Source: Oscillospiraceae bacterium
Lineage (GTDB): Bacteria > Bacillota > Clostridia > Oscillospirales > Ruminococcaceae
Reading direction: 5' to 3'
NCBI GenBank assembly: GCA_017440545.1
Contig: JAFSGZ010000058.1
Span: 1 to 42,179, forward strand
DNA length: 42,179 bases
A model generated the notes under the pieces. The model saw only the letters and a list, made by a program, of their open reading frames with translations. It was not told the DNA's origin and searched no databases. A program made the translations under genes and the position numbers. Shown one piece after another: positions 1 through 42,179 of this stretch (its first letter is position 1; each line of letters opens with the position of its first letter).

Positions 1-821
1 CATTTGGAAGATTTCCATTCTCATCTTTAAAATCGTGAGCTACATCAAGGTAATAAACACCGCATTCTTCAGCAAGCTGTTTTAAAGCTTCATTATAAGA
101 ATCTATTTTTGTGTTAGCAAAACGCGAATCTTTTTTTTGCTTTTTATCGGTTACCGGAAGAATTGACTGAACATATATAACTGCATTAGGATGCTGTTTT
201 TTAGTAGCATTTAAGAAATTTCTATAGCCTGATATAAACTGATTTTTAGTTTGAAACGCTATTCCGTTTATACCAAACATCATATAAATTTTATTCGGCT
301 TATACCACGACATCGCCTCAAGGAATGTTACCTTAGAATTACCGCTTCTAATTACCTTACTTGTCATAACAGTGTTTGTATTAATTCCTGTGTATGCTAC
401 AACAGCAGCGTTTTTAACAACTCCGTAAAGATCAATGCCGGTTGTAATTGAATCGCCGACAAACAAAACATCATTAAAATAGCTATCCGACGAATCAATG
501 ACAGGCGGTGCCCATGAAACTGCAGTATCAGTTTGCGGTGCTGATTTAGAAACCGTTTGAGCGTGACTTACTGTTGAGGGAATTTTGCTTGGCTCGGCAA
601 TAGAATAAACACTCTCGACTCTTGCTATTTCAGAGCTTATTGTTTCAATAGTAGCAATTTGCGAGCTTTGTTCGGTTTTTGCTATAACAGAAGAAGCGTT
701 ACTGGCACCCCTCTTTGAAGAAAGAGCTGCAATAATCATAGAAGCTAAAACAGAAAGGATTAAAAGCGACGAAACAATATATGAAGCTTTTAATGCAAGT
801 TTTTTGTGTTTTGAGTTCATA
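1..821 (-). CDS. SGNH/GDSL hydrolase, membrane-anchored, partial (3' end outside window)
   Basis: The frame opens with ATG at 821, behind AAAGGATAGGTGA, and runs off the left edge with no stop, so the C-terminus is missing. Residues about 12-33 are one hydrophobic segment, so the protein is probably membrane-anchored or exported. A Ser/Thr-rich, low-complexity linker (about 35-110) leads to the catalytic domain. Block I is GDSIT with the nucleophile at about Ser124, and MMFGING resembles a degenerate block III. The closing Asp-x-x-His must lie beyond the edge. Family knowledge: such extracellular SGNH proteins often deacetylate or acylate wall or capsule glycans. The substrate here is unknown. 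The CpsB-type phosphatase starts 156 nt away on the other strand, which fits an envelope role but does not prove one. Confidence 0.85.
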
Positions 822-862
822 TATTATCACCTATCCTTTCGTAATCTTAAAAATACATATTA

Positions 863-891
863 ATTATCGCATATTTTACATGAATTTTCAA
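863..891 (-). promoter_or_regulatory. Predicted sigma-A promoter of the SGNH hydrolase gene
   Basis: On the minus strand, TTGAAA (891-886) and GATAAT (868-863) are separated by 17 nt, upstream of the ATG at 821. Confidence 0.6.
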
Positions 892-918
892 CCCAAATCT
901 ATATATTTTTAAATTTAC

Positions 919-947
919 TATACTTTTTTTAAAAAATATGTTAAAAT
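919..947 (+). promoter_or_regulatory. Possible extended -10 promoter of the PHP phosphatase gene
   Basis: TAAAAT at 942-947 is preceded by TG at the extended -10 position. The sequence 17 nt further upstream (TATACT) is a poor -35 match, so only the -10 part is persuasive. Confidence 0.3.
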
Positions 948-977
948 TAGTTTATAAATATTTATTGGGGTGAAGCT

Positions 978-1742
978 ATGGTAGGATTTGTAGATATTCA
1001 TTCACATTTTTTATACGATATAGACGACGGACCTAAAGACATTGAGGGTTCTATTTCTATGCTTAAGGAAATGAAAAGTGAGGGAATCAGTGCAGTTTTT
1101 TCAACCTCTCATTTCAACATAGGTGAAATAAAAATAGAAGACTTTATAAAAAAAAGAGATGAACGCATAGCATCACTTAAAGATGTTTCAAAAGAAATCG
1201 GTATAGAAATAAAAAAAGGTGCCGAAGTATTTATTTCTTCTCTTCTGCCAAATTTAGAGTTACTTCCCTCTCTTGCACTCGAAGGCACTAACTATATTTT
1301 AATTGAGCTTCCCTACATTCAAAACTATCCTAATGAATATAATAATGTTATATCTAAAATAATGAGAAATTTTAATTTAATTCCTATAATAGTTCACGCT
1401 GAAAGATACAATTTCTTTGCTAAAAAACCAGCTATTCTCGAAAACCTCATTAATATGGGCTGTTTAGTTCAAATTACAGCAAACACTCTCTTAGAGAAAA
1501 ATTTTATGTTTGTAGACCATCTTATAAAAAATAATTACACTCATTTTATTGCAACAGACTCGCACAATTTGCAGAAACGCCCTCCTAAAATAAAGGAAGC
1601 TATAAGTGTTTCCACCTTAAAGCACGGTGAGAAAAAAATAAAAGAAATGCTAAAAAATCAGCAAGATTTACTTGTCGGAAAGCAAATTCCATACAGTGAG
1701 CCAGGCAAACTTACACATTTATTTGGAAAATATTACATATAA
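978..1742 (+). CDS. CpsB/CapC/YwqE-type PHP-domain tyrosine-protein phosphatase
   Basis: This 254-residue protein has the PHP metal-site motifs of the CpsB family: DIHSHF near the N-terminus followed by DDGPKD, HAERY in the middle and ATDSHN followed by KRPP near the end. Length and motif order fit CpsB/YwqE well. Family members are Mn-dependent phosphotyrosine phosphatases that act against a BY-kinase controlling capsule or exopolysaccharide assembly. The ATG follows GGGGTGA at 966-972. No BY-kinase, Wzz-like protein or capsule operon is next to it, so its kinase partner is presumably elsewhere. It is divergent from the SGNH gene and appears monocistronic. No clear terminator follows it. Confidence 0.88.
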   Translation: MVGFVDIHSHFLYDIDDGPKDIEGSISMLKEMKSEGISAVFSTSHFNIGEIKIEDFIKKRDERIASLKDVSKEIGIEIKKGAEVFISSLLPNLELLPSLALEGTNYILIELPYIQNYPNEYNNVISKIMRNFNLIPIIVHAERYNFFAKKPAILENLINMGCLVQITANTLLEKNFMFVDHLIKNNYTHFIATDSHNLQKRPPKIKEAISVSTLKHGEKKIKEMLKNQQDLLVGKQIPYSEPGKLTHLFGKYYI

Positions 1743-1815
1743 AGAAAAACATCTATTTGAAAATTTAAAAATGGTAAAGTAACGCCTTTTATTTCAAGAA
1801 AATGTCATTTTAACA

Positions 1816-1845
1816 TTGACAACAACGCCCCGCTCGTGATAGAAT
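1816..1845 (+). promoter_or_regulatory. Predicted promoter of tRNA-Pro (and possibly asnA)
   Basis: A consensus TTGACA (1816-1821) is followed after 18 nt by TAGAAT (1840-1845), about 20 nt before the tRNA 5' end. I see no other good promoter before asnA. Confidence 0.75.
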
Positions 1846-1864
1846 AAATGTCGGTAATTTTAAA

Positions 1865-1941
1865 CGGGGTGTAGCGAAGTTTGGTATCGCGCTTGGTTCG
1901 GGACCAAGAGGCCGTGGGTTCGAATCCCGCCACTCCGACCA
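1865..1941 (+). tRNA. tRNA-Pro, anticodon CGG, CCA encoded
   Basis: The 77-nt cloverleaf has a 7-bp acceptor stem (CGGGGTG with CACTCCG, one G-T pair), an anticodon stem CTTGG/CCAAG around the loop TTCGGGA (anticodon CGG, reading CCG), a TTCGAAT T-loop and an encoded 3' CCA. It is followed within 20 nt by an intrinsic terminator and then by asnA on the same strand. Confidence 0.96.
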
Positions 1942-1958
1942 AAACTATAAACTCTCTT

Positions 1959-1984
1959 AAAAAGCCCGAGTTTATGGGCTTTTT
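1959..1984 (+). terminator. Intrinsic terminator between tRNA-Pro and asnA
   Basis: The stem AAAAAGCCC/GGGCTTTTT has an 8-nt loop and its own U-tract. It ends 12 nt before the asnA Shine-Dalgarno sequence, so it would also act on any asnA transcript started upstream. Confidence 0.8.
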
Positions 1985-2012
1985 AATTTTAATATGAAAG
2001 GAGCCGTTTCTA

Positions 2013-3020
2013 ATGTTCAGCGTAACAATTCCAAAAGATTATCATTCGCCTTTAAGCCTTAGAGAAACGCAGCGTGCTATTAAGCTTACAAAGGATTTAT
2101 TTGAGCGAAATTTGAGTGCTGAGCTTAATTTAGAAAGGGTAACTGCCCCGCTTATAGTTACAAAGAAAAGCGGAATAAATGACGATTTAAACGGTGTTGA
2201 AAGAAAGGTGCATTTCACCACCAAAGAGTTTGACTGCGAAGCAGAGGTCGTGCAATCGCTTGCAAAGTGGAAAAGACTCGCCCTTAAAAAATATGAATTT
2301 TCGGTTGGTGAAGGTCTTTATACCGATATGAGCGCTATAAGGCGCGACGATAGTGTTGATAATCTTCACTCAATTTATGTTGACCAGTGGGATTGGGAAG
2401 CTGTTATTAGCCGTGAGGACAGAAACATCGACTTTTTAAAGAGTGTTGTTTCAAAAATTATGTCGGCATTCATTTCAACACATGCTGAGGTTTCAAAAGC
2501 ATTCCCCTGCCTTACAGAAAAGTTTAATAAAGATGTTTTCTTTATCACTTCTCAGGAGCTTGAGGACCTTTATCCTAATTTAACATCAAAAGAGCGCGAG
2601 CACGCTATCACTCGTGAGCATAAAACCGTTTTCATTATGCAAATCGGTGATGTACTTAAAAGCGGCAAAAAGCACGACGGCCGCGCACCCGATTATGACG
2701 ATTGGTCACTCAATGGAGACCTTCTCATTTGGAGTAGCGTATTAGATGTTTCGATAGAAATTTCCTCAATGGGAATAAGAGTTGATGAAAAGGCTCTTAT
2801 TTCACAGCTTGAAAAAGCAGGCTGCACAGACAGGCTTTCATTTAATTATCATTCAAGTATAGCAAACTCTTCCCTTCCTCTTACAATAGGCGGCGGAATA
2901 GGACAATCAAGACTCTGTCTTTTAATGCTTGAAAAAGCACATATCGGTGAGGTTCAAGCTTCTATTTGGCCCGAAGATATGGTTTCAGAGTGCTATCAAA
3001 ACGGAATTAAAATTCTTTAA
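2013..3020 (+). CDS. asnA: Aspartate-ammonia ligase (asparagine synthetase A)
   Basis: The enzyme makes asparagine from aspartate, ammonia and ATP in the cytoplasm. The 335-residue length matches the AsnA family, which has a class II aminoacyl-tRNA-synthetase fold. Typical stretches are SPLSLRETQRAI near the N-terminus, YVDQWDWE in the middle and a motif-3-like end GGGIGQSRLCLLMLEKAHIGE. The ATG at 2013 sits 9 nt after AAAGGAG (1997-2003). The upstream space holds only tRNA-Pro and its terminator, so expression may depend on read-through from the tRNA promoter. The asparaginyl-tRNA synthetase gene lies about 2 kb away on the other strand. No T-box leader is visible, and no terminator is evident after the gene. 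Confidence 0.96.
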   Translation: MFSVTIPKDYHSPLSLRETQRAIKLTKDLFERNLSAELNLERVTAPLIVTKKSGINDDLNGVERKVHFTTKEFDCEAEVVQSLAKWKRLALKKYEFSVGEGLYTDMSAIRRDDSVDNLHSIYVDQWDWEAVISREDRNIDFLKSVVSKIMSAFISTHAEVSKAFPCLTEKFNKDVFFITSQELEDLYPNLTSKEREHAITREHKTVFIMQIGDVLKSGKKHDGRAPDYDDWSLNGDLLIWSSVLDVSIEISSMGIRVDEKALISQLEKAGCTDRLSFNYHSSIANSSLPLTIGGGIGQSRLCLLMLEKAHIGEVQASIWPEDMVSECYQNGIKIL

Positions 3021-3050
3021 TAAAAAAATTAAAAAATGTTGATTTTTGTA

Positions 3051-3079
3051 TTGACAAAGCGCAATTCTAATGATATAAT
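3051..3079 (+). promoter_or_regulatory. Predicted consensus promoter of tRNA-Leu
   Basis: TTGACA (3051-3056) and TATAAT (3074-3079) are separated by 17 nt, a perfect sigma-A consensus. The expected transcription start is near 3086. Confidence 0.88.
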
Positions 3080-3083
3080 AATC

Positions 3084-3106
3084 AAGCGCTCTTAAGTAGA
3101 GCGCTT
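3084..3106 (+). other. Perfect 8-bp inverted repeat in the tRNA-Leu leader
   Basis: AAGCGCTC (3084-3091) and GAGCGCTT (3099-3106) flank a 7-nt spacer, between the -10 box and the tRNA 5' end at 3113. It overlaps the predicted start site, so it could be a 5' leader hairpin removed by RNase P or an operator for a dimeric regulator. Confidence 0.6.
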
Positions 3107-3112
3107 AAATAT

Positions 3113-3196
3113 GCGAGTGTGCTGGAACTGGCAGACAGGCACGTTTGAGGGGCGTGTGTCTTTGGCGTACGGGTTCAAGTCCCGTCACTCGCACCA
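3113..3196 (+). tRNA. tRNA-Leu, anticodon GAG, CCA encoded
   Basis: The 84-nt class II tRNA has acceptor stem GCGAGTG/CACTCGC, anticodon stem CACGT/GCGTG around TTGAGGG (anticodon GAG, reading CUC and CUU), a long variable arm, the T-loop TTCAAGT and an encoded CCA. Confidence 0.95.
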
Positions 3197-3202
3197 AAAT
3201 AA

Positions 3203-3236
3203 CGGGTATCACTAATGTGATACCCGCTATTTTTTT
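3203..3236 (+). terminator. Intrinsic terminator of tRNA-Leu
   Basis: A perfect 10-bp stem CGGGTATCAC/GTGATACCCG with a TAAT loop is followed by a T-rich tract, starting 7 nt after the tRNA CCA end. Confidence 0.92.
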
Positions 3237-3282
3237 GCAAAAAAAGAAGACTTAAAACCTAAAAGGGTATTTGCTAAAAAGC

Positions 3283-3311
3283 TTGCATAATTTTCTCCTA
3301 CGTGTTATAAT
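3283..3311 (+). promoter_or_regulatory. Predicted promoter of the candidate structured RNA
   Basis: TTGCAT (3283-3288) and a perfect TATAAT (3306-3311) are separated by 17 nt. The expected start, about 3318, coincides with the first base pairs of the long inverted repeat downstream. Confidence 0.7.
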
Positions 3312-3317
3312 AATTAT

Positions 3318-3483
3318 GCGACACAACTTAATATTTGGACAAACTATGGGAGAAGTGTTTTTATTTTTACAAAAAACACATTCTCTATTTTGGCTTTCTC
3401 TTGTAGTTTGTCAAAGGTTGTGTCGCAGCAAACGGAGTTATGTGTTTTTTAGTGCGTGGCTTCGGCTGCGCACTTTTTATTTT
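3318..3483 (+). ncRNA. Candidate structured small RNA or 5' leader with long irregular hairpin
   Basis: From the predicted start the sequence folds back on itself over 3317-3427 in three nested blocks. The outer stem is TGCGACACAAC (3317-3327) with GTTGTGTCGCA (3417-3427), 11 bp perfect. The middle stem is GACAAACTA with TAGTTTGTC, 9 bp. The inner stem is GAGAAGTGTTTTT with AAAAACACATTCTC, with one bulged base. A linker leads to a strong UUCG-loop terminator. The whole unit is about 165 nt, with its own promoter and terminator. It lacks the conserved apical motif of signal recognition particle RNA and the T-box, and I do not recognise it as 6S RNA. A long imperfect palindrome could also be a MITE-type repeat, although I see no target-site duplication. 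The terminator sits right before the ribosome binding site of the lipoprotein gene, so it could be a regulatory leader. Confidence 0.5.
3451..3483 (+). terminator. UUCG-tetraloop terminator just upstream of the lipoprotein ribosome binding site
   Basis: The 10-bp stem AGTGCGTGGC/GCTGCGCACT contains two G-T wobbles and is closed by C-G around TTCG, followed by TTTTTATTTT. The GGAGG of the next gene begins only a few bases later (3486), which is a position expected for an attenuator or for a simple sRNA terminator with read-through. Confidence 0.85.
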
Positions 3484-3497
3484 ACGGAGGAAATATC

Positions 3498-4373
3498 ATG
3501 AAAAAAATCCATTCTTTAGCATTAGCTATAATTTTACTTTTTTGTTTTATATTATGCTCTTGCGAATCTGACAATTTAAACACTCAATCTGATAAACTCG
3601 AAAATCCTTCCAATGAAACACAAATTCAAAGCAATATTAACAGTCAAATACAATCCCACAATGAGCAAAATCAAGTTGACATTAATAACGATAATCATGT
3701 AGACAAGGCTGAAAGTAAATCCCACATACATAATTACACTCCTGTTAAGACAAATGCAACATGTAAAAATCAAGGGTACACTACTTATATTTGTTCTTGC
3801 GGCCATACATATAATGATGAATTTATAAACGGTACACACCAATTTGAAAACAATAAGTGTATTTATTGTGGCAAAGCTAATATTGAAGAACTTTTTAACT
3901 TCCTAAAAAAATGGGTTGCTGATAATGGAACTGTGTATGGTGATTATGTATACTATTCAAAAGATGCAGAAAATTATGGTGGATATAGTGGTGAAAGCTT
4001 TAGTTTATATTATTGGCCAGACAATAATAAAGTGGAATTTTGCTTACATTCTGTTTTAGATGAAGAATGTAGTATAAACTTTTACATTTATATCCCCGAA
4101 AAATATTCAGGCAATTACGAATATATATCATCATATTATTATAGAGATACAGGAAAAAGCATTTACGAAAGTAAAGGTCATATTGATGCAAAATCTTTTA
4201 CAAAAAAACAACCACTTAACTCAAAAGAATATATCGGTTCTCCCACAAAGCAAAACGATTTTATGGAAATGAGTCGAAAAGGTATATGTGATGCCTTAGA
4301 CTGTTTAAAACAGTTTTTACAAGTTGAAAAAATGGGTTATACTCTTTTAGATTTAGGATTTGAAAATTACTAA
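3498..4373 (+). CDS. Predicted lipoprotein with a Cys-rich (CSCG) motif
   Basis: The ATG at 3498 follows GGAGG (3486-3490). A GTG at 3456 is in frame but lies inside the terminator stem and has no ribosome binding site. The 291-residue product has a type II signal peptide with lipobox LCSC (Cys22). An Asn/Gln/Ser-rich linker follows to about residue 75. Next comes a Cys/His-rich segment (TCKNQGYTTYICSCGHTY, then CIYCG; Cys 89, 99, 101, 121, 124), a repeat type common in surface proteins of gut Clostridia. The C-terminal 160 residues are rich in aromatic residues and not recognised. It is probably anchored to the outer face of the membrane; no function is assigned. It has no promoter of its own downstream of the terminator at 3451-3483. 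Confidence 0.8.
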   Translation: MKKIHSLALAIILLFCFILCSCESDNLNTQSDKLENPSNETQIQSNINSQIQSHNEQNQVDINNDNHVDKAESKSHIHNYTPVKTNATCKNQGYTTYICSCGHTYNDEFINGTHQFENNKCIYCGKANIEELFNFLKKWVADNGTVYGDYVYYSKDAENYGGYSGESFSLYYWPDNNKVEFCLHSVLDEECSINFYIYIPEKYSGNYEYISSYYYRDTGKSIYESKGHIDAKSFTKKQPLNSKEYIGSPTKQNDFMEMSRKGICDALDCLKQFLQVEKMGYTLLDLGFENY

Positions 4374-4381
4374 TAATGTAT

Positions 4382-4410
4382 AAAAAGGCTGTCGTATAGA
4401 CAGCCTTTTT
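4382..4410. terminator. Bidirectional terminator between the lipoprotein gene and rex
   Basis: The 12-bp stem AAAAAGGCTGTC/GACAGCCTTTTT with a 5-nt loop has A- and T-tracts on both sides. It serves the plus-strand lipoprotein gene and the minus-strand dlt-asnS-rex unit. Confidence 0.92.
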
Positions 4411-4415
4411 ATTGT

Positions 4416-5054
4416 TTATATATCTTTTGAAAGGTATCTTAATATCATAAGACTATCGTTCATATGAACGTTTTCAACGACAATGTCGTTATCCTTATAT
4501 TCCATTAAGATGTCGAAATGGGTAAAGTTCCAAAAAACCTTAATACCTGAATTAATGAGAGTTTCAACAACTTCTCTCGCAGCGCTATCAGGAACGCAGA
4601 CAATAGCCGCTTTTACGTCATTATTTTGACAGTATTCCTCGACAGTTTTAAAATCTAAAACCTCTACTCCCTGATATTTTTTTCCGAAAGCATCGGGGTT
4701 GCTGTCAAAGATAGCAGACAAATTAAATCCTTCGGACTCAAAATTCATCTTATTAGCAATCGCTCTACCCATATTACCAACACCGACAAGAATAGTATTG
4801 ATTTTTTTATTCAGGCCTAAAATATCACCTATTTTTTCTCTTAAAAGGGCGATGTTGTAACCATAGCCTTGTTGGCCAAAGCCACCAAAACAGTTAAAAT
4901 CCTGCCTTATTTGAGAAGCCGTGAGCCCCATTTTTCTTGAAAGTTCGGCTGACGATATACGCTCTCTACCCTCTTCTAATTGGTAGCTTAAAAAGCGATA
5001 ATATCTTGGAAGTCTTCTTATAACGGGAAGAGCAACATCTTGTTTTTTAGACAT
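4416..5054 (-). CDS. rex: Redox-sensing transcriptional repressor Rex
   Basis: This 212-residue protein matches Rex in length and layout. The N-terminal winged helix (about 1-75) includes SSAELSRKMGLTASQIRQDF, and a Rossmann domain follows with GVGNMG at 91-96 and an acidic residue after the second strand (FDSNPD). Rex senses the NADH/NAD+ ratio; NADH releases it from operators upstream of fermentation and reductase genes. The ATG follows GAGGATGG. The gene starts 29 nt after the asnS stop with no terminator between, so it is probably the last gene of the dlt-asnS operon. A Rex-box-like palindrome at the head of that operon suggests autoregulation. Confidence 0.96.
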   Translation of the reverse strand: MSKKQDVALPVIRRLPRYYRFLSYQLEEGRERISSAELSRKMGLTASQIRQDFNCFGGFGQQGYGYNIALLREKIGDILGLNKKINTILVGVGNMGRAIANKMNFESEGFNLSAIFDSNPDAFGKKYQGVEVLDFKTVEEYCQNNDVKAAIVCVPDSAAREVVETLINSGIKVFWNFTHFDILMEYKDNDIVVENVHMNDSLMILRYLSKDI

Positions 5055-5083
5055 TTATCCATCCTCAAATTCTTTCTTATAAC

Positions 5084-6481
5084 TTAATATTCGGCATTGC
5101 CGACAGTTCTGGGGAATAAAAGAACATCTCTTATATTTGAAATACCTGTTAAATACATAATAAGTCTTTCAAAACCAAGTCCAAAACCACCGTGGCGTGC
5201 GCCGCCGTAACGTCTTAAATCGAGATACCAAGAGTAGTCATCAACATTAAGACCAAGTTCCTTAATTCTGTTTGTGATAACATCGAGGCGTTCCTCTCTT
5301 TGAGAGCCGCCAATGATTTCACCTATACCGGGTACTAAAAGGTCAACAGCGCCAACTGTTTTACCATCATCATTTTGACGCATATAGAATGCCTTAATTT
5401 CTTTAGGATAATCGGTTACAAACACAGGACACTTGCAAAGCTCTTCTGTTAAATATCTTTCGTGTTCTGTTTGAAGGTCACAACCCCAATATGCTTTATA
5501 TGTGAATCTGTCATTAACCTTTTCAAGCTCTTTTACCGCATCTGTATAGCTCATTCTAACAAAAGGCGACTCCGCAACAGATTTAAGGCGTTCAATAAGT
5601 CCTTTATCTACAAAGCTATTAAAGAAATTAAGCTCATCAGGGCAGTTTTCAAATACATAATTAATAACATATTTAATCATATCCTGAGCTGTGTCCATAA
5701 CATCGGAAAGCTCACAGAAAACCATTTCTGGCTCTATCATCCAAAATTCTGCGGCGTGTCTTTGAGTGTTTGATTTCTCGGCTCTGAATGTAGGACCAAA
5801 GGTGTAAATCTTTCCAAAAGCCATTGCCATACATTCACCCTCAAGCTGTCCCGAAACGGTAAGGTTTGTAGATTTACCGAAAAAGTCTTGCGAGAAATCT
5901 ACATTTCCGTTTTCATCTAAAGGGGGATTTTGAGGGTCAAGGGTTGTTACTCTGAACATTTCTCCTGCACCCTCGCAGTCGCTTCCTGTGATGATAGGTG
6001 TATGAACATAAACAAAGCCGTTTTCATTAAAAAACTTATGAATAGCATAAGCGGCGGTTGACCTTACTCTAAAAGCAGCACCAAAAAGGTTGGTACGAGC
6101 TCTTAAGTGAGCTATTGTTCTTAAAAACTCGGGGCTATGTCTTTTCTTTTGAAGAGGATAATCAGAGGGTGAATCTCCTTCAACGAAAATTTCGGTTGCA
6201 TGAATTTCAAAAGGCTGTTTCATTTCGGGAGTTAAAACAACATTTCCTGTTACGTAAATTGCACTACCGACATTTAGTTTGCTGATATCAACAAAATTTG
6301 AGATTTTGCCATCCTCAAAAACCACCTGCAAATTTTTAAAGCAGGTTCCGTCGTTAAGCTCAATAAATCCGATTGCCTTTGAAGCTCTGATTGTTCTTAC
6401 CCAGCCGCAGACTGTTACACTCTTATCAGAAAGGGTACCAAATTCAGCAAACAGCTGTTTTAAATCCATACTTTTTTCCAT
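5084..6481 (-). CDS. asnS: Asparaginyl-tRNA synthetase
   Basis: The 465-residue class IIb synthetase charges tRNA-Asn. An N-terminal OB-fold anticodon-binding domain (about 15-110, with [19 protein letters not shown]) leads into the catalytic core with motif 2 ([20 protein letters not shown]) and motif 3 ([15 protein letters not shown]). The length matches AsnRS, and the insert patterns fit AsnRS rather than AspRS. The ATG at 6481 is 6-7 nt after GGAGA; an ATG four codons later is less well placed. The gene lies 17 nt downstream of dltX and 29 nt upstream of rex, so it is probably cotranscribed with the dlt genes. Confidence 0.96.
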
Positions 6482-6498
6482 AAAAAGTTCTCCTTATA

Positions 6499-6657
6499 TT
6501 AAAAGTCGTTATATACAAACTCAATTTTTTGTCCATCGGTGAAAAGTGCTAATGCAATTAAAACTAACAATATTAGTGAAAAATACAAAACTCTTAGCCA
6601 AAGGGTGCTTTCTACTTTAGAGGTTATCTTTGTTATAGAATTCAATAATTTTTTCAT
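6499..6657 (-). CDS. dltX: DltX, small D-alanylation membrane protein
   Basis: This 52-residue ORF reads from ATG 6657 to TAA 6499. It overlaps the 3' end of dltD by 41 nt in another frame and follows GAGGG. The product starts MKKLLNSITK, has one hydrophobic helix (about 21-40, LRVLYFSLILLVLIALAL), and ends exactly in FVYNDF. A single membrane span after a WLRxLYF-like stretch and a C-terminal FxYNxF end are the DltX signature (for example FIYNEF in bacilli). Family knowledge: the C-terminal Tyr motif of DltX is essential for passing D-alanine across the membrane with DltB and DltD. DltX is usually encoded before dltA; here it comes after dltD. The asnS gene starts 17 nt downstream. Confidence 0.87.
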   Translation of the reverse strand: MKKLLNSITKITSKVESTLWLRVLYFSLILLVLIALALFTDGQKIEFVYNDF

Positions 6658-7819
6658 TAACCCTCAGCCATCCTTTCCATCCTAAATGCATTGTATCGCA
6701 AAGGAAGTATTTTTCGTCTTCATATTCTGCGAGATTTAATATCTCACAGTCGTAGCCTTTTACTATATTTTCCACCTTTTTATAGTAATCATCGCGTCGT
6801 TCTTTTGTAAATCCAGTGTAATCCGACCACTGTGCGTGAAGCGGCACACTTACAAAAAGGGGCTTAATATTTTTCTCTTTACAGATGTCCAAAAGAAGCT
6901 TTAAATCGTCGTACTCTACAGAGTCGCTGTAAGATAAGTTTTTATCCTTATCCTTAAAGCGAGAAAGTTTGTTGCCAACATTCTTTTTATAGTCGCTATC
7001 GCGCATACCAAACTCATTATTAAGACTTTGGTCTTTTCCCTCTTGTTCGGCCTTTTTATATTCGTCGTTCCAATCAATATTTGAGATTTTATCCGTTTTA
7101 GTGATTGGTGCCTCATTTATAATTTTTTGAGAATCAATCATATCCTTATTATCTAAAATATACTTTTGATAAGAAAGATAAGGATACATAAGTACTTTTA
7201 AAGCTTCAGCAGAGGTTTTTCCTTTTTTATAGGCATCTGCTATTGCTTTTATATCATCATAACCTGAAAGGGCTCCAATTTCATTTTGGTAGCGCTCTAT
7301 TATATCGCTTACGCGAATCGAAAGGCGTCTTTTTATATCGTCGCTTATAGTATTATCATAAATAATTGAAATGTACTGCTGTTTTGAAAAGTTTGCCATA
7401 AACATATCGGGCTCAATGCCACCCTTTACATATGACTGAGGCGATGTAATTAAAACAACTTTGCTATTTTCTAAGCTATCCTTTGAAGCGGCAATACTAA
7501 GAGCGTGAATTATGCCTTGACACGAACCTCTACCAACTAAATTAACCTGAAAACCGCTATAATTTTCCTTAAAGAAATTTGCAGGATGTGTGCTGATATA
7601 GTCGGTTCTAAGCTCTGACGAGCCATAAATTATTACATTATCGCTTCTTTTTGCCGATTCACTTAACAGGTACATTCCCTTTATCTTTTGGTCGTAGCTT
7701 TTATCCCCTACGCTGTTTTTATATTCTGGCATAGAGCCTTTAATAATCGATGGAGTTACTAAAAGAGCCGAAGCCACAACCGCGATGGTCAAAGCTATGC
7801 TTATTAAAAGCTTTTTCAC
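6617..7819 (-). CDS. dltD: DltD, teichoic acid D-alanyltransferase component
   Basis: DltD is a single-pass, outward-facing SGNH-like protein of the D-alanylation system. The preferred start is GTG at 7819, 8 nt after AGAGAGGA, giving 400 residues. An in-frame TTG at 7843 would overlap dltC and lacks a ribosome binding site. Residues about 4-22 are the membrane anchor. IIYGSSEL (about 63-70) carries the nucleophile Ser, and CDTMHLGWKGW near the C-terminus gives the Asp-x-x-His partner. It starts 4 nt after the dltC stop, consistent with translational coupling. Confidence 0.93.
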   Translation of the reverse strand: MKKLLISIALTIAVVASALLVTPSIIKGSMPEYKNSVGDKSYDQKIKGMYLLSESAKRSDNVIIYGSSELRTDYISTHPANFFKENYSGFQVNLVGRGSCQGIIHALSIAASKDSLENSKVVLITSPQSYVKGGIEPDMFMANFSKQQYISIIYDNTISDDIKRRLSIRVSDIIERYQNEIGALSGYDDIKAIADAYKKGKTSAEALKVLMYPYLSYQKYILDNKDMIDSQKIINEAPITKTDKISNIDWNDEYKKAEQEGKDQSLNNEFGMRDSDYKKNVGNKLSRFKDKDKNLSYSDSVEYDDLKLLLDICKEKNIKPLFVSVPLHAQWSDYTGFTKERRDDYYKKVENIVKGYDCEILNLAEYEDEKYFLCDTMHLGWKGWLRVNEKIIEFYNKDNL

Positions 7820-7823
7820 GGTT

Positions 7824-8060
7824 TTATCCTCTCTTTGAAACAACTTCTATAACCTTATTAGGTGTGTTTATATCGGCTCTGTCAACCTCTGTGATTTCGA
7901 GCTTGACGCCGAGCTTTTCATCAAAATCAACCAAAAGACCTAAAACTGCAAAGGAGTCTAAAAGGCCTTCTTCAAAAAGGTCAATATCCATATCCTCTTT
8001 TAAGTCCTCGGGCTCTACACCGCATTTTTCAGCTAAAATTTCAAGAATTTTTTCGTCCAT
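7824..8060 (-). CDS. dltC: D-alanyl carrier protein DltC
   Basis: This 78-residue acyl-carrier-type protein has the phosphopantetheine attachment site LLDSF (Ser36), in a short acidic helical bundle typical of DltC. DltA loads D-Ala onto its 4'-phosphopantetheine arm, which then docks on DltB. It lies between dltB (22 nt upstream) and dltD. Confidence 0.95.
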   Translation of the reverse strand: MDEKILEILAEKCGVEPEDLKEDMDIDLFEEGLLDSFAVLGLLVDFDEKLGVKLEITEVDRADINTPNKVIEVVSKRG

Positions 8061-8082
8061 TTTTATAACTCCTTAAATTTAA

Positions 8083-9216
8083 TTAGAAAAGTCGTCCTGA
8101 GAAAATGAGCAAGCCAAATGCCACTAAATTAATTGTTACAAAGCAGAAGAGCGGTTGCCATTTTCTATCTCTTTTAAGCTTTTTAAAGCCTTTTACTTTA
8201 TTATCGAGCACATCGTTTAGGCACATTAACGCACCGTGATAGATGCCATAAACTATGTAGTGAAGCTCAAAACCGTGCCATATACCCATAGTCATCATTG
8301 TTATAAAATAGCCAATATAAGATGCTGTGTAAGGATTTTTAAACCATTTACCTTTTAATGCTGACATTACAAAACGCGAATAAACATAATCGCGAAGCCA
8401 GGTTGAAAGAGATATATGCCATCTTGCCCAGAAATCCTTTAAATCAAGAGCGCCAAACGGCATATTAAAGTTATCGGGAATTTTTACGCCTAATATATAA
8501 GCTGTACCTATTGCCATATTGCTATAACCTGCAAAATTAAAGAAAAGGAATAAGGTGTAGCCGTACATATAGGAAATATCATTTAAAAATCCGCTGTCGA
8601 GCTTGCCTATCCAGTAGGTGTAAATTATGCCTGAAATGATAAAGTTATAAAATACACCGCTGAATATTTTCCATACGCCTTTATTGAGTAATTCTAAATA
8701 CTCCTCTTTTGTGTAGCCTTTTTCAAGCTCCTTGCAAAAGCGTCTTGAACGGTCGATAGGGCCCGAGCTGATACAAGGGAAAAAGAGAACAAAATAGAAA
8801 AAGTCAAAGGTTTTAATTTTATCTATTAGTCCATCATAAATATCAATTATAATTTGAATACATCTAAAGCTCAAATAAGATAGACCTAAAATACCGAATA
8901 TGCTTCCCATAATTTCAAGTCTGAATTTTGTTAAAATCATAGGAACAAGCATCAGCAAAACCGCGAGCCATAGAAGCGGACGCTTTTTAGTCTTTTTAAA
9001 CACTCTTTCAAACACATGTACGATTAAAAACTGCCAAAGAACAAAGGCAGAAACATACAAAAACTTTGTTGGTGTGTTAAAGATTAAGGCTAAAAACAAA
9101 AGCGTTACTACTGCGCCGTAGTATTTAATTTTTTTGCCCATAAGCCCTAAAATTACGGCAGGAATTAAGGCTATTATTAATATATAAAAGAAATAAAGCG
9201 AATCAAAAGGTATCAT
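8083..9216 (-). CDS. dltB: DltB, MBOAT-family D-alanyl transfer membrane protein
   Basis: This 377-residue multi-pass protein has the MBOAT hallmarks: FWARWHISLSTWLRDY (His267) and MGIWHGFELHYIVYGIYHG (His314 in the position of the invariant MBOAT His). Numerous hydrophobic segments cover the protein, and its length is near that of other DltB proteins. It moves the D-alanyl group from DltC across the membrane. It lies 9 nt downstream of dltA. Confidence 0.96.
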   Translation of the reverse strand: MIPFDSLYFFYILIIALIPAVILGLMGKKIKYYGAVVTLLFLALIFNTPTKFLYVSAFVLWQFLIVHVFERVFKKTKKRPLLWLAVLLMLVPMILTKFRLEIMGSIFGILGLSYLSFRCIQIIIDIYDGLIDKIKTFDFFYFVLFFPCISSGPIDRSRRFCKELEKGYTKEEYLELLNKGVWKIFSGVFYNFIISGIIYTYWIGKLDSGFLNDISYMYGYTLFLFFNFAGYSNMAIGTAYILGVKIPDNFNMPFGALDLKDFWARWHISLSTWLRDYVYSRFVMSALKGKWFKNPYTASYIGYFITMMTMGIWHGFELHYIVYGIYHGALMCLNDVLDNKVKGFKKLKRDRKWQPLFCFVTINLVAFGLLIFSGRLF

Positions 9217-9225
9217 TTTTTACTT

Positions 9226-10743
9226 TTAAAGCTGTGATGCAAGCAGCTTTCTGTCAACCTTTCCGTTTGTATTTGTTGGGAATGATGTGCAAATAACAAT
9301 TTTACGAGGCACCATATATGAAGGAACAAGCTTTGAAAGCTCTGCCTTTATTCGTGTGATTTCTCTAAGCTTGGGGGTGTCGGTTTTTTGTGTTTGGAGC
9401 ACAAATGCAGCAAGGTAATCTACCTTTTCCTCTTTCATAACAGGGATTACAACTGCGCGGCTTACATTATCAATTTTAACCATATTATTTTCAATATCCT
9501 CAAGCTCAATTCTATAGCCATTCAGCTTGATTTGAAAATCTATTCTACCGCAGAAGTAATAGAGATTACCTATTTTATAGCAGGCATCTCCGGTTCTGTA
9601 CCCTCTCTTATTCTCCCCTCTTGAAACTGTTTCAAAGAAGGATTTTTGTGATAAGTCAGGGCGCTTATAATAGCCGTGTCCAACATTGTGGCTTATAATT
9701 TGAAGCTCGCCTATCTCGTTATCGGAAAGTTCTTTGCCCTCGGGGCTTACAATTCTAAACTCTACCTCTTCAAGTGGCTCACCGATAGGAATAGGACGGC
9801 TATCCTCTGCCATTTCTTTAGTGATTTTACTTGCAGTTACAAGTACTGTTGCCTCTGTAGGACCATAAGTATTTATTATATCTGCATTTGGAAATCTCTC
9901 GGTTAGTGTATCGACTAACTTGTGTGTTAAGGTTTCTCCGCAGAATAAAAAGCGTTTTAAATTAGGAAGCATATTTTGATTAAAGTTTTGTGACACTGCA
10001 CAAAGCTCAGCAAATGACGGAGTTGAAACCCAGAAGGTTAAATCCGACTTTTCAAGTCCTTCATAAAGCAGTGCGGGAGCTTCCATCATTTTTTTATCAA
10101 TAGTATAAAGGGTTTTACCAAGAGCAACACCGACATATACAGACACAACCGAAACATCGAAAGAAAACGAAATTTGGTTTGTAATTATATCTGTATTCCC
10201 CTCTACATCAACCCATTTAGTTAAATATTTCGCAAGGTTTTCAATGTTTGCTCTGTTAATGGGAACGCCTTTAGGTCTGCCGGTTGAACCGGAAGTAAAG
10301 AGAATGTAGCAGTTATCCTCCTCTTTCACCCAATGTTTTTCATCAACTGATTCATTTGAGTTTGTATTAAAAATATTTTGAACATCAGAAACATTTAATT
10401 TTTTAGCAGAAGCTAAGGGCTCAACCTCGCAGTCGCGAAGGCAAACAAAGAACTCGGGTTCAACATCGGTTAAAACCATTTCAAGTCTATCTGCCGGAAA
10501 TGTTATATCCACAGGAACATAGGCTCTACCCGATTTTAAAGCACCATACATACAAGGCAAAAATTCTCTTTCCTTGTGTCCGTAAATTACAACGGGAGCA
10601 TTTGTTTTGCCGTTTTTAATTAAAAAATCAGCAAATGCATTTGACGCCTCTTCAAGTTCTTTATATGACATTTTATCGTCGTTATAAATAACGGCGGTTT
10701 TATCTGTTTTTGAATATTCTCTTATTTTTTCAAGCACAAACAT
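9226..10743 (-). CDS. dltA: D-alanine-D-alanyl carrier protein ligase DltA
   Basis: This cytoplasmic adenylating enzyme activates D-Ala with ATP and loads it on DltC. The 505-residue length matches DltA. ANL-superfamily motifs are present in order: YILFTSGSTGRPKGVP (P-loop-like A3, about 147-162), NTYGPTEATV (A5), YRTGDAC (A7) and a C-terminal NGKVDRKLL carrying the catalytic Lys. The order dltA-dltB-dltC-dltD is the classical one. The ATG follows a weak AAGGAATTTTTAAA region, 19 nt after the transglutaminase lipoprotein gene. Confidence 0.95.
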   Translation of the reverse strand: MFVLEKIREYSKTDKTAVIYNDDKMSYKELEEASNAFADFLIKNGKTNAPVVIYGHKEREFLPCMYGALKSGRAYVPVDITFPADRLEMVLTDVEPEFFVCLRDCEVEPLASAKKLNVSDVQNIFNTNSNESVDEKHWVKEEDNCYILFTSGSTGRPKGVPINRANIENLAKYLTKWVDVEGNTDIITNQISFSFDVSVVSVYVGVALGKTLYTIDKKMMEAPALLYEGLEKSDLTFWVSTPSFAELCAVSQNFNQNMLPNLKRFLFCGETLTHKLVDTLTERFPNADIINTYGPTEATVLVTASKITKEMAEDSRPIPIGEPLEEVEFRIVSPEGKELSDNEIGELQIISHNVGHGYYKRPDLSQKSFFETVSRGENKRGYRTGDACYKIGNLYYFCGRIDFQIKLNGYRIELEDIENNMVKIDNVSRAVVIPVMKEEKVDYLAAFVLQTQKTDTPKLREITRIKAELSKLVPSYMVPRKIVICTSFPTNTNGKVDRKLLASQL

Positions 10744-10762
10744 TTTAAAAATTCCTTTTTAT

Positions 10763-11446
10763 TTAAAATTGAGGCTGAGGTTCTATGCAAGCAGGATAGT
10801 TTGTTTTCTCCCAGCGGTGACTTTTTTCCATATCTGAATCGGGCACGAAAAAGCACCTATCAATTCCGCCTGTGTGGTTGCCTCCGTAAAGTCCGTCGAC
10901 GTGGTAGTATGCTCCATCCATTTCAGCAATTACCCAAAGGTGCTCGCCCCAAACAAGCTCTACTGTGCTATATCTATCGCCCTCAACATACATAGCATTA
11001 AAGCCTAAGTATTCCAAAATTAATTTTTCAACTGCGGCATAATGTTCGCAGGAACCTTTTCTGTATCTAAAGAAATAAAGCACCATATCGCCTGTGAGCT
11101 CATCTGTGTAGCCATTTGACAAATCGAGTGCTACGGCTCTGTATTTAAAATCTTGATGAAGCTTTTTTATAGCCTTATTAGCCTTTTTAAGTGGCGACAT
11201 ACTGTCATTTGTTACAGAGTCAACGTATTCTTTTATCTTAATTCTTGCCTCTTCAATGCTCGAAAGCTCGGCACTTACGACAGAGGAAATTTCTTCAGAA
11301 GAGGAATTGTTTGACGAAACTTCAGAAACGCTTGAGCTTATATCTTTCTCACTACTTGAAAGATTCTTATCTTTTTCATTATTTTCACAAGCAGCGAATG
11401 AGAAAAGCATTACCGCAGATATAAAAAGTGCAAATATCTTTTTCAT
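10763..11446 (-). CDS. Lipoprotein with transglutaminase-like cysteine peptidase domain
   Basis: This 227-residue protein has a type II signal peptide with lipobox FAAC (Cys20), then a Ser/Glu-rich linker (about 25-65). The transglutaminase-like domain has a complete candidate triad: Cys133 in GSCEHYA, His169 in GEHLWV and Asp184 in YHVDG. It should sit on the outer membrane face as a thiol enzyme, perhaps cleaving or crosslinking peptides. The substrate cannot be read from sequence. It lies 17 nt after another lipoprotein gene and 19 nt before dltA, so it is probably cotranscribed with D-alanylation. A wall-related role is inference from that context. Confidence 0.8.
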   Translation of the reverse strand: MKKIFALFISAVMLFSFAACENNEKDKNLSSSEKDISSSVSEVSSNNSSSEEISSVVSAELSSIEEARIKIKEYVDSVTNDSMSPLKKANKAIKKLHQDFKYRAVALDLSNGYTDELTGDMVLYFFRYRKGSCEHYAAVEKLILEYLGFNAMYVEGDRYSTVELVWGEHLWVIAEMDGAYYHVDGLYGGNHTGGIDRCFFVPDSDMEKSHRWEKTNYPACIEPQPQF

Positions 11447-11463
11447 TTTAACTTCTCCTTAAA

Positions 11464-11946
11464 TTACTGTGCCGCACTTAAAGAATATTCCTCAAGTGCA
11501 TTGTCAATAACAAGGAAATTGAGTGTGAGCCCATCATCGAGGCTATAAACCATTAGCTCGCCCTCATTTTCATAATCGGTGCCGTAAAGTGCCTCAATAT
11601 CAGCCTTTGACATTCCGATTTTTAATTTGCCGTCCTTTTGGGTTATATCCTTTGATGTTACAGCGATTTCCAAAACATAGTCCTTATCATTTTCGGGATA
11701 TGTGTAAATTACAAAGCCGCTGTCAGAAAAATCGTAAACCTTATCAAGTCCGTTATATTCACAGCTGATGCTTTCGGAATAATCATATTTTAAATCCTTA
11801 AACTCATCAAGTAGTTTAGACATTTCCATCCCGCATTTGATTTCAGTTCCCTTTACATCAAAGCTTGCAGAAACTTTATTAGTGCAAGATGAAAAAAGAA
11901 CTAAAACAGCAAGTATTAAAGCAGAAACAGTAATTTTAATCTTCAT
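11464..11946 (-). CDS. Small lipoprotein, first gene of the dlt-asnS-rex operon, function unknown
   Basis: This 160-residue protein has a signal peptide with lipobox FSSC (Cys21). The mature part holds what look like two similar beta-rich halves: GTEIKCGMEMSKLLDEF and, later, GKLKIGMSKADIEALYG. The second resembles the KIGMTKxEVxxLxG pattern of SmpA/BamE- or BLIP-like lipoprotein repeats, but that assignment is only suggestive. ATG 11946 follows GGAGGAAG. A promoter and a Rex-box-like palindrome lie directly upstream. The position suggests the operon product partners with the transglutaminase-like lipoprotein. Confidence 0.7.
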   Translation of the reverse strand: MKIKITVSALILAVLVLFSSCTNKVSASFDVKGTEIKCGMEMSKLLDEFKDLKYDYSESISCEYNGLDKVYDFSDSGFVIYTYPENDKDYVLEIAVTSKDITQKDGKLKIGMSKADIEALYGTDYENEGELMVYSLDDGLTLNFLVIDNALEEYSLSAAQ

Positions 11947-11963
11947 TTTTTATTACTTCCTCC

Positions 11964-11977
11964 GTTAAATAATTAAC
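11964..11977 (-). promoter_or_regulatory. Candidate Rex-box-like operator at the dlt operon start site
   Basis: GTTAA-ATAA-TTAAC is a perfect 5-bp inverted repeat with a 4-nt spacer. It matches the inner core of the clostridial Rex consensus (TTGTTAA, 4 nt, TTAACAA), but the outer two positions on each side do not match. It spans the predicted +1 and abuts the Shine-Dalgarno sequence, and rex is probably the last gene of this operon. Confidence 0.45.
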
Positions 11978-11983
11978 TTATTT

Positions 11984-12012
11984 ATTTTACTACATTTTTT
12001 AAGGAAAATCAA
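11984..12012 (-). promoter_or_regulatory. Predicted promoter of the lipoprotein-dlt-asnS-rex operon
   Basis: TTGATT (12012-12007) and TAAAAT (11989-11984) are separated by 17 nt on the minus strand, giving a leader of about 31 nt before ATG 11946. Confidence 0.75.
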
Positions 12013-12036
12013 CAGTTTAGAACTTGTTTTTGCTTT

Positions 12037-12684
12037 TTAATTAAATAAATTTCCGTCTTTATCAAAAACGGCGGTGCGAACAATTTTTGCACCCTCGGAA
12101 TTTATGTTTATATTCTTTAAAAACGTATCAATTAAAAGCTGTGGATTTAGTGTATTTTGAGTACCGCACAAAAGCTTTAAATTTAATATTAAGTCGCTAT
12201 TTTGTGTCTCAGAGTCAGCAGAGAGAATGTAATCCTTTAAATTAACTACCCTTTCTCCTGCCTTGCCTTTTTTTACAGCCTCTATATTATCTTTTTTAAT
12301 AAAGCTATCAAAAGCATCTTTATAATCTGAAAGCGAATAAAGAGTAACCTCATACTCGGCAGAATTTATGAATTTAGGATTTATATTAGGCTCTGCAATT
12401 TTATAAATTTCAATTCCCTCTGGAAGCGCCTCATTTAATTTAACTAAAAGCTCGTCAAATGAAATGTTATCCATAAGGCGCATATCAACGCTTTCACAAA
12501 GGCTTTCGACACCGAGAGAAAGCGGAAGTGCAAAGGTCATATACATATGAGGGTGAAATCCCTCGGTGTACCACATATTAACACCTGCGCGTCTTATAAC
12601 TCTTGCCCAAAGGGTGTTCATATTAAGATGGGAGATGTATTTTGCTCTGCCTGTTTTCTTAAAGAAAATTCTAATATTTTGCAT
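12037..12684 (-). CDS. Radical-SAM-linked protein, DUF2344/TIGR03936 family
   Basis: The start is ATG 12684 (MQNIRIFFKK), 6 nt after GGGGGAG; an in-frame start 14 codons upstream has no support. The 215-residue product shows the family opening FKKTGRAKYISHLNMNTLWARVIRRA and the GFHPHMYMTFALPLSLGVES block. DUF2344 proteins occur as partners of, or fused to, the B12-type radical SAM proteins encoded directly upstream. Here the genes overlap by 14 nt. A role in RNA or ribosome-linked modification is a common guess from gene context, but not demonstrated here. No clear terminator follows before the dlt promoter. Confidence 0.88.
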   Translation of the reverse strand: MQNIRIFFKKTGRAKYISHLNMNTLWARVIRRAGVNMWYTEGFHPHMYMTFALPLSLGVESLCESVDMRLMDNISFDELLVKLNEALPEGIEIYKIAEPNINPKFINSAEYEVTLYSLSDYKDAFDSFIKKDNIEAVKKGKAGERVVNLKDYILSADSETQNSDLILNLKLLCGTQNTLNPQLLIDTFLKNININSEGAKIVRTAVFDKDGNLFN

Positions 12685-14521
12685 GACATTCTCCCCCTTT
12701 AAATCTATTAGCACCACAGCCTGCACATCCTTGGCGGCAGTTTATTGTTGTCTGACCGAGATATGCCTTTTTGGCTTCTTTTTCGAGGAATTTTTGACTC
12801 ACGCCATAGTCGATATGCGACCACGGCAGAACCTCTGTAAACTCTCTTTTTCTGCCTTGATAGAAGGCAATATCAAGTCCTGCCTTTAAGAAAGCATTCT
12901 GCCATTTTTCAAAGTCAAAACCTTCGCCCCAGCTATCAAAAATACTGCCCGATTTGTAGGTTTCATAAATAACCTTTGAATGTCTTCTATCGCCTCGTGC
13001 AAGCGCGCCCTCCAAAATGCTTGTGTTACTTGCGTGATAGTTTAAAGTAATTTTTTTACTGCGGCGGGTGTTTTTTAATAATTCGTGCTTTTGTATAACA
13101 GTTTCATGCGAGTTTTGAGCCTCCCACTGAAACGGTGTATGCGGCTTTGGAACAAATGTAGCAACCGAAATTGTAACAGTTACGCCCTTGCCCTTTGGTT
13201 TATCAGGCAAACTGTAAAACAAATCGACAACGCTTTGAGCTGTGTTTATTATACCCTCAATATCGCTATCGGTTTCGGTTGGAAGTCCTATCATAAAATA
13301 AAGCTTTACATTTGTGTATCCACCCTCAAATGCAATTTTACAGGTGTTGTGAATTTCCTCATCGCTTACATTTTTGTTGATTACATCGCGAAGTCTTTGT
13401 GTGCCTGCCTCGGGGGCAAATGTAAGTCCGCTTTTTCTTATTCCGCTGATTTTATCTAAAACTTCTTTAGAGAAATTATCAACTCGAAGCGAAGGAAGCG
13501 AAAGGCTTACTTTATTTTTATTTGACCATTCTGTAATTTCGGTTAAAAGCTTTTCTATCTCGCTGTAATCGCTTGTACTGAGTGAGCAGAGCGAAAGCTC
13601 ATCATATCCGGTGCTGTTATAAAGCTGTTTTGCCTGATTACAAAGGGTATCAATATTTTTTTCTCTGAATGGTCTGTAAATAAAGCCTGCCTGACAAAAA
13701 CGGCAACCGCGAATACAGCCACGAAGCACCTCTAAAACGGCTCTATCGTGCACTGTATCAATAAACGGAACTACAAATTTATCGGGGAAAGGAGTTTTAT
13801 CAAAGTCCTCTACAACTCTTTTTGTAATGGTTTTTGGCGCTTCTTCTACATTAGGTAAAATTTCTTTAACCGTTCCGTCGTCATTATAGCTTACATCATA
13901 AAACTGAGGGACATAGATGCCCTTTATTTTTGCGGCCTCTAAAAGAAACTCACGTTTACTGCTACCCATTTTTTTATGCTTGATATAAAGGTCTGACAGC
14001 TCTAAAATTACATCTTCGCCATCGCCAAGCATAAAAAGGTCAAAAAAGTCAGCAATAGGCTCACAGTTGCAAACGCAAGGTCCGCCTCCTACTACTAAAT
14101 TTTTAAGTTCCTTTCTATCCTTTGCATATGGTTTTATACCTGCAAGCTCAAGCATATAAAGAATGTTTGTATAGCAAAGCTCATACTGAAGGGTGAAGCC
14201 TATAATATCAAACTCGGACACAGGCTCTAAGCTTTCAAGAGCAAAAAGAGGAATATTTTCTTTTTCCATTTGCTCCTTCATATCAAACCAAGGTGCGAAC
14301 ACCCTTTCGCACCATATATTTTCCCTATCGTTTAATATGCTGTAAAGAATTTTCATTCCTAAATGTGACATACCGATTTCGTATGTATCAGGAAAGCAAA
14401 AAGCAAATCTTAAATCAACCTTGTTTTTATCTTTTACAATGCTGTTATGTTCACCGCCGATATATCTTGCAGGCTTTTGAACATTTAAAAGCACCTTTTC
14501 TATTTTTCTTTTTAAATTCAT
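12671..14521 (-). CDS. B12-binding-domain radical SAM protein, TIGR03960 (YgiQ-like) family
   Basis: The start is ATG 14521; a TTG three codons upstream is in frame but unlikely. The protein is about 616 residues. The N-terminal part (about 20-190) is cobalamin-binding-like (FAFCFPDTYEIGMSHLGMKIL), followed by the radical SAM core with the [4Fe-4S] motif CIRGCRFCQAG (CxxxCxxC) and GGGPCVCNCEP upstream. The C-terminus is Cys-rich (CRQGCAGCGANRFKGGEC), as in this family. It is cotranscribed with its DUF2344 partner. The exact reaction is unknown; members are thought to modify a macromolecule. Its promoter overlaps the spoIVFB stop codon. Confidence 0.9.
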   Translation of the reverse strand: MNLKRKIEKVLLNVQKPARYIGGEHNSIVKDKNKVDLRFAFCFPDTYEIGMSHLGMKILYSILNDRENIWCERVFAPWFDMKEQMEKENIPLFALESLEPVSEFDIIGFTLQYELCYTNILYMLELAGIKPYAKDRKELKNLVVGGGPCVCNCEPIADFFDLFMLGDGEDVILELSDLYIKHKKMGSSKREFLLEAAKIKGIYVPQFYDVSYNDDGTVKEILPNVEEAPKTITKRVVEDFDKTPFPDKFVVPFIDTVHDRAVLEVLRGCIRGCRFCQAGFIYRPFREKNIDTLCNQAKQLYNSTGYDELSLCSLSTSDYSEIEKLLTEITEWSNKNKVSLSLPSLRVDNFSKEVLDKISGIRKSGLTFAPEAGTQRLRDVINKNVSDEEIHNTCKIAFEGGYTNVKLYFMIGLPTETDSDIEGIINTAQSVVDLFYSLPDKPKGKGVTVTISVATFVPKPHTPFQWEAQNSHETVIQKHELLKNTRRSKKITLNYHASNTSILEGALARGDRRHSKVIYETYKSGSIFDSWGEGFDFEKWQNAFLKAGLDIAFYQGRKREFTEVLPWSHIDYGVSQKFLEKEAKKAYLGQTTINCRQGCAGCGANRFKGGECHAKY

Positions 14522-14558
14522 TTTAAACAACTCGCTTTTTATTACTATAATCCTTTAT

Positions 14559-14587
14559 ATTTTATCACAAACATAAATATAATTCAA
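14559..14587 (-). promoter_or_regulatory. Predicted promoter of the radical SAM / DUF2344 pair
   Basis: TTGAAT (14587-14582) and TAAAAT (14564-14559) are separated by 17 nt, with an extended -10 TG. The -35 overlaps the end of spoIVFB. Confidence 0.7.
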
Positions 14588-15183
14588 CATCTTTGACGAT
14601 TTAAAAGCATTAATAAAAGATAAATTGAGGTTATAACAAGGCTTACATTATATCCACTTTTAAAAAATACGTAAAAAGCGAGCAAAATTAAAAGAGATAC
14701 AGTAAAAAAAGAAATAATATCGAACACAAATTCGGCGGTTTTAAGTGCTTTAAAGACTTTGTTTAAAACAGCGAAAAGTATTCTGCCGCCATCAAGAGTG
14801 CCTATGGGAAGTGAATTAAATATAAAAAGTGCAAGATTAATTAAAAAATAATTAATAAAATTCTCGCCTAAATAATAAAAGATAATTGCCATAAACAAAT
14901 TCAAAGCACAACCTGCTGACAAAATAATAATTTGGCTTGAAAATTCAAGAATTTCGATATTTGTTTTTAAATCCATTTTTATCCCAAACGGCATAAAGGA
15001 TATTTCCTTTGGGCTGTTTTTTAAGGCTACAGCGGCAACAATGTGCATTATTTCGTGTAAAAGAGAAAAAAATATTGCCCAAAAATAAAAGCCGCTGTCG
15101 TCACAAAGTGAAAACAGCGTAATTAAACATATAAAAAAATAGCTTACATAGATTTTTGTGTCAAAAAGCTTAAAGCTCAACAA
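14584..15183 (-). CDS. spoIVFB: Site-2-type intramembrane metalloprotease, SpoIVFB-like (M50)
   Basis: The 199-residue multi-pass protein has the M50 zinc motif HEIMH (His43, Glu44, His47) in one membrane helix and the third-ligand motif NSLPIGTLDGGRI (Asp131) in another. Length and motif spacing fit SpoIVFB, which in bacilli cleaves pro-sigma-K in the outer forespore membrane. It overlaps the M23-domain gene by 14 nt; that arrangement matches spoIVFA-spoIVFB and strengthens the assignment over a generic S2P. Whether pro-sigma-K is the substrate here is inference. No CBS domain follows. Confidence 0.88.
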   Translation of the reverse strand: MLSFKLFDTKIYVSYFFICLITLFSLCDDSGFYFWAIFFSLLHEIMHIVAAVALKNSPKEISFMPFGIKMDLKTNIEILEFSSQIIILSAGCALNLFMAIIFYYLGENFINYFLINLALFIFNSLPIGTLDGGRILFAVLNKVFKALKTAEFVFDIISFFTVSLLILLAFYVFFKSGYNVSLVITSIYLLLMLLNRQRC

Positions 15184-16003
15184 AGTCAGTTCCTTTCAGC
15201 GAGATTTCGGGGTTTACCCTAAGGTCGTTTATTCTTATTTCAAAATGAAGATGAGGACCGGTTGAATATCCCGTTGAGCCCATATATCCTATTACCTCGC
15301 CCTTTCTTAAATTCATTCCTTTTTTGACCTTAACAGAATTTAAGTGTCCGTAAAAGGTTTTAAGGTTATCAGAGTGTTTTAATATTATGTAATTTCCGTA
15401 AGCTTCATTTTGACCTACTTCTAAGACCATACCGCTAAATGCGGCAAATACTTGTGTATTTAGCTTGTTTGCAATATCAAGCCCTGTATGAAAGCCCTCT
15501 TTTTTGGTTATGGGATGTATTCTCGGGCCAAATTTAGATGTAATGGCTCCTTCCTTTACAGGTGGCGTGAGCTTTGAGGTTAAGACATAATGGCTTTGGT
15601 TTACTAGTAAAGTATTAGCTGCATCCTCGCCGCCCATATAAACACTTAAATCAGTTTCCTTTTGAGGTATATCACTACTTATCGAACCTGAATTTACATT
15701 GTTATTATCTTTTTCTTTTAAAATAAACTCCGAAAAATTCTTAAAGAAATTTACAATATCATTTTTTGTTATATCAGTTTTTTGTGTTGCTTCCATAAAG
15801 CCTGATTTAATGCTCTCGAATGTTTTAGGAGCTGTAAACTTCACAAGCAAAATTGATATAAGTACAAAAAAGAAAAGCAGTGCATTAATGCTTAAAATTC
15901 TAACAAGCGCCTCCGCCCTTCCCTCTTTTTTATTCATTTCATTTTGAGTGACATCTCGCATTTCAGGCTCTAAAAATTCCTCTTTAAAAACATAATTTTG
16001 CAT
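15170..16003 (-). CDS. spoIVFA: SpoIVFA-like membrane protein with M23 (LytM) peptidase domain
   Basis: The 277-residue protein has a cytoplasmic N-terminus (1-34), one membrane segment (about 35-56), a linker, and a C-terminal LytM domain. All expected M23 residues are present: His172 and Asp176 (FHTGLD), His220 (FYGH), and His251 and His253 (GPHLHFE). In B. subtilis, SpoIVFA regulates SpoIVFB and its LytM domain is degenerate; here the site looks complete, so the protein may also cut peptidoglycan. ATG 16003 follows AAGGAG. It lies 11 nt after ylmC and overlaps spoIVFB. A SpoIIQ-like role is less likely given the neighbour. Confidence 0.8.
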   Translation of the reverse strand: MQNYVFKEEFLEPEMRDVTQNEMNKKEGRAEALVRILSINALLFFFVLISILLVKFTAPKTFESIKSGFMEATQKTDITKNDIVNFFKNFSEFILKEKDNNNVNSGSISSDIPQKETDLSVYMGGEDAANTLLVNQSHYVLTSKLTPPVKEGAITSKFGPRIHPITKKEGFHTGLDIANKLNTQVFAAFSGMVLEVGQNEAYGNYIILKHSDNLKTFYGHLNSVKVKKGMNLRKGEVIGYMGSTGYSTGPHLHFEIRINDLRVNPEISLKGTDFVEL

Positions 16004-16014
16004 TTATTATCTCC

Positions 16015-16299
16015 TTAAAAAATTGATTTCTTTTTTGATTTACGAGGAATATTCTTGCAAACAGATTTTTTGACTAAAATTGCGTCCTCGCCGATAAGCT
16101 CTATATCCTTCCAACAGACATATATATCGTCGCATTTGCCGAAAAGACCAAAGAATTTAAGTCTGCCATAGATTATAATTGCTGTTACACATTGTTTTGC
16201 TATATCTAATTCAACATCGCCTACTCTGCCAAGCAACTCACCGTTTTCAAGACTTATAACATCCTTTTCCATAAGCTCGCACAGCTTGAGTGTTGCCAT
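16015..16299 (-). CDS. YlmC/YmxH-family sporulation PRC-barrel protein
   Basis: The 94-residue protein shows the family pattern LCELMEKDVISLENGELLGRVGDVELD, then WKDIELIGEDAILVK, a PRC-barrel-like fold. YlmC/YmxH proteins are small, sporulation-associated and of unknown mechanism. ATG 16299 follows GGCAGGTG. It heads the unit ylmC-spoIVFA-spoIVFB, which agrees with a mother-cell sporulation operon. Confidence 0.85.
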   Translation of the reverse strand: MATLKLCELMEKDVISLENGELLGRVGDVELDIAKQCVTAIIIYGRLKFFGLFGKCDDIYVCWKDIELIGEDAILVKKSVCKNIPRKSKKKSIF

Positions 16300-16319
16300 A
16301 TTGCACCTGCCTTTATATG

Positions 16320-16348
16320 TTGATTTTTGTATTTTTATGTGATAAACT
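16320..16348 (+). promoter_or_regulatory. Predicted promoter of the ECF-S-like membrane protein gene
   Basis: TTGATT (16320-16325) and TAAACT (16343-16348) are separated by 17 nt, with TG at the extended -10 position. Confidence 0.55.
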
Positions 16349-16360
16349 TATTACATATTT
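16332..16360 (-). promoter_or_regulatory. Possible sigma-E-type promoter for ylmC-spoIVFA-spoIVFB
   Basis: On the minus strand AAATATG (16360-16354) and CATAAAAA (16339-16332) are 14 nt apart. They partly match the mother-cell sigma-E elements (KMATATT, 14-15 nt, CATACAHT). No good sigma-A promoter is seen here, and the site overlaps the divergent promoter of the ECF-S-like gene. Confidence 0.35.
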
Positions 16361-16377
16361 TTATAGAGGTGTGATTT

Positions 16378-16914
16378 ATGAGTTCACCTACTCAAAACAA
16401 ATCAAAAATTTCGCTTTTTGAGCTTGTGCTTTTTTCAATGTTTGGCGCACTTATGTTTGTCTCAAAAATTATAATGCAGTCACTTCCTAATGTTCATTTG
16501 CTTGGAATGTTTATTATGGTATTAACCTTAGTATTTAGATTTAAAGCAATTATTCCTATATACATTTATGTATTTTTAGATGGACTTTTTGCGGGTTTTG
16601 CGCCTTGGTGGATTCCCTATCTTTACATTTGGGATATTCTTTTTTTGATGACCTTGGTGCTTCCTAAAAATATGTCTAAAGAGATTTCTATGATAGTATA
16701 TCCTATTATATGCGCGCTATATGGACTTTTATTCGGCACATTTTACGCCCCTTCACAAGCTATATTATTTAATTTAGATTTTAAAGGAACTATTGCATGG
16801 ATAATTGCAGGTCTTCGTTATGATATGATACACGCCGTTTCAAACTTTGCTTTTGGTCTTTTGGTTTATCCGATTTCAAGTAGATTGTCTTTATTTTTGA
16901 AAAACAGGACATAA
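16378..16914 (+). CDS. ECF transporter S-component-like integral membrane protein
   Basis: The 178-residue protein has about five to six hydrophobic segments, a short charged N-terminus, and an early ALMFVSKIIMQSLPNVHLLGM stretch. The length, the small polar N-terminus and the pattern of segments resemble substrate-binding (S) components of energy-coupling-factor vitamin transporters. The substrate is not evident, and no ECF ATPases are nearby, so it would use a shared ECF module. ATG 16378 follows GAGGTG. No riboswitch is visible in the 78-nt gap. It is monocistronic and ends at a shared terminator. Confidence 0.65.
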   Translation: MSSPTQNKSKISLFELVLFSMFGALMFVSKIIMQSLPNVHLLGMFIMVLTLVFRFKAIIPIYIYVFLDGLFAGFAPWWIPYLYIWDILFLMTLVLPKNMSKEISMIVYPIICALYGLLFGTFYAPSQAILFNLDFKGTIAWIIAGLRYDMIHAVSNFAFGLLVYPISSRLSLFLKNRT

Positions 16915-16947
16915 AAAATCCGCAGTCTTAAAAAGACTGCGGATTTT
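16915..16947. terminator. Bidirectional terminator between the ECF-S-like gene and rarA
   Basis: A 15-bp perfect stem AAAATCCGCAGTCTT/AAGACTGCGGATTTT with a 3-nt loop serves both converging genes. Confidence 0.94.
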
Positions 16948-16950
16948 AAT

Positions 16951-18216
16951 TTATTTAATCTTTTCCCAATAGCTTTTTGCAGCAAGCTCATTTTTATTCT
17001 CGCCGTATTCATAATAAACTCTATCCTTTATACTATCGGGCAGATACTGCTGATTTATGTAATTGTTTTTAAAATTATGAGGATACTGATATCCTTTGCC
17101 GTGATTTAATTTTTCAGCGCCGCTGTAATGAGAGTCCTTTAAATGAGCAGGAATATCGCCGAAATTACCGTTTTTAACATCATCCATAGCGGCATCTATT
17201 GCACATACGACAGAGTTTGATTTAGGCGCTGTGCAGAGAAGAATTGTAGCCTCAGCAAGCGGAAGCTTTGCTTCGGGAAGTCCTAACTGCATAGCACTGT
17301 CTACACAGCTTTTAACGATACCCACAGCTTGAGGATACGCAAGACCTATATCCTCGCTTGCAATAGCAAGAAGACGACGGCAAGGTGAAATTAAGTCACC
17401 TGCAACGAGCAGTCTTGCAAGATAATGGAGTGCGGCATTTTCATCCGAGCCGCGAACAGACTTATGAAATGCCGAAAGAATATCGTAGTGCTGGTCGCCA
17501 TCTCTATCGTATTTCATACTGCTTCTTTGAGAAAGCTCGCGTACAGTTTCAATCTTTATAAATACAGAGCCATCTTTATTTACAGGCGATGCAAGGCTTG
17601 AAAGCTCTACACAATTAAGTGCTTTTCTTACATCTCCGCCGCAGGTTTGAGAAATAAGTTCACATACTCCCTCTTCAAGCTTAATTTTAAGGTTTAATTT
17701 TTCGCTTGCAAGGGTGTATGCACGTTTTACGGCATTTATTACATCAATAGGTTCAACAGGCTTAAATTCAAAAACTGTACTACGGCTTAAAAGCGCATTG
17801 TAGACATAAAAATAGGGGTTTTCTGTTGTGGATGCAATAACGGTTATTTTGCCATTTTCCATATACTCCAAAAGGGATTGCTGTTGTTTTTTATTCAGAT
17901 ATTGAATTTCATCTAAATATAATAACACTCCTGTTTGGCTGTCAAACCCATCAAGGCTTGAGATAATATCCTTAATATCCGAAACCGACGCAGAGGTACC
18001 GTTTAATTTATAAAGACGTTTATTGGTTTCACTTGCAATTATAGATGCAACTGTGGTTTTACCAACTCCGCTCGGGCCATAAAAAATCATATTCGGGATA
18101 TTTTTTGATTCAATTATTGTTCTGAGTGCTCTACCCTTATCTATAAGATGATGCTGACCGACGACATCATCAAGGCTTTTGGGCCTTAAAAAATCGGCAA
18201 GCGGAGAATTATTCAT
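16951..18216 (-). CDS. rarA: Replication-associated recombination protein A (RarA/MgsA), AAA+ ATPase
   Basis: The family processes stalled replication forks. ATG 18216 (MNNSPLADFL) lies 10 nt after AAAGGA. The GTG at 18225 is in frame but too close to that site. The product is 421 residues, with Walker A GPSGVGKTT (about 47-55), Walker B LLYLDEIQ, a sensor-1-like STTENP and an SRSTVFEFKP Arg region. The C-terminal half contains the tetramerisation part with VVCAIDAAMDDV and YPHNFKNNYINQQYLPD. It starts 23 nt after the glyA stop and is probably cotranscribed with glyA. Confidence 0.94.
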   Translation of the reverse strand: MNNSPLADFLRPKSLDDVVGQHHLIDKGRALRTIIESKNIPNMIFYGPSGVGKTTVASIIASETNKRLYKLNGTSASVSDIKDIISSLDGFDSQTGVLLYLDEIQYLNKKQQQSLLEYMENGKITVIASTTENPYFYVYNALLSRSTVFEFKPVEPIDVINAVKRAYTLASEKLNLKIKLEEGVCELISQTCGGDVRKALNCVELSSLASPVNKDGSVFIKIETVRELSQRSSMKYDRDGDQHYDILSAFHKSVRGSDENAALHYLARLLVAGDLISPCRRLLAIASEDIGLAYPQAVGIVKSCVDSAMQLGLPEAKLPLAEATILLCTAPKSNSVVCAIDAAMDDVKNGNFGDIPAHLKDSHYSGAEKLNHGKGYQYPHNFKNNYINQQYLPDSIKDRVYYEYGENKNELAAKSYWEKIK

Positions 18217-18239
18217 CGGTTTCACATCCTTTCATTAAA

Positions 18240-19493
18240 TTATTCGTACAAGGGATATTTTAAAGTGAGCTTTGTTATTGTATCTCTTATCTCATCTTTC
18301 TTATTTTCAAAATCGGTGCAGGCTAAATAGATGGCGTCTGCAATTATCTGCATATCTTCTTCATTCATTCCTCTGCTTGTTACTGCGGGAGTTCCTATTC
18401 TTATTCCGCTTGTTACAAAGGGAGTTTGAGGGTCATTAGGAATAGCATTTTTATTAACTGTGATATAAACCTCATCAAGTCTTTTCTCAAGCTCTTTACC
18501 TGTTATATTCATTTTTCTTAAATCAACAAGCATAAGGTGGTTATCTGTACCGCCCGAAACTAAATCAAAGCCTTTATTAAGGAGAGCATTTGCAAGAGCC
18601 TTTGCATTATTAACAACCTTTTGTTGATACTCTTTAAACTCAGGCTTTAAAGCTTCACCGAGACAAACTGCCTTTGCGGCAATTATGTGCTCTAAAGGGC
18701 CGCCTTGCGTTCCGGGGAAAACCGCCTTATTGATTTTTAAAGCAAGTTCTTCTTTACATAAAATCATACCGCCGCGTGGACCTCTTAAGGTTTTATGGGT
18801 GGTAGTGGTGACAACATCAGCATAAGGCACGGGACTCTCGTGAAGTCCTGCAGCAACAAGGCCTGCAATATGCGCCATATCAACCATAAAATAGGCTCCA
18901 ACCTCTTTTGCAATTTCAGAAATTCTCTTAAAGTCAATAGCTCTTGGGTATGCACTTGCACCTGCTACAATGAGCTTGGGCTTGCACTCGCGTGCTGTTT
19001 CAAGAAGCTTATCGTAATCAATTTTATTATCGTCATCAGAAACGCCGTATGACACAAAGTTATAATATTTGCCCGACATATTAACGGGAGAACCGTGAGT
19101 TAAATGCCCGCCGTGCGCAAGGTTCATACCAAGCACTGTATCGCCTGTTTCGAGAAGTGCAAAGTAAACTGCTAAATTAGCCTGTGCACCCGAATGAGGC
19201 TGAACATTTGCGTGTTCGGCACCGAAAAGTTTTTTAGCACGGCTTATTGCTAAATCCTCAACAACATCAACGCATTGACAGCCGCCGTAATATCTTTTGC
19301 CGCTATATCCCTCAGCATATTTATTTGTTAAAACGCTTCCCATAGCCGCCATAACTTCGGGGGAAACTATATTTTCAGAAGCGATTAATTCTATATTTCT
19401 TCTTTGTCTTAAAAGCTCGCTATTCATAGCCTCTGCGAGTTCGGGGTCTTTTTTTGATACAAATCCTATTGTATCGAGCATATTACTATACAT
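18240..19493 (-). CDS. glyA: Serine hydroxymethyltransferase
   Basis: This PLP enzyme interconverts serine and glycine and makes 5,10-methylene-tetrahydrofolate. The 417-residue length is standard. The N-terminal [11 protein letters not shown] and the PLP site [15 protein letters not shown] (Lys234) are intact, as are GRYYGG-like GKRYYGGCQ and [12 protein letters not shown] 19493 follows GGAGGAAA. It has a strong promoter, and rarA follows it 23 nt downstream. No glycine riboswitch is visible in the short leader. Confidence 0.97.
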
Positions 19494-19521
19494 TTTATTT
19501 CCTCCAAATCTTAATAAATAT

Positions 19522-19550
19522 ATTATACCTTTATTTTACTTTTACTGCAA
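19522..19550 (-). promoter_or_regulatory. Predicted promoter of glyA-rarA
   Basis: TTGCAG (19550-19545) and a perfect TATAAT (19527-19522) are separated by 17 nt on the minus strand. Confidence 0.82.
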
Positions 19551-19568
19551 GCAATTTATAAAAAACAC

Positions 19569-19597
19569 TTTAATATTTTTTTATTACGTGTTAAAAT
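19569..19597 (+). promoter_or_regulatory. Possible promoter of nth
   Basis: TAAAAT (19592-19597) carries an extended TG. The -35 TTTAAT 17 nt upstream is weak. Confidence 0.4.
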
Positions 19598-19626
19598 AAA
19601 TATAAGTTAATAATAAGGAGAATAAT

Positions 19627-20283
19627 ATGAACAAGAAACAGCGTGCCGAGCTATCGATTAAAGCATTAAAAGAACTTTATCCCGATGCGGCGTGTTCACT
19701 TACATACAAAAAGCCATACGAGCTTTTAATGGCAACAAGGCTGTCGGCGCAGTGCACTGACAAAAGGGTTAACATAGTTACAGATGTTCTATTTAGTCGC
19801 TTTACCTCTTTAGAGCAAATTGCCGCTGCTGACATTTCAGAAATTGAGGAAATTATAAAATCCTGCGGGCTTTACAAAACAAAAGCTCGTGACCTTAAAA
19901 ACATGGCAAATGAGCTTATAGAGCGATATAACGGAGTTGTTCCCGACACTATTGAAGAGCTTATTACCCTTTCAGGAATTGGCAGAAAAACAGCAAATTT
20001 AATTGTTGGTGATGTTTATCACAAACCTTCTGTTGTTGTCGATACACACTGCATAAGAATTGCTAATCGCATAGGTCTAACAAAGGAAAAAGACCCTACA
20101 AAAATAGAATTAGAACTTAAAAAGCTTTTGCCACCCGAAGAATCGGGAGATTTTTGTCACAGAATTGTGCATCACGGCAGAGCGCTTTGCACAGCAAGAA
20201 ATCCAAAATGTAGTGAGTGTATATTAAATGAATTTTGCAAAGAGGGCTCTAAAAGCATAAAAAGGCATAAAAAAATCGTGTAG
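19627..20283 (+). CDS. nth: Endonuclease III (DNA glycosylase/AP lyase)
   Basis: This enzyme removes oxidised pyrimidines in base excision repair. The 218-residue protein has the helix-hairpin-helix LSGIGRKTANLIVG with catalytic Lys121, catalytic Asp139 in VVDTHC, and the [4Fe-4S] ligands Cys188, 195, 198 and 204 (spacing C-x6-C-x2-C-x5-C). ATG 19627 follows AAGGAG. The gene is monocistronic, and its TAG stop lies inside the stem of the shared terminator. Confidence 0.97.
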   Translation: MNKKQRAELSIKALKELYPDAACSLTYKKPYELLMATRLSAQCTDKRVNIVTDVLFSRFTSLEQIAAADISEIEEIIKSCGLYKTKARDLKNMANELIERYNGVVPDTIEELITLSGIGRKTANLIVGDVYHKPSVVVDTHCIRIANRIGLTKEKDPTKIELELKKLLPPEESGDFCHRIVHHGRALCTARNPKCSECILNEFCKEGSKSIKRHKKIV

Positions 20284-20303
20284 CTAATTGCTACACGATT
20301 TTT
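20271..20303. terminator. Bidirectional terminator shared by nth and the ispH-S1 operon
   Basis: A 14-bp perfect stem AAAAATCGTGTAGC/GCTACACGATTTTT with a 5-nt loop. The nth stop codon is inside the left/loop part. It ends the long minus-strand run from 32694. Confidence 0.94.
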
Positions 20304-20310
20304 AATTTTA

Positions 20311-22368
20311 TTATTCAGCGTCTTCAGTAGCTTGTGTTTCAGCATTGTATGCTTCAACAATTTCAGCCTGCTCAGCTGCCTCTGTTTCCTCTAAAAGAGC
20401 TCTGATAGAGAGGCTTACTCTCTTGCCATCAAAGTCAATTTCGGTGATTTTAGCTTCAACCTCATCGCCTACAGAAAGAACATCAGAAGGCTTATTAATT
20501 CTCTTATTTGCAATTTGAGAGATATGTACTAAACCGTCAATTCCGTCAACAACATTAACGAATGCGCCAAATGCAGGAAGTGAAACAACCTTAGCTTTGA
20601 TGGTGTCGCCAACGCTATATTTAGCCTTTAAGATTTCCCAGGGGTTGTCCTCTGTTTTCTTATAGCCGAGTGAAATTTTCTTTGTTTCGGGATTAAAGTC
20701 CTTAACATAAACCTCAACGGTGTCGCCAACAGAGAGAACCTCTGCGGGATTCTTAATTCTCTTCCAAGAAATTTCGGAAACGTGAATCATACCATCTACG
20801 CCGCCGATGTCAACAAATGCGCCGTAGTTTGTGAGAGATTTTACAGTTCCCATATACTTTTTGCCTACTTCGATTTCAGCTAAAGCTTTTTCAGCCTTTT
20901 CTTTTCTTTCAGCAGCAATAATTGCCTTTGCAGAACCTACAATGTGTCTTCTGCCTCTCTTGTCCTCTGTTTCTAAAATCTTGAACTTAATCTTCTTCTT
21001 TAAAAGTGTGCTTAAGTCCTCATCCTTAGAAAGACCAGATTGGCTTGCGGGAATAAATACTCTTGTTCCCTTTGCATTTACGAGCATACCGCCATTTACA
21101 ACCTCGAAAACTACGCCCTCAATGGTTGCATCGTTTTCTTTAGCCTTTAAGATTTCCTCAAGGCCCTTGTAAGAGTCAATCTTCTGCTTTGAAAGAAGAA
21201 CATAACCCTCTTGGTCGTTAACCTTGGTTACCTCAAGCTCAACCTCGTCGCCGATTTTCACAGCGTCATTAAGGTTAACAGTTCCGTTTTGTGTAAACTC
21301 GTCTGCGGGTACGAAGCCAGCATGCTTGATACCCAAATCTATCTGCAGTTCAGAGGGATTGATGCCAACAACAATACCCTTAACACGCTGTCCTCTATGT
21401 ACTTTTTTGAAGGTGTCGTCGATTGCTTTTGCAAAATCGAACTCTCCCTCGTTTTCCACCTTGCTGGTGGTTTCGGCCTCGCTTGTTGCTACAGCCTCGT
21501 TTTCATTTTTTTCCAGAATCTCAGTCATGGTATTCTGTACCTCCTTAATTATATACGACGGTGTTGAGGCGCCTGCCGTAACACCGATGTAATCTTGTCC
21601 TAAAATTAGCTCTTTATATATCTCGTCCTTTGATTCAATATGTACTGTTTTGGCGTGTTTTTTACAAACCTCACAGAGCTTATTTGTATTAGAACTGTTA
21701 TTTCCGCCTACGACAATCATTAGACTGCTTTTCTCAGAAAGACTCTCTGCTTCACGCTGTCTTTTGTCGGTAGCACTACATATTGTATCAAAAATTATTG
21801 GATTTGTACATAGTTTTTTTAATTTTTCTTTACATTTATTCCATTCAAAAATGTTAAAAGTGGTTTGTGCAACCAAAATTACATCATCTTTAAAGTGTTT
21901 TTTAGTATTTTTAAATATTTCTTCAAGGCTATCAGCAGTCATAAAAATATAAGCCTCGTTATTGCAGTGCCCGTTTATACCAATTACTTCTGGGTGATTT
22001 TTATCACCTGCTATTAAAACAGTTTTATTATCTTTATGGGCTTCAGCCACTATTTTATGAATTTTTGAAACAAAGGGGCAGGTAGCATCTACATACTTTA
22101 TATTGCTTTTTTCTAAATAATCATAAATTTCTCTACCGACGCCGTGCGACCTTATTACAACAGTATAACCATCGGGAATATCAGATACCCCATCTGCAAT
22201 AACAGTTCCGCGTTGTTTTAAATGTTCAACCAACTGCGGATTATGAATAATCGGACCTAAGGTGCAGACCTTTTCGCCGTTGTCAAGAAGGCTATAAACC
22301 AAATTTACTGCCCTATCAACACCAAAGCAAAAACCTGCAGTTTTTGCAACTTCAATTTTAGTTTTCAT
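20311..22368 (-). CDS. ispH: IspH-S1 fusion: HMBPP reductase plus four S1 RNA-binding domains
   Basis: This 685-residue protein combines two functions. Residues 1 to about 285 are 4-hydroxy-3-methylbut-2-enyl diphosphate reductase, the last step of the non-mevalonate isoprenoid pathway, with [4Fe-4S] ligands Cys14 (GFCFGV), Cys97 (DATCPF) and Cys197 (TICSAT). After an acidic linker, four S1 domains lie at about 325-394, 411-485, 500-570 and 586-658, as in ribosomal protein S1-like proteins. The tail is acidic. This fusion is known in many Clostridia. It overlaps plsC by 11 nt and is the last gene before the terminator at 20271-20303. Confidence 0.94.
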   Translation of the reverse strand: MKTKIEVAKTAGFCFGVDRAVNLVYSLLDNGEKVCTLGPIIHNPQLVEHLKQRGTVIADGVSDIPDGYTVVIRSHGVGREIYDYLEKSNIKYVDATCPFVSKIHKIVAEAHKDNKTVLIAGDKNHPEVIGINGHCNNEAYIFMTADSLEEIFKNTKKHFKDDVILVAQTTFNIFEWNKCKEKLKKLCTNPIIFDTICSATDKRQREAESLSEKSSLMIVVGGNNSSNTNKLCEVCKKHAKTVHIESKDEIYKELILGQDYIGVTAGASTPSYIIKEVQNTMTEILEKNENEAVATSEAETTSKVENEGEFDFAKAIDDTFKKVHRGQRVKGIVVGINPSELQIDLGIKHAGFVPADEFTQNGTVNLNDAVKIGDEVELEVTKVNDQEGYVLLSKQKIDSYKGLEEILKAKENDATIEGVVFEVVNGGMLVNAKGTRVFIPASQSGLSKDEDLSTLLKKKIKFKILETEDKRGRRHIVGSAKAIIAAERKEKAEKALAEIEVGKKYMGTVKSLTNYGAFVDIGGVDGMIHVSEISWKRIKNPAEVLSVGDTVEVYVKDFNPETKKISLGYKKTEDNPWEILKAKYSVGDTIKAKVVSLPAFGAFVNVVDGIDGLVHISQIANKRINKPSDVLSVGDEVEAKITEIDFDGKRVSLSIRALLEETEAAEQAEIVEAYNAETQATEDAE

Positions 22369-23029
22369 TTAAATTTTCCTTTTTGCTTTGCTTTTTTTCG
22401 GGAATTTCAATACGTTCTACAGGATTTTTAATATGCATATTTAGCATTTCTGCTATTCTATCCATAATTATTGCTGTAGCTCGTCTTGTATCGGCAATCT
22501 TAAATTCAGGTCGAATTGCTATTTCCTCATTTTTAATAGGTTTACCAAAGCAAACTGTGATTTTCTTTCTAAAGCTAAGTCCCTTTTCATCATAGCAAAT
22601 TGCAGCAGGAATAACATCGCAGTTACAGGCTGAAGCAATATAGGCTGTTCCCGATTTTGCTCTTAACAGCTTGCCGTTTTTAGAGCGTGTGCCCTCAGGA
22701 AAGATTAAAAGCACATGCTTACGATTTAAAACATTTTCAGCATTTTTTATAGCTGTGGTGTCGCCCTTTCCTCTATCAACAGGAAATGCACCGAATTTTG
22801 TTATTAAAGCAGCAAATATTTTGTTTTTAAAAAGCTCTTTTTTTGCCATAAAGCGAAGCTTTCTTTTTTTCACTCCGAGCGCAATAAACACCGGGTCGAG
22901 CATACTTCTATGGTTTGAGCAAATTATATATCCTCTACCCTGTGTTAAATTTTCTCTACCGACATATTTAATATTAAAAAGAAGATGAACTATCGGCATT
23001 ACTATTGCCTTTGCAATTTTGTAAATCAT
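22358..23029 (-). CDS. plsC: 1-acyl-sn-glycerol-3-phosphate acyltransferase
   Basis: This 223-residue membrane-associated enzyme makes phosphatidic acid. It has the acyltransferase motifs NHRSMLDP (HX4D) and FPEGTRSKNGKL in the expected order, after an N-terminal hydrophobic stretch. ATG 23029 follows AAAGGAG. It sits between a HI0933-type flavoprotein gene and ispH-S1; in many Clostridia cytidylate kinase lies in this interval, but here only 12 nt separate the flavoprotein gene from plsC. The C-terminal tail is basic. Confidence 0.92.
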   Translation of the reverse strand: MIYKIAKAIVMPIVHLLFNIKYVGRENLTQGRGYIICSNHRSMLDPVFIALGVKKRKLRFMAKKELFKNKIFAALITKFGAFPVDRGKGDTTAIKNAENVLNRKHVLLIFPEGTRSKNGKLLRAKSGTAYIASACNCDVIPAAICYDEKGLSFRKKITVCFGKPIKNEEIAIRPEFKIADTRRATAIIMDRIAEMLNMHIKNPVERIEIPEKKQSKKENLNEN

Positions 23030-23041
23030 TTTTTACTCCTT

Positions 23042-24265
23042 TTATGCGTTTAAGCCGGCTGTGTAACCGGTTGAAAATGCTATTTGTAGATTAAATCCGC
23101 CGGTGCAGGCATCTACATCAATGACTTCACCTGCAAAGTAAAGCCCCTTTACAAGCTTTGATTCCATTGTTTTTGGATTAATTTCCTTTGTTGATACTCC
23201 GCCTCTGGTTATTATTGCTGTGTCGAGTGAGGCTGTGCCGATTATATTAAAATCAAGCTCTTTAATCACACTAATCAGCGATTTACGCTGTTCCTTTGTA
23301 ATTTGATTTACCTTTAAATCGGGTGAAATTTCACTTCTGTTAATGATTATAGGAATTAATGTTTTAGGAAGCAATGCACCAAGAGAGTTTGAAAAGTCCT
23401 TATTTAAAACTCCTTCAAAATCACGTCTTATTCGGCTATCAAGCTGACTTTCAGAAAGTGCAGGCTTTAAATCGAGTGATATTTTATATAGGTTTGGCTC
23501 TTTATCAATATAAGCGCTTGCTGACAAAACAATCGGGCCCGACACTCCAAAGTGGGTAAAGAGCATTTCACCCATATCCTCATAGACTACCTTACCGTTT
23601 TGTTTATCAATAAGCTTTATTTTTGTGTTTCTTAGCGACAAGCCCTGCATTTTACTACATTCATCGCCCTCTGTTTTTAAAGCTACAAGCGAAGCTTTTG
23701 GAGAAACTATATTATGTCCGAATTTTTTAGCAAAGACATAACCATCGCCGCTTGAACCTGTTTTTTTATAGGTTATACCGCCCGTTGCAATTATAACAGA
23801 CGAGCTTTCAAAAAGCTTGTCATTTTTTGTTTTAACTTCAAAGAAACTGTTATTTTGTAGTGTTATTTGTGCTACAGCAGCTTTTATAAATTTGACGCCG
23901 AGATTTTTACAGTTTTCAAGTAGGCTATCTCTTATATCCGAAGCTTTATCAGAAACAGGAAAAACTCTGTTTCCCCTCTCTGTTTTAAGCTCAACACCTA
24001 AGTTTTCAAAATAAGATATTGTGTCAGCGCTGGAAAAATTATTTAAAGCGCTATACATAAATTTAGAATTATGGACGATGTTTTTTAAAAGGGTTTCATT
24101 ATCACAGTTGTTTGTAACATTACATCTGCCCTTGCCGGTTATTAATATTTTTCTGCCGACCTCATCGTTTTTTTCAATTATAAGAGTGTTTTTGCCATAT
24201 AAAGCAGCTGTTGCTGCCGCCATTAAGCCTGCGGCGCCACCGCCTACAACTATCACATCGTACAT
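23042..24265 (-). CDS. HI0933/BaiN-family NAD(P)/FAD-dependent oxidoreductase
   Basis: The 407-residue flavoprotein begins with the dinucleotide-binding fingerprint VIVVGGGAAGLMAAATAA and the family motif GRKILITGKGRCNVTNN, and ends with the FAD-contacting GLYFAGEVIDVDACTGGFNLQ. Length and motifs fit the HI0933 family, whose substrate is generally unknown. Calling it an aminoacetone oxidase or a bile-acid enzyme would be unsupported. It lies 18 nt after the RpiR regulator and 12 nt before plsC. Confidence 0.9.
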   Translation of the reverse strand: MYDVIVVGGGAAGLMAAATAALYGKNTLIIEKNDEVGRKILITGKGRCNVTNNCDNETLLKNIVHNSKFMYSALNNFSSADTISYFENLGVELKTERGNRVFPVSDKASDIRDSLLENCKNLGVKFIKAAVAQITLQNNSFFEVKTKNDKLFESSSVIIATGGITYKKTGSSGDGYVFAKKFGHNIVSPKASLVALKTEGDECSKMQGLSLRNTKIKLIDKQNGKVVYEDMGEMLFTHFGVSGPIVLSASAYIDKEPNLYKISLDLKPALSESQLDSRIRRDFEGVLNKDFSNSLGALLPKTLIPIIINRSEISPDLKVNQITKEQRKSLISVIKELDFNIIGTASLDTAIITRGGVSTKEINPKTMESKLVKGLYFAGEVIDVDACTGGFNLQIAFSTGYTAGLNA

Positions 24266-24283
24266 AATTTTATCCTTAAAAAT

Positions 24284-25138
24284 TTATCTTTTATTATAAA
24301 AATCGTATTCCTGCCAAATTTCTTCAAGCTTTGAAAGCTTATCTGAAACATCCTTTTCCCTCTTTTTGCCGAGAGCAACAATTAAAGCATTTAAAAGACT
24401 TAATGGTGCCACAAGCGAATCGACAAAAGAAGCCATATCACTTTGTGCTATTAAAAGATTATCTGAATATTTTGCAATAGGAGAATTCTGGCTATCGGTT
24501 ATAGCCACAACCGACGCTCCCGATTTTGAGGCATATTTTACAGAATTAACGGTGCGACTTGAGTATCTCGGAAAGCTGAAAGCAATAAGAACATCATTTT
24601 TACCTATTGAGACAACATTATCAAATGCATCAATTCCTGTAAAGCCAACTTGCTTTACATTATCAAATATATGATTTAAATAAAATCCCAAGAAATTTGA
24701 AAGCATTGAAGCGCTGCCATTACCTACAATATAGATATTTTGAGCATTTACTATCAAATCAACGGCATTATCAAAGCTTTTGGTGTCAATTTTTTCCAAG
24801 GTTTCTTTTATTTTATCAATATCAGAATGCATAACCTTTTCATAAACCTTTTCGCCTTCATAGTTTGTTTGTGCAACGCCCATTCTTTGAATTGAGGTTA
24901 ATGTGTTGATGCTAAGCTCCTTTAATGCTTTTTGCATTTGAGGATAGCCCTCAAATCCGATTTCGGTTGCAAAACGGACAACTGTTGACTCACTTGTTCC
25001 GACAGTTTTTGAAAGCTTTGCCGCTGTCATAAACGCCGCTTTATCAAGGTGCTCTAAAAGATATTGTGCTATTTTCTTTTGGCCTTTTGAAAATGTAGAC
25101 ATTTTATTTTGAATATCTAATAAAAGGTCTGCTTTCAT
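24284..25138 (-). CDS. MurR/RpiR-family transcriptional regulator
   Basis: The 284-residue protein has an N-terminal HTH (about 1-75, with LSKTVGTSESTVVRFATEIGFEGYPQMQ) and a C-terminal SIS sugar-phosphate-binding domain (IYIVGNGSASMLSNF). RpiR proteins respond to phosphosugars and often control amino-sugar or wall-recycling genes. No sugar catabolic gene is adjacent; it lies inside the teichoic-acid-like run, 14 nt after the exporter ATPase gene. Control of the polymer operon is possible but unproven. ATG 25138 follows GAGAGGG. Confidence 0.9.
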   Translation of the reverse strand: MKADLLLDIQNKMSTFSKGQKKIAQYLLEHLDKAAFMTAAKLSKTVGTSESTVVRFATEIGFEGYPQMQKALKELSINTLTSIQRMGVAQTNYEGEKVYEKVMHSDIDKIKETLEKIDTKSFDNAVDLIVNAQNIYIVGNGSASMLSNFLGFYLNHIFDNVKQVGFTGIDAFDNVVSIGKNDVLIAFSFPRYSSRTVNSVKYASKSGASVVAITDSQNSPIAKYSDNLLIAQSDMASFVDSLVAPLSLLNALIVALGKKREKDVSDKLSKLEEIWQEYDFYNKR

Positions 25139-25152
25139 ACATTTTCCCTCTC

Positions 25153-25878
25153 TTACTGCATAAACTTTTTATATTCTTCGAGAACCTCTTTAGTTTCGCC
25201 CTGCATAACAAGCTCACCATCGTTTATCCATATAATATGGTCGCAAAGCTTACTGAGAGTATCTATATTATGTGAAACTATTATGACCGTTCTTGATTTA
25301 TCACTTATAAGTTCTTTGATTTTTGCATAGCTTTTCTTTTTAAACTTTTCATCACCGACGCTTAAAACCTCGTCAATGAGCATAATATCGGTTTCCATAA
25401 CGGCGGTTATTGAAAATGCAAGCTTTGAATACATACCGCTTGAATAGGTTTTTACAGGTTTATCTATAAACTTTCCAAGTTCGGAAAATTCAATAATTTT
25501 ATCTAAATTTTCGCGAATTTCAGACTCCTTAAAACCCATTAAAAGTCCTGATAAAAATATGTTATCTCTACCTGAGAGATTAGCTTTAAATCCTACACCT
25601 ATTGAGAGAAGCGAAATACTGTTTCCGTAAAGCTCTATTTCGCCCTTATCTGCCGAAAAAATACCTGCTATTGAGCGAAGAAGGGTTGATTTTCCGCTTC
25701 CGTTTCTGCCGATTAAACCAACAACCTGTCCCTTTTCGACATCAAAGGATACGCCGCGCACTGCTTCAAAAGTTTCGAGCTTGGATTTTCCGAAGGTGAA
25801 TATTGCTTTTTTAGATGAAACAGCCTTTAAGCTTTTATAAACTATCCAGAGATTTTTAACTGAAATTGCTTTGCTCAT
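25153..25878 (-). CDS. tagH: Polysaccharide/teichoic acid ABC exporter, ATP-binding subunit (TagH/Wzt type)
   Basis: The 241-residue ATPase has Walker A GLIGRNGSGKST, signature YSSGMYSKLAFS, Walker B IMLIDEVLSVGDE and switch His (IIVSHN). The N-terminal variant, with an unusual SLKAVSSKKAIF insert before FEAVRGVSF, is typical of TagH/Wzt-class exporters. It lacks the long C-terminal extension of B. subtilis TagH. It starts immediately after the permease stop codon (no gap), so the two are translationally coupled. It should export an undecaprenyl-linked polymer. Confidence 0.9.
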   Translation of the reverse strand: MSKAISVKNLWIVYKSLKAVSSKKAIFTFGKSKLETFEAVRGVSFDVEKGQVVGLIGRNGSGKSTLLRSIAGIFSADKGEIELYGNSISLLSIGVGFKANLSGRDNIFLSGLLMGFKESEIRENLDKIIEFSELGKFIDKPVKTYSSGMYSKLAFSITAVMETDIMLIDEVLSVGDEKFKKKSYAKIKELISDKSRTVIIVSHNIDTLSKLCDHIIWINDGELVMQGETKEVLEEYKKFMQ

Positions 25879-26670
25879 TTACATCACCTTTGTATAACTG
25901 TTTTCGTATTTATAAACTGTATGAACGCTAACACAGGTGGCTAAAATGCCGATTAAAAGCCAGGCTAAAAGCGCAAGCACATTTGGAGCTGTACCGTAAA
26001 GCATTACATCACGAAGTGAATTAATTATAAGTGCTAACGGGTTTACATACATTAAAACATCTGCAAAAACTGCATATTTACCGGTTATTCTACCTTGAAT
26101 CGAGTAGAACACGCCCGACATATAAAACATTAATCTAAGTAATACTGTAATTACATTTGAGAGGTCCTCAATAAACACTCCAAAGTGCATAAAAAGGCTT
26201 GCAAAGGCAAAGGTTAATACAAAAAGCACCACTAAAATCAGTGGGATATATAATAGGTTAAATGTAAGCTCTACACTATATATGAACATTAAAATAATAA
26301 CAAGTGCAAATGATATAGCCATTTTAAAGGCATTTACATACATTTTAGTTAAAACAAGCATATATTTAGGGAGATAAATTTTAGTTACAATGCTTTTATT
26401 TGTTCTTACAAGCTTTACGCTATTCAGCATTGTTTTATTAAAAAAGTCCCACGCGGTGAGTCCCACAAATACAAAAAGCGGGAAATTAGGCTCTGTGGCG
26501 TTAAATACTATTTTTACCACAAAGGTGTAAACAAGCATAAACAAAATGGGGTCAAAAATCCACCAAAGCCAGTTTAAATACGAATCGGCTACGCCTGATT
26601 TTAGCTCTGCCTTTGCGGCATACAGAGCGTAGGGATTATATCTTTTTAAATCCTTAAAAAACTTTTTCAT
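25879..26670 (-). CDS. tagG: Polysaccharide/teichoic acid ABC exporter permease (TagG/Wzm type)
   Basis: The 263-residue ABC-2-type permease has six predicted membrane segments and the family opening DLKRYNPYALYAAKAELKSGVADSYLNWLWWIFDP, plus YVNPLALIINSLRDVML near the last loop. It works with the ATPase encoded directly downstream and should export the polymer made by the genes upstream. It begins 15 nt after the polymerase-glycosyltransferase fusion. Confidence 0.9.
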   Translation of the reverse strand: MKKFFKDLKRYNPYALYAAKAELKSGVADSYLNWLWWIFDPILFMLVYTFVVKIVFNATEPNFPLFVFVGLTAWDFFNKTMLNSVKLVRTNKSIVTKIYLPKYMLVLTKMYVNAFKMAISFALVIILMFIYSVELTFNLLYIPLILVVLFVLTFAFASLFMHFGVFIEDLSNVITVLLRLMFYMSGVFYSIQGRITGKYAVFADVLMYVNPLALIINSLRDVMLYGTAPNVLALLAWLLIGILATCVSVHTVYKYENSYTKVM

Positions 26671-26685
26671 TATGGGCTCCTTAGG

Positions 26686-29082
26686 TTAAAATAGTTTCTC
26701 AAATTCGCTTAATGCTTGGGCATTATACTTTTCAAAATCAATATTCATTGTTTTAATTTCGCCATTTTTGAATTTATACATACCATCTAATATTCCCTCT
26801 TTACTATTGGGAACTATATTGCCTCCAAAGCAATTTAAAAGCGATGCAGGGCCTTTCATATATGTGCAAATAGAAGGTACTGAAAGGGCATCTGCTTCAA
26901 ATAAAACTATTGGCTGTGCCTCGTAAAGTGATGACAATATGAATAAATCGCATCTTTTTAAAATGGGCATTGGATTTGAAAGCGACTTTATAATTGCAAT
27001 ATTATTTTTACATGGTTTTGAATTTGCATAAGAAACTGTACGTGAATACAAATTCCCTCCTCCACCTATTATAATTAAATAGGAGTCGGGATTTTGTTTA
27101 TTATATTCTTCAAAAGCATCAATAAGCATAAAATGTTGTTTTTCAACAGAAAACCTTCCGATACTTATAAACTTTGTTCCGTTTTCATTTAAAATACCCT
27201 CTATACCTCCTGGGTGTCTTATAGACATAGCAGTGTCATTTTGGTATTCTATCGGAAGAGAAGAATTAGAAATTATTCTTTTATAGTTTATTGTATTGCT
27301 AACGATAGTTATATTATCTTTTCTACTGCTAATTTTTAATGTAGGCTCAATCATAGCGTCTATAACAGGGACAACCCTATCATAAGATTTATAGGCACTT
27401 TTTAATGTTAATATATGCTGATTATGACGAGCTGAGATTTCCCTTATCATATCGCTGTGTACAAAGATAATTCTTTTAGCATCAAATCGTTGTAAAAGAC
27501 CGATTATATATTTATCATAACCGCTGAAATTTATTATGTAATCCATTTTAAGCGTGCCAAACTGTTTGTTTAAATCGCGCTTAAATGCTCTATCTATGTA
27601 TTTTTCAACAAAAGCATTGGTACGCTTTAGTTTATAGTATATAGCAAATGCAAACACCTCTAAAATCGTTAAGGTTACATTGCTACTCATTGAAAAGAGC
27701 TTTACTTTATTAGGAATAATATCTAACTTTTCAGGATTATTACTAAACGCCGATTGCTTAAATGTAAAAAAGTATTCTCTATCATCTAAATTTATCATAG
27801 ACAAAAGATTTTTAAATGAAGCGGTTAATCCGTTTTGAAGCAGAGCTCCGCAGTAAAACAGCACCTTTTTCTTGCCGCTGTCCTCTATTTTTTCACTCTT
27901 ACAAACTTTTTTATTTAATAATATATGGTTAAGAATATTCTTAGCAGCATCTATATTATCGTAGGTGCAGAATTTGTTTTTAAATTCCTTTATATCATAG
28001 CTTATAGGGGCGTTTAGAGCCTTAATAAGTTCTTCTTCTGTGCTGCATTTTGTAAACGGAAGCTGTGAAAGAGGAATAAAAAAACCGCGTGTGTTATCAT
28101 AATTTTGCTCATCGGGTGTATATAAAACAATTTTCTTTTGACTGCATGCAAAATCGAAAAACACACTTGAATAGTCGGTTATGAGTCCATCACAGGCATT
28201 TAAAACGTGATAGGCTTCAAAGTTTTCAGGAAAAGAAACTATTTTTTCAAAGCCCTTTAAATCAGCGTGTCCACGCACAAGCGGATGGAGCTTTAGCATT
28301 ATAACTTGATTTTCAGATAAAAGGCTTTCTATTTTTTTAAGTCTTTTATACATTTCTTCTAAAGAGCTTTTAAGTCCATCGCCCATATTTTCAGCTTTCC
28401 AAGTGGGCATATAGACATAAACCTCTTTGTTTTCAAGCGAAAGGCTTTTCTTTATATTTTCATCTGCTTTACTAAAGAAAACAGAATTTCTAGGATAGCC
28501 CTCGAGTAAGATTTCACCTTTAAAGGCTGTGTCTATATTATAAGACGAGAGCATTTTTTCCTTCATATATTCGTTAGGATATATAAGATAATCTGAAAAA
28601 AGCAAATTTCTTTGAATATTGCCCATTGAATGACGCTCATTTAAATTATGCTTACCCATATTTTTTAAAGGTGTGCCGTGCCAAGTGTTTGTAAAGATTT
28701 GGCCTTCTTTTTTTACATAAGCGCGTGGAAGCGAGGTGTCTGTAAAAATATATTTAGCTTTTGAAATAAGCCTTAAATACTTAAGAGAACCCTGTTTTAC
28801 GAGGCGAACATTTTTAACATTATAGGTTTCAAGCATAGAAACAGCTTTTTTATTAATTTGTGGGCATACCGAAAGATATGCCTTGAACTTTCCATATTCG
28901 CCGTTTTGAAGCTCTTTTAATAGATAAAAGATATTACCTGCAACATCAAGTCCGTTTCGTGATTCGAAAAGCACGATGTTGTCTTTTAATTTTGCTTTAT
29001 AAAAATAGTGACAATAATATGATGTTACAATAGAGCTTTTTAATAGCTTTATTCCCTTTTTTAAAAGCTTTTTTGCTGACAT
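26686..29082 (-). CDS. CDP-glycerol glycerophosphotransferase fused to a GT4 glycosyltransferase
   Basis: ATG 29082 overlaps the stop of the preceding gene as TAATG, which supports this start (798 residues) over a GTG four codons upstream. Residues 1 to about 395 are a TagF/TagB-type domain: NTWHGTPLKNMG, MPTWKAEN, KLHPLVRGH and ITDYSSVFFDFA. From about 405 to the end is a GT-B fold glycosyltransferase ending with ISIGRFSVEKQH, LIIIGGGGNL and SLYEAQPIVLFEADAL (GT4 E-x7-E pattern). It probably adds glycerol phosphate and a sugar, building a glycosylated polyol-phosphate polymer. The fusion is the odd feature. Confidence 0.85.
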   Translation of the reverse strand: MSAKKLLKKGIKLLKSSIVTSYYCHYFYKAKLKDNIVLFESRNGLDVAGNIFYLLKELQNGEYGKFKAYLSVCPQINKKAVSMLETYNVKNVRLVKQGSLKYLRLISKAKYIFTDTSLPRAYVKKEGQIFTNTWHGTPLKNMGKHNLNERHSMGNIQRNLLFSDYLIYPNEYMKEKMLSSYNIDTAFKGEILLEGYPRNSVFFSKADENIKKSLSLENKEVYVYMPTWKAENMGDGLKSSLEEMYKRLKKIESLLSENQVIMLKLHPLVRGHADLKGFEKIVSFPENFEAYHVLNACDGLITDYSSVFFDFACSQKKIVLYTPDEQNYDNTRGFFIPLSQLPFTKCSTEEELIKALNAPISYDIKEFKNKFCTYDNIDAAKNILNHILLNKKVCKSEKIEDSGKKKVLFYCGALLQNGLTASFKNLLSMINLDDREYFFTFKQSAFSNNPEKLDIIPNKVKLFSMSSNVTLTILEVFAFAIYYKLKRTNAFVEKYIDRAFKRDLNKQFGTLKMDYIINFSGYDKYIIGLLQRFDAKRIIFVHSDMIREISARHNQHILTLKSAYKSYDRVVPVIDAMIEPTLKISSRKDNITIVSNTINYKRIISNSSLPIEYQNDTAMSIRHPGGIEGILNENGTKFISIGRFSVEKQHFMLIDAFEEYNKQNPDSYLIIIGGGGNLYSRTVSYANSKPCKNNIAIIKSLSNPMPILKRCDLFILSSLYEAQPIVLFEADALSVPSICTYMKGPASLLNCFGGNIVPNSKEGILDGMYKFKNGEIKTMNIDFEKYNAQALSEFEKLF

Positions 29083-30320
29083 TATTTTATGCACACTCCC
29101 AGGGCGCGTTTGCTACTGTTTTGGTCGTTATATGTGTTGAATTTTTCATTAAACTTTTGATACTTTTCATCGTATTTAAAGTTTTTGTAGGTGTTTTTTA
29201 TGCAGGGGGCTACCTCATCGTTTGTGTAAACGATTGGACCGGGAAGCTCGCTCATATCTAAATAAAAATCGCGAAGCTCGCCTTTATACTCTTCAAAGTC
29301 GTACATAAAGAACATTACAGGTCTTTTAAGATTTGCGTAATCAAAAAATACGCTCGAATAATCGGTCATAAGCATATCGCTTACTATGTAGAGATTATTT
29401 ATGTCATCATACTGTGAAACATCTATAATAAAGCCGTTATATTTTTCAAAATCAAAGCCGTTTATTATAAAATAATGTGCTCTAAACAGTATTACATACT
29501 CATCCTTAAGTTCGCTATATAGCTTATCAAAATCAATACCAATGCTGTATGTAAAGCCTCTGCCTCTCTCGTGGCTGTTATCTCTAAAGGTTGGCGCATA
29601 CAAAAGCACCTTTTTATCCCTTGGAATATTAAGCTCGTTTTTGACTTTCTCTACATCATCATCTGTAAAATTAAAGAGAAAATCGTTTCGAGGGTATCCA
29701 CACTCAACAAACTTAGAGATGTCCTTTACATCATAGGCTGTTGCAATCTTCTCTGTGTAAAACTTAGATGGAGAGATAAATATTGAAATTTTTTCCTCTT
29801 GCTGTCTATACTGCTTTTTAATTTCAGTTAGCTTTTGAGCTGCATTGTTTGACACCTCTAAATCGCATCCGAGGCGTTTTAATGGCGTTCCGTGCCAAGT
29901 TTGAACAAATACCTGCTCACTACTTGGAATTAAGTAAGGACGCATTGTAGAATTAGTTATCCAATATTTTGAGGTTGCAAAAAGCTTTAGGTACTTTCGT
30001 GTATTATATTTTACAAGCACTGTATTTGGATATTCCATTAAATACTCGTGCTCTTTAATATCTCTAAACGACCAAACAAATGTAAAATCTTTGTATCTCG
30101 GGTCTTTAATAGCCTCTAAATACATAGCTTTAGGGCTGCAGGCATAGCGTCTTCCCTGAAACGACTCAAATATTATTGTTTTTTCGTTTAGAGGCAGCGT
30201 TTTTTGATACCTCTTAAATGTGAATGTACGTTTTTTAATCAGCAAAAATTTATAAAGTCCATAAAGAATTTTACTGTTTTGCATAAAACGTTTTATACGT
30301 CTTTTAATTTTCTTAAGCAT
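29082..30320 (-). CDS. CDP-glycerol:poly(glycerophosphate) glycerophosphotransferase (TagF/TagB-type)
   Basis: The 412-residue peripheral membrane enzyme transfers glycerol phosphate from CDP-glycerol to a polyprenyl-linked acceptor or a growing polymer. The family motifs are VQTWHGTPLKRLG, YAPTFRDN, FRAHYF and MTDYSSVFFDYANLKRPVMF. The N-terminus is basic. Length (412) fits a single-domain TagB/TagF-like enzyme rather than the long TagF of B. subtilis, so primer versus polymerase role cannot be told apart. It lies 13 nt after tagD and shares a stop/start TAATG with the fusion gene. Confidence 0.88.
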   Translation of the reverse strand: MLKKIKRRIKRFMQNSKILYGLYKFLLIKKRTFTFKRYQKTLPLNEKTIIFESFQGRRYACSPKAMYLEAIKDPRYKDFTFVWSFRDIKEHEYLMEYPNTVLVKYNTRKYLKLFATSKYWITNSTMRPYLIPSSEQVFVQTWHGTPLKRLGCDLEVSNNAAQKLTEIKKQYRQQEEKISIFISPSKFYTEKIATAYDVKDISKFVECGYPRNDFLFNFTDDDVEKVKNELNIPRDKKVLLYAPTFRDNSHERGRGFTYSIGIDFDKLYSELKDEYVILFRAHYFIINGFDFEKYNGFIIDVSQYDDINNLYIVSDMLMTDYSSVFFDYANLKRPVMFFMYDFEEYKGELRDFYLDMSELPGPIVYTNDEVAPCIKNTYKNFKYDEKYQKFNEKFNTYNDQNSSKRALGVCIK

Positions 30321-30333
30321 AATTATCTCCGAT

Positions 30334-30723
30334 TTATTTTTTTAAATCTTGTTTAATTTGAGTTGTTGAAATCTCAGGGGTTCTGGGAAGATATACAACA
30401 TCACAGTATTCCTTTAGAAAGTCGAATTTACCTGCCCAATCGTCACCCATAACAAAGGTGTCAATTTTAAACTCTTTTACATCGCTTGCTTTTTGCTCCC
30501 AATTTTCCTCGGGAATAACCAAATCAACAAAGCGAATTGACTCAAGCATCTTTTTTCTTTCTTCATAAGAAAAATAGCATTTTTTATTTTTACTGTTAAG
30601 GTTAAACTCGTCAGTTGAAAGAGCAACCACCAAATAGTCGCCTAAATCCTTTGCTCTTTTAAGAAGATTAATGTGTCCGTAATGTAAAAGGTCAAAGGTT
30701 CCGTAGGTTATAACTTTTCTCAT
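30334..30723 (-). CDS. tagD: Glycerol-3-phosphate cytidylyltransferase
   Basis: This 129-residue cytoplasmic enzyme makes CDP-glycerol from CTP and glycerol 3-phosphate, feeding the three CDP-glycerol transferases of this operon. It has YGTFDLLHYGHINLLKRA with the HxGH motif (His14, His17), and RTPEISTTQIK at the end (RTxGISTT-type). Length matches TagD. It starts 2 nt after the stop of the upstream transferase. Confidence 0.95.
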   Translation of the reverse strand: MRKVITYGTFDLLHYGHINLLKRAKDLGDYLVVALSTDEFNLNSKNKKCYFSYEERKKMLESIRFVDLVIPEENWEQKASDVKEFKIDTFVMGDDWAGKFDFLKEYCDVVYLPRTPEISTTQIKQDLKK

Positions 30724-30725
30724 TT

Positions 30726-31847
30726 TTATTCCTCCGATTTTATGCCAACTGCATCTAAAATTGTTTGGCAGCCATTATATTTTTTATTTGTATTTAGCAT
30801 TTTATTTATTTTGGAGCGCTGTGCCTTATACTCATCAGGTCCATTGAGTGAATTTATAAAGGCGCAAAAATCATCATCTATTTTAATTTTGAAGCCTACC
30901 ATTAGCTCCTCTGGATTTTCAGTAACAAAACCGCGATTTTTCATATACGCATTTATATCAGATATTGTAAAAGCTATAGGCTTACCGAGCATCATATAAT
31001 CAAAAAACACACTTGAATAATCAGTAATCAGTGCCTTTGAGCTGTTTAAAAGGCTGTATAGATTAATCTTTTTTTCTTCTAACCACTCATCGTTTATAAT
31101 TTTAATGTTTGAATAATTGTTTTCTATTACAGACACATCTTCCATAGGGTGAGGCTTTAGAATTAAACAAAGGTTATTATTTAAAAGCGCTTCATTAATT
31201 TTTGAAAGGCTGTCGTTATTAAAAATTGAAAATATAGTTTCTCCATCGGTTTGAGAAAGTTTTTTAGATTTCTTAAATGTTGGAAGCCAGACAACTGTAT
31301 TTTCAAATTCTGACACAGGCGGTTTTAAAAACTCGTCAGTGCGCGGTTGATTTGTTATTATTATGTTTTCATCTTTTGCATTAAAGCATTTTTTCATAAT
31401 ATCCGAGAAAAACGGAGATGTGGCAATAAGATGGGTGAAAAAATTTTGGTCTATATTTTCTTTTCCATCTTCCATATTGCCAATCTTTTTAAGCGGCATC
31501 CCGTGCCAAAGGTTTACAACCTTTTGATTATATGGCTTTATGGGATATTTTCCAAAGCTGTAAAAGCTATACTTTGAGGTTAAAAAGCTAAATATTCCGC
31601 CTAAATTACTTTTAAAATTTACATTTTCAGGCGCGTTATTTTTATACTTTTTAAACTCGGGGCAAGAAACTGTTATTTTATAATTTTTATTAAAGCCTTT
31701 TGTTACTAAATGCTCATAAATCGCCCTTGTATTATCTCGAAAGCCTAAATTTGAGTATATAAAGATTTTTTCTCTTTTCGGCAAAATTCTGTTTAATGCA
31801 TTTAGTGGCAAAAACAAAATTCTTGCAGCATTTTTTATTTTACTCAA
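30726..31847 (-). CDS. CDP-glycerol glycerophosphotransferase (TagF/TagB-type), third copy
   Basis: The start is TTG 31847 (MSKIKNAARI), 7 nt after AAAGGAG. The 373-residue protein has LWHGMPLKKIG, WLPTFKKS, LKPHPM and ALITDYSSVFFDYMMLGKP, the standard set for CDP-glycerol transferases. It has a short basic N-terminus. It is the first of three such enzymes in the operon, so it could be the primer-type enzyme (TagB-like), but the order alone does not settle this. It lies 13 nt after the GT2 gene. Confidence 0.85.
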   Translation of the reverse strand: MSKIKNAARILFLPLNALNRILPKREKIFIYSNLGFRDNTRAIYEHLVTKGFNKNYKITVSCPEFKKYKNNAPENVNFKSNLGGIFSFLTSKYSFYSFGKYPIKPYNQKVVNLWHGMPLKKIGNMEDGKENIDQNFFTHLIATSPFFSDIMKKCFNAKDENIIITNQPRTDEFLKPPVSEFENTVVWLPTFKKSKKLSQTDGETIFSIFNNDSLSKINEALLNNNLCLILKPHPMEDVSVIENNYSNIKIINDEWLEEKKINLYSLLNSSKALITDYSSVFFDYMMLGKPIAFTISDINAYMKNRGFVTENPEELMVGFKIKIDDDFCAFINSLNGPDEYKAQRSKINKMLNTNKKYNGCQTILDAVGIKSEE

Positions 31848-31860
31848 AATAAAACTCCTT

Positions 31861-32694
31861 TTATTTTCGTAAAAATTTATTATAAACCATTTTTCGTAAT
31901 CCCGACGGCATTAAGGAAACTGCCACTCTCGGAATTAATGACTTAATCATTCGGGACTTAGAAATAAACCCGAGTGAATAAATTCGTTTTAAAAAGTTAT
32001 AAAGGTGGCGGGTGTACTCTTTTCCGCCGCGGCGTTTATACATTCCCTCGCCGACTCGCATATATAAAAGCGGTTTTTGAGTATTGGCTGAAACTGCTCC
32101 GTTTTTAAGCATTCTTACAAAAAGCTCGTAATCCTCAAAAAAAGGAAAGTTTTGATAGCCGCCTGCATTTATAACCGCTGACTTTTTAAAAATTACCGCA
32201 GGATGATTAAACGGATTTCTTTTTTTGGCATAATTTAAAATTTCATTATGAGTTTTAGGAAGGTCTTTTATATTATTTGTATCCCCTGTTTTTTCTTTAA
32301 ACTCCATAACAGGCGAACTTACAATATCAGCATTTTGAGCCTTTAAAAGTTTTAGCTGTTCTTCTATTCTTGTGTTAACTGCAATATCATCGCTATCCAT
32401 ACGAGCAACTATTTCACACTCACAATGAGCAAGTCCAACATTTAATGCGTGCCAAAGGCCGATATTTTCATCTAAGGCTACTGTTTTGAGATTACTGTAT
32501 TTATTTTTTAGAAAATCCACTGCATTGTAAAGCTCATCTGTTAGTTTGCCGTCTAAAACAAGGATAACCTCGTAAGGCAAAAGGGTTTGAGAATAAATAC
32601 TTTGGATACTGTCTTTAAGATTTTGAGCTTTTTCATTTTCGTACACCGACATAAGAACACTGTACTGTGCAATATTTTCTATTTTTTCATTCAA
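31861..32694 (-). CDS. GT2-family glycosyltransferase
   Basis: The start is TTG 32694 (MNEKIENIAQYSVLMSVY), 9 nt after GAGGTG; an ATG at 32736 is in frame but has no good ribosome binding site. The 277-residue product opens with the GT-A nucleotide-binding strand SVLMSVYENEKA and has the metal-binding motif ARMDSDD and FFEDYELFVRML. It should transfer a sugar to a polymer or lipid carrier in the cytoplasm. It heads the long polymer operon, so it may decorate or prime the glycerol-phosphate polymer. Its substrate is not readable. Confidence 0.88.
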   Translation of the reverse strand: MNEKIENIAQYSVLMSVYENEKAQNLKDSIQSIYSQTLLPYEVILVLDGKLTDELYNAVDFLKNKYSNLKTVALDENIGLWHALNVGLAHCECEIVARMDSDDIAVNTRIEEQLKLLKAQNADIVSSPVMEFKEKTGDTNNIKDLPKTHNEILNYAKKRNPFNHPAVIFKKSAVINAGGYQNFPFFEDYELFVRMLKNGAVSANTQKPLLYMRVGEGMYKRRGGKEYTRHLYNFLKRIYSLGFISKSRMIKSLIPRVAVSLMPSGLRKMVYNKFLRK

Positions 32695-32754
32695 AATACA
32701 GTTCACCTCGCAGACATAAAAGGTAATTTTACCCATATTAACCCACTATATAAT

Positions 32755-32783
32755 AAGATACCATATAAACCTTAAATTTGCAA
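32755..32783 (-). promoter_or_regulatory. Predicted promoter of the tag-like operon
   Basis: TTGCAA (32783-32778) and TATCTT (32760-32755) are separated by 17 nt on the minus strand, upstream of the GT2 gene. It is the only promoter seen for the run of eleven genes. Confidence 0.5.
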
Positions 32784-32818
32784 GTATTTTTAAGGTTTTA
32801 AAAAGGCCAGTAAAACAA

Positions 32819-32853
32819 AAAATGACGGAGAGCTTTTACGCCTCCGTCATTTT
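32819..32853 (-). terminator. Terminator after the nucleotidyltransferase gene
   Basis: A 12-bp stem AAAATGACGGAG/CTCCGTCATTTT with an 11-nt loop lies 16 nt after the nucleotidyltransferase stop, insulating it from the tag-like operon. Confidence 0.9.
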
Positions 32854-32869
32854 CTAAAACATATTAAAA

Positions 32870-33787
32870 TTAGTCCCAAAGCTTTGCGGGATATTCTCCT
32901 GAAAGCATTTTATCGTTAAGCGCCTTTACTATATCCTTTAAATCGTCGGGGTATGTAATTCCGTGCCATTTATCACCTGTTTCAAGCACCTTAACATCTG
33001 CTTTACCCTCATCGATAAGGCGAGAAACAACCGAAGGAAGATAAAATTCTGCCTTCATTTCGCCGATGTTCTTTTCTAAGAACTCAATAAGCTGGCTTTC
33101 AAAGCTCTTTAAAGCGGCATTAGGAAATGCCCAGCAGTTCATAGAAACGGGAGTCATATCAGGGAGAGCTGTATAAGTTTCGCCGCCGTCCTCGGTAAAC
33201 ATAATCTTATCGTTTATATACTCGATATGAGTTCTTTCAACGACACTCTCAAGCATTCCGTTTGCATCTACTGTGCATACTCCTCTTGAGTTATATCCAT
33301 TTTTAGTAATGGTGTTGCAAAGCATAAAGCCTGCCATTGCAATATGCATTTTGCTGTCATTTTCGTCAGCATTAACTAAAAAGTCGTGAAGCTGTTTAAA
33401 GCATTCGTGACCATAATAGTCATCGGCGTTAATAACCATAAAGGGCTCTTTGATTATATCAGCGCCACACCATATAGCATGACCTGTGCCCCAAGGCTTT
33501 GTACGCTCTGAAGGAGCCTTAAAACCTTCGGGAAGCTTATAGGTTTCCTGATAAATATAGTCGGTTTCAATATAGTTTGAAATGCGGTTACCGATTTTTT
33601 CTTTAAATTCATCGGCAATTTGTTCTTTGATAATAAAATAAACCTTATCAAAGCCTGCTCTTTTTGCATCATAGACAGAGTAATCTATAATAAGCTCACC
33701 TGCAGGACCTACAGATGTAAGCTGTTTTAATCCGCCAAAGCGACTTCCCATTCCTGCTGCCATAATTACAAGTGCTGTTTTTTTCAT
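32870..33787 (-). CDS. Sugar-1-phosphate-type nucleotidyltransferase (NTP_transferase family)
   Basis: The start is ATG 33787 (MKKTALVIMAAGMGSRFGG), after GGAGTGA; an in-frame start 11 codons upstream is unsupported. The 305-residue protein has the nucleotidyltransferase signature AAGMGSRFGGLKQ and the metal-site stretch VINADDYYGHE. It probably makes an NDP-sugar or an activated alcohol for envelope synthesis. The sugar is unknown; it is not a typical GalU or RfbA from the motifs I see. It is monocistronic, with a consensus promoter and its own terminator, next to the tag-like operon. Confidence 0.8.
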   Translation of the reverse strand: MKKTALVIMAAGMGSRFGGLKQLTSVGPAGELIIDYSVYDAKRAGFDKVYFIIKEQIADEFKEKIGNRISNYIETDYIYQETYKLPEGFKAPSERTKPWGTGHAIWCGADIIKEPFMVINADDYYGHECFKQLHDFLVNADENDSKMHIAMAGFMLCNTITKNGYNSRGVCTVDANGMLESVVERTHIEYINDKIMFTEDGGETYTALPDMTPVSMNCWAFPNAALKSFESQLIEFLEKNIGEMKAEFYLPSVVSRLIDEGKADVKVLETGDKWHGITYPDDLKDIVKALNDKMLSGEYPAKLWD

Positions 33788-33826
33788 AAAAATCACTCCG
33801 ATTTTTTTATTGATGGTCATTTTTTA

Positions 33827-33855
33827 ATTATATATGCAACATTTTTATATGTCAA
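33827..33855 (-). promoter_or_regulatory. Consensus promoter of the nucleotidyltransferase gene
   Basis: TTGACA (33855-33850) and TATAAT (33832-33827) are separated by 17 nt: a perfect sigma-A consensus, suggesting strong constitutive expression. Confidence 0.88.
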
Positions 33856-33879
33856 GTAAATGTCAAGGAATTTTAGTTC

Positions 33880-33908
33880 TTTACAACAATATTTTTTTGT
33901 GTTAAAAT
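33880..33908 (+). promoter_or_regulatory. Predicted promoter of the 101-residue protein gene
   Basis: TTTACA (33880-33885) and TAAAAT (33903-33908) are separated by 17 nt with an extended -10 TG. The -10 lies in a 16-bp A/T palindrome TTAAAATATATTTTAA. Confidence 0.7.
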
Positions 33909-33938
33909 ATATTTTAATAAATTGAAAGGATGATTTAA

Positions 33939-34244
33939 TTGGCAGAGAACACACAAAACACCACTCCGTCATTTTTAGAATACAAGGGCAGACCGCTTGT
34001 TCGCAGCGGAAACACCATATATTACGGAAATCTTTATGAAGAATATGTGGTTATGATGAGAATTATAAACACAACAACACAAAACGGCGAGGAAGTTCCC
34101 GATAAGCTTTCGCTTCAGCTTATTAAAACCGACCCTACAATTTCTCCCATTGAAGCCATTGTTAAAAAGGCAGATATGCACGGACTTTATAACGCAGTTG
34201 ACACTGCATCAATTTGGCTTGAAACCTATCTCGGAGCAAAATAA
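33939..34244 (+). CDS. Small conserved-looking protein of unknown function (101 aa)
   Basis: The start is TTG 33939 after GAAAGGA. The acidic soluble 101-residue protein has no signal peptide or membrane segment; it contains KGRPLVRSGNTIYYG and ISPIEAIVKKADMHGLYNAVD, with an alternating beta/alpha appearance. The codon pattern, strong promoter, ribosome binding site and terminator support a real gene. I do not recognise the family. It is followed by its own terminator, so it is not in an operon with the glycoside-hydrolase-like gene. Confidence 0.72.
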   Translation: MAENTQNTTPSFLEYKGRPLVRSGNTIYYGNLYEEYVVMMRIINTTTQNGEEVPDKLSLQLIKTDPTISPIEAIVKKADMHGLYNAVDTASIWLETYLGAK

Positions 34245-34251
34245 AACTATT

Positions 34252-34284
34252 AAACACGGCGTATAAAAAACGCGCCGTGTTTTT
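34252..34284 (+). terminator. Intrinsic terminator after the 101-residue protein gene
   Basis: The stem AAACACGGCG/CGCCGTGTTT with an 11-nt loop is followed by a T-rich run. Confidence 0.88.
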
Positions 34285-34296
34285 GCTTTTTTTTCA

Positions 34297-34325
34297 TTGA
34301 CATTGATGCATTATTATGTTAAATT
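34297..34325 (+). promoter_or_regulatory. Predicted promoter of the glycoside-hydrolase-like / ThrE operon
   Basis: TTGACA (34297-34302) and TAAATT (34320-34325) are separated by 17 nt, with a TG at the extended -10 position. Confidence 0.75.
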
Positions 34326-34373
34326 TATGGCAAAAGATAAAATTATTATAAGAAACCGAAAGGTGATACTGTT

Positions 34374-37300
34374 ATGGAGAAATATAACGGCATTTATAAA
34401 GCCTCAGACCTTAACAATAGAATTGTAATAAAACCTGGAGAGGAAACATCTTTTTTAGTCAATGCTAACCAAACTCAAAATCGTCGTTATCGTCTTTTTT
34501 TCACAGGCGAAACCAATACATATTACACCTGGAAAAGCGAGCCTGATTGCTGGGTAAACTATGGAAAAATTGACGATTCTTTAAATAGCAAGGATTCTTA
34601 TAAAGCACAGTATTGCCTTAAGCTTGAGGGCTGTGATTATCCTAAAATAGTTTACAAAAAACTTCTTGGTCAGCCAAATCTTAACTATCTTCCTGCAAGC
34701 TACTTTGATGTTCAGAAATGGCAGCCTGTTCTTTCCTATCTTCCGCTTAAAAATTTTACTGATGACTGGACCTGCGGAATATTTGTAAAGGGTGAAAACA
34801 TTTTAAAAAAAGAAAACTGCCGTCTTAGAATAAGATTTGAAATAAGAGAAAACAAAAGAGGCATAAGCCGTCACGATATAACAATTCCTGCTGATTTGGA
34901 ATATATTATTGATTTTCCTGACGGAAATTATGACTGGCAGGAAATTAGTAAAAAAATAGTTATTCCCGCTGACACAACTTCATCTGTATGTGTATTTATA
35001 GAAGCCGAAAACTTTGAAGGAAATCTTTATTTAGAAACCCCTTTCCTTGTTTCCTCAAACGGATTTAATATACTTCCCGACTTTTCTATAAGCACAAGTC
35101 AGCGTCCGATATACAACTGGCTCGGACAAAACCTTTCAAAAAAAGAATGGCCGAGATTTGGCATTTCAATAAACGGAAACACATTTTTCAGCGACGAAAT
35201 ATTTGAGCGCTGTCACCGAAATTCCGAATGTGAGATAGACATCCCCGACGGATTTTTAAAGGACGGCGACAACACCGTTACAATAAAGCTCATATCCGAT
35301 TTTCGCGATGCCCCTCCCTATTCAATAAACGAGGTGGCTTTACTTGAGGAGTCAAAATTTGATTTTGACATTGTAAGCTGCCCTGAAGTTGCAACTGCAG
35401 GAGAGCCTTTTTCACTCCTCTTATCGATAAATCGTCCTGTAAGCTTAAAGCTTGAGGGAAACGGCATAAAGCAGTTTGATAATGAAGCTCTTGATTTTGA
35501 TGACACCGGTCTTAAAGCAATAAGGCTTATAACAAACAATATTGTAAACGATTTAACCTTTACACTCTCAAGTGAAAATCATACTGAAAAGGCTACTATA
35601 AAAAGAATAGTTGAAAAGCCCTGCGAGGACAATATTATTACCGGAACAAGCGATATGGTATACATAAAGCAAAGTGTTCCCGATATGGAAAATTACATTC
35701 GTTTCTTTATGAGCAATAACCTTGGAAACCTAATGACAATACGCCCTGTTTACAGATGGTCGGGCACAAGAAAGTATAATCCCGAGGTTTTTGAAAGGTT
35801 TGTTCCGCTAATGAACAAGCTTGGAATGAAATATGCAAATATGACCGACGGACGCGAGCCTGAAGGTCAATGCTCAAACCCGCCTATTGAAGTGCTCTCA
35901 AAAACCTATGATGGCATAGAAAGTGGCTTTTTAGGTCGTCAGAAGCACGAACAGGACGGTGCTTACAACTATTGGTTCTACAATGATTTTTCAGACAATT
36001 ATGAACGCGAGCTTCATTATGACCTAATGGTCAGAAACTTTTTAGACTATCCCGACACAACCTCGCATTATGAGCACACTCCCGATGAGCAATTCTTTAT
36101 TGGTGATGACCTTTCAATCTTCAAACACAAGGGACTTCCTCATGATATGCAAGGCATTGCTAATTATGTTGTTTCTCAGCTTAAAAACAACAAATACAAT
36201 AACACAAGGCACACCGGTCCGTCTATAATGTTTAAATATTTTTATGAGGCGGGCTTTGATTGGGTTGGTGCCGAGCTTATGTATGGTCCTCTTGAGCCTG
36301 TTGTTGCTGCAATGAGAGGCGCTTACAGAAGCTATGGAAAAACAAACGGCTACGGTGCTCATCTTGCTCTACAGTGGTCAACAATGCCTCACGATGCTCC
36401 TGAAAAATACCGTCGTTACAGACTTGCACTTTTCCTTTCCTATATGCACGGTATATCTGAGATAAACACCGAAGAAGGCATAATGCATATGGAGGAATAT
36501 TTCTCATATTTCAACCGTTTTGATGAATGTTGCAAAGAATATCTCAATGAGCAAAAGAATTTCTATAACTATGTGAAATCACATACAAGAACGGGAGAAT
36601 TTTATTCACCGATAGCATTTATTCACGGACGCTATGATGGATTTTCTTGTTTTAACCGTACAAGAACCTGGGGTAACGAAAGCTTTAATTTCAGCGATGC
36701 AGAAAAAAGTTGGGATTTAGTTAAGCTTTTCTATCCCCTATCCGAGCTTGACGGGCTTTACTGCCACTTCTGTCCTACCGACAGACCTCTTGGTTTCTAC
36801 ACTGGCACCCCGAGAGGAAATACCGATATTATTCCTATTGAGGTTGGCGATTTTAAACGCTACAAAGCGCTTTCATTTGCTGCTTACAACAAAGCTGAGT
36901 CAGAAGATTTTGACAGAATTCTTGACTATGTTAAAGACGGCGGAACTATAATTCTCGGATGGCCTCACCTTTCTGTTACAACCGAGCGCAGCAGTATAGA
37001 AAACGGAAAACACTCCTATATCAATCATCAAATTGTTGATATTGTTTCAGGCGCACACGCTGTATTTGCAAGAGATTTCTATAACGGCGTTGCTATTGAT
37101 GTTTGCAGAAAAGTTAAGGCAGATGAAATTATTGCAACAACCGACTCGGGACTTCCCCTTGCTTTTGTAAACAACGTAGGAAAAGGAAAAATCTATTTTG
37201 TAAATGCAAGTCAATATCCATCACACGATGGTGTCAAGAACATTTACGAGCAGATACTTGCTCAAATTTCTGACGAAATAAACGCCTTAGAAAAAAGCTT

Positions 37301-37661
37301 TGTAAGCTGCGGCGATGATGTTGGATTTACAATTTATGACCAAAATGATGGCTCACGCCACATTTATATTATTGCTGTTGACTGGTATCGTGACCCCAAC
37401 GCTTTACGTCACGCGACTCTTAAGGTAGGCAAAAACAAGTATGACCTATCTATTCCCTTTGGTCTTCCTATCAGAGTTACAGTTAAAAATAACATTGCCG
37501 CCTGGTCTGAAGATGCATCAGTGGAAATACTTCATATTAATGAAAATATCATAACCGTTCAGGGTTATGGCAAATGTGTTATTAAGGTTGCAACTAACGG
37601 AAGCATAAAAGACTACACAATAGACTTTTCACACAATGCCCTTCAAGCTATCTCTATTTAA
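34374..37661 (+). CDS. Large cytoplasmic protein, glycoside-hydrolase-like, family not assigned
   Basis: This 1095-residue protein has no signal peptide or membrane segment. ATG 34374 follows AAAGGTGA. The first 330 residues look beta-rich and carbohydrate-binding-like (for example DGDNTVTIKL in about 290-305). A central block (about 430-750) reads like a TIM barrel: NNLGNLMTIRPVYRWSG, FIGDDLSIFKHKG, GFDWVGAELMYGP, GISEINTEEGIMHMEEYF with several Asp/Glu that could be catalytic. Next comes a GATase/beta-galactosidase-trimerisation-like block (FDRILDYVKDGGTIILGWPHLS, then VNNVGKGKIYFVNASQ). The C-terminus is beta-rich. The overall layout resembles GH42-class enzymes, but I cannot name a family. 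It may cut imported oligosaccharides. It lies 23 nt upstream of the ThrE-like gene. Confidence 0.7.
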   Translation: MEKYNGIYKASDLNNRIVIKPGEETSFLVNANQTQNRRYRLFFTGETNTYYTWKSEPDCWVNYGKIDDSLNSKDSYKAQYCLKLEGCDYPKIVYKKLLGQPNLNYLPASYFDVQKWQPVLSYLPLKNFTDDWTCGIFVKGENILKKENCRLRIRFEIRENKRGISRHDITIPADLEYIIDFPDGNYDWQEISKKIVIPADTTSSVCVFIEAENFEGNLYLETPFLVSSNGFNILPDFSISTSQRPIYNWLGQNLSKKEWPRFGISINGNTFFSDEIFERCHRNSECEIDIPDGFLKDGDNTVTIKLISDFRDAPPYSINEVALLEESKFDFDIVSCPEVATAGEPFSLLLSINRPVSLKLEGNGIKQFDNEALDFDDTGLKAIRLITNNIVNDLTFTLSSENHTEKATIKRIVEKPCEDNIITGTSDMVYIKQSVPDMENYIRFFMSNNLGNLMTIRPVYRWSGTRKYNPEVFERFVPLMNKLGMKYANMTDGREPEGQCSNPPIEVLSKTYDGIESGFLGRQKHEQDGAYNYWFYNDFSDNYERELHYDLMVRNFLDYPDTTSHYEHTPDEQFFIGDDLSIFKHKGLPHDMQGIANYVVSQLKNNKYNNTRHTGPSIMFKYFYEAGFDWVGAELMYGPLEPVVAAMRGAYRSYGKTNGYGAHLALQWSTMPHDAPEKYRRYRLALFLSYMHGISEINTEEGIMHMEEYFSYFNRFDECCKEYLNEQKNFYNYVKSHTRTGEFYSPIAFIHGRYDGFSCFNRTRTWGNESFNFSDAEKSWDLVKLFYPLSELDGLYCHFCPTDRPLGFYTGTPRGNTDIIPIEVGDFKRYKALSFAAYNKAESEDFDRILDYVKDGGTIILGWPHLSVTTERSSIENGKHSYINHQIVDIVSGAHAVFARDFYNGVAIDVCRKVKADEIIATTDSGLPLAFVNNVGKGKIYFVNASQYPSHDGVKNIYEQILAQISDEINALEKSFVSCGDDVGFTIYDQNDGSRHIYIIAVDWYRDPNALRHATLKVGKNKYDLSIPFGLPIRVTVKNNIAAWSEDASVEILHINENIITVQGYGKCVIKVATNGSIKDYTIDFSHNALQAISI

Positions 37662-37684
37662 TCTTTATATTGGAGGTTTTTCAT

Positions 37685-38443
37685 TTGAATAGTCAGCAAA
37701 TACTTAATATAGCCTCTAAGCTTGGGTATTCAATGCTTAAAAACGGCGCTGAAACCTATAGAATAGAAGATTCACTATGCAGAGTTCTCGGTGCTATGGG
37801 AGCACAGGAAATAGATGTTTTTGTTATTAATTCCTGTATTATTATTTCCATTGGTGCCGATGACGGCTCAACTGTTTCAAAGGTTAAGCGCTGTTATGAA
37901 AAAGTAACCGACCTTTACAAAATTGAAAAGCTTAATAATCTTTGCCGTATGATTTGTGAAAACCGCCTTGAGTTTGAAGATATTGTTCCTGCTATTGAAA
38001 AGATTGAACGCAAAAAACCTTATAACAAGTTTGTTAAATTACTTGGATTTATAATGGTTTCTGTTGCATTCAGCGTACTTTTCGGCGGCGGAGTTTTAGA
38101 GGCTGTTTCTGCATTTATTGTAACGCTTGCCTTCTTCCCTGTTATGCAGGCTATGGATGCCTTAAAGGTTAGTTTATTCTTCAAAAACATTATAGGTAGT
38201 GCCGTTATTGCTATTGTCGCACTATTATCAGAAAGCTTTTTGGGTGACATTCAAACCGAAAAAGCTATTATCGGTGCATTCATGAATCTTGTTCCGGGAA
38301 TTTCACTTACAACATCTATGCGCGACCTTGTTGCAGGAGACCTTATAGCAGGAAAAAATGCTTTAACAGAAGCTATTATAATAGCTATTGGTATGGCTTT
38401 AGGCTCCGGTCTTGCAATTGTTGCATTTAGAATTATGGCTTAG
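37685..38443 (+). CDS. Threonine/serine exporter, ThrE N-terminal part (YjjP-like)
   Basis: The start is TTG 37685 (MNSQQILNIASKLGYSMLKNGAET), 7-8 nt after GGAGG; a TTG five codons earlier precedes the ribosome binding site. The 252-residue protein shows the DUF1212/ThrE pattern GYSMLKNGAETYRIEDS, a cytoplasmic part with VISIGADDG-like SIGADDGSTV, and about four to five membrane segments ending with GAFMNLVPGISLTTSMRDLVAGDLIAG. Paired with the YjjB-like protein downstream, it forms a split ThrE-type exporter. Substrates are typically Thr/Ser; in related systems they can be succinate, so the actual substrate is uncertain. Confidence 0.88.
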   Translation: MNSQQILNIASKLGYSMLKNGAETYRIEDSLCRVLGAMGAQEIDVFVINSCIIISIGADDGSTVSKVKRCYEKVTDLYKIEKLNNLCRMICENRLEFEDIVPAIEKIERKKPYNKFVKLLGFIMVSVAFSVLFGGGVLEAVSAFIVTLAFFPVMQAMDALKVSLFFKNIIGSAVIAIVALLSESFLGDIQTEKAIIGAFMNLVPGISLTTSMRDLVAGDLIAGKNALTEAIIIAIGMALGSGLAIVAFRIMA

Positions 38444-38457
38444 GGGTGAATTATTTA

Positions 38458-38940
38458 ATGACGATTTTAGATCTTCTTATTTCAATTATATTTTCTTATA
38501 TTGCCTCTTTAGGATTTACTTTTGTTTTTCATATCAGAGGAAAGCTTCTTTTTATAGCTCCTATTGGCGGAGTTATAATTTGGGTTGTTTATTTGCTTTT
38601 AGAGCCTATACTCCCCGGTGAAATAATTCGTTCTTTTTTTGCCACAATGGCAGCAGCGTTATTTTGCGAAGTAACAGCACGAATTATGAAGGTTCCTGTT
38701 ACGGTGTTTATGATTATTGCTATTGTTCCGCTTGTTCCGGGTAGTGGTCTTTATTACACAATGGAATATGCTATTGAAGAAAATTATGATATGTTTATGT
38801 CTAAATGCACTACAACAATTGGAATTGCAGGAGCAATTGCTGTTGGAATGATTTTTATTGCATCACTATTTAGAATTGGAACTATGCTTTCGCAAAAAAT
38901 AAAAAAAGCGTCCTATATACACTCTTACAAAAAACTATAA
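38458..38940 (+). CDS. Threonine/serine exporter, YjjB-like (DUF3815) part
   Basis: The start is ATG 38458, 8 nt after AGGGGTGA; a GTG four codons earlier lies within that site. The 160-residue protein has about four to five membrane segments with the family blocks FTFVFHIRGKLL and VPLVPGSGLYYTM. It begins 14 nt after the first ThrE part, so the two halves are coexpressed, and both are probably cotranscribed with the glycoside-hydrolase-like gene. It ends at a bidirectional terminator. Confidence 0.88.
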   Translation: MTILDLLISIIFSYIASLGFTFVFHIRGKLLFIAPIGGVIIWVVYLLLEPILPGEIIRSFFATMAAALFCEVTARIMKVPVTVFMIIAIVPLVPGSGLYYTMEYAIEENYDMFMSKCTTTIGIAGAIAVGMIFIASLFRIGTMLSQKIKKASYIHSYKKL

Positions 38941-38977
38941 AAAAGAAGCCCTGATTTCAAATCAGGGCTTCTTTTTT
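38941..38977. terminator. Bidirectional terminator between yjjB-like and the SGNH esterase gene
   Basis: An 11-bp core stem GAAGCCCTGAT/ATCAGGGCTTC with a 5-nt loop has A- and T-tracts outside, between converging genes. Confidence 0.94.
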
Positions 38978-41069
38978 ATTCATTTGCATCTAAAATTTCA
39001 CCGTTTAACAAAATTCTTCCTAAATAAAGTTCATTTTTCTCATATAGGTCATCTGACGGATTTTGATTTTTAAGAGCTGACTTATCCGGCATTTCAGAAT
39101 CCAAAATAAAGGTTACTGTATGCTCTCCATATGTCAAGTCCCTAATGAAATAATACTGATGACGAAGCTTTGAATCATAGTACTTATTATAAAGCATCAG
39201 CTTGTTTTCCATCTCAGTGCCATCTATAATTACATTAAGCTGACCCGAATATTGTCCTCCTGCTTCAAATAGACCAATATCTGTGCCACGAAATTTGACG
39301 GTTACTGATGAGCCTGCCTTTTTAGTACCGCGGAAATTCTTAAAAAGCCTTTTAAACATAAACAGATATCCGCCCGTATAATCGTAATTTTGGAAATTAC
39401 CCGATTCATCCAAAGGACAATCAAACCATTCTCCCTCGAATTTCATTTTAGACCAGTCTGTGCTATATGCAGCATTTATCCAAGGTGCCGCATCATAAGT
39501 TTTTTCTGGCATTGTATGATTTGTTATTACATAGCTTTCTTTATCAAAGCTTTTTTCCATATTAACAACAGAACGTGCGATAGCACCTGCTGCAAGCCAT
39601 CCGCCGTCTGTTGTAGGATGGACTCCATCTGTTGTATAAAGAATTTTTCCTGCTTCTGCCTTGGCAGCTGAAAGGGTTAGTTTTCCTTGTTCATATAAAT
39701 CGAACGCTTGGTTTCCAAAAAATACAGAGGGAATATTATAATATTTTGCAACCTCTTCATAGATAGCCGCGTATTTAGGAATCTCACCTTTTGAATACAC
39801 AGAATAGTTCTCTGTGGTTGTAGTGTATACAAAACATATATCGGCCTTAGGATTATGTTTCCATACTTTACGAACCATACCCTCCATATCCTTTGGTGCA
39901 CCGCCATTTACAGCATATTCAATGAACACAAGGTCGGGATTATGCACTAAAATTTCGCCATCTATACGACAAACAGCCAAATCTGCACCTGTTCCGGCAA
40001 GTCCAATGTTTACCTCTGTTATTTTTGACTTATAGGTATCGTCAAACCATTTAGTAGTATATGTTCTCCAGGTGTCCATTTGAGTGATGCTTCCGCCCAA
40101 ATAAGCAATTGTTACATCTTCACCCTTATGTAACTTAGACAAGGTGTTGTAAATTCCTGCACGATTAAAAAATTCGTTTTTATATGTATTGTTTTTAAAG
40201 GTGTAGTCTAACATATAACCTGTAACTGTGCCGAAATCCGAACCCGCCTTATCATCGGGACTCGCATAATCTTCTGCTAAATATGAAAATTCTATAGGCT
40301 CGCACAAGGGTTTTAAAGACTCAAGGTCCTCATAAACTATAATTTCTCCTCTAATCCATTCCCCTTCAGGACTTAATATAAGCGATGAAGGCTGTGCACT
40401 TGTTTTAGCAGCAAGATTTTTAAAGGTTTCTACATTTTTCCCTACCATTTTGCCGTCTGCATCGTACAGAGCAGTAATTACAACTGCTGCAGGAATCAGC
40501 TCATTTGTTCTGTTTTTTAATGTATAGCCAACTTTATTTCCATAAGAAGACACTGTTGACACATCAATAATATCCTCAATTACAGTGGCAGGATAGTCGC
40601 TTGCATTGCCGATGCTTCCCTGCTCAAAGCCTTCAAAGCTTTCATCAGTTGTCAAAAGAACTGCAGCTACTCGTGCATAATTATTAGAACTATCTATGAT
40701 ACCAACAGTATGTCTACCGGCACTTAAAGTGATACTGCCTGCTTTTGTCCAGCCAAATGAACCGTTAACACCTGTATCTTCAATTTTACCGTGCTGTCCG
40801 ATTTTGTCAGGTAATTTTGCGCCATCTATCATAATTTCAGCATATCTTTTGCCCTGGTTATTTGAAGTATAGTCTTTTGCATAACCCCAAACATAGTAGG
40901 TAGCGCCCAAAGGCACCTCAATTAGTGCAGTTGCAGGATATCTTATGCTTGCATTGGTTTGTCCAAACAAGTATTCTGCAGGGATTTGTTCATAACGAAA
41001 ACTCCCCATATCAGATTCAAATGCAGAAAAAGGTAAATATAAGTGTGTTCCCTTTGTGGATAGTAACAT
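38976..41069 (-). CDS. Large SGNH/GDSL hydrolase with accessory beta-rich domains
   Basis: The 697-residue protein starts at ATG 41069 after GGTGA and has no signal peptide. Residues 1 to about 160 look like a carbohydrate-binding or jelly-roll domain (SAGRHTVGIIDSS). Residues about 165-270 are Ig/FN3-like. The catalytic SGNH domain (about 305-500) has GGSITQ as block I, GLAGTGAD as block II, EYAVNGG as a degenerate block III and DGVHPT as the Asp-x-x-His block. A C-terminal domain (about 540-690) is again beta-rich (GTDIGLFEAGGQYSGQL). It is likely a cytoplasmic carbohydrate esterase (for example deacetylating imported sugars). The substrate is unknown. It converges on the glycoside-hydrolase/ThrE unit. 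Confidence 0.82.
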   Translation of the reverse strand: MLLSTKGTHLYLPFSAFESDMGSFRYEQIPAEYLFGQTNASIRYPATALIEVPLGATYYVWGYAKDYTSNNQGKRYAEIMIDGAKLPDKIGQHGKIEDTGVNGSFGWTKAGSITLSAGRHTVGIIDSSNNYARVAAVLLTTDESFEGFEQGSIGNASDYPATVIEDIIDVSTVSSYGNKVGYTLKNRTNELIPAAVVITALYDADGKMVGKNVETFKNLAAKTSAQPSSLILSPEGEWIRGEIIVYEDLESLKPLCEPIEFSYLAEDYASPDDKAGSDFGTVTGYMLDYTFKNNTYKNEFFNRAGIYNTLSKLHKGEDVTIAYLGGSITQMDTWRTYTTKWFDDTYKSKITEVNIGLAGTGADLAVCRIDGEILVHNPDLVFIEYAVNGGAPKDMEGMVRKVWKHNPKADICFVYTTTTENYSVYSKGEIPKYAAIYEEVAKYYNIPSVFFGNQAFDLYEQGKLTLSAAKAEAGKILYTTDGVHPTTDGGWLAAGAIARSVVNMEKSFDKESYVITNHTMPEKTYDAAPWINAAYSTDWSKMKFEGEWFDCPLDESGNFQNYDYTGGYLFMFKRLFKNFRGTKKAGSSVTVKFRGTDIGLFEAGGQYSGQLNVIIDGTEMENKLMLYNKYYDSKLRHQYYFIRDLTYGEHTVTFILDSEMPDKSALKNQNPSDDLYEKNELYLGRILLNGEILDANE

Positions 41070-41138
41070 TTTTTCACCAACCTTTTTATTTTAAATGCTT
41101 ATTTATAAATTGTATTAAAAAATAAATACTTTTACACA

Positions 41139-41167
41139 ATTATAATCTAAATTCAATCTTTTTTCAA
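41139..41167 (-). promoter_or_regulatory. Predicted promoter of the large SGNH hydrolase gene
   Basis: TTGAAA (41167-41162) and a perfect TATAAT (41144-41139) are separated by 17 nt on the minus strand, giving a leader of about 60-65 nt. Confidence 0.78.
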
Positions 41168-41180
41168 TATAATTTCATAA

Positions 41181-41215
41181 AAAACAAGCATATTGCAGAG
41201 CAATATGCTTGTTTT
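41181..41215. terminator. Terminator downstream of the recombinase/remnant region
   Basis: A 16-bp perfect stem AAAACAAGCATATTGC/GCAATATGCTTGTTTT with a 3-nt loop. On the minus strand it ends whatever is transcribed from the recombinase side and lies just before the SGNH promoter. Confidence 0.9.
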
Positions 41216-41226
41216 AATTTTAAGAT

Positions 41227-41356
41227 TTATTTTTTACAGCGTTTATCAAAGCTCGGGTTGTAAGCGTAGAAGTTTTTAGAATTTAATCTATCTGTTGTTA
41301 AACGCAGCGCTTCACCTAAACAATCAAAGTAAAATGGATTTACGATAAAAAAATAA
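41227..41356 (-). pseudogene. Possible gene remnant after the recombinase
   Basis: Between the recombinase stop and the terminator, one frame stays open for about 42 codons (ending in FYAYNPSFDKRCKK, stop at 41227) with a coding-like look. It has no start of its own after the recombinase stop, and I recognise no family. It could be the 3' end of a host gene interrupted by the recombinase, a decayed recombinase extension, or chance. Confidence 0.25.
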
Positions 41357-42179
41357 TTATATTTTCCACTTAATTTCAAGACTGCCTTCCGAGGCGTTAA
41401 TACGTTCAATTAATGAGTCCACAACTATGATTTTGTCGCTGACTGTAAGTTTTCCCCAATTTTTCATATAATCGCTGATTTCTCCTATGTTATCCTTACT
41501 TTCACTTATAAACTGTGTTATTTGCGAACATAAACTATGTTTTTCAGCATCAAGCTCAGCAATACGGTTGTTTATGTACTGTATCACTGTATCATTTGCC
41601 GCAGAGATTTTTTCGAGCAAAGAGGATATTTCTTTGTCAATCTCTTCTATACGTGTTTTAAGTTTTACAACTTGCAGGTTACAGCCGTCCTGCTTTTTCT
41701 TTGACAGTGTCTGAAATTCCGCTAATTTCTTCTGCATTTCCTTAAATACAATATCATCTACAACATCAGCGTCCAGCGAACCGAAGTTACAGCCACCGGC
41801 ATTGTATTTGTTTGTGCAGAGATAATAGCGGTTATCGGACTTGGTTTTACATTTATAAATCTTAGCAGTTAAAGCATATCCGCATTTGGCACATTTGATT
41901 TTACCCGCAAGCCAGGTTGCTTTTGCCTTAATAGGCTTTGCAACGCTCTGATTATTAAGGCATTTAGACCGACATTTAATCCACGTTGCCGAATCAACAA
42001 GTCCCTCGTGGGGAGCCAAAACCAATGTGTGACCTACTAAGGATATGGTTTTTCGCTTAAGATTATCGCCCGAATAAAGATACGCTCCGTTTATACCGAT
42101 AAAGTCTTGCGGTGGGTTAACAATGTTTGTGCCTTGCGATTTAAAAAATTCATAAAGCTGATAGTCGGCTTTTACATAC
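41357..42179 (-). CDS. Large serine site-specific recombinase, C-terminal part (5' end outside window)
   Basis: The frame is open to the right edge, so only the C-terminal 273 or so residues are seen; the catalytic Ser domain is not in the window. Visible parts are the end of the recombinase domain (YQLYEFFKSQGT), the zinc ribbon CAKCG followed by CTNKYNAGGC, and a long coiled coil (RIEEIDKEISSLLEKISAAN and on). The end VVDSLIERINASEGSLEIKW is the usual C-terminus. Such enzymes integrate phages, conjugative elements or cassettes. No cargo genes are visible on this side, so the element, if any, extends right of the window. Confidence 0.88.
   Translation of the reverse strand, partial: YVKADYQLYEFFKSQGTNIVNPPQDFIGINGAYLYSGDNLKRKTISLVGHTLVLAPHEGLVDSATWIKCRSKCLNNQSVAKPIKAKATWLAGKIKCAKCGYALTAKIYKCKTKSDNRYYLCTNKYNAGGCNFGSLDADVVDDIVFKEMQKKLAEFQTLSKKKQDGCNLQVVKLKTRIEEIDKEISSLLEKISAANDTVIQYINNRIAELDAEKHSLCSQITQFISESKDNIGEISDYMKNWGKLTVSDKIIVVDSLIERINASEGSLEIKWKI

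Follow-up and report, generated by a model that had tools for sequence, protein, structure and literature searches.

A putative family of pseudoknot-coupled transcription attenuators preceding genes for surface and secreted proteins in Clostridia

Several classes of RNA regulate bacterial genes from within the leader of an mRNA. In the ribosome-mediated attenuators of the trp type, successive helices that exclude one another (1-2, 2-3 and 3-4) form a chain in front of an intrinsic terminator, and T-box leaders of the Firmicutes choose between a terminator and an antiterminator. Transcription-terminating riboswitches, e.g. the c-di-GMP classes, can be present in many copies per genome and control surface and secreted genes, and the antiterminator proteins of the BglG/LicT, ANTAR and LoaP classes all act on leader hairpins. 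6S RNA is a long irregular hairpin with its own promoter. The Clostridiales-1 and Gut-1 RNAs (Weinberg et al. 2010, PMC2864571) are candidate RNAs of gut Clostridia and are included in Rfam.

The element described here lies in a 42,179-nt contig of an Oscillospiraceae bacterium (JAFSGZ010000058.1), the whole of which is referred to as the window. Its parts are of a known kind, those of a terminator/antiterminator leader, and comparative sequence analysis indicates that it is very probably the 5' leader of a lipoprotein-gene mRNA, transcribed from a sigma-A-type promoter of its own and functioning as a transcription attenuator. The element shares with the trp-type attenuators the helix chain in front of an intrinsic terminator but conserves neither a leader peptide nor a start codon; furthermore, its switch strand lies within a long hairpin, its helix 2-3 is a predicted pseudoknot relative to the outer stem (P1), and a single family fronts many unrelated genes. 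Like the multi-copy terminating riboswitches, it combines a conserved RNA containing conserved unpaired bases with a predicted expression platform and occurs in many copies before surface and secreted genes, whereas it has no riboswitch match in Rfam and is mostly one long rod with a variable inner stem (P2). It resembles T-box leaders as a Firmicutes leader that would select a terminator or an antiterminator, but the genes behind it are not amino-acid genes and Rfam yields no T-box match, in agreement with an initial annotation of the sequence, which had reported the T-box to be absent. The same annotation had considered the hairpin too short for standard 6S RNA. Although the size, irregular hairpin and separate promoter are similar, no match to 6S RNA (RF00013) was obtained at the element and this candidate was dropped; a better one, a 6S-like locus on another contig (G000:C73:3199-3392, L020; 39.5 bits, E 7e-7, below the Rfam cut-off), is probably the divergent 6S RNA of the window's genome. 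Neither the Clostridiales-1 nor the Gut-1 RNA matches the element.

Rfam 15 gave no match at window positions 3200-3520 at either gathering or permissive thresholds, the best score being 21.3 bits and far below the cut-off, and none of 20 homologous loci gave a match above the cut-off in the region of the element, which bears out the initial statement that no known RNA family could be recognised. Weak sub-threshold matches to Gut-1 were located elsewhere in two loci. The motif is not described in the literature searched, in which the 224 candidate RNAs published in 2017 were covered as far as Rfam contains them. As judged from sequence comparison, the element represents an uncatalogued attenuator or orphan-riboswitch-like family, absent from Rfam 15 and from this literature. 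The features not found in either source are the RNA family itself, the predicted pseudoknot-coupled design without a leader peptide, and the many-copy use before exported-protein genes.

In the window (all coordinates refer to the forward strand), the promoter-leader-terminator unit occupies positions 3316-3479, and the start of the lipoprotein gene lies 18 nt further on. The promoter (3283-3311), which had been proposed in the initial annotation, consists of TTGCAT (3283-3288), a 17-nt spacer and TATAAT (3306-3311); it was identified by direct reading of the sequence, is absent from the list of a generic consensus promoter scan, and is conserved with equal spacing among 149 homologues. In the region upstream of it (3113-3226), ARAGORN identified a tRNA-Leu (GAG) gene, which Rfam missed at the gathering score, and a terminator-like hairpin (3203-3226) is present between this gene and the element. 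The 111-nt irregular hairpin noted initially (3317-3427) is well supported by fold computation, with -42.7 kcal/mol and a z-score of -9.2, and none of 200 shuffled sequences folded equally well; the z-score for the full 167 nt is -7.9. The helix lengths first given (11, 9 and 13 bp) are approximate, because the predicted fold comprises outer, middle and apical helices of 13, 17 and 8 bp, with a bulge of 16 nt in the 3' strand.

P1 is formed by UGCGACACAACUU (3317-3329), at the first bases of which transcription would begin, and AGGUUGUGUCGCA (3415-3427); over 103 homologues, 99.6% of its positions are paired, with compensatory changes. It is followed by an unpaired AAUA (3330-3333), a 4-mer ending in AUA being conserved near this position in 109 of 117 homologues. 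The two arms of P2, the 5' one variable in sequence, were assigned from the fold to 3338-3355 and approximately 3394-3412. The apical hairpin consists of segment 1 (GUGUUUUU, 3355-3362) and segment 2 (AAAAAACACAUUCUC, 3371-3385); its loop is UUUUUAC in the window, unlike the consensus UUUYGG of most copies. Segment 2, which is common to helices 1-2 and 2-3, is followed by a 3' bulge or linker (UAUUUUGG, 3386-3393) that is U-rich in the homologues. Downstream of P1 are a GCA (3428-3430), which would form the outer part of the antiterminator with UGC (3467-3469) in the 3' arm of the terminator, and segment 3 (GGAGUUAUGUGUUUUUU, 3434-3450; positions 3435-3450 are GAGUUAUGUGUUUUUU), the predicted partner of either segment 2 (pseudoknot) or segment 4 (antiterminator). 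The consensus of segment 3 among the homologues is GGAGUUAUGYGUUUUU. Segment 4 (3451-3460) is the 5' arm of the terminator and, alternatively, the 3' arm of the antiterminator (about 3453-3464), and segment 5 (3465-3479) provides the 3' arm of the terminator and the U tract. The UUCG-loop terminator proposed initially (3451-3474) was confirmed, with a 10-bp stem, the loop at 3461-3464 and a T tract, and the ribosome binding site expected close behind it is present as GGAGG (3486-3490). The downstream gene (3498-4373, beginning with ATG at 3498) encodes a 291-aa lipoprotein-like protein with no Pfam family above the cut-off.

Only one strong copy of the element was found in the 1.2-Mb genome assembly to which the window belongs; such a count had been suggested as a check on the hairpin, and the outcome argues against a mobile repeat. 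A BLAST search of 61 relatives already detected copies in other families of the order. Using a covariance model built from eight sequences, we found the element in at least 142 of 394 genomes of the order, representing at least 74 of 169 genera, and in at least 78 of 291 genomes sampled from the whole class; as only 7-11 candidates were scored per genome, all of these are minimum figures. Among 249 genomes drawn across the phylum, the sole match among the candidates scored was that in the window's own genome. Seven element-rich genomes contain 7-13 matches each. In addition, at least 119 stretches in public genomes match a simple DNA pattern of the element, and nearly all of the matches listed are titled Oscillospiraceae, Ruminococcaceae or Clostridia metagenome assemblies. 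Most of the genomes are metagenome assemblies, the organism names were taken from record titles, and the E-values of the model are rough.

Comparison of the homologues revealed a chain of helices in 103-117 copies, each of which excludes its neighbour: the apical hairpin (1-2), the pseudoknot with the outer stem (2-3), the antiterminator (3-4) and the terminator (4-5). When duplex energies of matched segments were compared with those of shuffled partners in 117 copies, z-scores of -18 (1-2; -12.5 matched versus -9.0 kcal/mol shuffled), -24 (2-3), -9.5 (3-4) and -21 (4-5) were obtained, whereas the control pairings 1-3, 1-4, 2-4, 2-5 and 3-5 were unsupported (z-scores from +2.5 to -1.9). To avoid bias, segment 2 was defined from the 1-2 pairing alone. 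In an alignment of 103 sequences, P1, the pseudoknot and the terminator together were 98.4% paired, with 221 double-change cells versus 40.5 after shuffling, and this signal collapsed once the pairing was slid. The pseudoknot alone accounted for 79 double-change cells (13.6 shuffled) and the antiterminator, the weakest of the four helices, for 34 (17.5 shuffled). The shuffle tests leave part of the relatedness of the sequences in, which disjoint contrasts and slid controls remove in part; in 51 disjoint nearest-neighbour contrasts, helix 2-3 showed 33 compensatory double changes, and one or none when slid by one column. Covarying pairs, which the initial annotation had named as a check, are present as compensatory changes in P1, helix 2-3 and the terminator. 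All four helices and their mutual exclusion are supported by co-variation in the aligned sequences, and the five control pairings are not. A mutually exclusive terminator and antiterminator kept by co-variation are what is generally expected of a transcription attenuator.

By computation, the two states differ little in energy. In 112 of 117 copies, the tail folded without segment 2 has a minimum-energy structure other than the terminator state (on average -20.0 kcal/mol, versus -16.7 kcal/mol for the terminator state), and in the copies inspected, including that of the window, this structure is the antiterminator; the differences in energy are modest. Helices that exclude one another along a chain have the logic of a transcription attenuator, and because the pairings exclude each other, two states can be proposed. 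Segment 2 would pair with segment 1 while segment 3 pairs with segment 4, allowing read-through (ON), or it would pair with segment 3, leaving segment 4 to pair with segment 5, resulting in termination (OFF). Since helix 2-3 crosses P1, it would be a pseudoknot, and the U-rich 3' bulge could be the linker that this pseudoknot requires. The ON state would be the default.

A second general feature of attenuators, a gene directly behind the terminator without a separate promoter, was also found. Sequences matching TATAAT with two or fewer mismatches precede the element in all 149 homologues (shuffled mean, 104), ending exactly 4 nt before it in 124; an extended TG is present in 127 and a TTGACA-like sequence, again with two or fewer mismatches, in 101 (shuffled mean, 30). 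An ORF was in range of 150 unique copies, and in 94 of these the best start codon is located 14-25 nt past the terminator, compared with 8 of 133 on the divergent side and 11 of 139 at a position 60 nt further on. A separate promoter does not fit into this distance, and transcription of the gene must come from upstream, which argues for a leader rather than a standalone sRNA. Both had been offered in the initial annotation; the attenuator-type leader is the one supported by the conserved, mutually exclusive helices and the near-fixed distance to the gene, and the standalone RNA has become the less likely of the two. In the latter case, a trans-acting sRNA would merely precede genes, and the terminator would simply end it. 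The element's own promoter and strong terminator would suit such an RNA, as would the tandem arrays in which three to four complete units follow one another with no intervening gene. An ORF start within 40 nt is absent in about a quarter of the copies, and some, such as L009 and L080, have no nearby ORF; together with the arrays, this could mean that the short RNA has a role of its own. However, besides the close spacing in most copies, the marked bias of the downstream genes towards one class and the conservation of antiterminator and anti-antiterminator pairings, for which an sRNA would have no need, render this explanation improbable.

No conserved upstream ORF or leader peptide was detected: there is no conserved start position, and a Shine-Dalgarno sequence with a start codon occurs in only 35 of 149 leaders. 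A GGAG-NN-NUG in segment 3 resembled a start site; this reading was dropped, as the first base can be any of A, G, U and C and pairing accounts for the stretch.

The downstream genes vary even at the genus level, where copies precede a gene for a small membrane protein (L010), no close ORF (L009) or the lipoprotein gene of the window. Export signals were predicted in 79 of 111 downstream proteins (71%) versus 108 of 625 ORFs of the same loci (17%). These calls were made with a simple rule that recognises lipoboxes and N-terminal signals, and the minimum lengths differed between the two sets (35 and 90 aa). BspA-type leucine-rich repeats (LRR_5) were found in 23 of the 106 downstream proteins scanned, and Peptidase_M23, SLH, zinc ribbon, HTH and further domains in others. 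Judging from these predictions, the copies front mostly genes for cell-surface and secreted proteins in many gut Clostridia.

Another explanation, slightly less probable still than the sRNA, is a fixed 5' element composed of a stabilising hairpin and a leaky terminator, which would set a constant level or a stochastic ON/OFF choice without sensing. The closeness of the two states in computed energy is consistent with it, and no regulator family was found among the three classes checked (BglG, ANTAR and LoaP). On the other hand, three features that the model leaves unpaired, namely the AUA beside P1, the GG in the apical loop and the U-rich bulge, are conserved, which suggests that something binds there, and two alternative folds are unlikely to be kept over many families without regulation. 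Control by a known antiterminator protein of the BglG/LicT, ANTAR or LoaP type is very improbable. ANTAR proteins occur in 10 of 24 element-rich genomes but are missing from the other 14 (14 control genomes gave no matches), the CAT_RBD domain of BglG/LicT was found in none of the 24 whereas control genomes do give matches, and LoaP exceeded the curated cut-off in none, its sub-threshold matches probably reflecting NusG. A common regulator from any of these three classes is largely refuted; a protein of a new class may act instead. A MITE-like mobile palindrome, the main alternative in the initial annotation, is hardly credible: the long inverted repeat with conserved ends and the many copies in some genomes would fit, but the window's genome has one copy, divergence is compensatory (including in P1 and the terminator) and not clonal, and the order promoter-RNA-terminator-gene is fixed in most copies.

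Returning to a regulated attenuator, a signal acting on the conserved unpaired bases (the AUA, the apical UUUYGG loop and the U-rich bulge) may favour or block helix 2-3, and the AUA, the GG of the loop and the bulge are candidate binding sites. We favour a directly sensed ligand or an RNA-binding factor as the trigger. A directly bound small molecule appears the leading candidate, at somewhat less than an even chance; a putative RNA-binding protein is a rather weaker one, and another RNA or transcription kinetics seems unlikely. The many copies before exported-protein genes suggest a cell-wide signal that sets the complement of surface and secreted proteins. It is tentatively proposed, with a little less than even confidence, that the family is a new signal-sensing RNA class (an orphan riboswitch or the target of an RNA-binding regulator) in which a pseudoknot-coupled attenuator co-ordinates a regulon throughout the Clostridia, comprising surface and secreted proteins together with some that are phage-borne. 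In gut Clostridia, the element would rank among the more widely distributed of the uncharacterised leader RNAs, reaching 13 copies in one genome, and would indicate that the surface and secreted proteins of these bacteria share a form of control so far unrecognised. The downstream genes, e.g. those for BspA-type leucine-rich repeat proteins, lipoproteins and peptidases, are of interest for host contact, and the helices are delineated precisely enough to be tested directly with mutations and ligands.

A derived form of the element is present on 17 IMG/VR viral contigs (L217, 472-633; L219, 7005-7168; L218, L221, L225 and others). Several of these copies are located upstream of related proteins of approximately 340 aa without an assigned function, and that of L221 is upstream of a PASTA-like protein. 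Two unannotated matches were found in phage records and none in plasmids.

Arrays of three to four whole promoter-leader-terminator units were identified in L200 (3365-4334), L206 (2251-2811), L201 (153-1074, reverse strand) and L202 (3382-5142, reverse strand). In L200, L206 and L201, there is no gene between the units and the last unit abuts a gene, which in L200 is an ORF with a PIN7 domain (4353-4730). L209 (1276-1661, reverse strand) contains a tandem pair with a short remnant of a Shine-Dalgarno sequence, ATG and ORF between the first copy and the next promoter, an arrangement suggestive of the duplication of a unit made up of a leader and a gene start.
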